Shown here in pieces: positions 1-64,000 of a stretch of 64,000 nt of DNA (position 1 is its first letter; every line of letters begins with the position of its first letter). The notes beneath the pieces were generated by a model. The model was not told the origin of the DNA and searched no databases. It saw nothing but the letters and a program-made list of their open reading frames with translations. This DNA comes from Magnetovibrio sp. GTDB taxonomy: Bacteria > Pseudomonadota > Alphaproteobacteria > Rhodospirillales > Magnetovibrionaceae. Position numbers and translations under genes: made by a program. The stretch lies in NCBI RefSeq assembly GCF_036568125.1, contig NZ_DATCTF010000013.1, positions 62,001 through 126,000 of the forward strand. Direction: 5' to 3'.

Positions 1-377
1 GTTCGCCCGGCGTGTTGCACGGCAACCGCATGTACCTGCTGCAAGACGACGACGGCCAAGTGATGGAAGCCGACAGCATTTCTGCGGGCCTGGATTATCC
101 CGGCATCGGCCCGGAACACTGCTGGCTGCATGACATCGGGCGGGTCCAATACGTGCCGGTGACCGACGACGAAGCGCTCGAAGCATTTCACACGCTGACC
201 AAGTTGGAAGGCATCATTCCCGCGTTGGAAAGTTCCCACGCCATCGCCCACGTGATGAAAATCGCGCCGACCCTACCCAAAGATCACATCATCGTGGTGA
301 ATTTGTCGGGTCGCGGCGACAAGGATCTCAACACCGTTGCGGCCAGCATGGGTGTCGATATGGGGGTGAACCTGTGA
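1..377 (+). CDS. trpB: Tryptophan synthase beta chain, C-terminal part (cut by window start)
   Basis: This is the last ~125 residues of the PLP-dependent beta subunit, which joins indole and serine to make tryptophan. The frame is open from base 3, so the gene starts before the window. Visible family landmarks are the [13 protein letters not shown] stretch, the [20 protein letters not shown] region and the closing NLSGRGDKD motif of the PLP phosphate/C-terminal lobe. The stop overlaps the GTG start of trpA by four bases (GTGA), which fits translational coupling of the two subunits of one complex. The identification is firm; the N-terminal half, with the catalytic lysine, is outside the window. 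Confidence 0.97.
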
Positions 378-1225
378 ACGCGATCAATGCAAAGGCCGTC
401 AAAACGCGTCTCGCCAAACGATTCGAAGATCTCAAGTCCGAAGGCCGGGGCGGGTTGGTGACGTTCCTCACTGCCGGCGATCCCGACGGCGATACGGGGC
501 TGGAAATTCTCAAAGGCCTGCCCGGTGCGGGCGCGGACATCATCGAACTGGGTATGCCGTTTTCCGATCCCATGGCCGACGGCCCCGCGATCCAAGCCAG
601 TTCCCAGCGCGCGCTGGCAAACGGCATGACGTTGCGCAAGACCCTCGATCAGGTGCGCGAATTCCGCAAGGGCGACGACGCCACCCCGATCGTGTTGATG
701 GGCTACTTCAACCCGATCCACCACTACGGCGTCGAGGCGTTCGTCGCTGACGCCAAATCCGCCGGGGTCGATGGCCTGATCATCGTCGATCTGCCGCCCG
801 AGGAAGAGGCCGAGCTGTGCTTGCCGGCGCTCAAAGGCGGCATCAACTTTATCTATCTGACCGCCCCCACCACCGACGACAAGCGTTTGCCGCGTGTGGT
901 GGAGAATGCGTCGGGTTTCGTTTATTATGTGTCGATCACCGGCATCACCGGCACGGCGTCCGCCGCCGTTGGCGATGTCGCGGCGGCGGTGACACGCATC
1001 CGCCGCCACACCGATTTGCCGGTCGCGGTGGGCTTTGGCATCACCACGCCCGAGGCGGCCGCCGATGTGGCGTCGGTTGCCGACGCTGCGGTGGTGGGGT
1101 CGGCGCTGGTTAAACGCATCCATGACAATCTGGATGCGGACGGTAAAGCCAAACCGGGCTTGGTGGGCGAGGTCTTGGGCTTCGTCACGCAGCTTGCGAA
1201 CGGCGTTCGCGGTTCAAAAAAATAA
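374..1225 (+). CDS. trpA: Tryptophan synthase alpha chain
   Basis: A 283-residue TIM-barrel subunit that cleaves indole-3-glycerol phosphate and passes indole to TrpB. The catalytic acids are visible as E58 in the IIELG segment and D69 in [10 protein letters not shown]. The phosphate-binding loop appears late in the chain as VGFGI and the GSALV segment. The length is slightly above the usual ~268. It starts at GTG inside the trpB stop, and accD follows 25 bases after the stop. The trpB-trpA-accD-folC order is common in alphaproteobacteria and implies one transcript for tryptophan, malonyl-CoA and folate enzymes. Confidence 0.98.
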
Positions 1226-1250
1226 TGGGCAAGATGTTGAAGGAATACGC

Positions 1251-2228
1251 ATGAACTGGCTCAAGGATTTCGTCAGGCCGAAGCTCAAGGAATTGGTGGG
1301 CGGCGGAAAGGACATCCCCGAAAACCTGTGGCACCAGTGCCCAAGTTGTCAGCAGATGATCTTTCATCGCGATCTGGAAGCCAACATTCACGTCTGTCAG
1401 CATTGCGGCTATCACATGCGCATCGGCGTTGGAAAGCGCCTTGAACTGCTGTTCGACGGCGGCGAATACAAAACCGCGCAATTCTCATCGAAAGTCAGCG
1501 ATCCGCTGAAATTCCGCGATCTGAAAAAATATTCCGAGCGCATCAAGGACTCCCAATCCAAGACCGCCGAGGACGACGCCCTGATCGTCGCCCACGGCAA
1601 AATGGGCGGGCAGAACGTGGTCGTCGCGGCGTTCAATTTCGCGTTCATGGGCGGTTCCATGGGCACGGCGGTGGGCGAAGGCATCTTGACCGCGGCGCGC
1701 TTGGCGCAAGTGCAAGACGCGTCGTTGATCATCATTCCCGCATCGGGCGGCGCGCGCATGCAAGAAGGCATCTTGTCGCTGATGCAGATGGCGCGCACCA
1801 CCATCGCGGTGGAAGAGGTCAAGGAAAAAGGCCTGCCGTATCTGGTGCTGCTGACCGATCCGACCACCGGCGGCGTGTCGGCGTCGTTCGCCATGTTGGG
1901 CGACGTGGCGATCGCCGAACCCGGCTGCGTGATCGGCTTTGCCGGACGGCGCGTGATCGAGCAAACCATCCGCGAGCAACTGCCCGACGACTTCCAAACC
2001 GCCGAATATCTGCTCGACCACGGCATGGTCGACATGGTCGTGCCGCGCAAGGAACTGCGTTCGACCATCATCCGGGTGCTGTCGTTGTTGCGCAACACCG
2101 GCGCACCGGCGGAAGTGGTGGAGCTGTTGACCGAGCCTGTGATGATGCCCGATACCAAACCGGCACCGATCATCGACGCGCCCATTCCCCACGGTTCGCG
2201 CCCGCCCGAAGACAAACCGAGATCTTGA
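1251..2228 (+). CDS. accD: Acetyl-CoA carboxylase carboxyltransferase beta subunit
   Basis: A 325-residue subunit that, with AccA, moves CO2 from carboxybiotin to acetyl-CoA, the first step of fatty-acid synthesis. The N-terminal four-cysteine zinc ribbon is intact (C30, C33, C49, C52). The carboxyltransferase crotonase-type core follows, with GGSMGTAVGE, SGGARMQEG and DPTTGGVSASFA. The same frame is open about 70 codons further upstream, inside trpA. The ATG at 1251 is chosen because the protein then begins MNWLKDFVRPKL as in relatives, and a GAAGGA-like ribosome site (about 1239-1244) lies just before it. The C-terminal tail is proline-rich and probably disordered. Confidence 0.97.
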   Translation: MNWLKDFVRPKLKELVGGGKDIPENLWHQCPSCQQMIFHRDLEANIHVCQHCGYHMRIGVGKRLELLFDGGEYKTAQFSSKVSDPLKFRDLKKYSERIKDSQSKTAEDDALIVAHGKMGGQNVVVAAFNFAFMGGSMGTAVGEGILTAARLAQVQDASLIIIPASGGARMQEGILSLMQMARTTIAVEEVKEKGLPYLVLLTDPTTGGVSASFAMLGDVAIAEPGCVIGFAGRRVIEQTIREQLPDDFQTAEYLLDHGMVDMVVPRKELRSTIIRVLSLLRNTGAPAEVVELLTEPVMMPDTKPAPIIDAPIPHGSRPPEDKPRS

Positions 2229-2262
2229 TTCAGCAGGGCATGCGCCCTACCTAAGGGCCACC

Positions 2263-3588
2263 ATGAGCACCGAAACCATTCTCACGCGCCTGTTGGCGCT
2301 GCACCCCAAATTGATCGACCTAAGCTTGGAGCGCCTGGAACGGTTGCTCGAAGCGCTCGATCATCCCGAACGCAAATTGCCGCCGGTGGTGCACGTCGCG
2401 GGCACCAACGGCAAGGGATCGACGGTCGCGTTTCTGCGTGCCTTTGTCGAGGCTGCGGGTTATCGCGCCCACGTCTACACCTCGCCCCATTTGGTGACGT
2501 TCAACGAACGCATCCGCCTCGCCGGTCAGATCATCGACGACGACGAACTGAACGCGGTGTTGGAAGAATGCGAACGCGCCAACGCGGGTCAACCGATCAC
2601 CTTTTTCGAAATCACCACGGCGGCGGCGTTTTTGGCATTTTCACGTCACGACGCGGATGTGGTGATTTTGGAAACCGGATTGGGCGGGCGCTTGGATGCG
2701 ACCAACGTGATCGAACAGCCGCGCCTGACCTGCATCACCCCGGTGTCGATAGACCACCAGCAATACTTGGGTGAAACCATCGAAGACATCACCGGCGAAA
2801 AGGCCGGAATCTTGAAAGCGGGCGTGCCGTGCGTGGTCGCTGCGCAAGGCACCCGGGCGGGGGAAAAGGTTCTCAAAAAGAAGGCCAAGGAGGTCGGTGC
2901 GCCGCTGATCTGGGAAGGCGCGGACTGGTTCGCGCGTTCCGCCGGCGGGCGACGCTCACAAGCCGACAGCGGCATGCTCTACAAGGGCCACGGCGCGCAG
3001 GGCGAGATCGAGCGTGCCTTTCCCACGCCCGCCTTGGAAGGCCGCCACCAAATGCGCAACGCGGCGCTGGCGATTGCGTGCGCCGAGGCCTTGGCGCCCG
3101 AATTCGATATTTCCGACGCGGCCATCAAGATGGGTTTGAAAACCGTCACCTGGCCGGGGCGCATGCAGCGCCTCACCACCGGGCCGCTGGCCGATCAGCT
3201 CGCTGAGGGGTGGGAATTGTGGTTGGACGGCGGTCACAACCGCTCCGCCGCCGAGATGATCGCCCAGCACACGCGCCAGTGGCGCGGCATGGATTTGTGG
3301 GTGGTTTACGGCGCGCTCAACCAACGCCCGCCGCTGGATTTCCTCAAGCCGCTCGAAGGCAAGGTGCGCGGCATGCGCTGCGTGACCATTCCCGATCAGG
3401 AAAACGCGTTGCACGCCGATGAGGGGGCCGAGGTCGCCCGTCAGCTCAACATGAACGTCAAAACGGCGGACTCGGTCGAAACGGCGATTGGGTCTATTAT
3501 TGACGCGTGCCAAGGGCAAGCGCCGGGGCGCATTTTGATCTGCGGTTCATTGTATCTGGCCGGGCACGTGCTCAAAACCAACGGCTGA
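2263..3588 (+). CDS. folC: Bifunctional folylpolyglutamate synthase / dihydrofolate synthase
   Basis: A 441-residue Mur-ligase-type enzyme that adds glutamate to dihydropteroate and to folates. The ATP P-loop reads GTNGKGST at about residues 47-54. YTSPHL and ETGLGGRLDATNV follow, and a Mur-type C-terminal domain carries the LDGGHN motif. The length matches the family. A ribosome site lies in the 34-base gap after accD, so it is likely the last gene of the trpBA-accD transcript or part of a longer one with the next oxidoreductase. Nothing abnormal is visible. Confidence 0.96.
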   Translation: MSTETILTRLLALHPKLIDLSLERLERLLEALDHPERKLPPVVHVAGTNGKGSTVAFLRAFVEAAGYRAHVYTSPHLVTFNERIRLAGQIIDDDELNAVLEECERANAGQPITFFEITTAAAFLAFSRHDADVVILETGLGGRLDATNVIEQPRLTCITPVSIDHQQYLGETIEDITGEKAGILKAGVPCVVAAQGTRAGEKVLKKKAKEVGAPLIWEGADWFARSAGGRRSQADSGMLYKGHGAQGEIERAFPTPALEGRHQMRNAALAIACAEALAPEFDISDAAIKMGLKTVTWPGRMQRLTTGPLADQLAEGWELWLDGGHNRSAAEMIAQHTRQWRGMDLWVVYGALNQRPPLDFLKPLEGKVRGMRCVTIPDQENALHADEGAEVARQLNMNVKTADSVETAIGSIIDACQGQAPGRILICGSLYLAGHVLKTNG

Positions 3589-3620
3589 GGCCGTCACACT
3601 AGACCATCGGGGGGACGACC

Positions 3621-4736
3621 ATGATGTCCAGCGAACTGTTTCAACCGTTTCGCATGCGCGGGCTCGAACTTGCCAACCGCGTTGTCATCGCACCCATGTG
3701 CCAGTATTCGGCGACCGACGGCATCGTCGGCGATTGGCATCTGATGCACGTCGGTCAGTTCTCGGTGGGCGGCCACGGCCTGTTCATCGCCGAAGCCACG
3801 TCGGTCGAACCGCGTGGACGGATCTCGCTGTCGTGTCCGGGCATCTGGACCGACGAGCAGATGGCGGCGTGGAAACGCGTGGTCGACTTCACCAAGACCT
3901 GGGGCAATACCCCCATCGCCATCCAACTGGCCCATGCCGGGCGCAAGGGCTCCAGCCGCAAGCCGTGGCAAGGCGGCGCGCAAGCGCCTGAGGACGAAGG
4001 CGGCTGGCAGACCGTGGCGCCTTCGGCGGTGGCGTTCGACGCCGAGCGTCCCGCACCGCATGCGCTCACGGTTGCCGAGATCGATCAAATCAAACAGGAC
4101 TTCGCCGCCGCCGCCCGGCGCGCCGACCAAGCCGGATTCGACGCGGTGGAAATCCACGCCGCGCACGGCTATTTGCTGCACCAATTCCTGTCGCCGTTGA
4201 GCAACCGGCGCGACGACGCCTATGGCGGCAGTTTGGAAAACCGCATGCGCTTGGCGTTGGAAATCTTCGATGTCGTGCGCGAAGCCTTTCCCAACGACAA
4301 ACCCGTGGGCTTGCGCATTTCCGCCACCGATTGGGTCGAAGGCGGTTGGGATCTGGCCGACAGCATCGCCTTGGCCCAGGCTCTGGAAGACCGCAGCTGC
4401 GACTTCATCCACGTGTCCTCGGGTGGCTTGTCGCCGGAACAGGAAATCCCGCTTGGCCCCGGCTATCAGGTCGATATGTGCGCGGCAATCACCGAGGCTA
4501 CCGAAATCGCCACCATCGCCGTGGGCATGATCAATGATGCGCTGCAGGCGGAAACCATCGTGCGGTCCGGTCAAGCCGACATGATCGCGCTGGCGCGCGG
4601 CATGCTCGACGACCCGCACTGGACTTGGCGCGCCGCCAAGGCGCTGAACGCCGAAGCGGCTTACCCGCGCCAATACGAACGCGCCCTGCCGCACTTTCAG
4701 ACCATGGCCGCACCCAAAGATCCACCGCCGAAATAG
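3621..4736 (+). CDS. Old yellow enzyme family NADH:flavin oxidoreductase (YqjM/XenA type)
   Basis: A 371-residue FMN-dependent ene-reductase that reduces activated C=C bonds with NAD(P)H; the physiological substrate is unknown. The short-type OYE signature is clear: PMCQYSA with C27, the redox-tuning cysteine of the YqjM class; HAGRKGSS; HAAHGYLLHQFLSPLSNRR; and the AYGGSLENR substrate/FMN motif. The family's usual length is 340-370 residues. It starts 32 bases after folC behind a GGGGGACG ribosome site and is followed directly by a strong terminator, so it ends the trp-acc-fol transcript. A role in detoxification of electrophiles is inference. Confidence 0.93.
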   Translation: MMSSELFQPFRMRGLELANRVVIAPMCQYSATDGIVGDWHLMHVGQFSVGGHGLFIAEATSVEPRGRISLSCPGIWTDEQMAAWKRVVDFTKTWGNTPIAIQLAHAGRKGSSRKPWQGGAQAPEDEGGWQTVAPSAVAFDAERPAPHALTVAEIDQIKQDFAAAARRADQAGFDAVEIHAAHGYLLHQFLSPLSNRRDDAYGGSLENRMRLALEIFDVVREAFPNDKPVGLRISATDWVEGGWDLADSIALAQALEDRSCDFIHVSSGGLSPEQEIPLGPGYQVDMCAAITEATEIATIAVGMINDALQAETIVRSGQADMIALARGMLDDPHWTWRAAKALNAEAAYPRQYERALPHFQTMAAPKDPPPK

Positions 4737-4743
4737 CGGACAC

Positions 4744-4777
4744 AAAAAAGCCCCGCTATTTTTAGCGGGGCTTTTTC
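4744..4777. terminator. Bidirectional rho-independent terminator
   Basis: A perfect hairpin, AAAAAAGCCCCGCTA / TAGCGGGGCTTTTT, closed by a four-T loop, has A-run and T-run flanks on both sides. It lies between the convergent ends of the oxidoreductase gene (+) and trxA (-), so it can stop both transcripts. Confidence 0.95.
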
Positions 4778-4791
4778 TTGAGCGATGCGGA

Positions 4792-5106
4792 TCAGATCGA
4801 GCTTTCGATCCATTCCTGCAACTTGTTCTTCGGCAAGGCGCCGATTTTCACCGCCGCAGGCTGGCCGTTTTTGAACATCATCAGCGTCGGGATTCCGCGC
4901 ACGCCGTACTTGGACGGGGTCATCGGATTGTCGTCGATGTTGACTTTGGCGATGACGAGCTTGTCGCCCATTTCGCCGGCAATGGCTTCCAGTGCCGGGG
5001 CGATCTGCTTGCACGGGCCGCACCATTCTGCCCAGAAATCGACCAGTACCGGGGTGGCGGACTGGAGGACATCGGCGTCAAAGGTAGCGTCGGTAATCTC
5101 TTTCAT
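4792..5106 (-). CDS. trxA: Thioredoxin 1
   Basis: A 104-residue cytosolic dithiol reductant. The active site WCGPC is at residues 28-32, with the buried aspartate in VDFWAEW and the cis-proline in GIPTLM. Length and motifs are typical of housekeeping TrxA. It lies 97 bases downstream of addA on the same strand, which is the usual alphaproteobacterial neighbourhood, and may have its own promoter in the AT-rich gap (5107-5203). It ends at the shared terminator. Confidence 0.98.
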   Translation of the reverse strand: MKEITDATFDADVLQSATPVLVDFWAEWCGPCKQIAPALEAIAGEMGDKLVIAKVNIDDNPMTPSKYGVRGIPTLMMFKNGQPAAVKIGALPKNKLQEWIESSI

Positions 5107-5203
5107 GAGTTTAGATCCTGAAATCCATGATTTGAATGTAAGTTTGACACAAATCTAAGTGGGCGCGGGGAAGGCGTCAAGCCACCCCGAAACCCGGCGC
5201 AGA

Positions 5204-8200
5204 TTATGGTCCGTAAGTCCTTAATATGTCGTCGTTCAATTCCATCACGTGGGGGCCGTCGGTCCACAGCAAAACGCAGCGCACCTGCTTGTCGGGGTAG
5301 ATTCGAGCCAGAAGTTCACGGTATGTGGCCATCTGCGCCAGATATTGTTCCGGCACGCGGGCCGGATCGGTGGGCGCGGGGCGGTTGGTTTTGTAGTCGA
5401 TCACCCACACCGCGTCGTCGCACACCAACAAGCGGTCCAGGCGGGCGGAAACCACCCGCGCGTTGATCACCCCCGACAGGCTGACCTCGGCCAGACTGTC
5501 GGGGCCGAACAGCGGCGCGAAGTCGGGATGGTCGAGCACATTGAGGGTTTCCGCGACGATGTCGGCCTGGGTTTCGGAATCCAGCCCATGAGCGGGCCGC
5601 GCCAGCCACTGTTCGGCGGCGGTGCGGCGTTTTTCGTGGGCCAGACTAGGCAAGGTTTCGAGCAGTTTGTGCACCAGCAGACCGCGTTTGAAGCGCGCGC
5701 CCTTGTCGCCGTCGAACGGGCCCAGCGCCGGCGGCGCTTCGGGTTCGGGCCGCGACGGGCTCAAGGGCTTAGGCGGGCTGTCTTCGCTGGGTGGCGGGCT
5801 GAGCGCCCAATCGGGTAGCGGGTGGTGGGGTTGCGCCATGGCCTGGACAGCGGCTTTTTTCGCGTCGACCTCTTGCGCGGTTTCGTATCGCCAAGCGGGC
5901 TCGCCGCTGGGGTGGGGGATTTCCGTGCCCAGCTCTTGCACCACCGGCTGGATCAGATCGTACCAGCAGCCGTCTGCGCGGCCGCGGCTGTCTTCGTATC
6001 CGGTGATGTACAGTCGGTCCTTGGCGCGGGTCATGGCGACGTACAGCAAGCGCCGGTATTCGCGCTCGCGCTCTTCGCGTTGGCGTTCGGATTGATCCTG
6101 AAACGCTTGGCATCGGGCATCCTTGTGCGGTGCCCACAGCATGCCCGGCGGGGTGGCGGCATCGCGACCGCCCAGCCATTGTACTCGTCCGTCGAGCCGC
6201 CCATCGGGGGTGGTGCAGGTGTCGGTCAGAAACACGATGTTGGCTTCCAGGCCCTTGGCGCCGTGCACCGTCATGACGCGGACCTGATTGCCCATCACCT
6301 CCATGTCGCGCTTGATTTGTTGTTGGGTGGCGGTGACCCAGTGCAAAAAGCCTTGCAGCGACGGGGTGTGGTTGCGCTCGAAATCTAGCGCCAGAGCGAG
6401 GAATTCGTCGATCGGGTCTTCGGCGTCGACGCCCAATCGCCGGGTCAGCGCCAAGCGTCCGCTGTCGCGCAGCAAGCCCGCATAAAATTCGTATGGCGGC
6501 ATGAAATCGGCAGCGGCGAGCAGCTTGGCCAGCGCGTCGTGTGCGTGCGCGAAATGGGCATGGTCGTCCCGGCGGCGTTTCAGTTCCGCCCACAAGCTGG
6601 CTTTGCGGTCGTGGGCGAGGTCGAACAACTGCTGTTCGTCGAAGCCGATCAGCGGGCTTTTGAGCACTTCGGCCAAGGTCAGGTCGTCTTCGGGCAGCAC
6701 CGCGAAACGACCGGCTGACAGCAAATCCATCACCGCGATTTGTTCGGTCAGCACCATGCGGTCGGCGCCGGCGACGGGAATGCCCCGGCTTTTGAGCTGG
6801 CGAACCATTTCTTCGGCAAAGCGCGCGCGGCGGCGCACCAAGATCAGCACGTCGCCCGCCGCGACGGGGCGGTTTTGCGAGGGCAGAATTTCCTGACCGT
6901 CAATCCAGCCCTTGACCGTGTCGGCGATGTCGCGGGCGAGGCGCATTTCCGCGCGTTCTTCGCTGACATAATCCAGCGGCGCGTCCCATGGGTCGGCGTC
7001 CGACTTGTCCAGCGGTTTGACGGTCGGCCACACTTCGACCAATCCGGCTTCGCCCAGGCGGTGGGAATCATGCGCCACCCGCTCGCCTGCGAAGGTCAAA
7101 CCGTCGGCGGCCTGGGGATTGGCGAACACCCGGTCCACCACCCGCAGCACCGCGCGGGTGGTGCGGAACGAGGTGGTCAACGGCACCGAACTGAAACGTT
7201 CCCCGGCGCTTTGCACGCGGGCTTGGAAATGTTCTTTCATGCGGCCGAATTCGTGCGGATCCGCGCCTTGGAACGAATAGATCGATTGCTTTTCGTCGCC
7301 GACTGCAAACACCGTGCGGGGGTGGGGATGTTCGGTTTTCTGGATGTGGTCTTCGTGCGCGCCCAGGCCGGTGAAGAATTCCGCCGCAATGCGTCCGACG
7401 ATGTCCCACTGGGCGGGGCTGGTGTCTTGGCTTTCATCGACCAAGATGTGATCGATGCCGCCGTCGAGCTTGAAGTGCACCCAGCTGACCCCGCCATCAG
7501 AGGCCAGCAATGCCCGTGCGGTGTCGATCAGATCATCGTAATCAAGGTGCGCGCGCACCTGCTTGAGGCGTTCGTACCCGTTCAACAAGGCGCTGCCGAC
7601 GGTCAACAGATGCGCGGTCGCGTCCGCCGTGGCGCGGGCCTTGAGCTTTTCCAGCACGCCCATCACCCGGTCTTGTTCGGCGCGCAGAGTATCTTCGGCC
7701 GCCTCCGCGCCCTTGGTGGTGAGCTTTTTGCGCGCCTCGCCGGTGGTGGTGACGAACAGCGGCGCGTAGTCGCTTTCGAACCGCGCCGCGCGATCAGGGC
7801 TGTTGACGTAGGCCTTGATCTCGGCAGCCAGGGTTTGGCTGGTTTTCGCCCCGCGCGCCAAGGCTTCAGTGGCGCTCAACAAAGCCGCGCCGTCGAGCCG
7901 GGCGTCCGCATCGCGCACAATGGTGGCGGCATCGGTTTCGTGTTGGCCCAAACCGACCAACGCGGTCACGGCTGGGGCGATGCCGCCTTGGCGTTCAAAG
8001 TGTGTGAGCACGTCTTTGAGCCGTGCGCGGTTGCCCGCCAGATCTTGAATCAAGCTGGCGAAATCGTCTTCGGCGATCAGTTCGGCGATGGCCTCGACGG
8101 CGCGCGCCAATGCGGTGTCGGGGTTGTGCACGGTCTGCTCAAGCAGCCGTTCGCGGGCTTCCGACAGCAGCTCGGCGGTGGTGCGTTCGTCGATCACCGA

Positions 8201-8629
8201 AAAATGCGGCGCGACCCCGGCCTCGATGGGAAAGCGCGCGATGAGGCTTTCGCAGAACGAATGAATGGTGCGGATTTTCAACCCGCCCGGCACGTCGAGC
8301 ACACGGGCGAACAGGCGGCGCGCGGTTTGCAGCATGGCGTCGTCGGGTTCGCGCTGGCTGAGCAGGCGGATGTCTTCGACCAGCGCTTTGTCGTCCATCA
8401 CCGCCCAGTGGCCGAGCTGCGTGTTGATGCGTTCCGACATTTCCGCCGCCGCGGTTTTGGTGAAGGTCAGGCAGAGGATCTTTTCCGGCTGCGCGCCGTC
8501 CAACAGCAAGCGCGCGATGCGGTCCACCAGCACGCGGGTTTTGCCTGTGCCGGCGTTGGCCGACACCCACACCGAGCGATCGGGCTGCGCGGCGGCGTAT
8601 TGACCGGCGGTGCGTTTAAAGCCGCTCAT
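5204..8629 (-). CDS. addA: Double-strand break repair helicase AddA (UvrD-type helicase-nuclease)
   Basis: A protein of about 1,141 residues that forms the AddAB (RecBCD-equivalent) complex, which unwinds and resects double-strand breaks for RecA. The Walker A motif SANAGTGKT lies at residues 23-31. UvrD helicase motifs follow: LVDESQDTSPAQW, GDEKQSIYSFQGA, VMTVHGAKGLE and YVAMTRAKDRLYI. A C-terminal PD-(D/E)xK nuclease shows VIDYKTNRPA near residue 1,080. The start at 8629 is chosen because its ATG overlaps the addB stop as ATGA; a longer frame begins 12 codons earlier inside addB. The overlap indicates translational coupling of the two subunits. Confidence 0.96.
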   Translation of the reverse strand: MSGFKRTAGQYAAAQPDRSVWVSANAGTGKTRVLVDRIARLLLDGAQPEKILCLTFTKTAAAEMSERINTQLGHWAVMDDKALVEDIRLLSQREPDDAMLQTARRLFARVLDVPGGLKIRTIHSFCESLIARFPIEAGVAPHFSVIDERTTAELLSEARERLLEQTVHNPDTALARAVEAIAELIAEDDFASLIQDLAGNRARLKDVLTHFERQGGIAPAVTALVGLGQHETDAATIVRDADARLDGAALLSATEALARGAKTSQTLAAEIKAYVNSPDRAARFESDYAPLFVTTTGEARKKLTTKGAEAAEDTLRAEQDRVMGVLEKLKARATADATAHLLTVGSALLNGYERLKQVRAHLDYDDLIDTARALLASDGGVSWVHFKLDGGIDHILVDESQDTSPAQWDIVGRIAAEFFTGLGAHEDHIQKTEHPHPRTVFAVGDEKQSIYSFQGADPHEFGRMKEHFQARVQSAGERFSSVPLTTSFRTTRAVLRVVDRVFANPQAADGLTFAGERVAHDSHRLGEAGLVEVWPTVKPLDKSDADPWDAPLDYVSEERAEMRLARDIADTVKGWIDGQEILPSQNRPVAAGDVLILVRRRARFAEEMVRQLKSRGIPVAGADRMVLTEQIAVMDLLSAGRFAVLPEDDLTLAEVLKSPLIGFDEQQLFDLAHDRKASLWAELKRRRDDHAHFAHAHDALAKLLAAADFMPPYEFYAGLLRDSGRLALTRRLGVDAEDPIDEFLALALDFERNHTPSLQGFLHWVTATQQQIKRDMEVMGNQVRVMTVHGAKGLEANIVFLTDTCTTPDGRLDGRVQWLGGRDAATPPGMLWAPHKDARCQAFQDQSERQREEREREYRRLLYVAMTRAKDRLYITGYEDSRGRADGCWYDLIQPVVQELGTEIPHPSGEPAWRYETAQEVDAKKAAVQAMAQPHHPLPDWALSPPPSEDSPPKPLSPSRPEPEAPPALGPFDGDKGARFKRGLLVHKLLETLPSLAHEKRRTAAEQWLARPAHGLDSETQADIVAETLNVLDHPDFAPLFGPDSLAEVSLSGVINARVVSARLDRLLVCDDAVWVIDYKTNRPAPTDPARVPEQYLAQMATYRELLARIYPDKQVRCVLLWTDGPHVMELNDDILRTYGP

Positions 8630-11600
8630 ACCTCGCCTCCACCGTTGCCGTCGCCACCGGACCATTCCTTGACCCGGGCGAGATGGTCGAAATCGCCGAA
8701 GCGGCTTTCGAACATCGGGCGCGGGCGTGACAGGTACGGGGTATGTTCGTCGTCGTACTTGTGCACCAGCTTGACCAAGCCTTCATAAGCCTCTTGGGTT
8801 GCTTGTTCGGCGTCGAGATTGATGGGCTTGGTTTCACCCGCGACCCGTCCGCCCGACAGGCGCAGATAGAGCAGGCCCGCAATCGGGGCGTTGGAAATCA
8901 GTCCTTCAAACCCGCCGCTTTTGGCGATGGCGGCTTCCAACGGCAATTGCGGGGTCAGGCCGCTTTCGACTTGTTTGGTGGTCGGCGGCAAACCGGTTTT
9001 GTAATCGACGATCACCAAACCGCCCGCGCCGTCGCGATCGATGCGGTCGGCTTTGCAGGTCAGAGTGAAGGTGCCGTTGAGCCCGTCGACGTCCATGCGT
9101 CCGTCTTGTTCGATCAGCGCCGGGAAAATGCCGGCGTCGCGGCGGCGGCGTTCGAATGCGACGAACCACGCGGCGATGCGTTTGAAGCGCGGCCACCAGA
9201 ACGCGCGCACGCTGGGACTGGCGATGTATTCATCGAACACTTGGCGGCCGATCTCGACCAATTCGGCCTCGGCGTTTTCCGGCCAGTCGTTCATGTGGCG
9301 CTGGATGAAGCGTTCCAGCGCGGTGTGCACGACGATGCCGCGATCCGCCGCGCCGGGGTCGGCTTCCAACGGGTCCAGCGGCTCGAGGCCCAGCACCCGG
9401 CGGGCATAGATGGCGTAAGGATCGCGGATCCAGGTTTCCACTTGAGTGACCGACAAACGGGTGGGACGTGCGGAGGTGGGCGGCGTTGGGCGGGGCGGGG
9501 AAATGGGTCCCGCGTCGGATGCGTCGGATATGTGCGGACGGGTCAGGGCATCGGCCCAATGCAGCCAGCTTTCGCCGTCGGGTTCGTTCAGCGCGATATG
9601 CTCACCGAGCAAGGTTTCCAGCCGCACCAGCCAGCGCGACGGCACCTGCGGGCTGCCGCCGCTGCGCCCCGATCGGGTCAGGTAGATTTGCGACGCGGCG
9701 AACGCCTGGACGAAATCGTGGGCGCTGAGACCGATGCGCCGTTCGGGCAATGGCAGGCCGAATTGACGCATCATCGGGCGGCTCATCCACGGGCTGGCTT
9801 CCGCTTCCGGCGGCCACACCCCTTCGTTAAGGCCGCCCAAAACCACCACGTCGGCATTTTGCAGGCGCGCTTCGAGCAAGCCCCAGATGGACAAACGCGG
9901 GTGCGCGGCATAGCGCGAGCGCACCGCGCGGCCCGCCATCAGGGCTTGGATCAGCGCCGGATAGTGCGCACCCGCGATCGGACCCAGCATGTCCAGTGCG
10001 TCGAAGGCCTCGGCGGCGAAGGCGCTGAGCGCTTCGCCCGCGTCTCCGGCCCACAAGCGCCGCTCGTTTTGCTCCGCCCCGCGTTCGCTCAAGGCCACGG
10101 CGGTATCGACGTGCAGCTTCAACAGCTGGGCGGCGTTGGCCTTCGGATTTTGCAAGGCGGCGGCGAACGGTTCGACGATCTCTTGCAGCACGGCGATCAC
10201 GGTGCGGATGTCTTTTTGCGCTAGGCCGTGGCGGGTAAAGCGCTTGGCGGCGCGGGTGTCGTGCACGAACACCCGGTGTTGGTCTTCAAGGCCGCTCAAA
10301 CCCTGGCCGGGGCGCGGTCCGCGCAACAGGGCGATTTCCAACGCCCGCACTGCGGCGCGCATCTGCGCGGGTTCGAACCCGCCTGCGGCCAACGGGTGCT
10401 TGAGGCACGCCAGCAGATGCACTGGTTGAAATCCGCCCGCCGCCATTTCAGCGAGCAAATGAAAGAACGTCCCCGGTGGGGTCTGGTCCAACGGCGTGCC
10501 GGCGGAATCGTCGACCTCCAACCCCCAGCGGCCCAACTCGACCGCGACGCGGCGGGCCAAGGCCCGGTCAGGGGTGATCAGGGCTGCGGTCTTGTGCGGG
10601 GTTTGCAAGGTGCGGCGCAAGATCAAGGCGATGGCGCTGGCTTCTTCGCGCGGGGTCGGGGCGTCCAGACGCACCACGCCCGCCAACGCGTCGGGCGGCG
10701 GCGGACCATCCGCGCGCCACAGATGGGTCGCTTCGGCGGGGACCATGGCGCGGGTGATGACCGCAGCGCGTGCCGCGTGCGTATCTTGGGTGTCGGTCCA
10801 ATTGCCGACATCCGTGCGCGCCACGCCGATTTTGTCGAGCAGCTGGGCCATGCCGTATTGCGGATGAGTGGGGTCAAAATTGGCCCATACCTCGTCCGGC
10901 GCACCGCGTTCCAGTCCCGGCAACACCAATGCGCCGTGGGGCAGGCGCGCGACCACGTCCAAAAGCTCTGCGGTGGCGGGGATGGTGCCGGTGGACCCCG
11001 CCGCGATGACCGGCGTTTGCGGCGGGGTGTCGCGCCACGCTTGGGTGCGTGCGCGCATCAGGGCGTTGCGACGCTGAGCGGGGTCGAGCAAGCCTTGCTC
11101 ATCGAGCACTTGAGGCCAAACCGCGCCGATAATATCCAAAAAATCGACGGTTTTTTGCCAGTGTTCGGATAGATCATTTCGGACCACCAGTTCCTTCAAG
11201 CGCGTCAGGTCGAGACCTTCGGTGTGCACCTGATCGACCAGACCGGCCAATTCACCGGCCAGCCGCACCGCTTGATCGGGCGTGGTGTCGGCGTCCTTGG
11301 CCATGACCAATCGCGCCAGCAGCGCGATGCGCTTGGCCCCGCCGATGGCGGGCGGCAGATCCAGCGCTTCGAGCAATCCGGCGCTTTCGCCGACGCTACC
11401 CAGCGCCAATTCGTCTTCATCGACATCGCCGAGCGGCGTCATCACCGGCAGCAACATCGGCGCGCCGTCACTGAGCCGCAAAAACGCTTCGCGCAGCGAC
11501 CGACAGGCACGCCGGGTCGGCAGCAGGACGCGCACCTGGGCAAGTTTTTGCGGCGCGTCGCCGACCCGCGCCAGAATGCCTTTGGCCAGTTCGTCGACGA

Positions 11601-11643
11601 ACGGCCTGGTTGGTGCGATGGTGTAGACCTTCGCCATGCTCAT
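8626..11643 (-). CDS. addB: Double-strand break repair protein AddB
   Basis: The second subunit of the AddAB helicase-nuclease, about 1,005 residues. It has an inactivated helicase-like N-terminus (TIAPTRPFVDEL) and a C-terminal RecB-type nuclease with VIVDYKTGLPPT, which follows a DRIDRDGAGG strand. I see no cysteine cluster matching the iron-sulphur site of Bacillus AddB, as is usual for the alphaproteobacterial form. The start is the ATG at 11643 (MSMAKVYTIAPT), which overlaps the stop of the upstream nucleotidyltransferase gene as ATGA. The five-gene overlapping run tsaE to addA suggests one transcript. Confidence 0.94.
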   Translation of the reverse strand: MSMAKVYTIAPTRPFVDELAKGILARVGDAPQKLAQVRVLLPTRRACRSLREAFLRLSDGAPMLLPVMTPLGDVDEDELALGSVGESAGLLEALDLPPAIGGAKRIALLARLVMAKDADTTPDQAVRLAGELAGLVDQVHTEGLDLTRLKELVVRNDLSEHWQKTVDFLDIIGAVWPQVLDEQGLLDPAQRRNALMRARTQAWRDTPPQTPVIAAGSTGTIPATAELLDVVARLPHGALVLPGLERGAPDEVWANFDPTHPQYGMAQLLDKIGVARTDVGNWTDTQDTHAARAAVITRAMVPAEATHLWRADGPPPPDALAGVVRLDAPTPREEASAIALILRRTLQTPHKTAALITPDRALARRVAVELGRWGLEVDDSAGTPLDQTPPGTFFHLLAEMAAGGFQPVHLLACLKHPLAAGGFEPAQMRAAVRALEIALLRGPRPGQGLSGLEDQHRVFVHDTRAAKRFTRHGLAQKDIRTVIAVLQEIVEPFAAALQNPKANAAQLLKLHVDTAVALSERGAEQNERRLWAGDAGEALSAFAAEAFDALDMLGPIAGAHYPALIQALMAGRAVRSRYAAHPRLSIWGLLEARLQNADVVVLGGLNEGVWPPEAEASPWMSRPMMRQFGLPLPERRIGLSAHDFVQAFAASQIYLTRSGRSGGSPQVPSRWLVRLETLLGEHIALNEPDGESWLHWADALTRPHISDASDAGPISPPRPTPPTSARPTRLSVTQVETWIRDPYAIYARRVLGLEPLDPLEADPGAADRGIVVHTALERFIQRHMNDWPENAEAELVEIGRQVFDEYIASPSVRAFWWPRFKRIAAWFVAFERRRRDAGIFPALIEQDGRMDVDGLNGTFTLTCKADRIDRDGAGGLVIVDYKTGLPPTTKQVESGLTPQLPLEAAIAKSGGFEGLISNAPIAGLLYLRLSGGRVAGETKPINLDAEQATQEAYEGLVKLVHKYDDEHTPYLSRPRPMFESRFGDFDHLARVKEWSGGDGNGGGEV

Positions 11644-12362
11644 TGGCCAAGTCCGTGTTCGATCAGCCACGCTTCGGTGGCGTCGCGGGCCTCCGGCGTG
11701 CCGACGTGAAACCACGCGCCGTCATGCACCAGTCCATAAAGCCGTCCGGCGGCCAAGGCGCGGTCGTAGAGTACGTTAAGCGAATAGGCCCCGCCAGGCG
11801 TATCGGTAAACAAACGTGGATGCAGCAATTGTACGCCGGTAAACACATAAGCCTTGTTTGCGGGATCGTCCGTGCGGCGCGTCAATTGACCATTGCTGGC
11901 TATGGTAAAATCGCCGGGGCCGTCGTAACTCATCGCCTGGGCCGGATCATGCAGCAGCAAAACCCCGTCCATGGTATCGTCATCCCACATGTCGGCGAGG
12001 CGTGTCAGCGCGTTTTGCTGGCCGTCCAGCCACAAACCGTCGCTGTTGCAGGCGAAAAAGGGTTCTGTTCCAAGCTCAGCCAGCGCCCGTTCTATGCCGC
12101 CGCCGGTTTCCAAGATCGGATCTTCGGGGCTGAACGATATTGTTGGCGCGGTGCGGTCTTTCAGATGCGCTTGGATTTGTTCGCCCAGGTAATGCAGGTT
12201 GACCACCGCACGGCTGACGCCCGCGTCAGCGATGCGCGTCAAGGCCCAGTCGATCAGCGTTTGTCCGGCGACCTCGATCATCGGTTTGGGCCGATGGTCG
12301 GTGAGCGGGCGCATGCGCAAACCCAAGCCGGCGGCGAGAACCATAGCGGACTTTGGTCTCAT
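11640..12362 (-). CDS. murU: Sugar-1-phosphate nucleotidyltransferase, MurU-like
   Basis: A 240-residue nucleotidyltransferase that begins with the NTP-binding signature MVLAAGLGLRMRPLTD followed by RPKPMIEVAG. In the MurU pathway the enzyme turns MurNAc-1-phosphate into UDP-MurNAc during peptidoglycan recycling. The adjacent upstream gene encodes an AmgK-like sugar kinase that would make that substrate, and their coupled start/stop supports a joint task. The assignment to MurU rests on this pairing and on family resemblance; a related mannose- or glucose-1-phosphate specificity cannot be excluded by eye. Confidence 0.85.
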   Translation of the reverse strand: MRPKSAMVLAAGLGLRMRPLTDHRPKPMIEVAGQTLIDWALTRIADAGVSRAVVNLHYLGEQIQAHLKDRTAPTISFSPEDPILETGGGIERALAELGTEPFFACNSDGLWLDGQQNALTRLADMWDDDTMDGVLLLHDPAQAMSYDGPGDFTIASNGQLTRRTDDPANKAYVFTGVQLLHPRLFTDTPGGAYSLNVLYDRALAAGRLYGLVHDGAWFHVGTPEARDATEAWLIEHGLGQ

Positions 12363-13375
12363 GCAATGGGCTCCGGCGCCTGGCGCTTGTCGATGGGGAT
12401 GTGCTCATCCATCCAGGCTTTCAGATCACCCAAAGCGGGGTGTTCCAAGGCCTGTTCCAGCAATCGCCATACCCGCGCGATATGCTTGAGGTACACCGGC
12501 TTGGCGTCGCGGCGGTCCAGGCGGGTGAAGATGCCGATGACCTTGGCATGTCGTTGGGCGGCGAGAATGGCGTAAGCGCGTGCAAAGTCGTCCCACGCGG
12601 GGCCGGACAGGTTCAAGGCGTCGCGGTAGCGCTCCAACATATCGGCTTGCAGGCGCGCCGATATGTCGCGCCGCGCATCTTGCAGCAGGCTCATCAAGTC
12701 ATATGCGGGATGACCACCGAGCGCGTCTTGGAAATCCAGCAATCCGCACGCCTTGATGCTGTCGCGGCCGTCCAGGCGCATCAGGTTGTCGACGTGATAA
12801 TCGCGCAAAACCAAAGTGCGCGGGCCGTCATGAACATGGGCGAACAACCCGAACCAGATGCGCTCAAAATCGGCGCGGGTGGCGGTGGAAACCCCCAGGC
12901 CCTGGGCGGGCATGAACCAATCCAACAGCAGCGCCGCTTCGTCGCGCAGGCGCGCGTCATCGTACGGCGGCAGCCAGTCGGGGGTGGTGCTGGACATATC
13001 CAACGCATGCAATGCAATCAGCGTGTCGGTGGCGAGGGTGTACAACGCGCGCTCATCGGCGCCGCGCGCCAGCAGTTTGGTGAAGGTGGCGTCACCGAAG
13101 TCCTCCAACAGCAAAAAGCCGTTGGTTTCGTCTTCGGCGAGAATTTCCGGGGCGCTGAAATCCAGTATGCGCAGGTGTTTGTCGACCAACACAAAAGGAC
13201 GCACGTCTTCGTGGCTGGGCGGGGCATCCATGACCAGGGCTGTTTTGCCGTTATCGAACAAGCGGATGTAGCGACGGAACGAGGCGTCGGCGGCAAGCGG
13301 GTGGCGTTCGGCGTCTTGCCATCCGGCGCTGCGCAGAAAAGCCGTCAAAAGTTGGGTGCGGGTGCCTTCAGTCAT
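12359..13375 (-). CDS. amgK: Aminoglycoside phosphotransferase-fold kinase, AmgK-like
   Basis: A kinase of about 338 residues with the APH fold: an ASFRRYIRL nucleotide strand near the N-terminus, the catalytic loop VLRDYHVDNLM, and LLDFQDALGGHPAYDLMSL with the metal-binding aspartate. AmgK phosphorylates the anomeric carbon of MurNAc/GlcNAc in cell-wall recycling and works with MurU, encoded immediately downstream with overlap. The start could be 13375 or, two codons earlier, 13381; both overlap the end of tsaE. Older annotations would call it a generic phosphotransferase. Sugar specificity is inferred from the pairing. Confidence 0.85.
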   Translation of the reverse strand: MTEGTRTQLLTAFLRSAGWQDAERHPLAADASFRRYIRLFDNGKTALVMDAPPSHEDVRPFVLVDKHLRILDFSAPEILAEDETNGFLLLEDFGDATFTKLLARGADERALYTLATDTLIALHALDMSSTTPDWLPPYDDARLRDEAALLLDWFMPAQGLGVSTATRADFERIWFGLFAHVHDGPRTLVLRDYHVDNLMRLDGRDSIKACGLLDFQDALGGHPAYDLMSLLQDARRDISARLQADMLERYRDALNLSGPAWDDFARAYAILAAQRHAKVIGIFTRLDRRDAKPVYLKHIARVWRLLEQALEHPALGDLKAWMDEHIPIDKRQAPEPIA

Positions 13376-13850
13376 GTACATAAGCTTTCAAACGGTCCGC
13401 CCATGCGGCGTTGTGTGCGATCAATTCCGCTTGGCGGTGATTTTTGCCTTTGCCGACGGTGAGACGGATTTCCAGGCGTTCACGGGGGATGTAAGGCCCC
13501 ATGCGCTCGGCCCATTCGATCAAGGATACCGCGTTGTCGAGCGCCTCTTCGATGCCCAGTTCGAACACTTCTTCGGGGTGCTCCAAGCGATACAAGTCGA
13601 AATGCCAGATGTCGAAACGTTCCCCCTCGTAGGTTTGAACCAGGGTAAAGGTGGGGCTTGGAACGTCTTCGTCCGGTTCGGTGAGGGCGCGGATGAATGC
13701 GCGCGCGAACGCGGTTTTTCCAGCACCCAAATCGCCGCTCAACGCGATCACGTCGCCGGGTTCGGCGAGTTGCGCCAAATCGTGCGCCAGCGCATTCGTG
13801 GCTTTCAGCCCGGCCAGTTCGATGATCGCGGTTTGGTTGACGGTGCTCAT
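13368..13850 (-). CDS. tsaE: tRNA threonylcarbamoyladenosine biosynthesis ATPase TsaE
   Basis: A P-loop protein of about 160 residues needed with TsaB and TsaD to make the t6A modification of ANN-decoding tRNAs. The Walker A motif is LSGDLGAGKTAFARAF, followed by the family's VPSPTFTLVQTYEG and WHFDLYRLEHPEE. The ATG at 13850 gives MSTVNQTAIIEL; a frame extension to 13880 adds a basic stretch not typical of the family. It heads the minus-strand run tsaE-amgK-murU-addB-addA. The divergent promoter region to the plus-strand reductase gene is about 120 bases. Confidence 0.95.
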   Translation of the reverse strand: MSTVNQTAIIELAGLKATNALAHDLAQLAEPGDVIALSGDLGAGKTAFARAFIRALTEPDEDVPSPTFTLVQTYEGERFDIWHFDLYRLEHPEEVFELGIEEALDNAVSLIEWAERMGPYIPRERLEIRLTVGKGKNHRQAELIAHNAAWADRLKAYVHD

Positions 13851-13973
13851 GGGCCTTATCTTACGTCTTCGGGGGCTCACGGGGGACTTTTTCGCTCAAA
13901 ACCTGATGTGAACCTGATATAAACCCAATAGGATTCGCAATACCAGTTTAATGCTCAAACACCGAGAGACGCT

Positions 13974-15011
13974 ATGGCCAACGCACCGATCACCACCGAC
14001 GTCGCCATCATTGGCGCAGGCCCCGTGGGTCTTTTCGCCGTATTTCAATGCGGCATGCTGAAGCTCAGCTGCCACGTCATCGACGCGTTGGACGATGTGG
14101 GCGGGCAATTGACGGCGCTTTATCCGGAAAAACCCATCTACGACATCCCCGGCCATCCGGAAATTCTCGCCGGCAACCTGATCTCCATGCTCGAAGCCCA
14201 GGCCGCGCCGTTCAAGCCGGTCTATCACCTGTCCCAACAAGTCATCGGCGTGGATGAACTGGACGATGGCCGCTTGCTGCTGAGCACCACCAAAGGCGTA
14301 CAGATCGATGCCGGCGCGGTGATCATCGCCGCCGGTGTCGGCGCGTTCGGGCCCAACCGCCCGCCGCTCGACGGCATTAAGGATTTCGAGGGCATGGGCC
14401 CCGGCCGCGGTGTGAACTACATGGTCAAGCGCCGCGAGGATTTTCGCGGCAAGAAGGTGGTGATCGCCGGCGGCGGCGATTCGGCCGTCGACTGGGCGGT
14501 ATCGCTGTCGGACGTCGCCGAAAGCATCAAGGTGGTGCACCGTCGGCCGAAATTCCGCGCGGCGCCGGATATGGTCGCACGCATGGAGGAGCTGACCAAG
14601 ACCGGCAACGTCGAGTTGGTGGTACCCTACCAACTGGCGGGGTTGGACGGCGGGGCGGACGGTCTGACGGCGGTGACGGTCGCCGATCTCGATGGCAATG
14701 CACGTACGCTGGACGCCGACGTTCTGTTGCCCTTTTTCGGTCTGTCGCAAAACATCGGCCCGATTGCCGATTGGGGCTTGGGCATCGAGCACAACCACAT
14801 TACCGTCGATCCGTCGGATATGAGCGCCGGGCGCTCGGGCATATTCGGCGCGGGCGACATCATCACCTATCCCGGCAAGCTGAAGCTGATCTTGATGGGC
14901 TTTTCCGAAGCCGCGCTGGCGGCGCACAGTGCGCGCGATTACGTGCACCCGGACGAGGCCTATCATTTCGAACACTCCACCTCTGCCGGCGTGCCGGGGG
15001 CGGCACACTAA
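13974..15011 (+). CDS. Ferredoxin/flavodoxin--NADP+ reductase, thioredoxin-reductase-like type
   Basis: A 345-residue two-dinucleotide-domain flavoprotein. The FAD-binding GAGPVGLFAVFQCG motif is at the N-terminus and the NADP-binding GGGDSAVDWA motif is mid-chain, with HRRPKFRA for the NADP phosphate. The CxxC redox pair of true thioredoxin reductase is absent, and the PEKPIYDIPG and FGAGDI segments match the YumC-type FNR family. It probably exchanges electrons between NADPH and ferredoxin/flavodoxin. GAGAG before the ATG is the ribosome site. It is followed 15 bases later by a dihaem cytochrome c gene, an unusual partner. Confidence 0.9.
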   Translation: MANAPITTDVAIIGAGPVGLFAVFQCGMLKLSCHVIDALDDVGGQLTALYPEKPIYDIPGHPEILAGNLISMLEAQAAPFKPVYHLSQQVIGVDELDDGRLLLSTTKGVQIDAGAVIIAAGVGAFGPNRPPLDGIKDFEGMGPGRGVNYMVKRREDFRGKKVVIAGGGDSAVDWAVSLSDVAESIKVVHRRPKFRAAPDMVARMEELTKTGNVELVVPYQLAGLDGGADGLTAVTVADLDGNARTLDADVLLPFFGLSQNIGPIADWGLGIEHNHITVDPSDMSAGRSGIFGAGDIITYPGKLKLILMGFSEAALAAHSARDYVHPDEAYHFEHSTSAGVPGAAH

Positions 15012-15026
15012 GCATCGAGGGCGAAT

Positions 15027-15764
15027 ATGAGCAGTCGGGCCCGTTTGAGCGTCATTGCGACGCTGACCTTGACCCTGACCATGAGCACCATGGTCGGCGC
15101 GCAAGGCCCCGCGCCCGCTGGACTTGACGCTCAAGTCAAAGACGCCTTGCAGATGTGTTTCCAATGTCACGGTGCAGGCGGGGTGAGCACAGTCCCCACC
15201 CGACCGACCATTGCCGGGCAAAAAAGCGAATACATCCGCCGTCAATTGGTGGCCTTTAAAACCTCCGCGCGCGAGGCCGCCCAAGCGCCGAAAGACCGGG
15301 ACGGGGACGCGGACAATGGACCAAACGCCGCCGTCGCCTCGCATCGCAACGATCCGGTGATGGAACATATGGCGGCCGATTTGCCCGACCAGCTCATCGC
15401 GCCGTTGGCCCAAGCCATGTCCGGACTGGCCTGCGACGGGGGTGCGGCAAAAGTGGCGCGTAAAAACCCGTTGCCCCGCCCGCCTGCCGCGGAGGCGTGC
15501 GTGGTGTGTCACGGCGCGGATGGAATCGGGCTGCAAAGCCAAGTGCCCAATCTCGCCGGACAGAATCGGGCGTATTTGCGCCGCCAGTTGCTGTTGATTC
15601 GCGAAACCGCCTGGGGCGCGCAGCCGCGCGAAGGCGAGGCGTGGCGCAGTCACCCGATCATGGAAGCCAAAGTCGCGCGTCTGCAAATCCCCGATATCGA
15701 CGCCATTGCGCGCTATTTTGCGTCCCTGGATTGTCGCGGTACGAAAGCCGATTCCACAAATTAA
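15027..15764 (+). CDS. Periplasmic dihaem cytochrome c (c4-like)
   Basis: A 245-residue exported cytochrome. An N-terminal signal peptide (about residues 1-25, ending near MVGAQG) precedes two cytochrome c domains, each with one haem site: CFQCH at 44-48 and CVVCH at 158-162. Both domains repeat the pattern PTIAGQ / PNLAGQ then RRQL, typical of the c4/c553 class. It would carry electrons in the periplasm between a quinol-oxidising complex and a terminal acceptor. It lies 15 bases after the reductase gene and 37 bases before a DJ-1 family gene, so the three are likely co-transcribed. Confidence 0.9.
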   Translation: MSSRARLSVIATLTLTLTMSTMVGAQGPAPAGLDAQVKDALQMCFQCHGAGGVSTVPTRPTIAGQKSEYIRRQLVAFKTSAREAAQAPKDRDGDADNGPNAAVASHRNDPVMEHMAADLPDQLIAPLAQAMSGLACDGGAAKVARKNPLPRPPAAEACVVCHGADGIGLQSQVPNLAGQNRAYLRRQLLLIRETAWGAQPREGEAWRSHPIMEAKVARLQIPDIDAIARYFASLDCRGTKADSTN

Positions 15765-15801
15765 CCCGCGTGCCGATCCAGGCGCGCAGAGGGGGCAGAG
15801 C

Positions 15802-16398
15802 ATGAAGATCGCCATCGTTACGTTGGAAGCTTTCAACGAGCTCGATAGCTTTGTGGCATCCGCAATCCTGAATCGGGTGCCGCGCAATGATTGGAGCGTG
15901 CAAATTTGCTGTCCAACCGACAGCGTGACCTCGATGAACGGGGTGCGCATTTCGGCCCAGCAACCGATTGAATATGCCAACGATGCCGATGTGGTCCTGT
16001 TCGGGAGCGGGATGAAGACGGCCGAATACGCCACTGACCGCGCATTTTTGGCGCGCTTTGCCCTAGATAAATCCCGCCAACTGATCGGCGCTCAGTGTTC
16101 CGGAGCATTGTTTCTGCATCGCCTGGGGCTCGGCACAGGCACCCTGTCCACGGATACGATGACCGCTCCTCATTTATCGAAAGAGGGCGTGATCATCAGC
16201 GATCGGCCTCTTCATGTTCAGGGGAACATCGCATCGGCGGGGGGCTGCTTGGCATCGCATTATTTGGCCGCCTGGGTGATCGCCATGAAAACCGATTGGC
16301 AAACCGCGGCCGAGATTATTCATTATGTCGCGCCGGTCGGGCAAAAGGACGATTTTGTAAGCCGTGCCCACGCCGTGGTGGTGCCGATGCTGCCATGA
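15802..16398 (+). CDS. DJ-1/PfpI (GATase-1-like) family protein
   Basis: A 198-residue cytosolic protein with the DJ-1/PfpI flavodoxin-like fold. The nucleophile-elbow cysteine is visible at C99 in IGAQCSGALFLH, followed by GGCLASHYLAAW. There is no C-terminal AraC DNA-binding domain, so it is the free-standing enzyme-like form. The ATG at 15802 is used because a GAGGGGG ribosome site precedes it; the open frame runs on upstream into the cytochrome gene. Related proteins act as chaperones, glyoxalases, isocyanide hydratases or regulators, and the sequence alone does not choose between these. Confidence 0.85.
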   Translation: MKIAIVTLEAFNELDSFVASAILNRVPRNDWSVQICCPTDSVTSMNGVRISAQQPIEYANDADVVLFGSGMKTAEYATDRAFLARFALDKSRQLIGAQCSGALFLHRLGLGTGTLSTDTMTAPHLSKEGVIISDRPLHVQGNIASAGGCLASHYLAAWVIAMKTDWQTAAEIIHYVAPVGQKDDFVSRAHAVVVPMLP

Positions 16399-16414
16399 GC
16401 AGCCATGGGGCCGA

Positions 16415-18733
16415 TCATTCGGTGCGGTCGACGAAACCCGAAAACAGATCCGGCTGACGCAGGCTGTCTTCATCGGATTCGGCCGGTAAGTGGCACGATA
16501 CCGTGGTGCCGCGACCGGGACGGTTGGTCAGTTCGACCTCGCCGTTGTGCAATTCGATAAAGCGCGCGATCAGCGCCAGCCCTGGCGGCACCTTGTCTTC
16601 CTTTAGGCCCGTGCCGCCGTCGGTGACACGGAACACCACGTCACCGCCTTCGCGGCGTGCGGTCATCAGAACTTGCCCGCCCGGTGGGGTGTTGGACACC
16701 GCGCTCGACAGCAGCGTGAACAGTACCTGCTTGAGCCGCTTGCCGTCGGCGACCACCCAGCCGATGTCGGCGGGGCTGTCGAATTCGATGTCGACGTCTT
16801 TGCGTTTGGCGCGTTCGCGGACCAAGTTCATGGCGGTGACCAGCAGGCGGTTCACGTCCACCGTGTCCAGTTCCAAGGTCATCAGGCCGGCTTCCACCGA
16901 AGCCAGATCGAGCATGTTGTCGATGATGCCGAGCAGTTCTTCGGCGCTTTCCAAAATGCCGCGGCTGTATTCGGACTGGCGGCTGTTGAGGTCGCCGAAA
17001 TAGCTGTCGGTGAGGATCGATGCAAAGCCGACGATGGCGTTCAAGGGCGTGCGGATTTCATGACTGACACCGGCCATGAATTCGGATTTCAGGACGTTGG
17101 CCTCGGCCATCGCGTGGGCCCGTTCCAGCAGGGCGTTTTCGACCCGCGCGCTGTCGGTGACGTCGAGATAGCTGAGCAGCACCGCGCCGTCGGGCAGCGG
17201 CACCTTGGCGTATTCGAGCACCCCGCCGTTGGTCAGGCGCACCCGGCCGCGATCAGAGTCGCGGTTCATCAGCTTGGCCGCCAAATGAATGGTGTCGAAC
17301 TCGCCGTCGCCGTCATCGTCGCGCTGGATCAAAGTGGTGATGTGTTTGATGAAGCCACTCATGCGCAAAGGCGCGCCATCGGTCTTGGACGGCAGCGACC
17401 AGATGCGTTCGAACGACGGGTTCATCAGCTTGGCTTGGCCGTCGGCGCCGAACACCGCCACGCCTTCGTAAAGGTTGTCGAGCGTTTCACGCTGCACGGC
17501 GGACAGGGTTTTGTAACTGCGTTCCAAATCCAGATGGTCGGTGACGTCTTCGTAGGCGAACACCAATCCGCCCAAGGGATGCGGTGCGGCGACCGAGCGC
17601 AACGTGGTGCCGTCGGGCAGATGCATCATGGTTTCCTCAGGCCCTTCCAGGCGGCCGAACAGGCCGGTTTGTTCGGCCTTGAAAGCCCGGAAGTCGGCGA
17701 CTTCGGGCAGACGGCGCTGTTCGCGCAGGCGTTCCAAAACGTCGGTATAGCTGGGTTCGTCCTCCAGCCACGATGGGTTCAGGTCCCACAATTGGGCGAA
17801 CGCGGAATTGAAGAAGCTGAGCTTTTGTTCGCCGTTGTAGATCGCAATGGCGGTGGCGAGGGTTTCGAGAACTTGATTTTGCGCTTGGATATGGCGGGTG
17901 AAGGAACTTTCGGTTTCTTCCGCGTGGGTCATGTCCTGGGCGATGCCAAGCGTGCCGCCGCCGGGCAACGGCGCTTCAGTGATGTCGAGCAAATGGGTCT
18001 TGCCGTCTTCCAGCGTCACCAAGTGGCGTTCCTTGACGGCTTTCTTGTCGCCTTGGGCGCGTTCGGCCATGGTGCGTGCGGCTTCCAGGGCGCCCAGCAC
18101 CCGCGCGGCGTTGTTGACCGCCTGCACCCCCAGCTTGCCGCCGCGCAGCCATGCGGGCAAGGGCATGGCTTCGATGATTTCTCGCGCGCTGATATTGGCG
18201 CCCTCGGCTGGCGGGGCGAGGTCGGAAACGTCGCGCATCCACAACACGTCGGCCAGCGACTGATCGCTTTCTCCGCCGCTGACGCCACCGCTGCCCGCGC
18301 GTACCCCGACCACCAGTAAGCGCCGCGCGCCGTCCTTGGTGGTGACCACGCATTCGAACGGCGCTCCTTCGCTACGCAGCTTGTGGGTCGCGCCCATCAA
18401 CACCGCGGCGTCGTCGCCGGTGAAGCATTCCATCACCGAACGAAAGGTCGATCGCACCCCGTCACGCAAGCCCAACAGCACGGCTAGGCGGCGCGAGCAC
18501 GCTTCGGAATTGTTAGCCACCACCCACAAAAACAAGCCGTCCGGCGCGGTGGCGAGGATTTCGTGGCTGATTTCGGCATCCGACAACAGTCGCTCGTGGG
18601 CGCTTTGCAGTTGGGTGAGCTGTTTGCGTTGGCGCAGCGCAAACACCACCAAAATCAGCGCGGCAACGGCCATCACCAGCGCCAAAAGCGGCGAAGCGTT
18701 GTTGAGATGCTCGGTAAACGTGAAACCGCCCAT
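16415..18733 (-). CDS. PAS-domain sensor histidine kinase with degenerate ATPase domain
   Basis: A 772-residue membrane sensor with one N-terminal transmembrane helix (about residues 13-32), a chain of PAS-like domains, a dimerisation/phosphoacceptor domain and an HATPase domain. The H-box is intact (GVSHEIRTPLNAIVGF, His near 558). The N-box reads FTLLSSAVSNTPPGG: both conserved asparagines of the usual NLLSNA are replaced. G1 (DGGTG) is kept, but the G2 glycine loop is reduced to PPGLAL. It lies upstream of neither a receiver gene nor a regulator; ahcY is its neighbour. It may be a weak kinase, a phosphatase or an allosteric pseudokinase of the DivL sort. Confidence 0.88.
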   Translation of the reverse strand: MGGFTFTEHLNNASPLLALVMAVAALILVVFALRQRKQLTQLQSAHERLLSDAEISHEILATAPDGLFLWVVANNSEACSRRLAVLLGLRDGVRSTFRSVMECFTGDDAAVLMGATHKLRSEGAPFECVVTTKDGARRLLVVGVRAGSGGVSGGESDQSLADVLWMRDVSDLAPPAEGANISAREIIEAMPLPAWLRGGKLGVQAVNNAARVLGALEAARTMAERAQGDKKAVKERHLVTLEDGKTHLLDITEAPLPGGGTLGIAQDMTHAEETESSFTRHIQAQNQVLETLATAIAIYNGEQKLSFFNSAFAQLWDLNPSWLEDEPSYTDVLERLREQRRLPEVADFRAFKAEQTGLFGRLEGPEETMMHLPDGTTLRSVAAPHPLGGLVFAYEDVTDHLDLERSYKTLSAVQRETLDNLYEGVAVFGADGQAKLMNPSFERIWSLPSKTDGAPLRMSGFIKHITTLIQRDDDGDGEFDTIHLAAKLMNRDSDRGRVRLTNGGVLEYAKVPLPDGAVLLSYLDVTDSARVENALLERAHAMAEANVLKSEFMAGVSHEIRTPLNAIVGFASILTDSYFGDLNSRQSEYSRGILESAEELLGIIDNMLDLASVEAGLMTLELDTVDVNRLLVTAMNLVRERAKRKDVDIEFDSPADIGWVVADGKRLKQVLFTLLSSAVSNTPPGGQVLMTARREGGDVVFRVTDGGTGLKEDKVPPGLALIARFIELHNGEVELTNRPGRGTTVSCHLPAESDEDSLRQPDLFSGFVDRTE

Positions 18734-18886
18734 AACCTGTCAGATATGCCCCTTGGATGGCCTCGGATGTCCCCGCAGGGTCATTTTCCGGAATTTCTCT
18801 TGAATTCCAGGACGATGACCCGCCTTGGGGGGATGTTATGCCCGCACTGCTGTTAGAGCAACAAAAAGGCGGGTTCTGTGCGCAAA

Positions 18887-18915
18887 CAAAAAAGGCCGCC
18901 CGAAGGCGGCCTTTG
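18887..18915 (-). terminator. Rho-independent terminator of ahcY
   Basis: The hairpin AAAGGCCGCC/TTCG/GGCGGCCTTT, read on the minus strand, is followed by a T-run. It begins 20 bases after the ahcY stop, and its strong GC stem makes it the likely end of the ahcY transcript. Confidence 0.93.
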
Positions 18916-18934
18916 ATGAAACGGTCGAAATCGC

Positions 18935-20350
18935 TTAGTAGCGATAGGTGTCGGGCTTGAACGGGCCTTCGACCTCGACGCCGATGTAGGCGGCCTGCTC
19001 GGGACGCAGCGTGGTCAGCGTGGCGCCGAGCTTGTCGAGGTGCAAGCGGGCGACCTTTTCGTCCAAGTGCTTGGGCAGAACGTAGACTTGGTTCTTGTAT
19101 TTGCCGTCGGCGTTGTTCTTGAACAATTCGATCTGCGCCAACACCTGGTTGGTGAAGGATGCCGACATCACGAAGCTCGGGTGGCCGGTGGCACAGCCCA
19201 AGTTCACCAAGCGGCCCTGGGCCAACAAGATGATGCGGTTGCCATCGGGGAATTCGATTTCGTCGACCTGCGGCTTGATGTTGGTCCACTTGAAGTTCTT
19301 CAAGCCGGAAACCTGGATCTCGTTGTCGAAGTGACCAATGTTGCACACGATGGCGCGATCTTTCATGCCGCGCATGTGATCGACGGTGAGGATGTCCTTG
19401 TTGCCGGTGGTGGTGACATAGATGTCGCCTTCGGGCAAGGCTTGCTCGACGGTGACGACCTCGAAGCCTTCCATGCATGCCTGCAGCGCGCAGATCGGAT
19501 CGACTTCAGTGACCAGCACGCGGCACCCGGAAGAACGCAGAGATTCAGCAGAACCCTTGCCGACATCGCCGTAACCGCAGACCACGGCGACCTTGCCCGC
19601 CATCATCACGTCGGTGGCGCGGCGGATGCTGTCGACCAGGCTTTCGCGGCAGCCGTACTTGTTGTCGAACTTCGACTTGGTCACGGAATCGTTGACGTTG
19701 ATGGCAGGGAACATCAGCGTGCCTTTTTTCGCCATCTCATACAGGCGATGCACGCCGGTGGTGGTTTCTTCCGTCACACCCATGATGTCGGCAGCGGCCT
19801 TGGTGTACCATTGCGGGTCCTTGGCGATGTGGGCCTTGATCGCGGCGAACAGGACTTCTTCTTCTTCGGTGCCGGGGTTGTCGAGCACGGAGATGTCTTT
19901 TTCCGCGTCTTTGCCCAGGTGCAGCAGCAACGTGGCGTCGCCGCCGTCGTCCAAGATCATATTCGGCGCGCCGCCGTCATGCCAGGTGAACAGACGGTGG
20001 GTGAAATCCCAGTACTCTTCCAGGGTTTCGCCCTTGTGCGCGAACACCGGGGTGCCGTTGTCGGCGATCGCCGCGGCGGCGTGGTCTTGGGTGGAGAAAA
20101 TGTTGCAAGATACCCAGCGCACTTCCGCGCCCAACGCTTCCAGGGTTTCGATCAGAACGGCGGTCTGGATGGTCATGTGCAAAGAACCGGCGATGCGCGC
20201 GCCCTTCAGCGGCTGCTCGTCTTTGTACTCATCGCGGATGGACATCAAACCGGGCATTTCGGTGTTGGAAAGGTCGATATCCTTGTGGCCCCACTCGGCA
20301 AGGCTGATATCGGCAACTTGATAGTCTTTGGTGTTCGGGGCGTCGCTCAT
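18935..20350 (-). CDS. ahcY: S-adenosylhomocysteine hydrolase
   Basis: A 471-residue NAD-dependent enzyme that splits S-adenosylhomocysteine into adenosine and homocysteine and so keeps methylation reactions running. Family landmarks are [15 protein letters not shown], the NAD-binding [15 protein letters not shown] and the C-terminal KPDTYRY, which closes the neighbouring subunit's cofactor site. The start at 20350 ([16 protein letters not shown]) follows a CCAGGAGA ribosome site; a frame extension of 118 codons upstream is not credible. It lies at the distal end of the PTS/ChvGI gene run, as in many alphaproteobacteria. I looked for an SAH riboswitch in the 137-base leader and did not find one. 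Confidence 0.98.
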
Positions 20351-20487
20351 GGACGAGTCTCCTGGACGTGAATTCGGTGAGATTCTTGCGAATGTCGTGA
20401 CAGGGGGTTTACCAGCCCTGAAACCCAAGGGCAAGCAAGGAAATGTCCCGGTTTTGGGAGCGGAGATTGTCTCCCCATCCGGATGGA

Positions 20488-22248
20488 TTAGACCAGGGTG
20501 TTGAAATCGTCCAACAGCATGGCGATACGGCCCGAGTCCGTTTGGCCCATGATGATGGTGGCGCGGTTTTGCGCGGCGGCGAGGTCGATTTCGCGCACCC
20601 GTTGTTTGACCGGACCCAAGGCGTGCGCGCTCATCGACAGTTCGCGGATGCCCAGCCCCATCAAAAGTGCTGTAAAGCGCGGATCGCCGGCCATTTCGCC
20701 GCACACCGAAATGGGAATGCGTGCGCGCAACGCGGCTTCGGCGGTGAATTGGATCAGGCGCAGGACCGAAGGATGCAGCGGGTTGTAGAGCGCCGCCACC
20801 TGTTCGTCGGTGCGGTCCACGGCCATGGTGTACATGGTCAGATCGTTGGAGCCGATGGCGAAAAAGTCCGACACCGCGGCCAGCGCATCGGCAGTCAGCG
20901 CGGCGCTCGGCACCTCGATCATCACCCCCACGGGGGGCAGGGGATCGGCGATTTTGACCTTTTTGCGCCTCAGCTTGGTGGCCAGTTTTTTGAGAATGTC
21001 GCGGGTTTTGCGCACCTCTTGCTGGGTCGAGACCATCGGCAGCAAGATGCGCACCGGGCCGTGCACGCCCGCGCGCAAGATGGCCGAGAGCTGACTTTCC
21101 AGAAGTTCCGGTTTTTTTAACGACAGCCGGATGCCGCGCAAACCCAGCGCGCTTTGGGCGCTGTCGCCGATGTCTTCGGTCATCGACTGGGCCAGCTTTT
21201 CGCCGCCGATGTCGAGCGTGCGCACCGTCACGGTGCGTCCGTCCATGGCTTTGACGATGTCGCGCAGCGCCTTGTATTGCTCTTCTTCGCCGGGGATGTC
21301 GTCGCGGTTCATGAACATGAATTCCGAACGCAGCAAGCCGATACTCGATGCGCCGGAATCCAAAACCCCGGGCATCTCGATGGGCAGTTCGACGTTGCAG
21401 CCGAGCGAGATTTCGGTGCCGTCGCGGGTGACGGACGGCTGACGGCGCAATCGCGCGAGGCGGCCCAGGCGGCGGCGGTGTCCGACCTGCTTGGCTTCGA
21501 ACGCGGCCAACGTCGCGGGCTTGGGGTTGATGACGATGCGCCCTTGGTCGCCGTCGATGACCACGTGGTCGCCCGATTTGACCGCGCCCAGCAGTCCCGG
21601 CGCACCCAGCACGGCGGGCAGGCCCAAGGCGCGGGCCATGATCGCGGTGTGGCCTTGCGCGCCGCCCAGGACGGTGGCGAAGCCGGAAACCTTTTTGGGG
21701 TTGAGCTGGGCGGTGTCGGCGGGGGTCATTTCCTCGGAAATGATGATCGAGCCCTTGGGCACCGTGTTTAGCGGCTTGACGTGGGATTTGGTCAGCGCGC
21801 GGATCAGGCGGTTGGCGACCTCGCGGATGTCGTCCATACGCGCGGCAATGTAGCTGTCGTCGAGCGATGCGAAGCCCGCGGTGATGTCGTTGATTTCCGC
21901 CTGCACGGCGGCTTCGGCGTTGATTTTGTCTTCGCGGATACGCCGGTACGCGCCGCGCACCAGACGCGAATCGCCGAGCATCTGCTCGTAGGCTTCAAGT
22001 AGGAAACCCATTTCTTCCGCGGCGGCGGCGGGCATCGAGGCCGCCTTGGCCTTCAGGCGGCCGATTTGACGTTGCGCGGTTTTTAAGGCGTCGTCGAGGC
22101 GTACGCATTCCTCGTCGATACGGGCGCCACGGACCGGGTATTCGGGCACCGCAATGGCGCCGCTTTCGCGCACATGCACGATACCGATGGCGATACCGGT
22201 GGAAACGCCCAAGCCTTTGATGACGATTTCGCGCGACGCCGGGCTCAT
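20488..22248 (-). CDS. ptsI: Phosphoenolpyruvate--protein phosphotransferase (PTS enzyme I)
   Basis: A 586-residue enzyme I that takes phosphate from PEP and gives it to HPr. The phosphohistidine site is in [15 protein letters not shown]. The PEP-binding barrel shows [35 protein letters not shown] and the closing VCGEMAGDP. No GAF domain precedes it, so it is the sugar-type EI rather than the nitrogen-type PtsP. It follows HPr by four bases. With EIIA, HPr kinase and RapZ nearby and no sugar permease (EIIB/EIIC) in the window, it probably feeds a regulatory phosphorelay. Confidence 0.96.
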
Positions 22249-22252
22249 GGCC

Positions 22253-22549
22253 TTAACATTCCTCGCCGAACTTGTCGTCGATCAACGCTTCAATGGCATC
22301 CATGGCGGCAGTGGCGTCCGCACCGGTGATAGCCACCAAAATGTCGGATCCGATGCCCGCGGCCAGCATCATCAAGCCCATGATCGAACTGCCCGACACC
22401 GTTTGACCGTCTTTGGTCACGGAGATGTCGGCGTCGAATTCGCCCGCCAATTTGACGAACTTGGCGGCGGCGCGGGCATGCAGGCCGCGCTGGTTGCGGA
22501 TTTCCAAGGTGCGCTCAAGGGCGGTGGCGGATGAAGATGCGGTGGTCAA
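22253..22549 (-). CDS. ptsH: Phosphocarrier protein HPr
   Basis: A 98-residue phosphocarrier. H24 in NQRGLHARAAAKFV is the site phosphorylated by enzyme I, and S55 in SGSSIMGLMML is the regulatory serine target of HPr kinase. The only plausible start is TTG at 22549, preceded by GAGG at a suitable distance. It lies between the EIIA gene and ptsI. The presence of both HPr sites together with hprK supports dual control, by PEP and by ATP. Confidence 0.96.
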   Translation of the reverse strand: MTTASSSATALERTLEIRNQRGLHARAAAKFVKLAGEFDADISVTKDGQTVSGSSIMGLMMLAAGIGSDILVAITGADATAAMDAIEALIDDKFGEEC

Positions 22550-22585
22550 AACAAAGGCCTCAATAACTTCGGAGAAACGGCGCTG

Positions 22586-22993
22586 TTAAGCGTTATCGGG
22601 GCCGAGCAGCTCAGACGCGATGTTGATGTATTTGCGCCCGGCATCTTGCGCCTGGGTCGCGGCGGCTTTGAGCGCGCTGTCGGCGCGCACGCTGGCCAGT
22701 TTGATGAGCATCGGCAAGTTGACCCCGGCGATGACTTCGACGTTGGCTTTTTCGATCACGCTGATGGCTAGATTCGACGGTGTGCCGCCGAACATGTCGG
22801 TGAGTAAGATCACGCCCGCGCCGTCGTCGACCTTGGAGATGCTGTCGAGGATTTGCCCCCGGCGCTCTTCCATATCGTCGTCCGGTCCGATGCAGATGGT
22901 GGCCACACCATCTTGCGGGCCGACCACATGTTCCATTGCGGCGACCAATTCATCGGCCAGACGGCCATGGGTCACGAGCACGATGCCGATCAT
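22586..22993 (-). CDS. PTS EIIA component, mannose/fructose (ManX) type
   Basis: A 135-residue EIIA domain of the mannose superfamily. The phosphoacceptor histidine is in GIVLVTHGRLADEL, and DMFGGTPSNLA is the conserved dimer/active-site loop. No EIIB, EIIC or EIID is visible in the window, so it probably acts as a regulatory output rather than in sugar uptake. The ATG at 22993 overlaps the stop of rapZ as TGATG; a GTG one codon earlier is possible. The rapZ-EIIA-HPr order is conserved in alphaproteobacteria. Confidence 0.94.
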   Translation of the reverse strand: MIGIVLVTHGRLADELVAAMEHVVGPQDGVATICIGPDDDMEERRGQILDSISKVDDGAGVILLTDMFGGTPSNLAISVIEKANVEVIAGVNLPMLIKLASVRADSALKAAATQAQDAGRKYINIASELLGPDNA

Positions 22994-23958
22994 CACGATT
23001 TTCCGTTTTCTTGCCCTTGATCCGGTTCGGCTTGCGGCATGTCGCGATGGGCCAGCCGGATACGGTTATGTGTGTTTTCCAGCCACGCCGCCAACTTTTC
23101 GGCGACGAAGACGGACCGATGTTTGCCCCCTGTGCACCCCACCGCGATGGTGAGATACGACTTTCCCTCATCCCGAAAGCGCTTGATCATGGGGGCGAGC
23201 AGCGCGCTCAGGTTGGAAAAAAACTCATCGAATCCGGCGTCTTCTTGGATATACGCCTGAACCCGACGGTCCCGCCCGGTGAGAGGCTTGAGCACCGGAT
23301 CATAATGTGGATTGCGCAAAAAGCGAACATCGAAGACGAGATCCGCGTCGCGCGGCAATCCCTTGCGAAAGGAAAAGGACGTCACAAACACCGCCATGGC
23401 GCCGCTTGCATTGCCTTCGCCGAAGGCGTGGGCGAGGAAACTTTTGACGTCGTAAGGCGTGTCGCCGGTGGTGTCGAGGTGGATATCGGCGACATCGAGC
23501 AACGGTGAAATCAGCCGGCGTTCCAAGCGGATGCCGTCCAGCACCGGCAGGTCGTGGGCCAACGGGTGGCGGTGGCGGGTTTCGGTATAGCGGCGTACCA
23601 GTTCTTCGTCGCCGCAATCGACGAACAAGACCTTGACGTCGACGTCCGGCAAGGTGTGCAGGGCGTCGAGTTGACGAACGAACGCATCGGCGGCGAAATC
23701 GCGGGTGCGAATGTCCACGCCAACGGCGATCGGGCGGGGCGGAACGCTGAACCCGGGCAGAACCTCATGCGGGGGGGCGACGATGTTGGGCAGCAGCGAC
23801 AGCGGCACGTTATCCAGCGCTTCGAACATCAAATCCTCGAACGCCTTCAAAACCGTGGTCTTGCCCGCACCGGACATGCCGGTGACCAAAACGACGTGAC
23901 GGCGCTCGCTGTTTTGCGGCGCGGACGGTCGATGAGGGTCTGTATCGGTTGATGTCAT
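22993..23958 (-). CDS. rapZ: RNase adapter / nucleotide-binding protein RapZ
   Basis: A 321-residue P-loop protein with Walker A at residues 27-34 (GMSGAGKT) and the family's C-terminal block VAVGCTGGKHRSVFVAEKLA. In enterobacteria RapZ guides RNase E to a small RNA controlling glucosamine-6-phosphate synthase. The RNA partner in alphaproteobacteria is not established, so only the family is certain. It lies between hprK and the EIIA gene, linking it to the PTS regulatory set and cell-envelope amino sugar control. Confidence 0.94.
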   Translation of the reverse strand: MTSTDTDPHRPSAPQNSERRHVVLVTGMSGAGKTTVLKAFEDLMFEALDNVPLSLLPNIVAPPHEVLPGFSVPPRPIAVGVDIRTRDFAADAFVRQLDALHTLPDVDVKVLFVDCGDEELVRRYTETRHRHPLAHDLPVLDGIRLERRLISPLLDVADIHLDTTGDTPYDVKSFLAHAFGEGNASGAMAVFVTSFSFRKGLPRDADLVFDVRFLRNPHYDPVLKPLTGRDRRVQAYIQEDAGFDEFFSNLSALLAPMIKRFRDEGKSYLTIAVGCTGGKHRSVFVAEKLAAWLENTHNRIRLAHRDMPQAEPDQGQENGKS

Positions 23959-24014
23959 GCGCGCCAGATTATCCGGGAATTGTTACGAAGAAAATTTTTT
24001 GTCGGATTGTTGAT

Positions 24015-24509
24015 TCAGGTCGAATGAAACAGCTTTTCCGTCTGCGCCTTGAGGGCCATGCGGACCTTGGCTGGCGCCGAAGCATCAAGGCCGTGAATCG
24101 CATAATGTGCCACGTCGACGCCGGCGATGGAGATGGTGTGCTGATCGGGCAGACGTTTGACCTCGCTGGACGGCACCAAATCGAAAATGGCCGCCACCGG
24201 CACGCGCGGCACACAGCCCAGATGCACGATGCCAACGCCGCGCACTTCCAAAAGGCCTTGAATGGCTTGGGGTACGGTGGCGAAAAGTTCGCCGTCCTGG
24301 GTGCTGAGTTCGGTGTAATCGTCGGCCACCAGACCCGCGCCTTCGTCAATCAGGCGCAGCGCCAAATCCGACTTGCCGCTGCCGGATTCCCCGCGCAGCA
24401 GCACGCCGTGACCTTTGATGACGACACATGTGGCATGAATACGTTCCATATCCGGAGCGTGAAACGAGTGCGCGTGGGAGTCAATGGCTTTGGATCTCAT
24501 AACGCACAT
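24015..24509 (-). CDS. hprK: HPr kinase/phosphorylase, short alphaproteobacterial form
   Basis: A 164-residue protein with Walker A GESGSGKS at residues 40-47, LVADDYTEL as the Walker B/catalytic segment and the HPrK signature EVRGVGIVHL. It is about half the length of the Bacillus enzyme because the N-terminal domain is missing, as is usual in alphaproteobacteria. It phosphorylates and dephosphorylates the HPr serine. The start at 24509 shares one base with the chvG stop (TAATG), and ATG 24500 is an alternative. The overlap places it in the chvI-chvG operon. Confidence 0.95.
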   Translation of the reverse strand: MCVMRSKAIDSHAHSFHAPDMERIHATCVVIKGHGVLLRGESGSGKSDLALRLIDEGAGLVADDYTELSTQDGELFATVPQAIQGLLEVRGVGIVHLGCVPRVPVAAIFDLVPSSEVKRLPDQHTISIAGVDVAHYAIHGLDASAPAKVRMALKAQTEKLFHST

Positions 24510-26149
24510 TATGCCGCAGGCAGCCTCACCGTGAAGCGCGCGCCAAGCGGCTGGCCTTGTGCATCGCGCATCGTTTCAGCATTGATGGTGCCGCCATGAG
24601 CGTCGACGATCTGCTTGGAGATTGCCAAACCCAAACCAGAATGACGGCCGAAAGCTTCAGATTCCGGGCGTTCGGTGTAAAAACGGTTGAAGATGTCGCG
24701 TTCCTTGCCTTCGGGGATCCCGGGGCCTTGGTCTTGTACGGTGGCGACGATGAACTCGCCGTCACGCTGCGCCGCCAGACGGATGAATACACCGTTCGCC
24801 GACGTGTTCGGGGGGCTGAACGATACCGCGTTGGTGATGAGGTTGCGAAACACCTGCACCAAGCGGTCTTCGATACCGCTGACCAGTAGGCCGTCCTGCA
24901 CATTGACGCTCAGCTGGGGCGCTTCGCTTCCGGCGGTGTGGGTGTGGATATCGACGAGGGTCGTGAGCATTTTACCCAGATCCACCGGTGTGGTGATCGC
25001 ACGCGACAGCTCGGCGTCCAGGCGCGAGGCGTCGGAAATGTCGCTGATCAGCCGGTCCAGGCGTTCCACATCGTCTTGAATCACCGCCATCAGCTTGCGC
25101 TGCTGTTCGGGGTCTTTGAGCCGCGCGGCGGTTTCCACCGCACTTTTCAGGCTGGTCAGCGGGTTTTTGATTTCGTGGCTGACGTCGGCGGCGAACGCTT
25201 CGATGGCGTCCATGCGAGACCACAGCGCCTCGGTCATGTCGTTGAGCGCACCCGCCAGTTCGCCGATTTCGTCGCCGCGCCCGCGCATCCCGGGGATGGT
25301 GTGTTGGCGGTGATGGCCCTTGCGCACCCGGTCGGCGGCGCGCGCCAGGATGCGGATCGGCCGGGCGATGGTGCCAGCCAGATAGAACGACACCAAAACC
25401 GTGATCACCAAGGTAAAGGCGAACACCCGCAAAATATCCAGGCGCACCTCAAACAGAGCTGCGTCGATTTCGTCGGAGGTTTTGGACAGCATCAGCACGC
25501 CCAAGGTCTGCTTGTAGCGCGTCACCGGCATCGCCACCGACAACACCAAAGAGCCGTCGGGCATCGAGCGGCGCGCGACCCAAGTTTCGCCTTCCAGCGC
25601 GCCCATGGCCTCGCGGTAATCCTGGGCGTGTTGATCGATGTTTTCGCGATACGGCGGGTATTCCTCAATGCCCGGCAACCACATGTAAACGGTGTCAAAC
25701 GCGCGAAACAGCTTGGTCAGCGCGCTGTCTTTTTCATCCGTGCTCATCGGTGGGGGGAGGGTTTCGGCCTGAACTTGGCCACCCGGTTCCAACAAAATGC
25801 GCGAATCGGCGACCAAGGCGCCGTCAAAGGCGAACAGCCGGGCGCGGGTTTCGGCGGTGAACGCCAGACGGCGCACGATCTGGCTGGCGAGGTCGGGCAG
25901 CAATTGCTGGCCGGCCTCCGACACCGCGCTTTCGCCCAACGCCACGGCGAAAATTTCCGCATGGGTACGCAACGCCGACAGTTCGGTGGCGATCAAATTG
26001 CGGCGATATTCGCCCAGATAAAACAACCCCGCCACCAGCAGCGCCGGGGCCAACAGGTTGACCGCCAGGATGCGCCGGGTCAGCGGCGAAAACCGCCGCG
26101 ACAGCGCCGAGGGCGGATCACATTGGGGTGGTTTGCTCTGTTCGTTCAT
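24509..26149 (-). CDS. chvG: Sensor histidine kinase ChvG (ExoS-like)
   Basis: A 546-residue membrane kinase with a cytoplasmic N-terminus, a first transmembrane helix near residues 27-46, a periplasmic sensor region to about residue 235, a second helix near 240-260, HAMP, and a complete kinase core: H-box FAADVSHEIKNPLTSLK, N-box RNLITNAVSFSPP, G1 DQGPGIPEG and G2 HSGLGLAISKQI. ChvG/ChvI controls envelope, acid and exopolysaccharide responses in rhizobia, where ExoR holds the sensor off; no ExoR gene is visible here. It lies 14 bases after chvI. The canonical ATPase motifs contrast with the degenerate kinase at 16415-18733. Confidence 0.93.
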   Translation of the reverse strand: MNEQSKPPQCDPPSALSRRFSPLTRRILAVNLLAPALLVAGLFYLGEYRRNLIATELSALRTHAEIFAVALGESAVSEAGQQLLPDLASQIVRRLAFTAETRARLFAFDGALVADSRILLEPGGQVQAETLPPPMSTDEKDSALTKLFRAFDTVYMWLPGIEEYPPYRENIDQHAQDYREAMGALEGETWVARRSMPDGSLVLSVAMPVTRYKQTLGVLMLSKTSDEIDAALFEVRLDILRVFAFTLVITVLVSFYLAGTIARPIRILARAADRVRKGHHRQHTIPGMRGRGDEIGELAGALNDMTEALWSRMDAIEAFAADVSHEIKNPLTSLKSAVETAARLKDPEQQRKLMAVIQDDVERLDRLISDISDASRLDAELSRAITTPVDLGKMLTTLVDIHTHTAGSEAPQLSVNVQDGLLVSGIEDRLVQVFRNLITNAVSFSPPNTSANGVFIRLAAQRDGEFIVATVQDQGPGIPEGKERDIFNRFYTERPESEAFGRHSGLGLAISKQIVDAHGGTINAETMRDAQGQPLGARFTVRLPAA

Positions 26150-26163
26150 GGGGGCAGATTAAA

Positions 26164-26847
26164 TCACTCGCCCGAATAACGATAGCCAACACCGTACAAG
26201 GTTTCGATCGAGGAGAACTCATCGTCCACTTCGCGGAATTTGCGGCGTAGGCGCTTGATGTGGCTGTCGATGGTGCGATCGTCCACGTAAATGTGCTCGC
26301 CGTACGCCGCGTCGATCAGTTGGTCACGGCTTTTCACGTGACCGGGATTGCGCGCCAGGGCTTGCAGCAACAGAAACTCGGTCACCGTCAAGTTCACCTG
26401 CTTGCCTTTCCACACGCACAGGTGACGGGAGCTATCCAGCGTCAGCTGGCCGCGCTGGATGACTTCCGACGTTGCGGTTTGCGGTTCGCGGCGACGCAGC
26501 ACCGCGCGGATGCGTTCGATCAGCAGGCGTTGGGAAAACGGTTTTTTGATGTAGTCGTCCGCGCCCATGCGCAGGCCCATGGCTTCGTCCAACTCGTCGT
26601 CCTTGGAGGTCAGGAAAATCACCGGCAGGTCGTTGCGCTTTTTCAGTTCGGTCAGCAGTTCCATGCCATCCATACGCGGCATCTTGATGTCGAGCACGGC
26701 CAAGTCCGGCGGATTGCGCGACATTTCGCGCAAGGCTTCCTGGCCGTCCTTGTAGGTCATCACCACGAAGCCTTCCGCTTCCAATGTCATGGAGACGGAA
26801 GTGAGGATGTTGCGGTCGTCATCGACGAGGGCGATCGTTTGAGGCAT
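26164..26847 (-). CDS. chvI: Response regulator ChvI (OmpR/PhoB family)
   Basis: A 227-residue two-domain regulator. The receiver has the acidic pocket DDD near the N-terminus, the phosphoacceptor aspartate in [13 protein letters not shown] and the K of FLTSKDDE. The C-terminal winged helix ends with [21 protein letters not shown] and [12 protein letters not shown]. It is the first gene of the minus-strand run chvI-chvG-hprK-rapZ-EIIA-HPr-EI. The 189-base divergent gap upstream holds the promoter of the plus-strand DUF1538 operon and presumably its own. Confidence 0.95.
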
Positions 26848-26944
26848 GTCGGTTCCTGAACGCTTTCTGTGATCGGTGCGTGAAATTCTACTCTGAAATG
26901 CAAGGTCCGGCGCGAAAAAAGACGCATTTGCACCCTTAAGCCAA

Positions 26945-26974
26945 TTGACCTTTGCTTTGTGGCAAAATTATAGT
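26945..26974 (+). promoter_or_regulatory. Candidate sigma-70 promoter of the DUF1538 operon
   Basis: TTGACC (26945-26950) and TATAGT (26969-26974) are separated by 18 bases, and the first small gene starts 63 bases downstream. It is one of the closest matches to consensus in the window. Its position next to chvI makes regulation by ChvI possible, but no ChvI site is visible. Confidence 0.65.
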
Positions 26975-27036
26975 GTTTACAAGGCGTCACGGGGGCACCA
27001 TGTTCAAGGTGCGCTCACAGATATTGGAGATCGACG

Positions 27037-27213
27037 ATGCAAAACGCTTATGACAGCAAAACGCGCCGCCTGGCTGCGCACAACGCATCGCATCGCCAAA
27101 AGGCTCGCGTCCGGGCCAAGGCCGCGCAGGCCCCGGTCGTCGATCCGGTGCTGATCGGCTTTGGCGTTTTGAGCCTGATCGTCGCGGCGCTCATTTCTTT
27201 GCAATCCTTCTGA
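27037..27213 (+). CDS. Small basic single-pass membrane protein, function unknown
   Basis: A 58-residue open frame beginning ATG with a GGAGA ribosome site 7 bases before it. The N-terminal 32 residues are rich in Lys, Arg and Ala (a [19 protein letters not shown] stretch). Residues about 37-56 ([20 protein letters not shown]) form one hydrophobic helix, and the chain ends QSF. The topology would be cytoplasmic basic tail, membrane, short outside end. It lies 70 bases before the first DUF1538 gene and behind a good promoter, so it may be a small subunit or regulator of that system. No family is recognised. Confidence 0.6.
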
Positions 27214-27283
27214 CGGCCCGCAAACAGGCGACGCTGACGCTAAAGCGTTGAAAGCCTGGATCCAGGGGGAGAGTTGGGCTGCT

Positions 27284-28027
27284 GTGGATGAATTTGTAAA
27301 AATCGCCAAGGGTTTGGCGCGGTTGTTCATGGACGCCGCCCGCGATTTGCTGCCGATTGTGGTGGTGATCGCTTTCTTTCAGGCGGTGGTTATTCGCGAA
27401 CCGTTTCCCAATTTGGCGGAAATCCTGGTCGGCACGCTGTTGGTGGTGCTGGGGCTGGTGTTTTTCGTACGCGGCTTGGAAATGGGCTTGTTTCCGTTGG
27501 GCGAGGCGATGGCCCAGGCGTTCGCCAAAAAAGGTAGCTTGATCTGGTTGATGGCCTTCGCCTTCTCCTTGGGTTTCGGCACCACGGTGGCCGAACCGGC
27601 GCTGATTGCGGTGGCCCAAGAAGCCGCCGACACGGCCGCCGAGGGCGGGCTGATCGGTCACGATCAAGCAAGCCTGGACGATTACGCCTATGGACTGCGC
27701 ATGACGGTGGCGCTGTCGGTGGGTTTTGCCATCGTCATCGGCGTGCTGCGCATCATCAAAGGCTGGCCGATTCAGTGGCTTATCATCGCGGGCTATCTCG
27801 CCATCGTGGCGTTGACCTTTTTCGCCCCGCCGGAAATCGTCGGTATCGCCTATGACAGCGGCGGCGTGACGACATCCACCATCACAGTTCCGTTGGTCAC
27901 CGCACTGGGCGTGGGCTTGGCGACGTCGATCCGCGGACGCAACCCGATGACCGACGGTTTCGGCTTGATTGCGTTCGCCAGCCTGACGCCGATGATGTTC
28001 GTCATGGTTTACGGGATGGTGTACTGA
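27284..28027 (+). CDS. DUF1538 membrane protein, first of a tandem pair
   Basis: A polytopic inner-membrane protein of about 247 residues (roughly six helices by hydrophobicity). Blocks it shares with its neighbour include [33 protein letters not shown] and [11 protein letters not shown]. The glycine/serine/threonine-rich segment after AYDSGG, and the acidic residues beside helices, suggest a transport or channel path, but the substrate is unknown. GTG 27284 is preferred because GGGGGAGAG precedes it; a TTG at 27248 or an ATG at 27332 is possible. The stop is one base before the next gene's start, implying coupled synthesis of two similar half-transporters. Confidence 0.85.
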
Positions 28028-28028
28028 G

Positions 28029-28832
28029 ATGATGGATTTTGCGCACCACGTTCTCAACACCGGCTGGGCGACGTTGTTCGACGTCGCGCCCATCGCGGCG
28101 ATCTTGGTGTTCTTTCAAGCCGTGGTGATTCGCAGCGTGCCGCCCAACCCGAAGCGTATTGCAGTTGGCTTTTTGTATGTGCTGATTGGCCTGACGCTGT
28201 TCTTGGTGGGGTTGGAAATGGCTCTGTTTCCGGTCGGCGAAACCATGGCCCGGCAACTGACCGATCCGCAATTTTTGGGTGGCGAGGCGCTTTTGGGACG
28301 CGTCGACTGGGCGGACTATATGTGGGTATACGCGTTCGCCGCCGCCATCGGCTTCGCCACCACGGCGGCAGAACCGTCTTTGATCGCGGTGGCGTTGAAA
28401 GCCGAACAAATTTCGGGCGGCGCGATCAACGCCAACGGCTTGCGCATGGCGGTTGCCATCGGGGTGGCGGTAGGGGTGGCGCTGGGGGCGTATCGTATTG
28501 TCAGCGGCACGCCGTTGCATTGGTATATAATAGCAGGCTATGTGGTGGTCTTGGTGCAGACCATCTGGGCCTCGAAATTCATCGTCGCGCTGGCTTACGA
28601 CAGCGGCGGCGTGACCACATCAACGGTGACGGTTCCGGTCGTCACCGCATTGGGACTGGGGTTGGCGTCGACCATACCCGGCCGCAGTCCGATATTGGAT
28701 GGATTCGGGCTGATCGCGTTCGCCAGCCTGTTTCCCATCATGGCGGTTTTGGCGTACGCGAATTTAGCCCAGTGGCTGCAAAGACGAAGACAATCGAGAG
28801 ATCAAAATGGGCAACAGGAGACGAACCCATGA
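28029..28832 (+). CDS. DUF1538 membrane protein, second of a tandem pair
   Basis: A 267-residue polytopic membrane protein that is a diverged copy of the preceding one: the same [49 protein letters not shown] and [15 protein letters not shown] blocks appear in the same order. The C-terminal tail is basic and hydrophilic (WLQRRRQSRDQNGQQE), giving a cytoplasmic end that a regulator could touch. Its stop overlaps the start of the PII-like gene as ATGA. The two copies presumably form a heterodimer or pseudo-twofold transporter; this is inference. Confidence 0.86.
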   Translation: MMDFAHHVLNTGWATLFDVAPIAAILVFFQAVVIRSVPPNPKRIAVGFLYVLIGLTLFLVGLEMALFPVGETMARQLTDPQFLGGEALLGRVDWADYMWVYAFAAAIGFATTAAEPSLIAVALKAEQISGGAINANGLRMAVAIGVAVGVALGAYRIVSGTPLHWYIIAGYVVVLVQTIWASKFIVALAYDSGGVTTSTVTVPVVTALGLGLASTIPGRSPILDGFGLIAFASLFPIMAVLAYANLAQWLQRRRQSRDQNGQQETNP

Positions 28833-29179
28833 ACCTCAAAATGATTATGGCTCTTGTAAAAGACGAGATTACGCAAACGGTCATCGATGCCGCGCGAGAA
28901 GCCGGGGCGACGGGGGCCACGGTGATCACCAGCGCGCAAGGCGAAGGGTTGAAAAAGGAAAAGACTTTTTTGGGCCTGGACCTCGCCGCACAACGTGACA
29001 TCATCTTGCTGATGGTGGCCGAACCCAAGGCACGCGAAATCTTGGAAACCATCGCCAAGGCCGGTAAGTTTGACGAAGAACCCGGCGCCGGAATCGCATG
29101 TCAGATCGCGCTGGAAGACGCGGTCGGTCTGTCTACCCAATTGCCGACATTGATTGATGAAGTTGAGAAAGAGATATGA
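28829..29179 (+). CDS. PII-like signal transduction protein
   Basis: A 116-residue protein with the GlnB/GlnK ferredoxin-like pattern: a first strand MIMALVKDE, a helix VIDAAREAGATGATVI, and the late KAGKFDEEPGAGIACQIALED, which corresponds to the C-terminal nucleotide-loop segment of PII proteins. The central T-loop is short and carries KKEKTFLGLDLAAQ, with no uridylylation tyrosine context. Divergent PII proteins of this kind usually bind a nucleotide and control a partner transporter. The start overlaps the DUF1538 stop and its stop overlaps the CBS gene start, so the partner is most likely the DUF1538 pair. Confidence 0.82.
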   Translation: MNLKMIMALVKDEITQTVIDAAREAGATGATVITSAQGEGLKKEKTFLGLDLAAQRDIILLMVAEPKAREILETIAKAGKFDEEPGAGIACQIALEDAVGLSTQLPTLIDEVEKEI

Positions 29180-29577
29180 GCGAAAAAAGCTATGTCAAAG
29201 TCGAGGACCTCATGTCCACGACGATCGCAACCATCGACGCCACCGCCACGGTGCAAGAAGCCGTGGTCCGTATGCGCGACGCGGGGGTCAGTTCCTTGGT
29301 TGCGGAACGCCGCGACGCGTCGGATGAATACGGGTTGGTGGTCGTTTCCGACATCGCCAAGCACGTGATCGCGGAAAATCGCTCGCCGGAACGCGTCAAC
29401 GTCTACGAAATCATGTCCAAGCCGGTGCTGACGGTGCCCAAGGACATGAACATCCGTTATGCGGTGCGCTTGTTGGTGCAATTCGGCCTCAGCCGCGGTT
29501 TGGTGGTGGACGAGCACCGCGCCCCGGTTGGAATCGTCACGTTACGTGACATGGTTTTGCGCAATATCGATGAATGA
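29176..29577 (+). CDS. CBS-pair domain protein
   Basis: A 133-residue protein made of a single Bateman module: the first CBS motif begins at VEDLMSTTIATIDATATV and the second at VYEIMSKPVLTVPKDM, ending in GIVTLRDMVL. CBS pairs bind adenosine nucleotides and regulate channels and enzymes. No other domain is present, so it acts in trans. The ATGA overlap with the PII-like gene suggests two nucleotide sensors made together with the DUF1538 membrane pair. Confidence 0.9.
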   Translation: MSEKSYVKVEDLMSTTIATIDATATVQEAVVRMRDAGVSSLVAERRDASDEYGLVVVSDIAKHVIAENRSPERVNVYEIMSKPVLTVPKDMNIRYAVRLLVQFGLSRGLVVDEHRAPVGIVTLRDMVLRNIDE

Positions 29578-29583
29578 GGCCTC

Positions 29584-30333
29584 GTGAGCAGCGCGTCCGC
29601 CGAAACCGCCCGTCTGGCCCGTCTGATTGCGCGTGGGGCGCTGAAAGGCGCGTTGGCGACCAATCGCCGCGCCGCCCGGCCGGACGCTAAGCACGGTTTC
29701 GGGGCGCAGCCCTATGTTTCCAAGGTCGGCGTGGCGACGGATTTGAGCGGCGCACCATTGTTTTTATTTTCGACGCTGGCCGCCCACACCCAGGATTTGC
29801 TTGCCGATCCGCGCGCGGCATTGTTGCTGGAAGCTCCGACAACCACCGCAAATCCCCTCGAAGGCGCGCGCTGCACCTTGGTGGGGCGGGTCGAGCAGCT
29901 TGTCGGTGTCGAATCGGATGCGGCGCGCGCTCTCTACCTGACGCGCCATCCCGGAGCCTCGCTGTACGCTGGGTTCGGCGATTTCTCGTTGTGGCGTCTG
30001 CACATCGAAAAAGTTCACTACGTTGGTGGGTTCGGCCGTGCCAAATGGGCCAAAAGTGGCGAATATCTCTGCGCGGCCGATGGCTTGGCGGATGCTCAAG
30101 CGCGCATCGTTGCGGCGCTGAACGGCGCAAAACGCAACGATTTGCAGGCTGTTTTTGCCCATCATACCGGGCGTTCGGGACGTGGGCAGACGGTCTTGGG
30201 CCTTGATGCCGACGGATTGATTGTGGTGGGGGGAAAAGGCGTTCAAACGCGCATCGACTTTTCTTCACCGGCCCGCGATGTGCGTGGTTGGCAGGCGCGT
30301 TTTCGATCATTGGTCAAAAAAACTCGAGCCTAA
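29584..30333 (+). CDS. Pyridoxamine-5'-phosphate-oxidase-fold protein, HugZ-like
   Basis: A 249-residue protein with a split-barrel flavin-binding domain (ARGALKGALAT start, YVSKVGVATDLSGAPLFLFSTLAAHT, then the LVGRVE strand) and a C-terminal DUF2470-like domain. HugZ members use this pair to bind and degrade haem; others bind flavin or F420. The histidines needed for haem use cannot be judged by eye. It starts with GTG six bases after the CBS gene and so is probably the last gene of the DUF1538 operon, though its link to transport is not obvious. Confidence 0.82.
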   Translation: MSSASAETARLARLIARGALKGALATNRRAARPDAKHGFGAQPYVSKVGVATDLSGAPLFLFSTLAAHTQDLLADPRAALLLEAPTTTANPLEGARCTLVGRVEQLVGVESDAARALYLTRHPGASLYAGFGDFSLWRLHIEKVHYVGGFGRAKWAKSGEYLCAADGLADAQARIVAALNGAKRNDLQAVFAHHTGRSGRGQTVLGLDADGLIVVGGKGVQTRIDFSSPARDVRGWQARFRSLVKKTRA

Positions 30334-30450
30334 TACCATTTCTCTCTACACCTCGGGGCGCTTTTTTGCTTCAATTGAGAGCGATGCTTCGAGTTGTATC
30401 GAGCAGAAGAGTTTCGCCTAACTTTATTGATTTTCGATTGGCTTTTTATC

Positions 30451-30840
30451 ATGGCCCTTGCCACCATTCTTGCCGTGCTTGCCTTCGCCATCGCGCTGGT
30501 GGCGTTGTGGTTGACCAGTGACATCGTTAAGAAGGTCGAAGGCCAAAACGAAAAGTTCTTGCGTGCACACCTTTCGTCCTTGCGCGAAGAAATTCGCGAT
30601 TTGGACAAAGCGTTGGGCAAAACCACCAAGATTTCAAAGGGCCATACCGAAGTGCAGGTGCTTTTCGACAAGCGTCTCAACGATCACACCAAGGAATTGT
30701 CCGATATTCGCGAGCGCATCGCCTTGCTGGCGGATCAATTCGAAGAGCTGGACCGCTCCATCCCGTCGCGCTACCGCGTGCGAGTGGTCAAGGCCGATCC
30801 CACGCCCGCAGGTAAAAGTCAAAAGCCGAGCATTCAATAG
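30451..30840 (+). CDS. Small membrane-anchored coiled-coil protein, function unknown
   Basis: About 129 residues: one N-terminal transmembrane helix ([20 protein letters not shown]) followed by a charged, heptad-like region rich in Glu, Lys and Leu ([20 protein letters not shown] onward) that looks like a coiled coil, and a short basic proline-containing tail. The ATG at 30451 gives a clean membrane anchor; a TTG start at 30394 would add 19 residues, and neither has a strong ribosome site. It stands alone between the HugZ-like gene and the pckG terminator. No family is recognised. Confidence 0.7.
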
Positions 30841-30894
30841 CCCGGCTCGGTCTTTGGGATCGAACGAAAACCCACCCGCGAATCACAGGTTTCG

Positions 30895-30918
30895 CCACCC
30901 CATTGGGGTGGTTTTTTT
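30895..30918 (+). terminator. Rho-independent terminator upstream of pckG
   Basis: The perfect stem CCACCCC/GGGGTGG with a three-base loop is followed by seven T. It lies 55 bases after the coiled-coil gene and isolates pckG from upstream transcription. Confidence 0.93.
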
Positions 30919-31008
30919 CGTTTTCGTGTCACGGTGCCTGTGGACAAGCCCAACGGGCCGCCGCAAATCGTTGTGTTTCAAGGCCTTTTCGCAAGTGCAC
31001 AAAACCTT

Positions 31009-31036
31009 TTGACGGGAACGCTGCACCCGCTAACCT
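31009..31036 (+). promoter_or_regulatory. Candidate pckG promoter
   Basis: TTGACG (31009-31014) and TAACCT (31031-31036), 16 bases apart, lie about 50 bases before the pckG start and directly after a terminator. The -10 element is imperfect, so an activator may be needed. Confidence 0.5.
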
Positions 31037-31085
31037 ATTCGGCCCTGGGGAGGTATCTGTTTTTCGTTCGGAGGTTAATTTAGAA

Positions 31086-32912
31086 ATGCTCAACAGCGCG
31101 CAGACGCCAACAGCACACACGAAACTGATCGCCTGGATCGACGAGATCGCGGCGCTCACCAAACCTGCGGCCATTCATTGGTGCGATGGCTCTCAGGAAG
31201 AATTCGATCGCCTGTGTGCCGAAATGGTCGCAGCGGGAACAATGATCAAGCTGGACGATCAAAAACGTCCCGGCAGCTATCTCGCGAGATCCAATCCGTC
31301 CGACGTGGCGCGTGTCGAGGATCGCACGTTCATATGTTCCACGCGCGAAGAAGACGCAGGCCCGACCAACAACTGGATGGATCCGGCTGAAATGCGCGCG
31401 ACCTTGAGCGGCCTGTTCGACGGCTGCATGCAGGGCCGCACACTTTATGTCGTGCCGTTTTCCATGGGGCCGCTGGGCTCGCCCATCGCGCACATCGGCG
31501 TGCAGCTGACCGACAGCGCCTACGCCGTGGCGAACATGCGCATCATGACGCGCATGGGCGCGCCGGTGCTTGATGTTTTGGGCGCGGATGGCGAATTTGT
31601 TCCGTGCGTGCACTCTGTCGGCGCACCTTTGGCAGAAGGTGAAAAAGACGACATCTGGCCGTGCAACGATGAAAAATACATCGTGCATTATCCCGAAACC
31701 CGTGAAATCTGGTCGTTCGGTTCGGGCTACGGCGGCAATGCACTGCTGGGCAAGAAATGTTTTGCGTTGCGCATCGCGTCCGCAATGGCACGTGACGAAG
31801 GCTGGCTGGCCGAACACATGTTGATTGTCGGCCTGGAGAGCCCCGAGGGCGAAAAAACCTATGTCGCGGCGGCATTCCCGTCGGCGTGCGGCAAGACCAA
31901 CCTGGCCATGCTGATCCCGCCGGAAGGCTTCGAAGGCTGGAAGGTGTGGACGGTCGGCGACGACATCGCGTGGATTAAGCCGGGGGCGGATGGGCGTCTT
32001 TACGCCATCAATCCCGAATTCGGCTATTTCGGCGTCGCGCCGGGCACGTCCACCAAATCCAACCCTTCGGCGATGAAGACGTTGGACAAGGACTGTATCT
32101 ATACCAACGTGGCGCTGACCGACGACGGCGATGTGTGGTGGGAAGACATGTCCGAGCCCCCCGCCCATGCCGTCGATTGGAAAGGCAACGACTGGACCCC
32201 TGGCATGAGCCATCCCGCCGCGCATCCCAACGCCCGCTTCACCGCACCGGCTTCGCAATGTCCATCGATTGATCCCAGCTGGGAAGATCCCAAAGGGGTG
32301 CCGATCTCGGCCTTTATCTTCGGTGGCAGGTTGTCCAAGACCTTCCCGCTGGCCTATCAGGCGTTCGATTGGAACCACGGCGTTTATATGGCGGCGACCA
32401 TGGGTTCGGAAGCTACCGCCGCGGCGGTCGGCCAGGCGGCGATCCGCCGCGATCCGTTCGCAATGTTGCCGTTTTGCGGCTACAACATGGGCGATTATTG
32501 GCAACACTGGCTGGATTTCGGCGCCAAGTTGGAAAACCCGCCGGCGATTTTCCGCGTCAATTGGTTTCGCAAGGATAAAAACGGCAAGTTCATGTGGCCT
32601 GGATTCGGTCAAAACATGCGCGTTCTCAAGTGGATCGTCGAACGGGTTGGCGGCAAGGCGAATGCAGTCGAGAGCCCCATTGGCCACATGCCGACCTTTG
32701 GCGATGTCAGTTGGAATGGCCTCGACTACGCCCAGGATACGTTTGAACACCTGATGGAAGTCGACCGTGCCGGTGCGATGGCTGACGCCGAAGACCAGGC
32801 CGAACTGTTTGGTCGCTTTGGCGACAAACTGCCCACAGAGATGGAGCGTCAGCGGCAAGCGCAGATCAAACGCCTTGCCGATGCACCAGAGGTATGGACG
32901 TTGCCCAAGTAA
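31086..32912 (+). CDS. pckG: Phosphoenolpyruvate carboxykinase (GTP)
   Basis: A 608-residue enzyme that makes PEP from oxaloacetate for gluconeogenesis. It is the GTP-using class: the P-loop reads [13 protein letters not shown] near residues 265-276, and the family blocks [23 protein letters not shown] and [12 protein letters not shown] are present. A GGAGG ribosome site lies 11 bases before the ATG. It is flanked by terminators on both sides and is monocistronic. In many rhizobia an ATP-type pckA is beside chvI; here the GTP type lies 4.2 kb from chvI on the same side, with the DUF1538 operon between. Confidence 0.97.
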
Positions 32913-32934
32913 ACGGCATCACTCGTGCAAACGC

Positions 32935-32971
32935 AAACCGCCGCCCGAGAGACCCTTGGGCGGCGGTTTTT
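32935..32971 (+). terminator. Rho-independent terminator of pckG
   Basis: The stem AAACCGCCGCCC pairs with GGGCGGCGGTTTTT across an 11-base loop, 22 bases after the pckG stop. An A-run on the other side means it may also stop the minus-strand marR transcript. Confidence 0.94.
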
Positions 32972-32992
32972 GCATGTTGGGACCACGTCAGC

Positions 32993-33433
32993 CTATTTAG
33001 CCGTGGTATTTTCCAAATTCTCGATCATGTGGCCGAGCAAGTCCATCAGATGCTTGCGATCTTTTTTCTTGATGCCGTCGAAGATCGACTTGTTGACGGT
33101 TTTGGCCCCCTTGGTGAGCTTGTCTTCGAGCTTTTTGGCCATGCCGGTCAGGTGAATGCGCATGGCGCGGCGGTCCGCCGGGTCCGGTTCGCGGTAGATC
33201 AAACAGTCGCGTTCCATGCGTTTGAGGGTGTTGGACATGGTCGCCTGTTCAATTTTGACCCGTTCATAAAGCTCACGCTGGGTCAGGCCGTCTTGTTCCC
33301 ACAAGCACAGCAACACCGGAAATTGGCCGGGCGCCACGCCATGGGCCTTCAATTGTTCGTGTAGAGCCTGGGTGACCAAACGCGACAGGTGGTTGATCAC
33401 GTTGGTCGGTGATTGGTCGCGATCGAGGGACAT
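32993..33433 (-). CDS. MarR family transcriptional regulator
   Basis: A 146-residue winged-helix regulator: VINHLSRLVTQALHEQL dimer helix, LTQRELYERVKIEQATMSNT recognition region, and the wing DPADRRAMRIHLT. Start 33433 follows AAGGA at a good distance; a longer frame to 33496 has no such site. An excellent palindrome lies 80 bases upstream (33513-33538), so it is probably autorepressed. The effector and targets are unknown; the potassium channel gene upstream on the same strand is one possible target. MarR proteins usually sense phenolics or oxidants. Confidence 0.92.
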   Translation of the reverse strand: MSLDRDQSPTNVINHLSRLVTQALHEQLKAHGVAPGQFPVLLCLWEQDGLTQRELYERVKIEQATMSNTLKRMERDCLIYREPDPADRRAMRIHLTGMAKKLEDKLTKGAKTVNKSIFDGIKKKDRKHLMDLLGHMIENLENTTAK

Positions 33434-33512
33434 GACGAGACGGTCCTTTGTTACGGTGCGGTCTAAATGATGAAGGAGTATCGGCGCGATATGCATACGC
33501 CAAAATAGAGTG

Positions 33513-33538
33513 TAGCCAATATAGTCAGCTATTGGCTA
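33513..33538. promoter_or_regulatory. Palindromic operator, probable MarR binding site
   Basis: Two perfect 9-base arms, TAGCCAATA (33513-33521) and TATTGGCTA (33530-33538), are separated by 8 bases. Size and symmetry fit a dimeric winged-helix regulator. It lies between the channel gene end and the marR start. Confidence 0.75.
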
Positions 33539-33566
33539 GGGACTGAGGGATATTTTTTTCTCACCG

Positions 33567-34574
33567 CTATGTGGATACGTTTGGATCGGGCGGTTGGTGC
33601 AGCGGTTTGCCACAATGGGGACAGCAGTCGTTCTTTTCTTGGGCTTGCTGGTGTTTGACCGCGTAAATGATGGCGTTGGCGTCAACCGTGTTGAGGTTGA
33701 GATGGCGGATTAGTTTTTCAAGCTCTTGTTCTTCTTGCGGTGAAATCACACCGTCTTTCATGGCGTCTTGGACGCGCTCTTGCAACATGGTGCGCCGGCG
33801 GTGCAGGGCGTTGTCAAAGCCCGACGCCAAGATACCTGCGGGTAGGGCGACCATGGCCAAGCCGACGATACCGATAAACGCGCCCAGAACTTTGCCCCAT
33901 GGGGTGATCGGTACGATATCGCCAAAGCCCACCGTGGTCATGGTGATCACCGCCCAATACATGGCTGCGGGAATGGACGAGAATTTATCGGGCTGAGCCT
34001 CGTTTTCGACCACGAAAGCCAGGGTCGAGGCGACGAACACCAACAACATGGAAACGAACATCGCCGCACCGATGGTGCGCGATTCTTCGCGAAAGACCTG
34101 AAACAGCAGTGTCATGGCGCTGGAATAACGCGTTAGCTTGAATATCCGCAGTAAGCGCAACGCACGCAGCACGCGCAGATCGTCGGCGGCGAAGAAGCTC
34201 AGATAAAATGGCGCAATGGCCAGCAAGTCAATCAGCGCCATCCAGGTGAACATGTATTTGATACGCCCGGAAATGGGATGGGTGAGATCGGGCTGCCACG
34301 GGTTGTCGATCACCGACCAAACGCGTGCGATGTATTCAAGGCTGAAGACCGTGACCGAGAAGACTTCGAACGCATAAAAGAACTCACCGGCATTTTGATG
34401 AACGCTTTTGACCGATTCCAGAACCACGGCGAGAATGTTGAGCGTGATCAAAACGATCAGCCCGATGTCGACAAAGCGGGAAAGTTGGTCATCTTTGTTG
34501 GTGGTGAACAGGAGCTCCGCCGTGCGCAGGCGCGCCCGTCGATACAAGCTCAGTTGCTGGTCGATCGCGTTCAT
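33567..34574 (-). CDS. Voltage-gated-type potassium channel with C-terminal zinc-ribbon tail
   Basis: A 335-residue six-helix ion channel. S4 carries regularly spaced arginines (residues 133-150, LRVLRALRLLRIFKLTRY), and the pore filter is TVGFGD at 214-219, the potassium signature. After S6 comes a short SHOCT-like helical segment (DGVISPQEEQELEKLIRHL) and an unusual end with CCPHCGKPLH, which looks like half a zinc ribbon. It presumably sets membrane potential or K+ flux. TrkH, a K+ uptake protein, is encoded 2 kb away. Confidence 0.92.
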   Translation of the reverse strand: MNAIDQQLSLYRRARLRTAELLFTTNKDDQLSRFVDIGLIVLITLNILAVVLESVKSVHQNAGEFFYAFEVFSVTVFSLEYIARVWSVIDNPWQPDLTHPISGRIKYMFTWMALIDLLAIAPFYLSFFAADDLRVLRALRLLRIFKLTRYSSAMTLLFQVFREESRTIGAAMFVSMLLVFVASTLAFVVENEAQPDKFSSIPAAMYWAVITMTTVGFGDIVPITPWGKVLGAFIGIVGLAMVALPAGILASGFDNALHRRRTMLQERVQDAMKDGVISPQEEQELEKLIRHLNLNTVDANAIIYAVKHQQAQEKNDCCPHCGKPLHQPPDPNVST

Positions 34575-34622
34575 CCCTGAAAGATACTGCGAAAGAGGTT
34601 AATCAACAAAGAACGAAAGCGT

Positions 34623-34994
34623 TCACGCCGCCCGTAACTTGCGCCCACCAACGACGGCGAGAATCAGCCAGCCGAGCATCAACAACCCGCCGCCGAACGG
34701 CGCAGCGCCTTCGACCGGCACCATAGACAAACCGCCGAAGCTGTAGAGCGTGCCGGAAAACAGCACGATGCCGGTTTGCAAGCACGCACCTGCGACATGC
34801 AGGGCCCTTGCCGGGGTGCGATAGGTCATCAACCCCACGCCCATCATGCCCAACGCATGCCACATCTGATACTGCGAGCCCATCATGAAAATGTCGCGGA
34901 TCTCAGGCGTATCGCCGAGCGCATGCCACCCATAAGCGCCTGCACCGACAGCCAGGGCCGCGTTCAGTCCGGCCAGAAAAATCCAGATGTTCAT
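34623..34994 (-). CDS. DUF423 family small membrane protein
   Basis: A 123-residue protein of four predicted helices with DUF423 features: AGLNAALAVGAGAYGWHAL near the N-terminus, YQMWHALGMMGVGL, and GIVLFSGTLYSFGG. Function is unknown for the family. The ATG at 34994 gives the compact family length; a far longer upstream frame is antisense to the GGDEF gene and is not real. It is divergent from that gene with 54 bases between the starts. Confidence 0.9.
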   Translation of the reverse strand: MNIWIFLAGLNAALAVGAGAYGWHALGDTPEIRDIFMMGSQYQMWHALGMMGVGLMTYRTPARALHVAGACLQTGIVLFSGTLYSFGGLSMVPVEGAAPFGGGLLMLGWLILAVVGGRKLRAA

Positions 34995-35048
34995 GTCGTC
35001 GTCCCCGTTTTTAACCGTATCTTGAGCGTTTGGGTTTACCACCAAATC

Positions 35049-36302
35049 ATGACTTTGCGAAACGCCTTGTTGATCCTGGTGTTCCCGGCCTTGATGTTCG
35101 GCGCGGGATTGATCGTCATGACGTTGCAACCCCGCGTGCCGTGGTCGTTGAGCGCCGTGGTCGTGCTTGCGCCGTATTTGCTGGCGTTGTTTGCTGCGAT
35201 CGCCGGCGGCTGGTTCAAGTGCCCCCGCGTGGTGTTGATGGCGGCCTTGATCGCGGGCGCGCATTGGGTGGTGCAGGCCTTTGTCGCGGGCACGCCAATT
35301 TACGATCGCGAACCGGAACTGACGATCATCTACGCCGCCGTGGCGGTGCTGTTTCCCATCAATGCTGCGCTGATCGCGGTGAAAGCCGATCGCGGGCTGC
35401 TGTCGCTGGGTGTGCTCAGCCGGGTGCTGTTTGTCGGCCTTCAGGTTGCGGCGCTGGTTGTGGTGTGGGATGCGGGTGAAAGTGCGCGGGCCTTCGCCGA
35501 CGATCTGCTGCATGTCAGGGTGTTCGACAAGGATCTCGATTATTGGTCGCTGTTGCCCCAGCCGGCTCTGTTTCTGTTCGCTGCCGTAAGCGTCGGGCTG
35601 CTGGGACGGGCGGTGCTCAAAGGCGGGGTGCTCGATGGCGGTCTGTTCGGTGCGGTGGCGGTCAGTGCGCTCGCGCTTCACGCGGCGGCCAACGGTGCGG
35701 TGTCGTCGATGTTGTTCATCTTGGCAGGGATCGTGTTGCTGGCGGCGGTGGCACAGGAAAGCTATCGGCTGGCCTTCATCGACGAGCTGACGGGCCTGCC
35801 CGGACGGCGCGCGCTGATGCACGATCTAACGGCGCTCAGCGGCACGTATACGGTGGCGATGTTGGATGTCGATCATTTCAAGAAATTCAACGACACCTAT
35901 GGCCACGATGTCGGCGATCAGGTGCTGAAAATGGTTGCGGCCCAGATGATGCGGGTCAGCGGCGGCGGGCGCGCCTTTCGCTACGGGGGGGAAGAGTTCA
36001 CCGTGCTGTTCGCCCGCAAAGAGCTGGAAGATGCGATCCCCCATCTCGACAAACTGCGCAAATCCATTGCCGCAGCATCCTTTAAGCTGCGCGCCGAAGA
36101 TCGCCCCAAACACAAGCCGAGCGATTTGAAAACGAAATCCCCGCCGCGTAAAAGCGCTGCTGCCAAAGACATCGTCAGCGTCACCATTTCCATCGGCGCG
36201 GCAGCGCGCACGGACGGTCAAACGCCGCAGGACGCGCTGAAAAGCGCCGATGAGGCTTTGTACCGGGCCAAGGACGCCGGGCGCAACCGGGTTTCAAAGT
36301 AG
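35049..36302 (+). CDS. Membrane diguanylate cyclase (GGDEF) with interrupted domain
   Basis: A 417-residue protein with six to seven N-terminal hydrophobic helices to about residue 240 and a C-terminal GGDEF domain. The active-site loop reads RYGGEEF and the metal site MLDVDHFKKFND, so cyclic-di-GMP synthesis is expected. The RxxD inhibitory site is absent (SGGG lies in its place). A basic, proline-rich insert of about 25 residues (RAEDRPKHKPSDLKTKSPPR) interrupts the domain before the SIGAA strand. The ATG at 35049 has a poor ribosome site; the upstream frame overlaps DUF423. Confidence 0.88.
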   Translation: MTLRNALLILVFPALMFGAGLIVMTLQPRVPWSLSAVVVLAPYLLALFAAIAGGWFKCPRVVLMAALIAGAHWVVQAFVAGTPIYDREPELTIIYAAVAVLFPINAALIAVKADRGLLSLGVLSRVLFVGLQVAALVVVWDAGESARAFADDLLHVRVFDKDLDYWSLLPQPALFLFAAVSVGLLGRAVLKGGVLDGGLFGAVAVSALALHAAANGAVSSMLFILAGIVLLAAVAQESYRLAFIDELTGLPGRRALMHDLTALSGTYTVAMLDVDHFKKFNDTYGHDVGDQVLKMVAAQMMRVSGGGRAFRYGGEEFTVLFARKELEDAIPHLDKLRKSIAAASFKLRAEDRPKHKPSDLKTKSPPRKSAAAKDIVSVTISIGAAARTDGQTPQDALKSADEALYRAKDAGRNRVSK

Positions 36303-36305
36303 GCT

Positions 36306-37778
36306 TTAACTGCGCCAATAACCGGGCGTGAACAACACCAGCACGGTGAAAAATTCCAATCGCCCCAGCAGCATGGAAAACGCCAGCACCCATTTGGCGG
36401 TGTCGGGCAGGGGTTCGAAGTTGCCGGTCGGACCGATGATGCTGCCGAGACCGGGGCCGACGTTGGCGACGGCGGTGGCCGCGCCGCTCATGGCGGTGTC
36501 GAGATCCAGCCCCAGACTGGTCAGCACCAATCCCACCAGCCCGGTCAAAACCACGAACGTCAGCGTGAACACCAAAACGCCCACCGCGACATCGGTGGTG
36601 ATAGGGCTGTCGCCAAAGCTGTTCGCGCGCACGCCGTGGGGGTAAATCAATCGCCAGACATAATTGGAAAACACCATGCGCAAGACCTGAAAGCGCAAAA
36701 TCTTGATGCCGCCGCTGGTCGATCCGGTGCACCCGCCGATGAACGTCATCAGGAAGAACGCGCCCAGCGGCAACGGCCCCCACAAGGTGTAATCGGTCGA
36801 GGCGAACCCGGTGGTCGAAATCACCGAAACGATGTTGAACGACGACAGCCGCAAAGCGTCGAGCACGGGGAAACCGTCCTTGAACACCAGCCACACGGTC
36901 AGCATCAAGGTCATGGTGGCGAGAATGCTCAGCAATCCGCGAATTTGCGGATCGCGGGCAAAGGCCCTGGCATCGCCGTGCATGAATTTCAGATAGACGA
37001 TGAACGGGATCGAGCCCGAAATCATGAATGCCAAGATGATGTATTCGATCAACGCGCTGTCGAAATAGGCGATGGACGCATCATGGCTGGAAAAACCGCC
37101 GGTCGACAGCGTGGTCATGGCGTGAATGATGGCGTCCAGCGGGCTCATGCCCGCCCACCACAGCGCCCCTGCGCACGAAACCGTCAACAGCGCATAGGTC
37201 AGGACCAGCCCGCCGGTCATGCGTTTGATGCGCGGCACCACACGTTCGGACATGTCCGACGATTCGGTGCGAAAAAGCTGCATGCCGCCTGATCGCAAAA
37301 ACGGCAAAATAGCGATCGCCATCACAATGATGCCGATGCCGCCAATCCACTGCAAAATGCTGCGCCACAAAAGAATCCCCGGCGGCATGGAATCCAGGCC
37401 AGCCAGAACCGTCGACCCGGTTGTGGTCAGGCCGGACATGGCCTCGAAAAACGCATCCGTGACGCCGATGTCGAGATTGGAAAAGCGCAACGGCAGCGCT
37501 GCGAACGCCGCCATCAAGATCCACCCGGTGGTGGTCAGCATGAACGCTTGCTTGATGTTGAGTTCCAGCTCGGCACCACCTTGGGAAAAGACCAAAAACA
37601 TGCCCGTCATCAACGTTACCAACGCGCTGGCGGCGAACACCTGCCAGTCGGGGTTGTTGGCGATCAGGTCGGCGATCAGCGACGGCGACATGCTGATGGC
37701 CAGAACCATCAGCAGCAAGCCGTTGATGAACATGACAGGTCGGAAGGTCTCGAACAGGTTCACGCGTTCGAACTCCAA
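36306..37778 (-). CDS. trkH: Trk-type potassium uptake protein TrkH
   Basis: A 490-residue K+ transporter with four MPM repeats. Selectivity-loop sequences are visible as MSGLTTTGSTVLAG, MTTLSTGGFSSHD, VSVISTTGFASTDY and TAVANVGPGLG, each with the conserved glycine, and FIGGCTGSTSGGIKILR follows the third. A TrkA partner gene is not in the window. Translation appears to start at TTG 37778, because AAGGA lies eight bases upstream; GTG 37763 is an alternative. It ends three bases from the GGDEF gene end, convergently, with no visible terminator between. Confidence 0.95.
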   Translation of the reverse strand: MEFERVNLFETFRPVMFINGLLLMVLAISMSPSLIADLIANNPDWQVFAASALVTLMTGMFLVFSQGGAELELNIKQAFMLTTTGWILMAAFAALPLRFSNLDIGVTDAFFEAMSGLTTTGSTVLAGLDSMPPGILLWRSILQWIGGIGIIVMAIAILPFLRSGGMQLFRTESSDMSERVVPRIKRMTGGLVLTYALLTVSCAGALWWAGMSPLDAIIHAMTTLSTGGFSSHDASIAYFDSALIEYIILAFMISGSIPFIVYLKFMHGDARAFARDPQIRGLLSILATMTLMLTVWLVFKDGFPVLDALRLSSFNIVSVISTTGFASTDYTLWGPLPLGAFFLMTFIGGCTGSTSGGIKILRFQVLRMVFSNYVWRLIYPHGVRANSFGDSPITTDVAVGVLVFTLTFVVLTGLVGLVLTSLGLDLDTAMSGAATAVANVGPGLGSIIGPTGNFEPLPDTAKWVLAFSMLLGRLEFFTVLVLFTPGYWRS

Positions 37779-37971
37779 GGCGAAAATCCTTTACGGCTGA
37801 GCGGTGGCGAATATTACGCCCATGCGCCAATGCTTTGCAGCTTTTTTCACGATAAGCATGCGCCAAACACATATCAGGCATGCGTATGGTGGGGTGGAAG
37901 CACAGCGCTAGATTCCGATGTCGACCGTCCCCATATATGGGACGTCAGGATGTTAGGTGAGGATGCCGCTT

Positions 37972-38550
37972 ATGTCGACCAAGGTCATGTCCAACGTCAT
38001 CGACGCGATTTTAACGTTTTGGTTTGGCGAGTCCGATTCCGAAGCCTATGGGCAAAATCGCGCCGCGTGGTTCACCAAGGATCCGGCTTTCGACGCGAAA
38101 ATCCGCACGCGTTTCGCCCGCGTGATCGACGCTGCCGCACTGGGGCAGTTGGATATGATGGCCGAAAGCCCCGAAGGCGCGGTGGCGTTGGTGGTGGTGC
38201 TCGATCAGTTTCCGCGCAATGTATACCGCGACGTGGCGCGCGCCTTTGAAAACGACGCCCATGCCTTGCACATCGCCAAACAGGCCATCGAGAAGGGATT
38301 CGACCGCGAAGTGATCCCGGTGATGCGCAAGTTTCTCTATCTGCCATTTGAACACAGTGAAAACCTGGCCGATCAGGAACGGGCGCTGGAGCTATTCAGC
38401 GCGCTCGGCGGCGAGGACCTCGAATGGGCTCAAAAGCACCACGTCATCATCGCCCGGTTTGGACGCTTCCCTCACCGCAATGGGGTGCTTGGCCGCCTCA
38501 GCACGCCGGAAGAAAAAGCCTTTCTGTCGGAACCTGGATCGTCTTTTTGA
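37972..38550 (+). CDS. DUF924 family protein
   Basis: A 192-residue all-helical soluble protein with the DUF924 signatures ILTFWFGE near the start, VVVLDQFPRNVYRD and RKFLYLPFEHSE. The fold is TPR-like and no enzyme activity is established. ATG 37972 is favoured because AGGTGAGG lies at the right distance; ATG 37963 and GTG 37957 are in frame. It is divergent from trkH across 193 bases that hold a 10-base direct repeat and a 12-base palindrome. Confidence 0.9.
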   Translation: MSTKVMSNVIDAILTFWFGESDSEAYGQNRAAWFTKDPAFDAKIRTRFARVIDAAALGQLDMMAESPEGAVALVVVLDQFPRNVYRDVARAFENDAHALHIAKQAIEKGFDREVIPVMRKFLYLPFEHSENLADQERALELFSALGGEDLEWAQKHHVIIARFGRFPHRNGVLGRLSTPEEKAFLSEPGSSF

Positions 38551-38626
38551 GGGCATTTTCCACCCCTTGGACATTCTCGGAAAGGTTGTTAAGCTTCATC
38601 AGGTCTTCTATAGGATGGAGGGATGT

Positions 38627-38953
38627 ATGGCCGAGCAACAGGACGCCGATAATTTGAATCGGCGGGTTATGGGGATACCCAACTATGTCTTGCTCCCCCT
38701 TAAAGCGGCGTTGTCGACCCTCGTGATTATTCCGCTTTTGATGTTCGTCTCGCCGGAAGTTTTTGAGGATTATCCATGGGTGTGGGGTGGGTTCGCTTTG
38801 GTCTTGGCATTCGATATTTTCTTGTTTCTGGCGCTACGAAAAGCTGCGTTCAAGCTGCGTGTTGAAACAGCCGCGAACGGCAGTGGGGTGGATGGGGCGT
38901 CCGACAGGGCTGTCGATGAACACAATCAACCGGCGGTGAAGCGGCGGCGTTGA
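38627..38953 (+). CDS. Small two-helix membrane protein, function unknown
   Basis: A 108-residue frame with GGAGG five bases before the ATG. Two hydrophobic helices (YVLLPLKAALSTLVIIPLLM and WVWGGFALVLAFDIFLFLAL) are joined by a short acidic loop, with a basic hydrophilic C-terminus (KRRR at the end). It lies 76 bases after the DUF924 gene on the same strand. ATG 38615 is an in-frame alternative. No family is recognised. Confidence 0.65.
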   Translation: MAEQQDADNLNRRVMGIPNYVLLPLKAALSTLVIIPLLMFVSPEVFEDYPWVWGGFALVLAFDIFLFLALRKAAFKLRVETAANGSGVDGASDRAVDEHNQPAVKRRR

Positions 38954-39026
38954 CCGGCATGGCCGGGCGCTCCTGGCCGCCCCGCCGTGGCTGCGTTCGG
39001 CTCGGTGCTCGGTTTGAAAACGCCGC

Positions 39027-39263
39027 TCAGCCCTTCATCGCGCACCCGCCGTTACCGCAACCGGCGGCAGCGGGGCAGGTGGGCATTTGAGGCGCGGCTT
39101 GGCCGCCGACATTGGGTGCGCTGAGACCCTTGACCAAGTTTGTCGAACCGCAGGTCGGGCATTTCAGGGTTTTTGCCTTCAGCTGAGCCTGGAGATCGTC
39201 GTAGCCGTCGAAGTGTTCGGCGAACTCATGGTCTTTGTCGCAAATCAGGGTGTAGGAGATCAT
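39027..39263 (-). CDS. Small zinc-ribbon protein, DUF1178-like
   Basis: A 78-residue protein: MISYTLICDKDHEFAEHFDG at the N-terminus and LKCPTCGSTNLVKGLSAPNV fit the start of DUF1178/FmdB-type zinc ribbons, with one Cys pair from each half. The C-terminus has extra cysteines (PTCPAAAGCGNGGCAMKG), as in FmdB-type putative regulatory proteins. It is shorter than most DUF1178 members. The role is unknown. It runs in the same direction as the small gene at 39333-39524, 69 bases upstream. Confidence 0.78.
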   Translation of the reverse strand: MISYTLICDKDHEFAEHFDGYDDLQAQLKAKTLKCPTCGSTNLVKGLSAPNVGGQAAPQMPTCPAAAGCGNGGCAMKG

Positions 39264-39332
39264 CTTTGGACCCGCTCTGAACGTGGTGGTTTTGCAGAGT
39301 TATAGGCCTGTGCCGATGCGATGAAAAGGGGC

Positions 39333-39524
39333 TTATGCGGTGTCTTCATAATCGATATAGGTGCCGCCCACGGCGCTGTAGCACTGGATATAGGTGCGCA
39401 AAATCTCTTCGCGGCTGGCGCCTTTCAAGGGTTTGGACTCGGCGACGAAAATGCGGTCCAGCAATTTGTAGGCAATCTGCTCTCGGGTATTTTCGCCGAT
39501 GAGCACTTTGTTTTGTTCGGACAT
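39333..39524 (-). CDS. Small acidic cytosolic protein, function unknown
   Basis: A 63-residue frame beginning MSEQNKVLIGENTREQIAYK, with GGGGGAG six bases before the ATG. Codon use looks like that of the neighbouring genes. It is helical and hydrophilic, with IFVAESKPLKGASREEILRT then YIQCYSAVGGTYIDYEDTA. No membrane helix or metal motif is visible and no family is recognised. It may be co-transcribed with the zinc-ribbon gene downstream. Confidence 0.65.
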   Translation of the reverse strand: MSEQNKVLIGENTREQIAYKLLDRIFVAESKPLKGASREEILRTYIQCYSAVGGTYIDYEDTA

Positions 39525-39792
39525 GGTGAACTCCCCCATCCATGCATTTTTGTGAACGCAGCTGAAAACTCAGCGCACGTTCTTTAGACGCACAAAGAGC
39601 CGTCCTGTGAAGAACGGCCTATTTGTTTTTCTATGCAATAAATTTGATTTTGGAAACTGTAGAGAGTTTTTACGCGACATTGAAATCAATCGGGATAATA
39701 CGTCCTTGCTTAAGCATCGGATTTATAATCAGCGCGTCGGGCCTAGATATTAGCGTTTTAAAATTACGAAAAACGTAATTATGAACTTGTCA

Positions 39793-39817
39793 AAACGTAC
39801 GCAAATTGCGTACGTTT
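39793..39817. repeat. Perfect palindrome with 12-base arms
   Basis: AAACGTACGCAA (39793-39804) and TTGCGTACGTTT (39806-39817) are exact reverse complements around a single A. The length is well above chance for this window. It could be an operator or the stem of a transcript. Confidence 0.8.
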
Positions 39818-39860
39818 GTACCAACGCGAAAAACACCGCGCTTTGTGGTTTAGAAATTCC

Positions 39861-39900
39861 ACAAAAAAACTCGGCGACTTTCTGTCACCGAGCTCTTTTT
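39861..39900 (+). terminator. Terminator-like hairpin in the AT-rich stretch
   Basis: CTCGGCGAC pairs with GTCACCGAG (one G-T mismatch) over a five-base loop, preceded by an A-run and followed by CTCTTTTT. No plus-strand protein gene lies upstream, which suggests it ends a small RNA. Confidence 0.6.
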
Positions 39901-40044
39901 GCAAAGCTGAAACGCCATATGGACTGGCGCGGGGTGGAGTATGGACCTCCATCCCCATCAGCGAATCTATAAATACCAAAGATTCGAGAAATCCCAAAGA
40001 ACTTCTCTGTGTTCACGGAATGTTTCCGCTCGCGTAGGTGACGT

Positions 40045-40082
40045 AATAAAAGACCGCCCTGTTAAGGACGGTCTTTTATTTT
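40045..40082. terminator. Terminator downstream of gltD
   Basis: AAAAGACCG and CGGTCTTTT form a stem around a CCCTGTTAAGGA loop region, with A- and T-rich flanks on both sides. It lies 20 bases past the gltD stop and can work in both directions. Confidence 0.8.
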
Positions 40083-40101
40083 TTTACACTTTGTCTAGCT
40101 T

Positions 40102-41529
40102 TTAGCGCGGCAGTTCGGTCGAACCCATGAGGAATTCGTCCACCGCGCGTGCCGCTTGGCGGCCTTCGCGGATCGCCCACACCACCAAGGATTGGCCGCG
40201 GCGCATGTCGCCGGCGGCGAAGACCTTGTCGATGGAGGTCTTGTAGTCGTCGGTGTTGGCACCGACATTGCCGCGTGGATCTTTTTCGACGCCCAACTCT
40301 TCGATCATGCCCTCGTGGACCGGATGGACGAAGCCCATGGCCAGGAACGCGCGTTCGCAGGGGATTTCGAATTCCGAACCGGCGATTTCGGCCGGCGCGC
40401 CGTTTTTCCATTCGACGCGCACGCATTTGGCGGCCTTGAGGTTGCCGTCCGCGTCGCCGATGAATTCCTTGGTCAGAACGTTCCAGTCGCGCTCGCAGCC
40501 TTCTTCGTGGCTGGTCGAGGTGCGCAGCTTTTGCGGCCATTCGGGCCAGGTGGTGAGCTTGTCTTCCTTCTCGGGCGGCTTGGGCATGATTTCGATCTGC
40601 GTGATCGAGTTCGCGCCTTGGCGCGCCGAGGTGCCGACGCAGTCGGAACCCGTATCGCCGCCGCCGATCACCAGCACGTTCTTGCCGGTCGCCAGAATGT
40701 CGTCGACTTTCAGCGGCTCGCCGGCGTTGCGGCGGTTCTGCTGGGTGAGGAATTCCATGGCGAAATGCACGCCGTTCAACTCGCGTCCCGGCACCTGCAA
40801 GTCGCGCGGTTTTTCCGAGCCGCCGCTGAGCACGATGGCGTCGTATTCGTCCATCAGCGCTTTCGCCGAAACGTCCACGCCGACCGCAGTGTTGGGGCGG
40901 AAGTCGACGCCTTCGGTCTTCATTTGGCCGAGACGGCGGTCGATGATGGATTTTTCGAGCTTGAAGTCGGGAATGCCGTAACGCAGCAGACCGCCCGCAT
41001 GGGCGTTCTTTTCAAACAACGTCACCTTGTGACCGGCACGCGCCAATTGTTGCGCACATGCCATGCCCGCCGGGCCGGCGCCGACCACGGCGACTTTTTT
41101 GTCGGTGTGGTGCTTGGCGATCACGGGTCGGATCCAGCCTTTGGCCCAGCCCTTGTCGACGATCGAACATTCGATGGTCTTGATGGTGACGGGCTTGTCG
41201 TCGAGGTTCAGCGTGCACGACGCTTCGCACGGCGCCGGGCAGATGCGGCCAGTGAATTCCGGGAAGTTGTTGGTCGAGTGCAACACGTCCAGCGCCGACT
41301 TGAGATCGCCGCGGTACGTCAGGTCGTTCCACTCGGGAATGATGTTCATCACCGGGCAGCCCTGATGGCAGAACGGAATGCCGCAATCCATGCAGCGCGC
41401 GCCTTGGGCCTTGAGTTCGGTTTCCTTCAGCGGAATGATGAACTCTTTGTAATGCTCGAGGCGTTCCTTGACCGGGCCGTAGGCGCGGTCGTGGCGATCG
41501 ATTTCAAGAAATCCGGTTGGCTTACCCAT
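40102..41529 (-). CDS. gltD: Glutamate synthase (NADPH) small subunit
   Basis: A 475-residue FAD/iron-sulphur subunit that passes NADPH electrons to GltB. The N-terminal cluster-binding cysteines appear in [16 protein letters not shown] and [11 protein letters not shown]. The FAD motif is [14 protein letters not shown] and the NADPH motif [13 protein letters not shown], with [16 protein letters not shown] near the end. The start at 41529 ([12 protein letters not shown]) follows the gltB stop by four bases. It forms an operon with gltB for ammonia assimilation through the GS-GOGAT cycle. Confidence 0.97.
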
Positions 41530-41533
41530 AGTC

Positions 41534-46177
<4,644 letters not shown>

Positions 46178-46554
46178 GGTCGCTTCCAGTCTTGGCCAGC
46201 CGCACATCCGCGGCTTGTAAAAAGCTTTATGTTTCAAGGCGTTAGTGTCGCGTCCGCCGCCGGTGTTCCCCGGCGCGGCCAACGCCAATGTGCATAGTGT
46301 GTGAAACTTTGGAGGCGCGACATTACTAGAACTCACAGCAAAAGGGAACCCCAACGCAATATTTTTTGAAACACTTTGAAACACTCAAAGGATAATGGTC
46401 CGGCTTGATTCGAGACTGTCTCGAAGCGGGACTTTTCCGGTGCTGCGGCGCAATATGTCGTGCAACAAAAAAGCGGTGCGGATTCAGGTCTTTGCGCCGT
46501 GCGACGGGTGGGGTACAGTCGCGCCAGCTCATCGAAAAAAGGCTGATACCTGCC
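46178..46554. other. Divergent regulatory gap between gltB and uppP
   Basis: This 377-base gap holds no credible gene. It contains an exact tandem repeat of TTTGAAACAC with a 10-base period (46365-46384) and, 25 bases on, a palindrome TTCGAGAC-T-GTCTCGAA (46409-46425). The repeat period equals one helical turn, as in sites bound by one side of a regulator. No riboswitch or terminator was recognised. Confidence 0.55.
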
Positions 46555-47364
46555 GTGCCTATCCTGCATATTGTCATTTTGGCGCTCGTTCAGGGCGTGA
46601 CCGAATTTCTCCCCATCAGCTCCAGCGGTCATTTGGTTTTGGTGCCGTGGCTCGCCGGTTGGCCGGACCAGGGTTTGATCCTCGACGTCGCCGTGCATGT
46701 CGGCACCTTGGGGGCGGTGATGGCGTACCTGTGGCGCGATATCGCCGCCATGCTCGGTGGACTGTGGCGGTTTGTGCAAGGCAAAGGCATGAACGATGGC
46801 GTAAAGCTGGCTTTTTATCTGGTGCTTGGCACCTTGCCGGTGATCGCGGCGGGATTGTTGATGAAAAAATACGTTCCCGGCGGCATTCGCTCCATCGAGG
46901 TCATCGGCTGGGCGACCCTGGGCTTCGGTGTTTTGTTGTGGCTGGTGGATCGTTTCAGTGTGACGCTCAGGCGCATGGAACACCTCAAACTTTTTGACGT
47001 CGCCATCATCGGCGTGTCGCAGTGCTTGGCGCTGATTCCCGGTACCTCGCGCAGTGGCATCACCATGACCACGGCGCGCTTGCTGGGCATGGAACGGCGC
47101 GACAGCGCACGGTTTTCTATGCTGCTGTCGATTCCCGCCATCGTCGGCGCGGGCACCTTGATGGGGCTGGAGCTCTATAAAATCGGTGATCCGGTGCAGA
47201 TTGACGCAGCGCTCGCCGGGGTCGCGTTCGCCTTTATCTCGGCGCTGGTCGCCATTGCGTTGATGATGGCGTGGCTCAAACACGCCAGTTTCACGCCGTT
47301 CGTGATCTATCGTTTGGCTTTGGGTGCGCTGCTGTTGGCGATTTCATACGGTTTTATCTCGTAG
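46555..47364 (+). CDS. uppP: Undecaprenyl-diphosphatase UppP (BacA)
   Basis: A 269-residue integral membrane phosphatase that recycles the lipid carrier of peptidoglycan synthesis and gives bacitracin tolerance. Both family motifs are present: EFLPISSSGHL near the N-terminus and PGTSRSGITMT in the middle. The start is GTG 46555 (VPILHIVILALVQG); the frame continues 50 codons upstream but with arginine-rich non-coding character. It is divergent from gltB and convergent with the reductase gene, so monocistronic. Confidence 0.96.
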   Translation: MPILHIVILALVQGVTEFLPISSSGHLVLVPWLAGWPDQGLILDVAVHVGTLGAVMAYLWRDIAAMLGGLWRFVQGKGMNDGVKLAFYLVLGTLPVIAAGLLMKKYVPGGIRSIEVIGWATLGFGVLLWLVDRFSVTLRRMEHLKLFDVAIIGVSQCLALIPGTSRSGITMTTARLLGMERRDSARFSMLLSIPAIVGAGTLMGLELYKIGDPVQIDAALAGVAFAFISALVAIALMMAWLKHASFTPFVIYRLALGALLLAISYGFIS

Positions 47365-47383
47365 TCCCCGACAATACCTCCGT

Positions 47384-48316
47384 CTAATACCCCTGGTCGA
47401 AATCCACCAGATTGTCCGGTGCTTCGCCGTTTTCGAGCGCGCGGATCGTTTTGGCGATGATTTCGCTCGACGACATCGGCGTGGTCAGGCTGGCGATGTG
47501 CGGGGTGACGAAGACATTATCCATAGCCCAGTATGGATGATCGTCCGGCAACGGTTCGGTGTTGAACACATCCAGCGCCGCAGCCGCGATATGGCCGCTT
47601 TCAAGTGCCGCGATCAGATCGTCGTCGACCACCAATCCACCGCGCCCGGCGTTGACGATGAACGCGCCCTGGGGTAATTCGGCCAAGGTTTCGGCGTTGA
47701 GCAAACCTTGGGTGGCGGCGGTGTGGGGCAACAGGCACAGCAAGATCTCGCACTGGCGTAAAAACGGCTTCAAGCCGTCTTCGCCGGCGAAGCTTCGAAC
47801 GCCCGGCAGATCCTTCGGCGTGCGGCTCCAACCGCTGAGGCTTTCAAACCCCAACATCAACAACGCATGGGCACAGCCTTGGCCCAATTCGCCGAGGCCC
47901 AAAATACCGACGCGGCGCTTTTGCGTATCGGCGTTGTCGTGCTGGGTCCAGACGCGGGCGCGCTGCTGGCGGGCGTAGACGTGTAGGTCGCGGTGAAAAT
48001 GCAAAACCCAATGGACCATGTATTCGACCATGCCGCTGGTCAGGCGCTCGTCCACCAGCCGCACCAAGGGCACGGCCTGGGGCAGGGTGTGATCTTGCAG
48101 CAATGCATCGACGCCGGCGCCCAAGTTGATGATGCCTTTCAAGTTGCGAAAGCGCGCCAACAAGCCCGGCGCGGGCTTCCACACCAATGCGTAGTCGATT
48201 TCGTTCTCATCGATGCTGTCCACGCCCCACGCGAACACGTCGGCTTCGGGGATATTGAGGCGCAATGGTTTGCGCCATGGCGCGAAATCGTCGGGGCTGA
48301 TGAAAACAATCTTCAT
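47384..48316 (-). CDS. ghrA: Glyoxylate/hydroxypyruvate reductase A-type 2-hydroxyacid dehydrogenase
   Basis: A 310-residue NAD(P)H-dependent 2-hydroxyacid dehydrogenase. The Rossmann motif is GILGLGELGQGCAHAL, the substrate arginine is in NAGRGGLV, the catalytic glutamate follows in FNTEPLP and the histidine is in TPHIAS. The short N-terminal domain and the APWRKP and VDERLTSGMVEYM segments fit the GhrA subfamily, which reduces glyoxylate and hydroxypyruvate. The ATG overlaps the stop of the upstream transporter ATPase gene by four bases. Confidence 0.9.
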   Translation of the reverse strand: MKIVFISPDDFAPWRKPLRLNIPEADVFAWGVDSIDENEIDYALVWKPAPGLLARFRNLKGIINLGAGVDALLQDHTLPQAVPLVRLVDERLTSGMVEYMVHWVLHFHRDLHVYARQQRARVWTQHDNADTQKRRVGILGLGELGQGCAHALLMLGFESLSGWSRTPKDLPGVRSFAGEDGLKPFLRQCEILLCLLPHTAATQGLLNAETLAELPQGAFIVNAGRGGLVVDDDLIAALESGHIAAAALDVFNTEPLPDDHPYWAMDNVFVTPHIASLTTPMSSSEIIAKTIRALENGEAPDNLVDFDQGY

Positions 48317-49938
48317 AAGGATACCACGCCGCTATCGTCGGCTTCGATGTTGAAGGCCGCGTTCATCAGCGCCTGGGTGTAGGCCTGCTTGGGGTTGTCG
48401 AACACCTCGTCGGCCGGTCCTTGTTCGACCACGCGGCCTTTTTGCATCACCATCACGTCGTGGGCCAGGGCGCGCACGACTTTCAAATCGTGACTGATGA
48501 ACAGGTAGGCGAGATCGTGCTTTTTCTGCAGATCGCGCAGCAGTTCGACGATTTGCGCCTGGACCGAAACGTCCAGCGCGCTGGTCGGTTCGTCCAACGC
48601 GATCAGTTCGGGCTTAAGCACCAACGCACGGGCGATGGAGATGCGCTGGCGCTGGCCTCCGGAAAATTCGTGCGGATAGCGGTCCATCATGTCGGAACTC
48701 AGTCCCACTTCGTCAAGCACGTCGGCGACCAGGGCGCGGCGCTCGGCGACCGTCTTGGCCAAGCCGTGGACTTCCAGCCCCTCGCCGATGATTTGCGCCA
48801 CCGACATGCGCGGGCTGAGGCTGCCGAACGGGTCTTGAAACACGATCTGCATCTGGCGGCGCAGCGGCCGTACGGCCTTGCCGCTGAGACCGTGCAGATT
48901 TTGGTCCTTGAACGTGATCGCCCCGGATGAGCGTTCCAAGCGCAGCAACGCCCGCGCCAAGGTCGATTTGCCCGACCCGCTTTCGCCGACGATGCCGAGC
49001 GTCTGGCCGCGCTTGACCGTAAGCGTGACGCCGTCGACCGCTTTGATGTGATCGACGGTGCGGCGGATGAAGCCTTGCTTGATCGGAAACCATACCTTGA
49101 GGTCGGTGGCGATCATGATTTGCGCCGCGTTGGCGTCGGCCGGTTCGGGGCGGCCTTTGGGTTCCGATCCCAGCAGGTGCTGGGTATAGGGATGCTGGGG
49201 GGTTTCGAACACGTCTCGGGTCGCGCCGTGTTCGACCAGTAGGCCGTTTTGCATCACGTAGGCGCGGTCGGCGATGCGCCGCACGATGCCGAGATCGTGG
49301 GTGATGAACAAAATGCCCAAACCCATCTTGGCCTGTAGATCGGAGAGCAGTTTGAGCAACTGCGCCTGAATGGTGACGTCGACGGCGGTGGTGGGCTCGT
49401 CGGCGATCAACAGGTCGGGTTCGTTGGCCAACGCCATGGCGATCATGATGCGTTGTTGCTGGCCGCCGGAAAATTCGTGGGGCAGATTGCCGAGGCGCGG
49501 GATCTGAGCTTCCAGCCCGACCAAGTTCATCAACTCTTCGACCCGTGTGCGCACTTGGGTTTTGCTGCGCGCATGGTGGGTGGTGATGATTTCCGCGATT
49601 TGCTGGCCGATGGGGTGCAGCGGGTTGAGGCTGGTGAGCGGTTCTTGAAACACCATCGAGATGTCTTCGCCGCGCAAACCGCGCATCACCGCCTTGGGCG
49701 CGCCCATCAATTCTTGACCGCGAAATTTGACCGATCCGCTGGGGTGCTTGGCCAACGGATACGGCAACAGCTGCATGACCGACAGTGCGCTGACCGATTT
49801 GCCCGATCCGCTTTCGCCGACCAAGGCCACGGTCTCGCCCTTTTCGACGTGAAACGACACACCCTTGACGGCCTGGACCGCGTGGCGGCCATCGCCGAAG
49901 GTGACCGAGAGGTCTTGGACATCCAAAAGGCGGCTCAT
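48313..49938 (-). CDS. yejF: Oligopeptide-type ABC transporter ATP-binding protein with two ATPase domains (YejF)
   Basis: A 541-residue fused ATPase. Each half has Walker A (GESGSGKS at about residues 41-48 and again near 330), the LSGGQ-type signature (EFSGGQQQRI and EFSGGQRQRI) and Walker B (LLIADEPTTAVD and LIALDEPTSALD). It powers uptake through YejB/YejE of peptides delivered by YejA. The start at 49938 (MSRLLDVQDLSVTF) overlaps the yejE stop as ATGA; the upstream extension is inside yejE. In enterobacteria this system imports microcin C-like peptides. Confidence 0.95.
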   Translation of the reverse strand: MSRLLDVQDLSVTFGDGRHAVQAVKGVSFHVEKGETVALVGESGSGKSVSALSVMQLLPYPLAKHPSGSVKFRGQELMGAPKAVMRGLRGEDISMVFQEPLTSLNPLHPIGQQIAEIITTHHARSKTQVRTRVEELMNLVGLEAQIPRLGNLPHEFSGGQQQRIMIAMALANEPDLLIADEPTTAVDVTIQAQLLKLLSDLQAKMGLGILFITHDLGIVRRIADRAYVMQNGLLVEHGATRDVFETPQHPYTQHLLGSEPKGRPEPADANAAQIMIATDLKVWFPIKQGFIRRTVDHIKAVDGVTLTVKRGQTLGIVGESGSGKSTLARALLRLERSSGAITFKDQNLHGLSGKAVRPLRRQMQIVFQDPFGSLSPRMSVAQIIGEGLEVHGLAKTVAERRALVADVLDEVGLSSDMMDRYPHEFSGGQRQRISIARALVLKPELIALDEPTSALDVSVQAQIVELLRDLQKKHDLAYLFISHDLKVVRALAHDVMVMQKGRVVEQGPADEVFDNPKQAYTQALMNAAFNIEADDSGVVSL

Positions 49939-51008
49939 GAGCGGAACACCTTTCGCGGATCGAAAGCGTCGCGCACCGCTTCGCCGATGAACACCAACAG
50001 CGTCAGCATGATCGAAACGACGAAAAACGCCGTCAGCCCCAACCACGGCGCGTGCAGGTTGGCTTTACCTTGGGCCAGCAGCTCGCCCAACGACGCCGAG
50101 CCCGGTGGCAAGCCGAACCCCATGAAGTCCAACGCGGTGAGGATGGTCACCGATGAGGAGGTGATGAACGGCAAAAACGTGATGGTCGCGACCATGGCGT
50201 TGGGCAGGATGTGACGAAACATGATGGTGATGTTGTCGACGCCTAAGGCACGGGCGGCACGCACGTAATCGAGGCTGCGGGTTTTATAGAATTCGGCGCG
50301 CACCACGCCGACCAGACTCATCCAGCTGAACAGCAACATCAAGCCCAGCAGCCACCAGAAATTCGGTTCGATGATCGACGCCATGATGATCAGCAGATAG
50401 AGCATCGGCAGGCCCGACCAAATTTCGATGAAACGCTGAAACAGCAAATCCGTCAGCCCGCCGAAATAGCCCTGCACCGCGCCCGCCGCGATGCCGATGG
50501 CGGAACTGACGATGGTCAGCGTTAGGCCGAACAGGATTGAGATGCGAAAGCCGTAGATCAAACGCGCCGCCACGTCGCGGCCTTGGTCGTCGGTGCCCAG
50601 ATAGTTGACCGCGTCGGGCGGGCTCGGCGCGGGTTGGGTCAGCGCGTAGTTGACCGAATCGTACGAAAAGCGGATCAACGGCCACACGATCCAGCCCTGT
50701 TCGTTGATCATGTCTTGGACTTCCAGATCGGAATATTCGGTTGGCGTTTCCAAAAAACCGCCGAAGGTGGTTTCGGGATAATCCATGACGATAGGCACAT
50801 ACAGCTCGCCCGCATAGCTGACCAAAATGGGCCGGTCGTTGGCGATCAATTCGGCGAACAGGCTGGTGACGAACAGGAACAGAAAGATCCACAGCGACCA
50901 ATAGCCGCGACGGTTGGCCTTGAAGTTGTCGATGCGCCGCCGGTTGATGGGCGAAATGGTCATGCCGAGGAACCGGGGCGTTGAGCTGTGAGGGACGATG
51001 GGCGGCAT
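49935..51008 (-). CDS. yejE: Oligopeptide-type ABC transporter permease YejE
   Basis: A 357-residue permease with a long N-terminal periplasmic region after the first helix (residues about 36-54), as typical of YejE, then five further helices. The binding-protein-dependent transport motif is the segment DYVRAARALGVDNITIMFRH, which contacts the ATPase. ATG 51008 lies two bases after the yejB stop; MTISPINRRR (16th residue) is a possible later start. It works with YejB as a heterodimer. Confidence 0.95.
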   Translation of the reverse strand: MPPIVPHSSTPRFLGMTISPINRRRIDNFKANRRGYWSLWIFLFLFVTSLFAELIANDRPILVSYAGELYVPIVMDYPETTFGGFLETPTEYSDLEVQDMINEQGWIVWPLIRFSYDSVNYALTQPAPSPPDAVNYLGTDDQGRDVAARLIYGFRISILFGLTLTIVSSAIGIAAGAVQGYFGGLTDLLFQRFIEIWSGLPMLYLLIIMASIIEPNFWWLLGLMLLFSWMSLVGVVRAEFYKTRSLDYVRAARALGVDNITIMFRHILPNAMVATITFLPFITSSSVTILTALDFMGFGLPPGSASLGELLAQGKANLHAPWLGLTAFFVVSIMLTLLVFIGEAVRDAFDPRKVFRS

Positions 51009-51010
51009 GG

Positions 51011-52132
51011 TTAGCGCTCCATCTTTTCGAAATCGATGCGTGGGTCGACAACGTGATACATGATGTCGCCGATCAAGCTCATGATCAGGCCCAGCAGGGT
51101 GAAGAAATAAACCGTCGCGAACATCACCGGATAATCGCGTTTGATGGCGGCCTCAAAGCCCAGCAGGCCCAGCCCGTCGAGCGAAAAGATCACCTCGATC
51201 AGCAACGACCCGGTGAACAGAATGCCGATGAACGCGCCGGGAAATCCGGCAATCACGATCAGCATGGCGTTGCGAAACACGTGCCCGTACATGACCCGGC
51301 TTTCCGTCAGGCCCTTGGCGCGCGCGGTCATGACGTATTGTTTGTTGATCTCTTCCAGGTACGAGTTCTTGGTCAGCATGGTCAGGCTGGCGAACCCGCC
51401 GATCACCAATGCGCCGACCGGCAACACCATGTGCCATAAATAGTCAGTGATTTTACCGAACGTGCTCAAATCCGACCAATTGTCCGACGTCAGTCCGCGC
51501 AACGGAAACCAATCGAAATAGCGACCGCCCGCGAACAAGATGATCAGCAAGATGGCGAACAGAAAGCTGGGGATGGCGTTGCCGACGATCACCACCGACG
51601 AGGTCGCGATGTCGAAGCGCGAGCCGTCCTTGACCGCTTTCAAGATGCCCAACGGGATCGAAATCAGATACACCAGCAGCGTGGTCCATAGTCCCAGCGA
51701 AATCGATACCGGCATTTTGTCGAGCACCAGATCCACCACCTTGCGGTCGCGGAAATAGCTTTCGCCGAAATCGAAGGTGGCGTAGTTCTTCATCATCATC
51801 CAAAAGCGTTCGTGCGCGGGCTTGTCGAAGCCGTACATTTTTTCGATTTCAGCGATGAATTCCGGGTCCAGACCTTGCGCGCCGCGGTACTTGCTCTGCC
51901 CGCCGCCTTGAGATGTGGTTTTGCTTCCGCCGCCGCCGCTGCCGCTGCCGACTTCGCCGCCGTTGGACCCGGCGATGCGCGCCGTCGCGCCGACGTCGAG
52001 GCCTTGGATCTGGGCAATCATCTGTTCCACCGGACCGCCGGGCGCGGCTTGGATGACCGCGAAGTTGATGACCATGATCCCAAATAGGGTCGGAATGATC
52101 AGGGCCAGGCGGCGGAGGATGTATGCGAACAT
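51011..52132 (-). CDS. yejB: Oligopeptide-type ABC transporter permease YejB
   Basis: A 373-residue permease with an N-terminal helix ([20 protein letters not shown]), a long periplasmic loop and five helices. The EAA-type coupling motif is [21 protein letters not shown] Gly/Ser-rich low-complexity segment ([13 protein letters not shown]) lies in the periplasmic loop near residues 59-72 and is unlike the compact loops of most relatives. It starts nine bases after yejA and two bases before yejE. Confidence 0.95.
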
Positions 52133-52141
52133 GACGGCTGT

Positions 52142-53983
52142 TTACTTCTTGCCTTGCGCGGCGGCCAGCTTCGCGGCCTTGGCCTCGTCGTACCACCACG
52201 TGCCGATTTGCGTGCCTTGCATCGGCACGATGTCGGGGCGGGTGAACTTGTTCCAGTAAATCAGGCGATCATAAGGGATGTGCCAGTGCGGCACCACGTA
52301 GTGGCCCCATTGCAGCACCCGGTCCAGGGCATGCACGCGGGTCACCAGATCTTCGCGGGTGCCGGCGGAAATGATCCCGTCGATCAACGCATCGATCACC
52401 GGATCCTTGATGCCGATGAGGTTGCGGCTGCCGGGGGTGTCGGCGGCGGCGGTGCCCCAAAAGCCGCGCTGTTCGTTACCCGGCGACATGGATTGTCCCC
52501 AACTGCTGACCACGATGTCGAAATCGAAGCTGCGGATGCGCTCGATGTATTGAGCGGTGTCGATGGTGCGCACCCGGGCCTTGACGCCGAGGCGTTCGAG
52601 ATTCTTGGCGAACGGCAGCACCACGCGTTCGAATTCGGGCTGGATCAACAGCACCTCGAATTCCATAACCTCGCCGGTGGCGGTGTTGACGCGCTGCTTG
52701 TCCTTGATCTCCCAGCCCGCTTCCTTGAGTAGGCGGTCGGCCTGCCTGAGATTGTCGCGGATGCGGCCGTCGCCTTGAGTGGCCGGGGGGTGGAATTCGG
52801 TGGTGAACACTTCATCGGGGATGAGCCCGCGGTAGGGTTCGAGAATTTTCAATTCGTCCGCGCTGGGCAAGCCGGTGGCGGCCAGTTCGGAATTGTCGAA
52901 GAAGCTGCGGCTGCGGGTGTATTGGCCGTAAAACAGGTTCTTGTTGGCCCATTCGAAATCGAACGCGTAGCTCAGTGCTTGGCGCACTCGGGCATCTTTG
53001 AAAATGGCGCGCCGCGTGTTGGGCACGAAGCCCTGCATGCCTTGGGGACGTTCGTGGCCGACCTCTTCCTTGACAATCAGGCCGTTCGCGACTTCGGGCA
53101 TGTCATAAGAGGTGGCCCAGATTTTCGAGGTGTTTTCGCTGCGAAAATCGATCGCGCCGCCCTTGAACGCTTCGACCGAAACGCTGGCATCGCGGAAATA
53201 TTCGTAGCGGATTTCGTTGAAATTGTTGTGTCCGACGTTGACCGGCAAATTCCGCCCCCAATAGTCTTCGACGCGTGTGTAGGTGACGGACCGTCCGACG
53301 TCGAAGGCGGTGAGCTTGTAGGGGCCGGAACCCAGCGGCGGCTCCAGCGAGGTTTTTTCGAAATCGCGCGTCGCCCAATAGTGCTTGGGCAGCACCGCCA
53401 TTTGCCCGATGATCAAGGGCAGTTCACGATTTTCCTTGGTCTTGAAGGTGAATTTGACGCTCAACGGGTCGATCACGTCGACCTTGTCCACATCGGCGTA
53501 ATAAAAGCGGTACGACGGCGCGCCCTTTTCGATCAGGGTTTCGAACGTCCATTTGACGTCTTCGGCGGTGATCGGCTGACCGTCGTGCCATTTGGCCTCG
53601 GGACGCATGTGGAAGACGATCCAGGAGCGATCTTCGGGAACTTCGACGCTTTCGGCCAGCAAACCGTATTCGGTGAAGGCTTCGTCGGCCGAAGAGGTCA
53701 GCAATGAATCGTACAAAGAACCGATGCCGTCCGCGACCTCGCCTTTGGAAATGAAGCCGTTGAAACTGTCGAAGCTGCCCAGCCCGCCGTAGCGGATCGA
53801 ACCGCCCTTAGGAGCGTTCGGATTGACGTAGTCGAAGTGCTTGAAGTCGGGGCCGTATTTCGGCGCGCCGTGCATGGCGATGGCGTGGATGGGTGCGATG
53901 TCAGCCGCCCACGTCGATGGCATTGAGAATACGACACTCAACACGGCGGCGGTTGCACAGAAAGCGCTCTTCAAGCTTGGCAT
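52142..53983 (-). CDS. yejA: Periplasmic peptide-binding protein YejA
   Basis: A 613-residue extracellular solute-binding protein of family 5. The signal peptide covers residues 1-26 (ending TWA). HAIAMHGAPKYGPDFKHFDY and the PNAPKGGSIRYGGLGSFDSF opening are typical of YejA, as is RPEAKWHDGQPITAEDVKWT. It captures oligopeptides for YejBEF. It is the first gene of yejA-yejB-yejE-yejF-ghrA, all closely spaced. The gap to the upstream GGDEF gene stop is 81 bases, enough for a promoter. Confidence 0.95.
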   Translation of the reverse strand: MPSLKSAFCATAAVLSVVFSMPSTWAADIAPIHAIAMHGAPKYGPDFKHFDYVNPNAPKGGSIRYGGLGSFDSFNGFISKGEVADGIGSLYDSLLTSSADEAFTEYGLLAESVEVPEDRSWIVFHMRPEAKWHDGQPITAEDVKWTFETLIEKGAPSYRFYYADVDKVDVIDPLSVKFTFKTKENRELPLIIGQMAVLPKHYWATRDFEKTSLEPPLGSGPYKLTAFDVGRSVTYTRVEDYWGRNLPVNVGHNNFNEIRYEYFRDASVSVEAFKGGAIDFRSENTSKIWATSYDMPEVANGLIVKEEVGHERPQGMQGFVPNTRRAIFKDARVRQALSYAFDFEWANKNLFYGQYTRSRSFFDNSELAATGLPSADELKILEPYRGLIPDEVFTTEFHPPATQGDGRIRDNLRQADRLLKEAGWEIKDKQRVNTATGEVMEFEVLLIQPEFERVVLPFAKNLERLGVKARVRTIDTAQYIERIRSFDFDIVVSSWGQSMSPGNEQRGFWGTAAADTPGSRNLIGIKDPVIDALIDGIISAGTREDLVTRVHALDRVLQWGHYVVPHWHIPYDRLIYWNKFTRPDIVPMQGTQIGTWWYDEAKAAKLAAAQGKK

Positions 53984-54064
53984 GGAGGTCCCCGTTAACG
54001 GCTTGGCCTAAATCGCTTTTGAATGTGCACGTTGATTGTGGCCGGATCAAGGACATGTTGGCAT

Positions 54065-55345
54065 TTAGCGCCCTTTGCCTTTGAGATCTTTGTAGAATTT
54101 GTAGTTGTTACGGCCTTCTTCCTTGACCGCGTACATGGCCTCGTCGGCGGCGCGGGCCAGCTCGTCCATGGTCTTGCCGTCCTCGGGGAACACGCTGATG
54201 CCGATGGATGCGCCCACCACGGCGTGTTGGCCGCCCGGCACTTCGATGTTTTCGGTCAGCTTGGAGATGACCTTTTTCGCGACCACTGCGGCGCTGTCGG
54301 GATGGTCGAGGTTTTCCAAGATGGCGACAAACTCATCGCCACCGAAGCGTGCCACGGTGTCCGATTGACGCACACAAGACAACATTCGTTCCGCCACGGT
54401 TTTGAGCACCGCATCGCCCGCTTCATGGCCCAGTTCGTCGTTGATGGGCTTGAACTTGTCCAAATCCACGAACATCAAGGCCAATGGCTTGTTGGAGCGC
54501 TCGGATCGATAAATCGCGCGTTCGACGCGCTCGATGTACAGATTGCGGTTGGGCAGTTTGGTCAGGGCGTCGTGGTGGGCGAGATAATGAATTTTATCGA
54601 GCGCTTTTTTGCGCTCGGTGATGTCGCGGACCACCCCGGTGAACAGGCGTTGATTGCCTTCCATCATTTCTGTGACCGAAAGCTCAATGGGGAAAACTGC
54701 GCCGTTGGCATGCTGGCCTTCGAATTCCATCGCCGAATTTATGATCTCGCCCTCGCCGGTTTTGACGTAACGATCCAGGTAATTGTCGTGATGGTCGGCG
54801 TATTGTTTGGGCATCAGCATTTTGATGTTTTGTCCCAAAACATGAGTTCTGGGATAACCGAACAAGCGCTCACCCGCGGCGTTGATCGATTGTACGTTGC
54901 CTTTTTGGTCGATGGTGATGATGGCGTCGCGCACCGTGCCGAGCACGTTGGCGAGGCGTTGCTCGCGCTTGCGGGCGTCTTCAGACGCACGGATGTAATT
55001 GCTGATATCGCGGCATTCGACCATGTAGCTTTTGGCTTGGCTCTCGAGTGCGCGCACCCGCATCAACACGTCGATGGGGACGGCGTTCAACGGACGCAGC
55101 TTCAGCGGCACACCCGCCTCTTCCTCGGCGAACGCGTCTATGCCCAGCGCGATCAAGTCGGCGTAGTCGGCGTGGATAAACTCCGCCAGCCCATGTCCGA
55201 GCACGGCGTTTTCATCACTCGCGCCGAGCATGTCGACGCCGGCGGGATTGATGTAGGTCAGGCGACCGTCTTTCAGCACGGCCACCAAATTGGAAATGGC
55301 GCGCAGAAGTTCGGAATCGCAGTCGTTCCGTGTTGTGTCGTTCAC
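54065..55345 (-). CDS. PAS-PAS-GGDEF diguanylate cyclase
   Basis: A 426-residue soluble protein with two PAS domains and a GGDEF domain. The first PAS is at about residues 12-115, the second at 128-245, GGDEF at 335-339 with the inhibitory RQSD site at 326-329, and metal residues in FVDLDKFKPIND. No EAL domain follows. The second PAS resembles the FixL sensor (LMPKQYADHHDNYLDRY), but the haem histidine position is Glu (GEGEII), so it probably does not bind haem in that way. It starts with GTG behind GGGAG. It makes cyclic-di-GMP with product inhibition. Confidence 0.92.
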   Translation of the reverse strand: MNDTTRNDCDSELLRAISNLVAVLKDGRLTYINPAGVDMLGASDENAVLGHGLAEFIHADYADLIALGIDAFAEEEAGVPLKLRPLNAVPIDVLMRVRALESQAKSYMVECRDISNYIRASEDARKREQRLANVLGTVRDAIITIDQKGNVQSINAAGERLFGYPRTHVLGQNIKMLMPKQYADHHDNYLDRYVKTGEGEIINSAMEFEGQHANGAVFPIELSVTEMMEGNQRLFTGVVRDITERKKALDKIHYLAHHDALTKLPNRNLYIERVERAIYRSERSNKPLALMFVDLDKFKPINDELGHEAGDAVLKTVAERMLSCVRQSDTVARFGGDEFVAILENLDHPDSAAVVAKKVISKLTENIEVPGGQHAVVGASIGISVFPEDGKTMDELARAADEAMYAVKEEGRNNYKFYKDLKGKGR

Positions 55346-55371
55346 TCATTTCTCCCTTTGGGGAGTTGCGA

Positions 55372-56145
55372 TTAGCTTTGAAGCTGTTTAAGGGCCGCCG
55401 AGTGTGTGTTTTTGTCTCCCGCCGCGAGCACGCGACCGTCTGATTGAAGCGTGACCGGGGCGCCATCCCAGTCGGTGATGATGCCGCCGGCGCCTTCGAT
55501 CACAGGCGCCAGGGCAGCGAAATCGTATGTGCCGAGGCTGGCTTCGCAGACCAGATCGACATGACCGGCCGCGAGCAGGCCGTAAGCGTAGCAGTCGCCG
55601 CCGTAAACCGTGCGCCATGCCGCCTTGGACAAACGTTCGAAGGCCTCTTGGTTGGCGCCGGAAAACATTGCCGGCGTGGTGGCATAGAGCCAGGCGGTGT
55701 CCAGGGCGGTGCCCGTGCGGGTTTTGATGACCTTGCCGTTCAGCGTGGTGGGATAGCCTTGCGCACCGACCCAGCGCTCGTCCATGCCGGGCGCATCGAT
55801 CACGCCGACGATGGGTTTGCCGTTTTGGCACAGCGCGATCAGGGTGCCGAACAGCGGCTTGCCGGTGACGAACGAATTGGTGCCGTCGATGGGGTCGAGA
55901 ACCCAGACGAATTCGGCGTCGACGTTTTCGCTGCCGTATTCTTCGCCCAAGATGCCGTGGTCGGGATACGTATCGGTGATGATCTTGCGCATCACCCGTT
56001 CGGCGCTACGGTCGGCTTCGGTGACCGGCGAGGCGTCCGATTTCGCGTCGACGGCGATGCCGGTGCGAAAGCGGCTCATGATCTCCGGGCGCGCGGCATT
56101 GGCGAGCACCACGGCCAAGTCGATGAAGTTCTGCATGGCGGCCAT
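55372..56145 (-). CDS. hisN: Inositol-monophosphatase-family phosphatase, HisN-type histidinol-phosphatase
   Basis: A 257-residue Mg-dependent phosphatase. Metal ligands are in ILGEEYG, DPIDGTNSF and the late YDFAALAPVIEGAGG. The alphaproteobacterial histidinol-phosphatase branch has this length and a SPVTEADRSAERVMR segment like the one here, so histidine synthesis (histidinol-phosphate to histidinol) is the best guess. Inositol-1-phosphate or another sugar phosphate is the alternative. No other his gene is nearby. Six bases separate its start from the upstream cytochrome gene. Confidence 0.85.
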   Translation of the reverse strand: MAAMQNFIDLAVVLANAARPEIMSRFRTGIAVDAKSDASPVTEADRSAERVMRKIITDTYPDHGILGEEYGSENVDAEFVWVLDPIDGTNSFVTGKPLFGTLIALCQNGKPIVGVIDAPGMDERWVGAQGYPTTLNGKVIKTRTGTALDTAWLYATTPAMFSGANQEAFERLSKAAWRTVYGGDCYAYGLLAAGHVDLVCEASLGTYDFAALAPVIEGAGGIITDWDGAPVTLQSDGRVLAAGDKNTHSAALKQLQS

Positions 56146-56151
56146 AATGCG

Positions 56152-56766
56152 TCAATCCGCGAGGGTTTTGAGGAATGCCAACACATTGGCACGGTCTTTG
56201 GCGTCCTTCAATCCGGCAAAGGTCATTTTGGTGTCCGGCACAAAGGTCCGCGGTCCGGCGATGAACGAATTGATTTCGGCTTCTGTCCAGGTGCCGCCGA
56301 ACATCGTCAGGGTCTTGGAATAACGGAAGGTTTCAGAAGCCGCTTTGTTGCGCCCGACGATGCCCCACAGATTGGGGCCGGTGCGGTCCTTGCCGCCTTT
56401 GTCGAAGGTGTGGCAGCTCATACATTTTTTGCGAAACAGGCTTTTGCCGCTTTCCGCGTCGCCACCCGCCGCCACCGCCGCGATTTCGGCGACCGGCTCG
56501 GTTGGTGCGGGCGCAGGGGCGGGCTCGGGCGTAGCTTCGGCAACCGGCTCTGCTGCAGGGGCAGGCGCGGGTTCTGCAGCCGGTTCCGGTGTTGGTTCGG
56601 GAGCAGGTGCAGGTTCTGGGGCTGGCTCCATTGCGGGCTCCGTCGTCTCTTCGGCGACCTGCGGCTCCGAGGTGCCGTGCTTGGGAATCGCCATGTCGCC
56701 GACGTAATTGACAAACGCGAACACCGCGAGGGTGAACAGGATGGCGCCGAGAACGTTTTTGATCAT
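56152..56766 (-). CDS. Membrane-anchored monohaem cytochrome c with Pro/Ala/Glu linker
   Basis: A 204-residue cytochrome. An N-terminal uncleaved anchor (residues 4-24) is followed by a low-complexity linker of repeated PEPAPA/AEP units (about residues 40-100) and a class I cytochrome c domain with CMSCH at 115-119, GPNLWGIVGR, and the Met ligand in DTKMTFAG. It matches CycM-like c552 proteins that shuttle electrons between the bc1 complex and cytochrome oxidase. The ATG at 56766 is chosen for the anchor; the 32-codon upstream extension is arginine-rich non-coding. It is divergent from kdsB. Confidence 0.93.
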   Translation of the reverse strand: MIKNVLGAILFTLAVFAFVNYVGDMAIPKHGTSEPQVAEETTEPAMEPAPEPAPAPEPTPEPAAEPAPAPAAEPVAEATPEPAPAPAPTEPVAEIAAVAAGGDAESGKSLFRKKCMSCHTFDKGGKDRTGPNLWGIVGRNKAASETFRYSKTLTMFGGTWTEAEINSFIAGPRTFVPDTKMTFAGLKDAKDRANVLAFLKTLAD

Positions 56767-56956
56767 GAGAAAGCCCGCTTTTTTTATCTGCTGTAACGAC
56801 CCGTGTCCCATCGCCGCACGCCTGTAAGTTGCCCGGATGCGCCGATGTGCGACTTTAACCACAAGACCGCATCAACATCAATGGTGCCAAGGCCTTGAAT
56901 ATGCGTAAGCTATATGGTCTCGTGACGGCAGTTTGACAATCCTTGAGGTCTCGCAG

Positions 56957-57700
56957 ATGTCCAAATTGAACCCCATTGTGATCGTTCCCGCGCGGATGGC
57001 GTCGACGCGCCTGCCCGGCAAACCGCTGGCCGACATCGCCGGGTTGCCGATGATCGTGCAAGTTCTCAAGCGTGCCGAGGAAGCCGCCATCGGCCCCGTG
57101 GTCGTGGCGTGCGCGGAACGCGAAATCAAGGATGCGGTCGAGGCGGTAGGCGGGCGGGCGGTGTTGACGGACCCCAACCACCCGTCGGGTTCGGACCGTA
57201 TTTTCGAGGCACTGCAAACATGCGACCCCACTGGCAACTTCGATGCCATCGTCAATCTGCAAGGCGACCTGCCGGTGCTCGATCCCGCCGTGGTGCGCGC
57301 CGCGCTCAGCCCGCTGGACGACGCGGATGTCGATATCGCGACCTTGGTGGCCGAAATCGAGTTGGAAGAAGAAAAGACCAACCCCAACGTGGTCAAGGCC
57401 GTGGTCGGCTTCAAGGATGGCGCGCGCATCGGGCGGGCGCTGTATTTTTCCCGCGCCACCGTGCCCCATGGCGACGGCCCGCTGTATCACCACATCGGCA
57501 TCTACGCCTATCGCCGCAATGCGCTGGAACGGTTCGTCGGCTTGAGCCCCGGAATTTTGGAACAACGCGAGAAATTGGAGCAATTGCGCGCCTTGGAAAA
57601 CGGCATGCGCATCGATGCGGCGCGCGTTGACACGGTTCCGTTCGGGGTTGATACTCCCGCCGACCTGGAGCGGGCCCGGCAGATTTTAGCCGCCCAATAA
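56957..57700 (+). CDS. kdsB: 3-deoxy-manno-octulosonate cytidylyltransferase
   Basis: A 247-residue enzyme that makes CMP-Kdo for lipopolysaccharide inner core. It opens with the nucleotide-binding [41 protein letters not shown] and [11 protein letters not shown] are conserved blocks. The ATG at 56957 follows GAGG at eight bases; a TTG eight codons earlier is possible. pheA begins 19 bases after its stop. This indicates an LPS-bearing outer membrane with Kdo. Confidence 0.96.
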
Positions 57701-57719
57701 CGTATATAGAGAGCAAGCT

Positions 57720-58568
57720 ATGAGCGCAGACAACACCATCGCTTTTCAAGGCGAACTTGGGGCCAATTCCGACATGGCGTGCCGCGCCGTGTTCCCGGAC
57801 ATGCAGACGCTCGCTTGCTATACCTTCGACGACGCTTTTTCGGCGGTGCGTGACGGTCGGGCGCGTTTGGCGATGATTCCCATCGACAATTCGGTGGCCG
57901 GTCGTGTTGCCGACATTCACCACCTGCTGCCCAATTCCGGCCTGCACATCATCGGCGAGCATTTTCAGCGCATCGATCATCATCTGTTGGCGGTCAAGGG
58001 TGCGCGCATCGAGGATCTGACCCATGTGCACAGTCACGTGCACGCGCTCAACCAATGCCGCGGCATCATCCGCGAATTGAAGTTGGAGCCGGTGGTGCAT
58101 GCCGACACGGCGGGCGCTGCGCACATGATCAGCGTGCGGGGCGACAAAACCCAAGGCGCGATCGCTTCGAAACTCGCCGGTGAAATCTATGGCCTGGAAG
58201 ACCTGCGCGCCAACATCGAGGACGCCGAACACAACACCACGCGGTTTCTCATCATGGCCAAGGAAGCCATCATGCCGCCGCAGGGCGAAGGCTTGGTGAT
58301 GACCAGCTTCGTGTTTCGCGTGCAAAGCATTCCCGCAGCGCTCTACAAGGCGCTCGGCGGCTTCGCCACCAACGGCATCAACATGACCAAGTTGGAAAGC
58401 TACATCATCGACGGCAGCTTTCAGGCCGCCCAGTTCTATGCCGAAGTCGAAGGCCATCCCTTTGACGAAAGCATGAAGCTGGCGTTCAACGAACTGCGTT
58501 TCTTCACCCACGAAGTCAAAATCATGGGCACCTATCCGGCGTCGTCCGTGCGCGCGGAGATGGGCTGA
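57720..58568 (+). CDS. pheA: Prephenate dehydratase (monofunctional, with ACT domain)
   Basis: A 282-residue enzyme that turns prephenate into phenylpyruvate in phenylalanine synthesis. The catalytic domain shows IAFQGELGANSDMAC, PIDNSVAGRVADIHHLLP and the TTRF motif at about 175-179. The C-terminal ACT domain (ALYKALGGFATNGINMTKLE) senses phenylalanine. No chorismate mutase domain precedes it. The ESRP segment of many relatives reads LESYIIDG here, as in other alphaproteobacterial forms. It follows kdsB closely and is probably co-transcribed. Confidence 0.95.
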   Translation: MSADNTIAFQGELGANSDMACRAVFPDMQTLACYTFDDAFSAVRDGRARLAMIPIDNSVAGRVADIHHLLPNSGLHIIGEHFQRIDHHLLAVKGARIEDLTHVHSHVHALNQCRGIIRELKLEPVVHADTAGAAHMISVRGDKTQGAIASKLAGEIYGLEDLRANIEDAEHNTTRFLIMAKEAIMPPQGEGLVMTSFVFRVQSIPAALYKALGGFATNGINMTKLESYIIDGSFQAAQFYAEVEGHPFDESMKLAFNELRFFTHEVKIMGTYPASSVRAEMG

Positions 58569-58689
58569 GCGTCGACCAAGTGATTGCGCCTTAGGTCTTG
58601 CAAAGGGGGGGCGTTTCGCCTTATCTCATCCCCACGCACATGCTAGACTATCCAGACTATAGGCCATCATTGAAGCGGGGACAGTGCAG

Positions 58690-58917
58690 ATGTTGAGGCG
58701 TGAGCCTGATAAATTGGCGTTTCAAGGCATGGATCCTGCGAAGGACCCGCTTAAAATCCTGCGCATGACCGGCTTCAGCGCCCTGGACGAAGCGACGCTG
58801 TTGGGCGCGCTGTTGGATCTGAAAGCCCACATGCGCAAAGACGGCGTGATGGAAGACCTGCACAACAAAGGCCGCGAAGCCTTGCGGGTGCTGGCGGCGC
58901 GCAAAAGCAAGCCCTGA
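58690..58917 (+). CDS. Small basic helical protein, function unknown
   Basis: A 75-residue frame starting ATG (an in-frame GTG lies two codons earlier), with GGGGA eight bases before it. The sequence is hydrophilic and helical, with PAKDPLKILRMTGFSALDEA in the middle and a basic end (AARKSKP). No membrane or metal motif is seen and no family is recognised. The codon pattern resembles the neighbours. It stands alone 121 bases after pheA. Confidence 0.6.
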   Translation: MLRREPDKLAFQGMDPAKDPLKILRMTGFSALDEATLLGALLDLKAHMRKDGVMEDLHNKGREALRVLAARKSKP

Positions 58918-59117
58918 CGCAGGACCGCGCACCTTGCAAGCAGCGCTGTATCTCGTGCGTCGAGCGATGTGCGGTTCCGTGCATATTTTAAACGAAATCA
59001 GTGTTTTCTGTCTTGGATCGGCGGGGCCGTGCTGGTACTGTGCATACGCGCCGTTAACGTAGGGGATTCTGCGTGCCTAAGTCCGTGTTTCAAATCAAGC
59101 CGATAGAGGGGATGTCT

Positions 59118-59660
59118 ATGCTCTCCCGGCTCGCCAAATCCATGCGTGTCGCGGCTGTGCCTGCGGCGGCGTCTGTTTTGGCGGCGGTGGCTTTGTCGGG
59201 CTGCACGACCTTTCTCACCAACACCTCCGAAGCGTTTTTGGAAGAATGCATCAACGACCGACTCGACATCGTTGAAAACGTCGATTGGTCCACGGTTCCG
59301 TCCAACCGCATGCGCATCGTCGACAACAACTTCCGTCCGATGGTGATGTATCTGGAAAAGGGCCGCCCCTATAGCTTGACGGTGGAAAACGCCGATCCGG
59401 TGGTGCACGACATATGGGCGCCCGGCCTGTTCAAGCACGGCGTGGCGCTGGAGAGCGTGCAGATCGGCGACAAGACCCCGGCCAAGGGTTGCGTCAACGG
59501 CGTGCGAATCGAACCGCGCAGTACCGTGACGTTGCGATTCGTCCCGGTTTGGGAAGGCCGTTACGAATTTCGCGACAGCATCCTGGCGCTGATGCCCGGC
59601 CAATACGCCGACGGCGTGTTTCACATCGTCGAGCCGCGTCTCGGTTTGGCCGTCAACTGA
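59118..59660 (+). CDS. Lipoprotein with cupredoxin-like domain
   Basis: A 180-residue lipoprotein. The N-terminal helix ends with the lipobox ALSGC, so it is lipid-anchored in the periplasm. The rest resembles a cupredoxin barrel (NNFRPMVMYLEKGRPYSLTV, ENADPVVHDIWAPGLF, GRYEFRDSILALMPGQYADG, FHIVEP). Type-1 copper needs His, Cys, His, Met in set places; the C-terminal Cys-containing loop is missing (FRDSILALMP), so copper binding is doubtful, although a Cys at KGCVNG and two histidines remain. ATG 59118 has the better ribosome spacing than ATG 59112. Confidence 0.78.
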   Translation: MLSRLAKSMRVAAVPAAASVLAAVALSGCTTFLTNTSEAFLEECINDRLDIVENVDWSTVPSNRMRIVDNNFRPMVMYLEKGRPYSLTVENADPVVHDIWAPGLFKHGVALESVQIGDKTPAKGCVNGVRIEPRSTVTLRFVPVWEGRYEFRDSILALMPGQYADGVFHIVEPRLGLAVN

Positions 59661-59756
59661 TTCGCCTTTCCCCTAACTTACTTCTGACTTTTCAATGCGT
59701 TGGAAGCGGCTGGGCCGACTTTGCACCGATCCGTCAAATAAACTTTGTTATGGGCT

Positions 59757-59785
59757 TTGCAGCGGGCGGGCGGCCTTGATATACT
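59757..59785 (+). promoter_or_regulatory. Promoter of the SRP RNA gene
   Basis: TTGCAG (59757-59762) and TATACT (59780-59785), with an ideal 17-base spacer, lie just upstream of the SRP RNA. A strong constitutive promoter is expected for this RNA. Confidence 0.82.
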
Positions 59786-59795
59786 CCGCGCGGGA

Positions 59796-59899
59796 GATCG
59801 GCGCGGACGAAGTTCTCGCGAACCCGGTCAGGTCCGGAAGGAAGCAGCCGCAACGAGTTTCGCTTCGGGTCGCTGCTGGTCTCCCACCTCTTCTTTGCC
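59796..59899 (+). ncRNA. ffs: Signal recognition particle RNA (4.5S/SRP small bacterial type)
   Basis: The highly conserved SRP core is present: GGTCAGGTCCGGAAGGAAGC with its GGAA tetraloop (about 59826-59845), then CAGCC and the returning strand GGGTCGCTGCTGGTC. It binds Ffh to target nascent membrane proteins. It lies 5' of dnaX, the typical alphaproteobacterial arrangement. Ends are approximate; the 5' end is placed from the promoter at 59757-59785 and the 3' end from helix pairing. Confidence 0.92.
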
Positions 59900-59927
59900 T
59901 AGGACCTGAAGGCAGGCTCAGCGAACC

Positions 59928-61730
59928 ATGTCCGACGAGACCAAACCAGACGCGCCCGCTGAAGAATACCGGGTCCTGGCGCGCAAATACCGTCCCACGG
60001 ATTTCAACACCCTGATCGGCCAGGAAGCGTTGGTGCGCACCCTGACCAACGCCATTCAGTCGGGCCGTTTGGCCCACGCGTTCATGCTGACCGGCGTGCG
60101 CGGCGTGGGCAAAACCACCACCGCGCGGATCATCGCGCGCGCGCTCAACTGCATCGGTCCCGACGGTCAAGGCGGCGAAACGGCCGAGCCCTGCGGTGTG
60201 TGCGAAAACTGCACCGCCATCGCCGAAGACCGCCACGTCGACGTGATGGAAATGGACGCCGCGTCCAGAACCGGCGTCGACGATATCCGCGAAATCATCG
60301 AAGGCGTGCGCTACAAGCCCGTTTCGGCGCGCTACAAAGTCTACATCATCGACGAAGTGCACATGCTGTCCAAAAACGCCTTCAACGCGTTGTTGAAGAC
60401 GTTGGAAGAACCGCCCGAGCACGTCAAATTCATCTTCGCCACCACCGAAATCCGCAAGGTTCCGGTGACGGTGCTGTCGCGCTGTCAACGATTCGACTTG
60501 CGCCGCATCGACATGGACACCTTGTCGGCGCACTTCAAAGGCATCGTCGCAAAAGAAGGCGCATCGGTCACCGACGGCGCGTTGGCGCTGATTTCGCGCG
60601 CCGCCGACGGCTCGGTCCGCGACGGTCTGTCGCTGCTGGACCAGGCGATCGCCCATACCGCCGGTGAAGTCGGCGAAGACGCGGTGCGCGACATGCTGGG
60701 CTTGGCGGACCGGGCGCGCACCTTCGATCTGTTGGATGCGGTGATGAAGGGCGATGTCGAAGAGGCGCTCGGCCAATTGGCATCGCAATACGACAGCGGC
60801 GCCGATCCGGCCCAGGTTCTCGAAGACATGTTGGAATTGGTGCATTGGCTGACCCGCATCAAGGTCACGCCGTCTGCTGCCGATGCTCCCGGCGTGCCGG
60901 AAATGGAACGCACCCGCGGCGGTGAGATGGCTCGCGGACTGTCGATGGCGGCATTGACGCGGGGCTGGCAGATGTTGCTCAAGGGCTTGGGCGAAGTGCG
61001 CTCCGCGCCCAGCGCGCTGCAAGCCGCTGAAATGATTTTGGTGCGTCTGATGTACGGCTTGGAATTGCCCGGCCCGGCGGATGTGCTCAAGAAATTGCAA
61101 GACGCGCCCACGACGCAACCGTCCTCGCCCGGTGGCGGCGGTGCTGCGATGGGCGGTGGCGGCATGACGACGATGGCGTCGGGTGCGCCGACCCAGCCGA
61201 GTGCGCCAACCACGACCCACGGCCCGACCATGTCGTCGGGTTTCGGCGCGCAGGCGCAAACCCAGGCCCAGGCCGAAATCAAGCCGCTGAGCGTGTCTGA
61301 GTTGCAGTTGCCCGATCCGCAAACCTTCGCCCAGGTGGTCGAGCTGGCCGAGACGGTCGGTGAGATGATCTTGCACGCCAACCTGATTTCCAATGTCCAT
61401 CTGGTCAGCTTCCAGCCCGGGCGCATGGAATACCACCCGACCGAACACGCGCCCGGCGATCTGGCCCAGCGCTTGGGCAAGATGCTCAACGATCACACCA
61501 CGCGCCGCTGGGTGGTGTCGATTTCCAACCAGCCGGGCCAGCCGACACTGCGCCAGCAAGCACAAGCCGCCGAGGCCGCCGAAAAGGCCCACGCCGCGGA
61601 AGATCCGCTGGTGCGCGCCGTGCTCGAAGCCTTTCCCGGTTCGGAAATCGGCGAAGTGAAAGACACCCGCGCCGAAATTCCGCCGCTCACCCGCCCGCTC
61701 GAAGATGAAGAGCTGGACGACGACGTTTAA
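59928..61730 (+). CDS. dnaX: DNA polymerase III tau/gamma subunit
   Basis: A 600-residue clamp-loader subunit. Walker A GVRGVGKT is at residues 56-63, the zinc cysteines are C75, C89, C92 and C95, and the Walker B/sensor segment is VYIIDEVHMLSKNAFNALLK. A Gly/Thr/Pro/Gln-rich linker at about 390-450 leads to the tau C-terminal domain that binds polymerase and helicase. No slippery A-run for a frameshifted gamma form was seen. ybaB and recR, common downstream partners, do not follow; a GST gene does. Confidence 0.97.
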   Translation: MSDETKPDAPAEEYRVLARKYRPTDFNTLIGQEALVRTLTNAIQSGRLAHAFMLTGVRGVGKTTTARIIARALNCIGPDGQGGETAEPCGVCENCTAIAEDRHVDVMEMDAASRTGVDDIREIIEGVRYKPVSARYKVYIIDEVHMLSKNAFNALLKTLEEPPEHVKFIFATTEIRKVPVTVLSRCQRFDLRRIDMDTLSAHFKGIVAKEGASVTDGALALISRAADGSVRDGLSLLDQAIAHTAGEVGEDAVRDMLGLADRARTFDLLDAVMKGDVEEALGQLASQYDSGADPAQVLEDMLELVHWLTRIKVTPSAADAPGVPEMERTRGGEMARGLSMAALTRGWQMLLKGLGEVRSAPSALQAAEMILVRLMYGLELPGPADVLKKLQDAPTTQPSSPGGGGAAMGGGGMTTMASGAPTQPSAPTTTHGPTMSSGFGAQAQTQAQAEIKPLSVSELQLPDPQTFAQVVELAETVGEMILHANLISNVHLVSFQPGRMEYHPTEHAPGDLAQRLGKMLNDHTTRRWVVSISNQPGQPTLRQQAQAAEAAEKAHAAEDPLVRAVLEAFPGSEIGEVKDTRAEIPPLTRPLEDEELDDDV

Positions 61731-61744
61731 AGGACGAAACGCGG

Positions 61745-62392
61745 GTGTATGAGCTTTACTATTATCCCGGTAATGCCAGCATAACGCCTCACGTGCTGTT
61801 GGAAGAGATCGGCGCGCCGTTTCAATTGCATCTGGTCGAGCGCGCGCGCAATGAGCAAAAGTCCGTAGCGTACAAAAAACTCAACCCACGCGGTTTGATC
61901 CCTGTGTTGGTGGACGGCGACACGGTTCTGTATGAGACCGCGGCGATCTGTCTTTATCTCAGCGACAAGCACCCCGACGCCGCGCTCGCACCGCCTTGCG
62001 GAACGGCGGAACGCGGGCATTTTTACAAATGGCTGATGTTTCTCGCCAACACCGTTCACCCCGACACGCTGATCTATTTCTACCCCGAGCGCTACACCCT
62101 TGAGGCAACAGGCGACGTCGGCGTCGGCGCGATCAAGGATGCGGTCGAAGAACGCCTGACGGAGATGTTCCAATTCATCGACGCACAGCTCGTCAAAGGC
62201 GGTCCGTACTTGATGGGTGAACAGGTTTCGCTTGCCGACCACTACCTGCTGATGTTGGCGCGCTGGGGGCGCAACATGAAAACGCCGCCGCGCGATATGC
62301 GACATCTGCGGCGCAATGTGGAGCTGATGCTTGCGCGTCCCGCCGTGCAGCGCGCGCTTGCGACCGAGGGCTTGTCAGCCCCCATTTTCTGA
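61745..62392 (+). CDS. Glutathione S-transferase family protein
   Basis: A 215-residue protein with an N-terminal thioredoxin-like domain (LYYYPGNASITPHVLLEEIG; cis-Pro in NPRGLIPVL; ETAAICLYLSDKHP for glutathione contact) and an all-helical C-terminal domain (GEQVSLADHYLLMLARW). It conjugates or reduces with glutathione; the substrate is unknown. It starts with GTG 15 bases after dnaX, so it may share the dnaX transcript. Confidence 0.92.
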   Translation: MYELYYYPGNASITPHVLLEEIGAPFQLHLVERARNEQKSVAYKKLNPRGLIPVLVDGDTVLYETAAICLYLSDKHPDAALAPPCGTAERGHFYKWLMFLANTVHPDTLIYFYPERYTLEATGDVGVGAIKDAVEERLTEMFQFIDAQLVKGGPYLMGEQVSLADHYLLMLARWGRNMKTPPRDMRHLRRNVELMLARPAVQRALATEGLSAPIF

Positions 62393-62420
62393 TCGCAATA
62401 GCACACCGCGCGACGATACC

Positions 62421-62702
62421 TCAATCGGGAAGCGTCAGATCCAACGAGGCTTTCGCGCCATCGGTTAGGCTGGCGATGACGGTGATGTCGGTGCCGGCGT
62501 TGAATTCGCTTTCAAACTTGACCTTCCATTCGCCGTTGTCGCCGGCGGTGGTGTTCAGGTCGGCCGACATCACGCCGCTGGCCGGAATTTCGTAGTGCAC
62601 GTGCACCCGTTCGCCCGCCGTGGCGGTGCCGCTGACGTCCAGACCGGTGTAATAGGGCGCGGTGCCGATGCCTTGTGCCTTGGAAATGGTGATGGTGGAC
62701 AT
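62421..62702 (-). CDS. Small Ig-like beta-sandwich protein, function unknown
   Basis: A 93-residue protein with a strong GGAGG ribosome site. No signal peptide is present. The alternating hydrophobic pattern (YYTGLDVSGTATAGERVHVH, GEWKVKFESEF, TDITVIASLTDGAKASLDLT) looks like one bacterial Ig-like domain, as found as repeats in adhesins or phage tail proteins, but here as a lone domain. It lies 98 bases downstream of the repeat protein at 62801-63310, on the same strand, and both begin MST. No family is assigned. Confidence 0.65.
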   Translation of the reverse strand: MSTITISKAQGIGTAPYYTGLDVSGTATAGERVHVHYEIPASGVMSADLNTTAGDNGEWKVKFESEFNAGTDITVIASLTDGAKASLDLTLPD

Positions 62703-62800
62703 GATGCCTCCTCAAAGTTGGATTTCACGATTTGGGGTTTTCATTCCCGTTGACGAATCAGACGGGTCTTTGTGATGGAGAAACCGTGGAGCGGTTTAGC

Positions 62801-63310
62801 TTAAGCCTTGAATTTCTGTTCGGTTTTGACGCCGTTGCACACGATGGTCAGGACTTTTTCACCGCGGCTGTACATCTGTGAGTTCGAGACCGTCCACGTG
62901 TTGCCGCCGCAATGGGTCATGGGAATGCCCATGCCTTGGGCCGGGAAAAACACTCTGGGGGTGTGTCCTCGGGTGTTGGTGATGTCACAGGTGACGGTGA
63001 CCTGGATCTCGGCCGGCGGCTTGGGGCCGTGGGTGGTGATGCGGATGTTGCCGATCGTGGTCGCATCGTCATCCGGCGCGGGCGGCAAAGGGACGAGATC
63101 ATCGGCAATCGTGTCGCGATCGTCGCGATCGGCGCGATCCATCGGGACCGTGCCTTGTCCGTCGTCGTTCTGAACGCCGTCCTGGCTCCGTTCGAACGGA
63201 TCGTCGGTGGATGCGCCTTGAGCTGAGCCGCCAGTGATGAGGGTGATTTGAATCTCGCGCGGGGGATTTGGTCCATCGGTGGTGATGCTGATGGTGTTGG
63301 TCGTGCTCAT
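62801..63310 (-). CDS. Protein with duplicated ITT-GPxPP-EIQ motif, function unknown
   Basis: A 169-residue protein with GGAGG before its ATG. The N-terminal segment (residues 7-25) and a middle one (89-107) are near copies: ISITTDGPNPPREIQITL and IRITTHGPKPPAEIQVTV. Between them lies an Asp/Arg-rich low-complexity linker (DRADRDDRDT) and a proline-rich PLPPAPDDD. The C-terminus has a possible disulphide pair or metal-binding Cys/His set (THCGGNTW, TIVCNGVK). There is no signal peptide. No family is recognised; a structural or binding role is a guess. Confidence 0.62.
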   Translation of the reverse strand: MSTTNTISITTDGPNPPREIQITLITGGSAQGASTDDPFERSQDGVQNDDGQGTVPMDRADRDDRDTIADDLVPLPPAPDDDATTIGNIRITTHGPKPPAEIQVTVTCDITNTRGHTPRVFFPAQGMGIPMTHCGGNTWTVSNSQMYSRGEKVLTIVCNGVKTEQKFKA

Positions 63311-63454
63311 GGCGTCCTCCTGAACCGTAAACGGGTACGGCCTCTCCCCGGCGGACAGGGGTCAGTTTGCACAACCTATAATATATGTCAAATAATTATT
63401 CACGCATCACGTGCCAGAGCGTCTTGGCCGATTGGCCCCGGGAGGCCGCGTGCG

Positions 63455-64000
63455 TCAGTCCAGAAGGAAGACGTTATTGGCCGCTTCGCCCCACGCTTCG
63501 AAGAATTGGCCGAGGTGCGGGCGGGCTTCGCGCTCAGCCTCGATCAGCGCAATGACGTCGGCGACGGCACGGTTGTAGCCATCTTTGGTCACACGTCCGC
63601 GGGTCAGCTGATAGCGCAGATATACCAGATAGGTGTTGAGCACATCGGTTTCGCAGTAGTCGCGAATTTCGTCGATGCGGCCCTCGTCGTACATGGGCGC
63701 GACTTGCGAGCCGTCGACGCCGAACTTGCCGGGGAAATTCAACACTGCGCAGACTTCGTTGAGCTTCAGGCCGCGCGACGCGGCACCGAAATCGGTCAGC
63801 GCCTCCTGCAGATCGCAATGCCAATCCAAGGCGTAGCGCGAGGTGTAGTTTTCCCATTTGTTGGAGGTGTCGTGAAAACCGCCCGCCGTGATGCCGCACA
63901 CCATGGCACGATGACGCAGGACGGGCAGGTCGAAACCACGCCCATTGTAGCTCACCAGACGGGGGTGTTTGCGGTCGATGAATTGGTAAAAGCCGCCGAC
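63455..64000 (-). CDS. PolB-type 3'-5' exonuclease, C-terminal part (cut by window end)
   Basis: The last ~181 residues of a predicted 3'-5' exonuclease related to the proofreading domain of family B polymerases. The frame stays open to base 64000, so the N-terminus with the first DxE motif lies outside. Visible are LVSYNGRGFDLPVL (ExoII, with the catalytic Asp), DWHCDLQEAL and YCETDVLNTYLVYLRY (ExoIII). Such single-domain nucleases are common in alphaproteobacteria; the role is presumably DNA trimming or repair. Confidence 0.88.
   Translation of the reverse strand, partial: VGGFYQFIDRKHPRLVSYNGRGFDLPVLRHRAMVCGITAGGFHDTSNKWENYTSRYALDWHCDLQEALTDFGAASRGLKLNEVCAVLNFPGKFGVDGSQVAPMYDEGRIDEIRDYCETDVLNTYLVYLRYQLTRGRVTKDGYNRAVADVIALIEAEREARPHLGQFFEAWGEAANNVFLLD

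Follow-up and report, generated by a model that had tools for sequence, protein, structure and literature searches.

A DUF1538 membrane protein pair in Magnetovibrio sp. as a candidate UmpAB-type antiporter with its own PII-type controller

In the window (the whole 64,000-nucleotide stretch of DNA analyzed), two adjacent DUF1538 membrane protein genes are followed directly by genes for a PII-type protein and a stand-alone CBS-pair protein. The overall reading, to which we assign a probability of roughly 0.6, is that the pair works as an antiporter of the UmpAB type and that PII, sensing an adenine nucleotide, is its dedicated controller. The core of the system is umpA-umpB-PII-CBS; PII is a near-constant partner of DUF1538, whereas the other accompanying genes vary between operons. 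Signal proteins of the PII type are very widespread, and literature searches found no paper on the DUF1538-PII pairing.

The gene positions and junctions of the initial annotation were confirmed on re-check, and all of the features lie on the forward strand. The UmpA-like gene is listed from a TTG codon at 27248, but the GTG codon at 27284, preceded by a GGGGGAG motif, looks the better start (27284..28027). One base separates this gene from the UmpB-like gene (28029..28832), which encodes a protein with a basic, hydrophilic C-terminus. The genes for the PII-type protein (28829..29179) and the CBS-pair protein (29176..29577) each overlap the preceding gene by ATGA, and the gene for a CREG/PNPOx (HugZ-like) protein (29584..30333) starts after a gap of 6 bases.

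In order to evaluate the association of DUF1538 with PII, the co-occurrence search proposed in the initial annotation was run. In 135 of the 140 DUF1538 modules that could be assessed (77/77 uncut named loci, 51/56 hand-picked modules of further genomes, and 7/7 plasmid modules viewed), the pair was followed immediately by a same-strand gene of the PII type, and in 5 it was not. A lack of association with PII elsewhere, which had been named in advance as grounds for dropping the proposal, was thus not borne out. Modules fetched later had PII in 17 of 17 cases, and the top-scoring phylum loci, which partly overlap the 140 modules, had it directly downstream in 28 of 29. Among 299 phylum genomes, this PII type was present in 112 of 116 with DUF1538 versus 5 of 183 without. 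PII-linked DUF1538 loci were found in Pseudomonadota, Nitrospirae, Saprospiraceae, Desulfopila and its kin, and Bacillota. In three genomes of one family (f48; L188, L189, and L190), a PII-CBS pair is located on a contig without umpAB; these contigs and the later modules were scanned from stop to stop, as the gene finder had missed PII or CBS genes of several loci behind longer shadow frames. No single-ORF fusion of DUF1538 to PII or CBS was found among the loci scanned. The pairing persists where genes have been fused or duplicated, where PII has multiplied, and where the partners lie on different contigs. These results support an association that is real and specific.

A functional precedent is available for the membrane pair. 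UmpAB of Halomonas zhaodongensis (Meng 2017, PMC5484666) is a homologous DUF1538 pair described as a Na+(Li+,K+)/H+ antiporter, which overturns the earlier statement that no substrate or mechanism was assigned to DUF1538. Halomonas UmpA and UmpB were coimmunoprecipitated and function as a heterodimer (PMC5484666), a precedent in line with the two-part transporter that had been proposed. As in Halomonas, the window has an adjacent homologous pair with 7 predicted transmembrane segments per protein, the UmpB-like protein being longer with a hydrophilic C-terminus. However, unlike the window operon, the Halomonas clone carried neither a PII nor a CBS gene, and the terms PII, P-II, and CBS are absent from the main text of PMC5484666. 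Halomonas was not recognized among the loci surveyed.

Both window proteins match DUF1538 (PF07556; cutoff, 22.6 bits) strongly (UmpA-like, 235.4 bits, 5.6e-70; UmpB-like, 226 bits, 4.2e-67). In contrast to the Halomonas pair, they fall under the curated cutoffs for UmpA (NF041627; 369.3 versus 490 bits) and UmpB (NF041628; 321.2 versus 500 bits), and the UmpA cutoff was reached by none of 26 other genomes. Thus, although by analogy the window pair would move the same ions as Halomonas UmpAB, its ion specificity may differ. The AEP and DSGGVTT motifs of the UmpA-like protein are invariant across 16 alignment rows; a mixed alignment (A2) was discarded because UmpB rows had aligned to the N-half. 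A possible inverted 7+7 repeat is suggested by the fact that UmpA is basic at its N-terminus and UmpB at its C-terminus. An AF2 model of a natural UmpA-UmpB fusion had a pLDDT of 90.2 and a pTM of 0.89. Foldseek and VIA gave no clear match for the DUF1538 fold, although a middling or missing match is not proof that a fold is new or different. The PDB contained no sequence match to DUF1538, whether searched with a single sequence (E up to 1) or with a profile (E up to 10).

The window PII-type protein scores 39.7 bits (6.7e-10) against PF00543, over the cutoff of 25. The umpAB-linked PIIs retain the adenine pocket in the alignment but are unlike GlnB-type PIIs, in that they lack the motif of the Tyr51 type as well as the contacts made by Lys90 and Arg101. 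RG-x-[EQ]Y, the T-loop uridylylation motif of GlnB/GlnK, was found in none of 158 umpAB-linked PII domains but in both of the GlnB-type genes from the same genome that served as controls. In GlnB/GlnK, Lys90 and Arg101 contact the triphosphate, with Arg103 a further contact. None of the 158 domains has Lys at the Lys90 column (2 gaps) or Arg at the Arg101 column (14 gaps). At the Arg103 column, 5 of the 158 domains have Arg and 38 have a gap, although the alignment is unsure at this end; the window protein has Thr or Gln and no Arg nearby. The T-loop motif [TS]F[FLM][GSN][LI] is present in 88 of 92 CBS-linked single PIIs, all 92 of which have the equivalent of Thr29, and in 13 of 22 single PIIs without CBS versus 0 of 36 double PIIs. 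Some modules have two PII domains, and two have three PII domains in one chain; a model of a triple-PII chain (pTM, 0.77) is suggestive of a homotrimer-like arrangement. PDB 9p1x, the best sequence match of the PII profile, has a GlnB-like B-loop and was not taken to be of the same type. Relatives of this PII type are also located near genes resembling argB and gshA or dusB-ntrBC, or next to ones resembling mutS, which indicates that not every member serves an antiporter.

The initial annotation had proposed two nucleotide sensors. The association with PII holds; CBS, present in 93 of the 140 modules, is a frequent accessory, common in one clade, and two-sensor control is therefore not a general rule. 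The window protein has two CBS repeats over the cutoff (PF00571, 66.8 bits, 2.2e-18), with the S/T and D residues of repeat 2 only partly retained. CBS was lacking from all 20 multi-PII modules of the census (the L119 array set aside) and from 5 of 5 later ones. It might be imagined that a single slot is filled by either CBS or a second PII, but this is kept as an idea only, because few independent events support it: in the tree, CBS lies inside one large clade and multi-PII needs only 3 changes.

The near-universal pairing among the relatives examined suggests an exchanger tuned by an internal metabolic signal. What the analysis itself establishes is the gene order, conservation, co-occurrence, the motifs retained or lost, and predicted folds; from these we infer the following scheme for the ions carried by the window pair, how PII would bind UmpAB, which ligand it would sense, in which direction it would act, and what CBS would do. 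UmpA and UmpB together would form a cation/proton antiporter exchanging Na+, Li+, and K+ for H+, and PII would be its dedicated cytoplasmic controller, a trimer binding an adenine nucleotide. AMP, ADP, or a cyclic nucleotide is a likelier ligand than Mg-ATP plus 2-oxoglutarate. The short, conserved, hydrophobic T-loop may press onto the antiporter and alter or block exchange, and the CBS protein, in its one large clade, may be a second adenosine-nucleotide sensor that targets PII or the basic tail of UmpB. Na+/K+/H+ exchange, and hence pH and salt balance, would be matched to energy or messenger state.

Parts of this scheme have known counterparts. AmtB and SbtA are secondary transporters blocked by PII T-loops (PMC10710835), and AmtB-GlnK, a transporter gene with its own PII, is the model for such a block, although AmtB is an ammonium channel. 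SbtA-SbtB (PMC8352866) likewise joins a PII-like sensor to a secondary transporter linked to Na+ in a unit of two genes; however, SbtA belongs to a different transporter family, and SbtB matched the PII profile only at positions 4 to 42 of 100 (39 positions), short of whole-chain similarity. Among membrane proteins with a CBS pair as nucleotide sensor, the sensor is part of the transporter chain, whereas here it is a separate protein beside PII. CLC is one such CBS-regulated transporter. MgtE and CorB are others (PMC10710835).

PIIs commonly act on enzymes, and it is conceivable, if unlikely, that PII and CBS are cotranscribed with umpAB and report the same stress but act elsewhere, with targets such as transcription or enzymes for nitrogen or arginine, leaving the antiporter untouched. 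In several genomes, PII relatives lie near genes resembling argB, gshA, or dusB-ntrBC, and 5 genomes without DUF1538 have PII, both of which are consistent with this. However, the adjacency across several phyla fits a DUF1538-specific role better, as does the genome co-occurrence, which includes a family with the genes apart. It seems rather improbable that the main substrate is another one (such as an organic ion, or bicarbonate together with Na+), with antiport in Escherichia coli as one facet and PII gating uptake as SbtB does for SbtA. The scores under the UmpA and UmpB cutoffs and the breadth and deep splits of the family leave room for such a substrate, and the Na+/dicarboxylate symporter 4f35 (E, 0.025) is among the Foldseek rows; these rows, with many unrelated carriers, are too weak for use, and antiport of Na+, Li+, and K+ by Halomonas UmpAB was measured in everted vesicles (PMC5484666). 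DUF1538 genes are found on plasmid records too, as might be expected of a cassette inherited or moved horizontally with no functional tie, but that explanation is disfavored and very improbable, given that the pairing outlasts the rearrangements described above.

It stands at about an even chance that DUF1538/UmpAB exchangers make up an entire family of antiporters for cations and protons in which every member has its own PII controller, and that this controller evolved from one gene to a tandem, a fused double, and a single-chain triple. The transporter targets of PII given in the parts of a review drawn on here (PMC10710835) are AmtB/Amt1, NrtABCD, UrtABCDE, and SbtA; the DUF1538/UmpAB class is not among the PII targets there. 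On this reading, an adenine-nucleotide signal would act directly on pH and Na+/K+ balance across several phyla, and the single-chain triple would be a covalently closed PII ring able to signal asymmetrically. Double and triple chains offer a natural handle on PII-ring asymmetry. In one study of growth pH, DUF1538 was within the top 20 genome features.

The consensus-like promoter of the initial annotation is present as a match at 10 of 12 positions (TTGACC-18-TATAGT, 26945..26974), which is weak evidence, such sites being no more frequent than chance (2 in the region versus 1.8 expected from shuffles). A terminator-like hairpin (8 pairs, 6 GC) followed by a T run is located at 30894..30912; 10 such hairpins were found in the region versus 7.1 expected. 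Upstream of it, a short family-conserved protein is encoded at 30451..30840, and its membership in the unit is uncertain.

The 58-amino-acid and HugZ-like genes had been listed with the others in the initial annotation, but their distribution across loci rules them out as core parts and places both, as local genes, outside the conserved system. The 58-amino-acid protein (27037..27213) is basic, with a single hydrophobic segment at its C-terminus and no Pfam match, and had no phmmer homolog at an E value of 1e-3 among 80 named loci. A tblastn match of 49% was found in L222, and short ORFs judged by eye to resemble it occupy the same position in L219, L220, and L221; it looks like a small, fast-diverging protein of genus level. 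The HugZ-like product reaches the CREG cutoff (PF13883, CREG_beta-barrel, 7.1e-20) but not the curated HutZ cutoff (TIGR04110, 19.2 versus 225). Its gene, a lineage add-on, is adjacent in 2 of the 80 named loci and is present in 6 of the 7 same-family loci that extend far enough (L219 to L224, but not L225).

The partnership between DUF1538 membrane proteins and PII-type proteins is real and widespread, and the DUF1538 half of it is of known function. A scan of named genomes confirmed at least 591 DUF1538 stretches, and the 80 best of these were taken forward. The contig continued past umpB, the second DUF1538 gene, in 77 of these 80 loci (the other 3 were cut at the contig end), and in all 77 a same-strand PII homolog lay directly downstream of umpB; a CBS gene was present in 74. 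Because the best 80 named loci are close relatives, the census was widened with 56 modules hand-chosen for diversity or oddity and with 7 of 9 plasmid records. PII was present in 77/77 named, 51/56 hand-chosen, and 7/7 plasmid modules, giving 135 of 140 assessable modules (one pair of census rows is identical), and the proposed link between DUF1538 and PII is upheld. The initial annotation had also proposed a CBS protein as a second nucleotide sensor; this partner was present in 93 of the 140 modules. Five modules have no downstream PII: L124, L125, L163, L175, and one in the L119 array, its second, which has a PII upstream. The L119 array (2999-7214, reverse strand) comprises six genes: a fused DUF1538 gene, PII, CBS, PII, and two separate DUF1538 genes. 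In the phylum sample, the window's own locus left out, 28 of the 29 loci with the highest scores likewise had PII (several of these are modules already in the census), as did 17/17 further modules (L205, L206, and L219 to L233), 11 with CBS, 5 with two PIIs without CBS, and 1 cut inside PII.

The association was also examined in the reverse direction. A profile of DUF1538-linked PIIs matched 117 of the 299 phylum genomes (own genome included; E up to 1e-12). In this search across genomes, a check that the initial annotation had suggested, the PII type tracks DUF1538: it occurred in 112/116 genomes with DUF1538 versus 5/183 without (Fisher p 3e-70, which overstates the association given the relatedness of the genomes and the large share of one family). 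Families containing both numbered 19, as counted by hand transcription. In family f48, three genomes (L188 to L190) each carried an overlapping PII-CBS pair on a contig without DUF1538, DUF1538 being on other contigs; G084 and G116 have other genes following umpB, but in G156 DUF1538 is only a fragment. Twenty PII places were fetched, most of them picked as having no nearby DUF1538; they include the three f48 loci, and two (L205 and L206) proved to be linked to it. Related PIIs, with neighbor names read off translations, were located near argB- and/or gshA-like genes (L187, L191 to L194, L196, and L202; families f38, f49, and f27), upstream of dusB-, ntrB-, and ntrC-like genes (L198, L200, L201, and L204), or just past a mutS-like gene (L195 and L197). 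These PIIs, mainly from f38, f49, and f27, count against specificity for DUF1538.

In the window, a compact forward-strand run consists of a 58-residue open reading frame (ORF; 27037-27213), two homologous DUF1538 membrane protein genes (umpA, 27284-28027; umpB, 28029-28832), and genes for a PII-type protein (28829-29179), a CBS-pair protein (29176-29577), and a HugZ-like CREG/PNPOx protein (29584-30333). One base separates umpA from umpB, ATGA overlaps join the PII-type and CBS-pair genes to the run, and the HugZ-like gene starts 6 bases after the CBS-pair gene. Genes and junctions are as originally described from the window ORFs, and Pfam backs every family named; the 58-residue ORF matched no Pfam family, and the consensus-like promoter proposed ahead of it is a chance-level match. 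Downstream of the HugZ-like gene are a short gene and then a terminator-like hairpin. The window genome (95% complete) has this pair as its only DUF1538 match and carries four PII genes.

UmpA matches were found in 37 of 60 relatives searched, including 5/5 genus members, the window's own genome excluded. Six loci of the genus and family (L219 to L224) preserve the order chvI-like, umpA, umpB, PII, CBS, HugZ-like, short gene, pckA-like (the names ChvG, ChvI, and PckA are our assignments). L225 had no HugZ-like match, and L226 is cut within PII. Among the named loci (best 80 of at least 591 stretches), the HugZ-like gene adjoins the module in L036 and L075 only. The 58-residue protein had a tblastn match in L222 only; by eye, short ORFs in the same position in L219 to L221 encode a hydrophobic stretch at the C terminus. 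The small basic protein ahead of umpA (window 27037-27213; L219 to L222) appears to be fast-diverging in the genus and has a C-terminal hydrophobic segment.

The initial annotation knew of no function for DUF1538. A DUF1538 pair of Halomonas zhaodongensis has been cloned and characterized (Meng et al. 2017, PMC5484666): it forms a heterodimer, as determined by co-immunoprecipitation, and catalyzes Na+(Li+,K+)/H+ antiport that depends on pH. With NCBIfam scores of 369.3 of 490 bits for UmpA and 321.2 of 500 bits for UmpB, the window pair is a relative and no certified equivalog. UmpAB homologs have been viewed as possible salt adaptations in papers on cable bacteria, and a 2026 machine-learning study placed DUF1538 within the 20 top features for growth pH. 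In L105 (6959-8632, forward strand), a split-type UmpA and UmpB are naturally fused in one chain. The model of this fusion, which is close to the window type, was built from 44 rows (pLDDT 90.2, pTM 0.89) and shows a pair of similar halves, in both of which helices break at AEP and where the DSGGVTT motif ends. No fold family is assigned from the fold searches on DUF1538.

Relative to GlnB, all 114 single PIIs kept the Thr29 equivalent as well as the first Gly, and the Gly37 equivalent and the second B-loop Gly were each kept in 112. Across 158 PII domains, the Lys90 column held no Lys and the Arg101 column no Arg, and the Arg103 column held Arg in 5; in GlnB, Lys90 and Arg101 are triphosphate contacts. 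A Tyr51-type motif was found in 0/158 umpAB-linked domains and in both GlnB-type controls from the window genome. The T-loop motif [TS]F[FLM][GSN][LI] was present in 88/92 CBS-linked PIIs, 13/22 single PIIs without CBS, and 0/36 domains of double-PII modules. The kept adenine-side residues, the loss of Lys90 and Arg101, and the conserved T-loop motif favor, for the window type at least, an adenine nucleotide bound with no strong triphosphate contact as the probable ligand and the T-loop tip as the probable contact site. The putative CBS ligand is less certain, because the S/T and D residues of repeat 2 vary, with G53 kept in 91/94 proteins, D59 in 86/94, and G119 in 92/92.

The analogues used for the predicted action of PII on UmpAB are SbtA-SbtB, in which the T-loop of the PII-like SbtB goes into the transporter cleft (PMC8352866), and AmtB-GlnK, in which the T-loop plugs the transport path (PMC10710835). 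Because the Halomonas clone was active in Escherichia coli with no PII or CBS gene on it (PMC5484666), the PII and CBS proteins would be modulators of UmpAB, outside the transport path. PII-controlled transport is known; here such control would extend to an antiporter family. DUF1538 is named in five papers of the literature searched and UmpAB in nine, at least two of the latter through chance occurrence of those letters. Neither PII nor P-II appears in the main text of Meng et al. 2017 (PMC5484666) or of the 2026 growth-pH study. No description of the DUF1538-PII pairing was recognized in the literature searched, which includes few subscription journals; an earlier description may exist elsewhere, since most such journals lie outside it.

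Two PII domains, as neighbors or in one chain, occur in 18 modules without CBS, and three occur in a single reading frame beside a fused DUF1538 protein in two modules (L166, 3827-4933, reverse strand; L169, 6501-7640, forward strand). The third-domain calls rest on an iterated profile, because Pfam finds fewer repeats (one stretch in L169; below the cut-off in L166). The AlphaFold2 model of the L169 chain had a pLDDT of 76.3 and a pTM of 0.77, and its low-confidence stretches are read as probable linkers and T-loops. Foldseek matched individual domains to PII structures at probability 1.00, with E-values no better than 2.3e-4, though six sulfur oxygenase reductase chains ranked first in the same list, with TM-scores near 0.2. 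That the three-PII chain could be a covalent pseudo-trimer is reasonable but unproven. On a tree built with a quick method, with 55 of 134 inner branches open and long branches meeting, 3 changes were needed for multiple PIIs and 10 for CBS. Two genomes of the window genome's family (L227 and L229) have, in addition to the split pair, a second, distant fused DUF1538 gene (623 and 657 amino acids) with two PIIs beside it. In five Bacillota plasmid records (L136, L139, L140, L141, and L142), two fused DUF1538 units are followed by one two-PII chain, annotated as a P-II family nitrogen regulator in all three records with gene tables.
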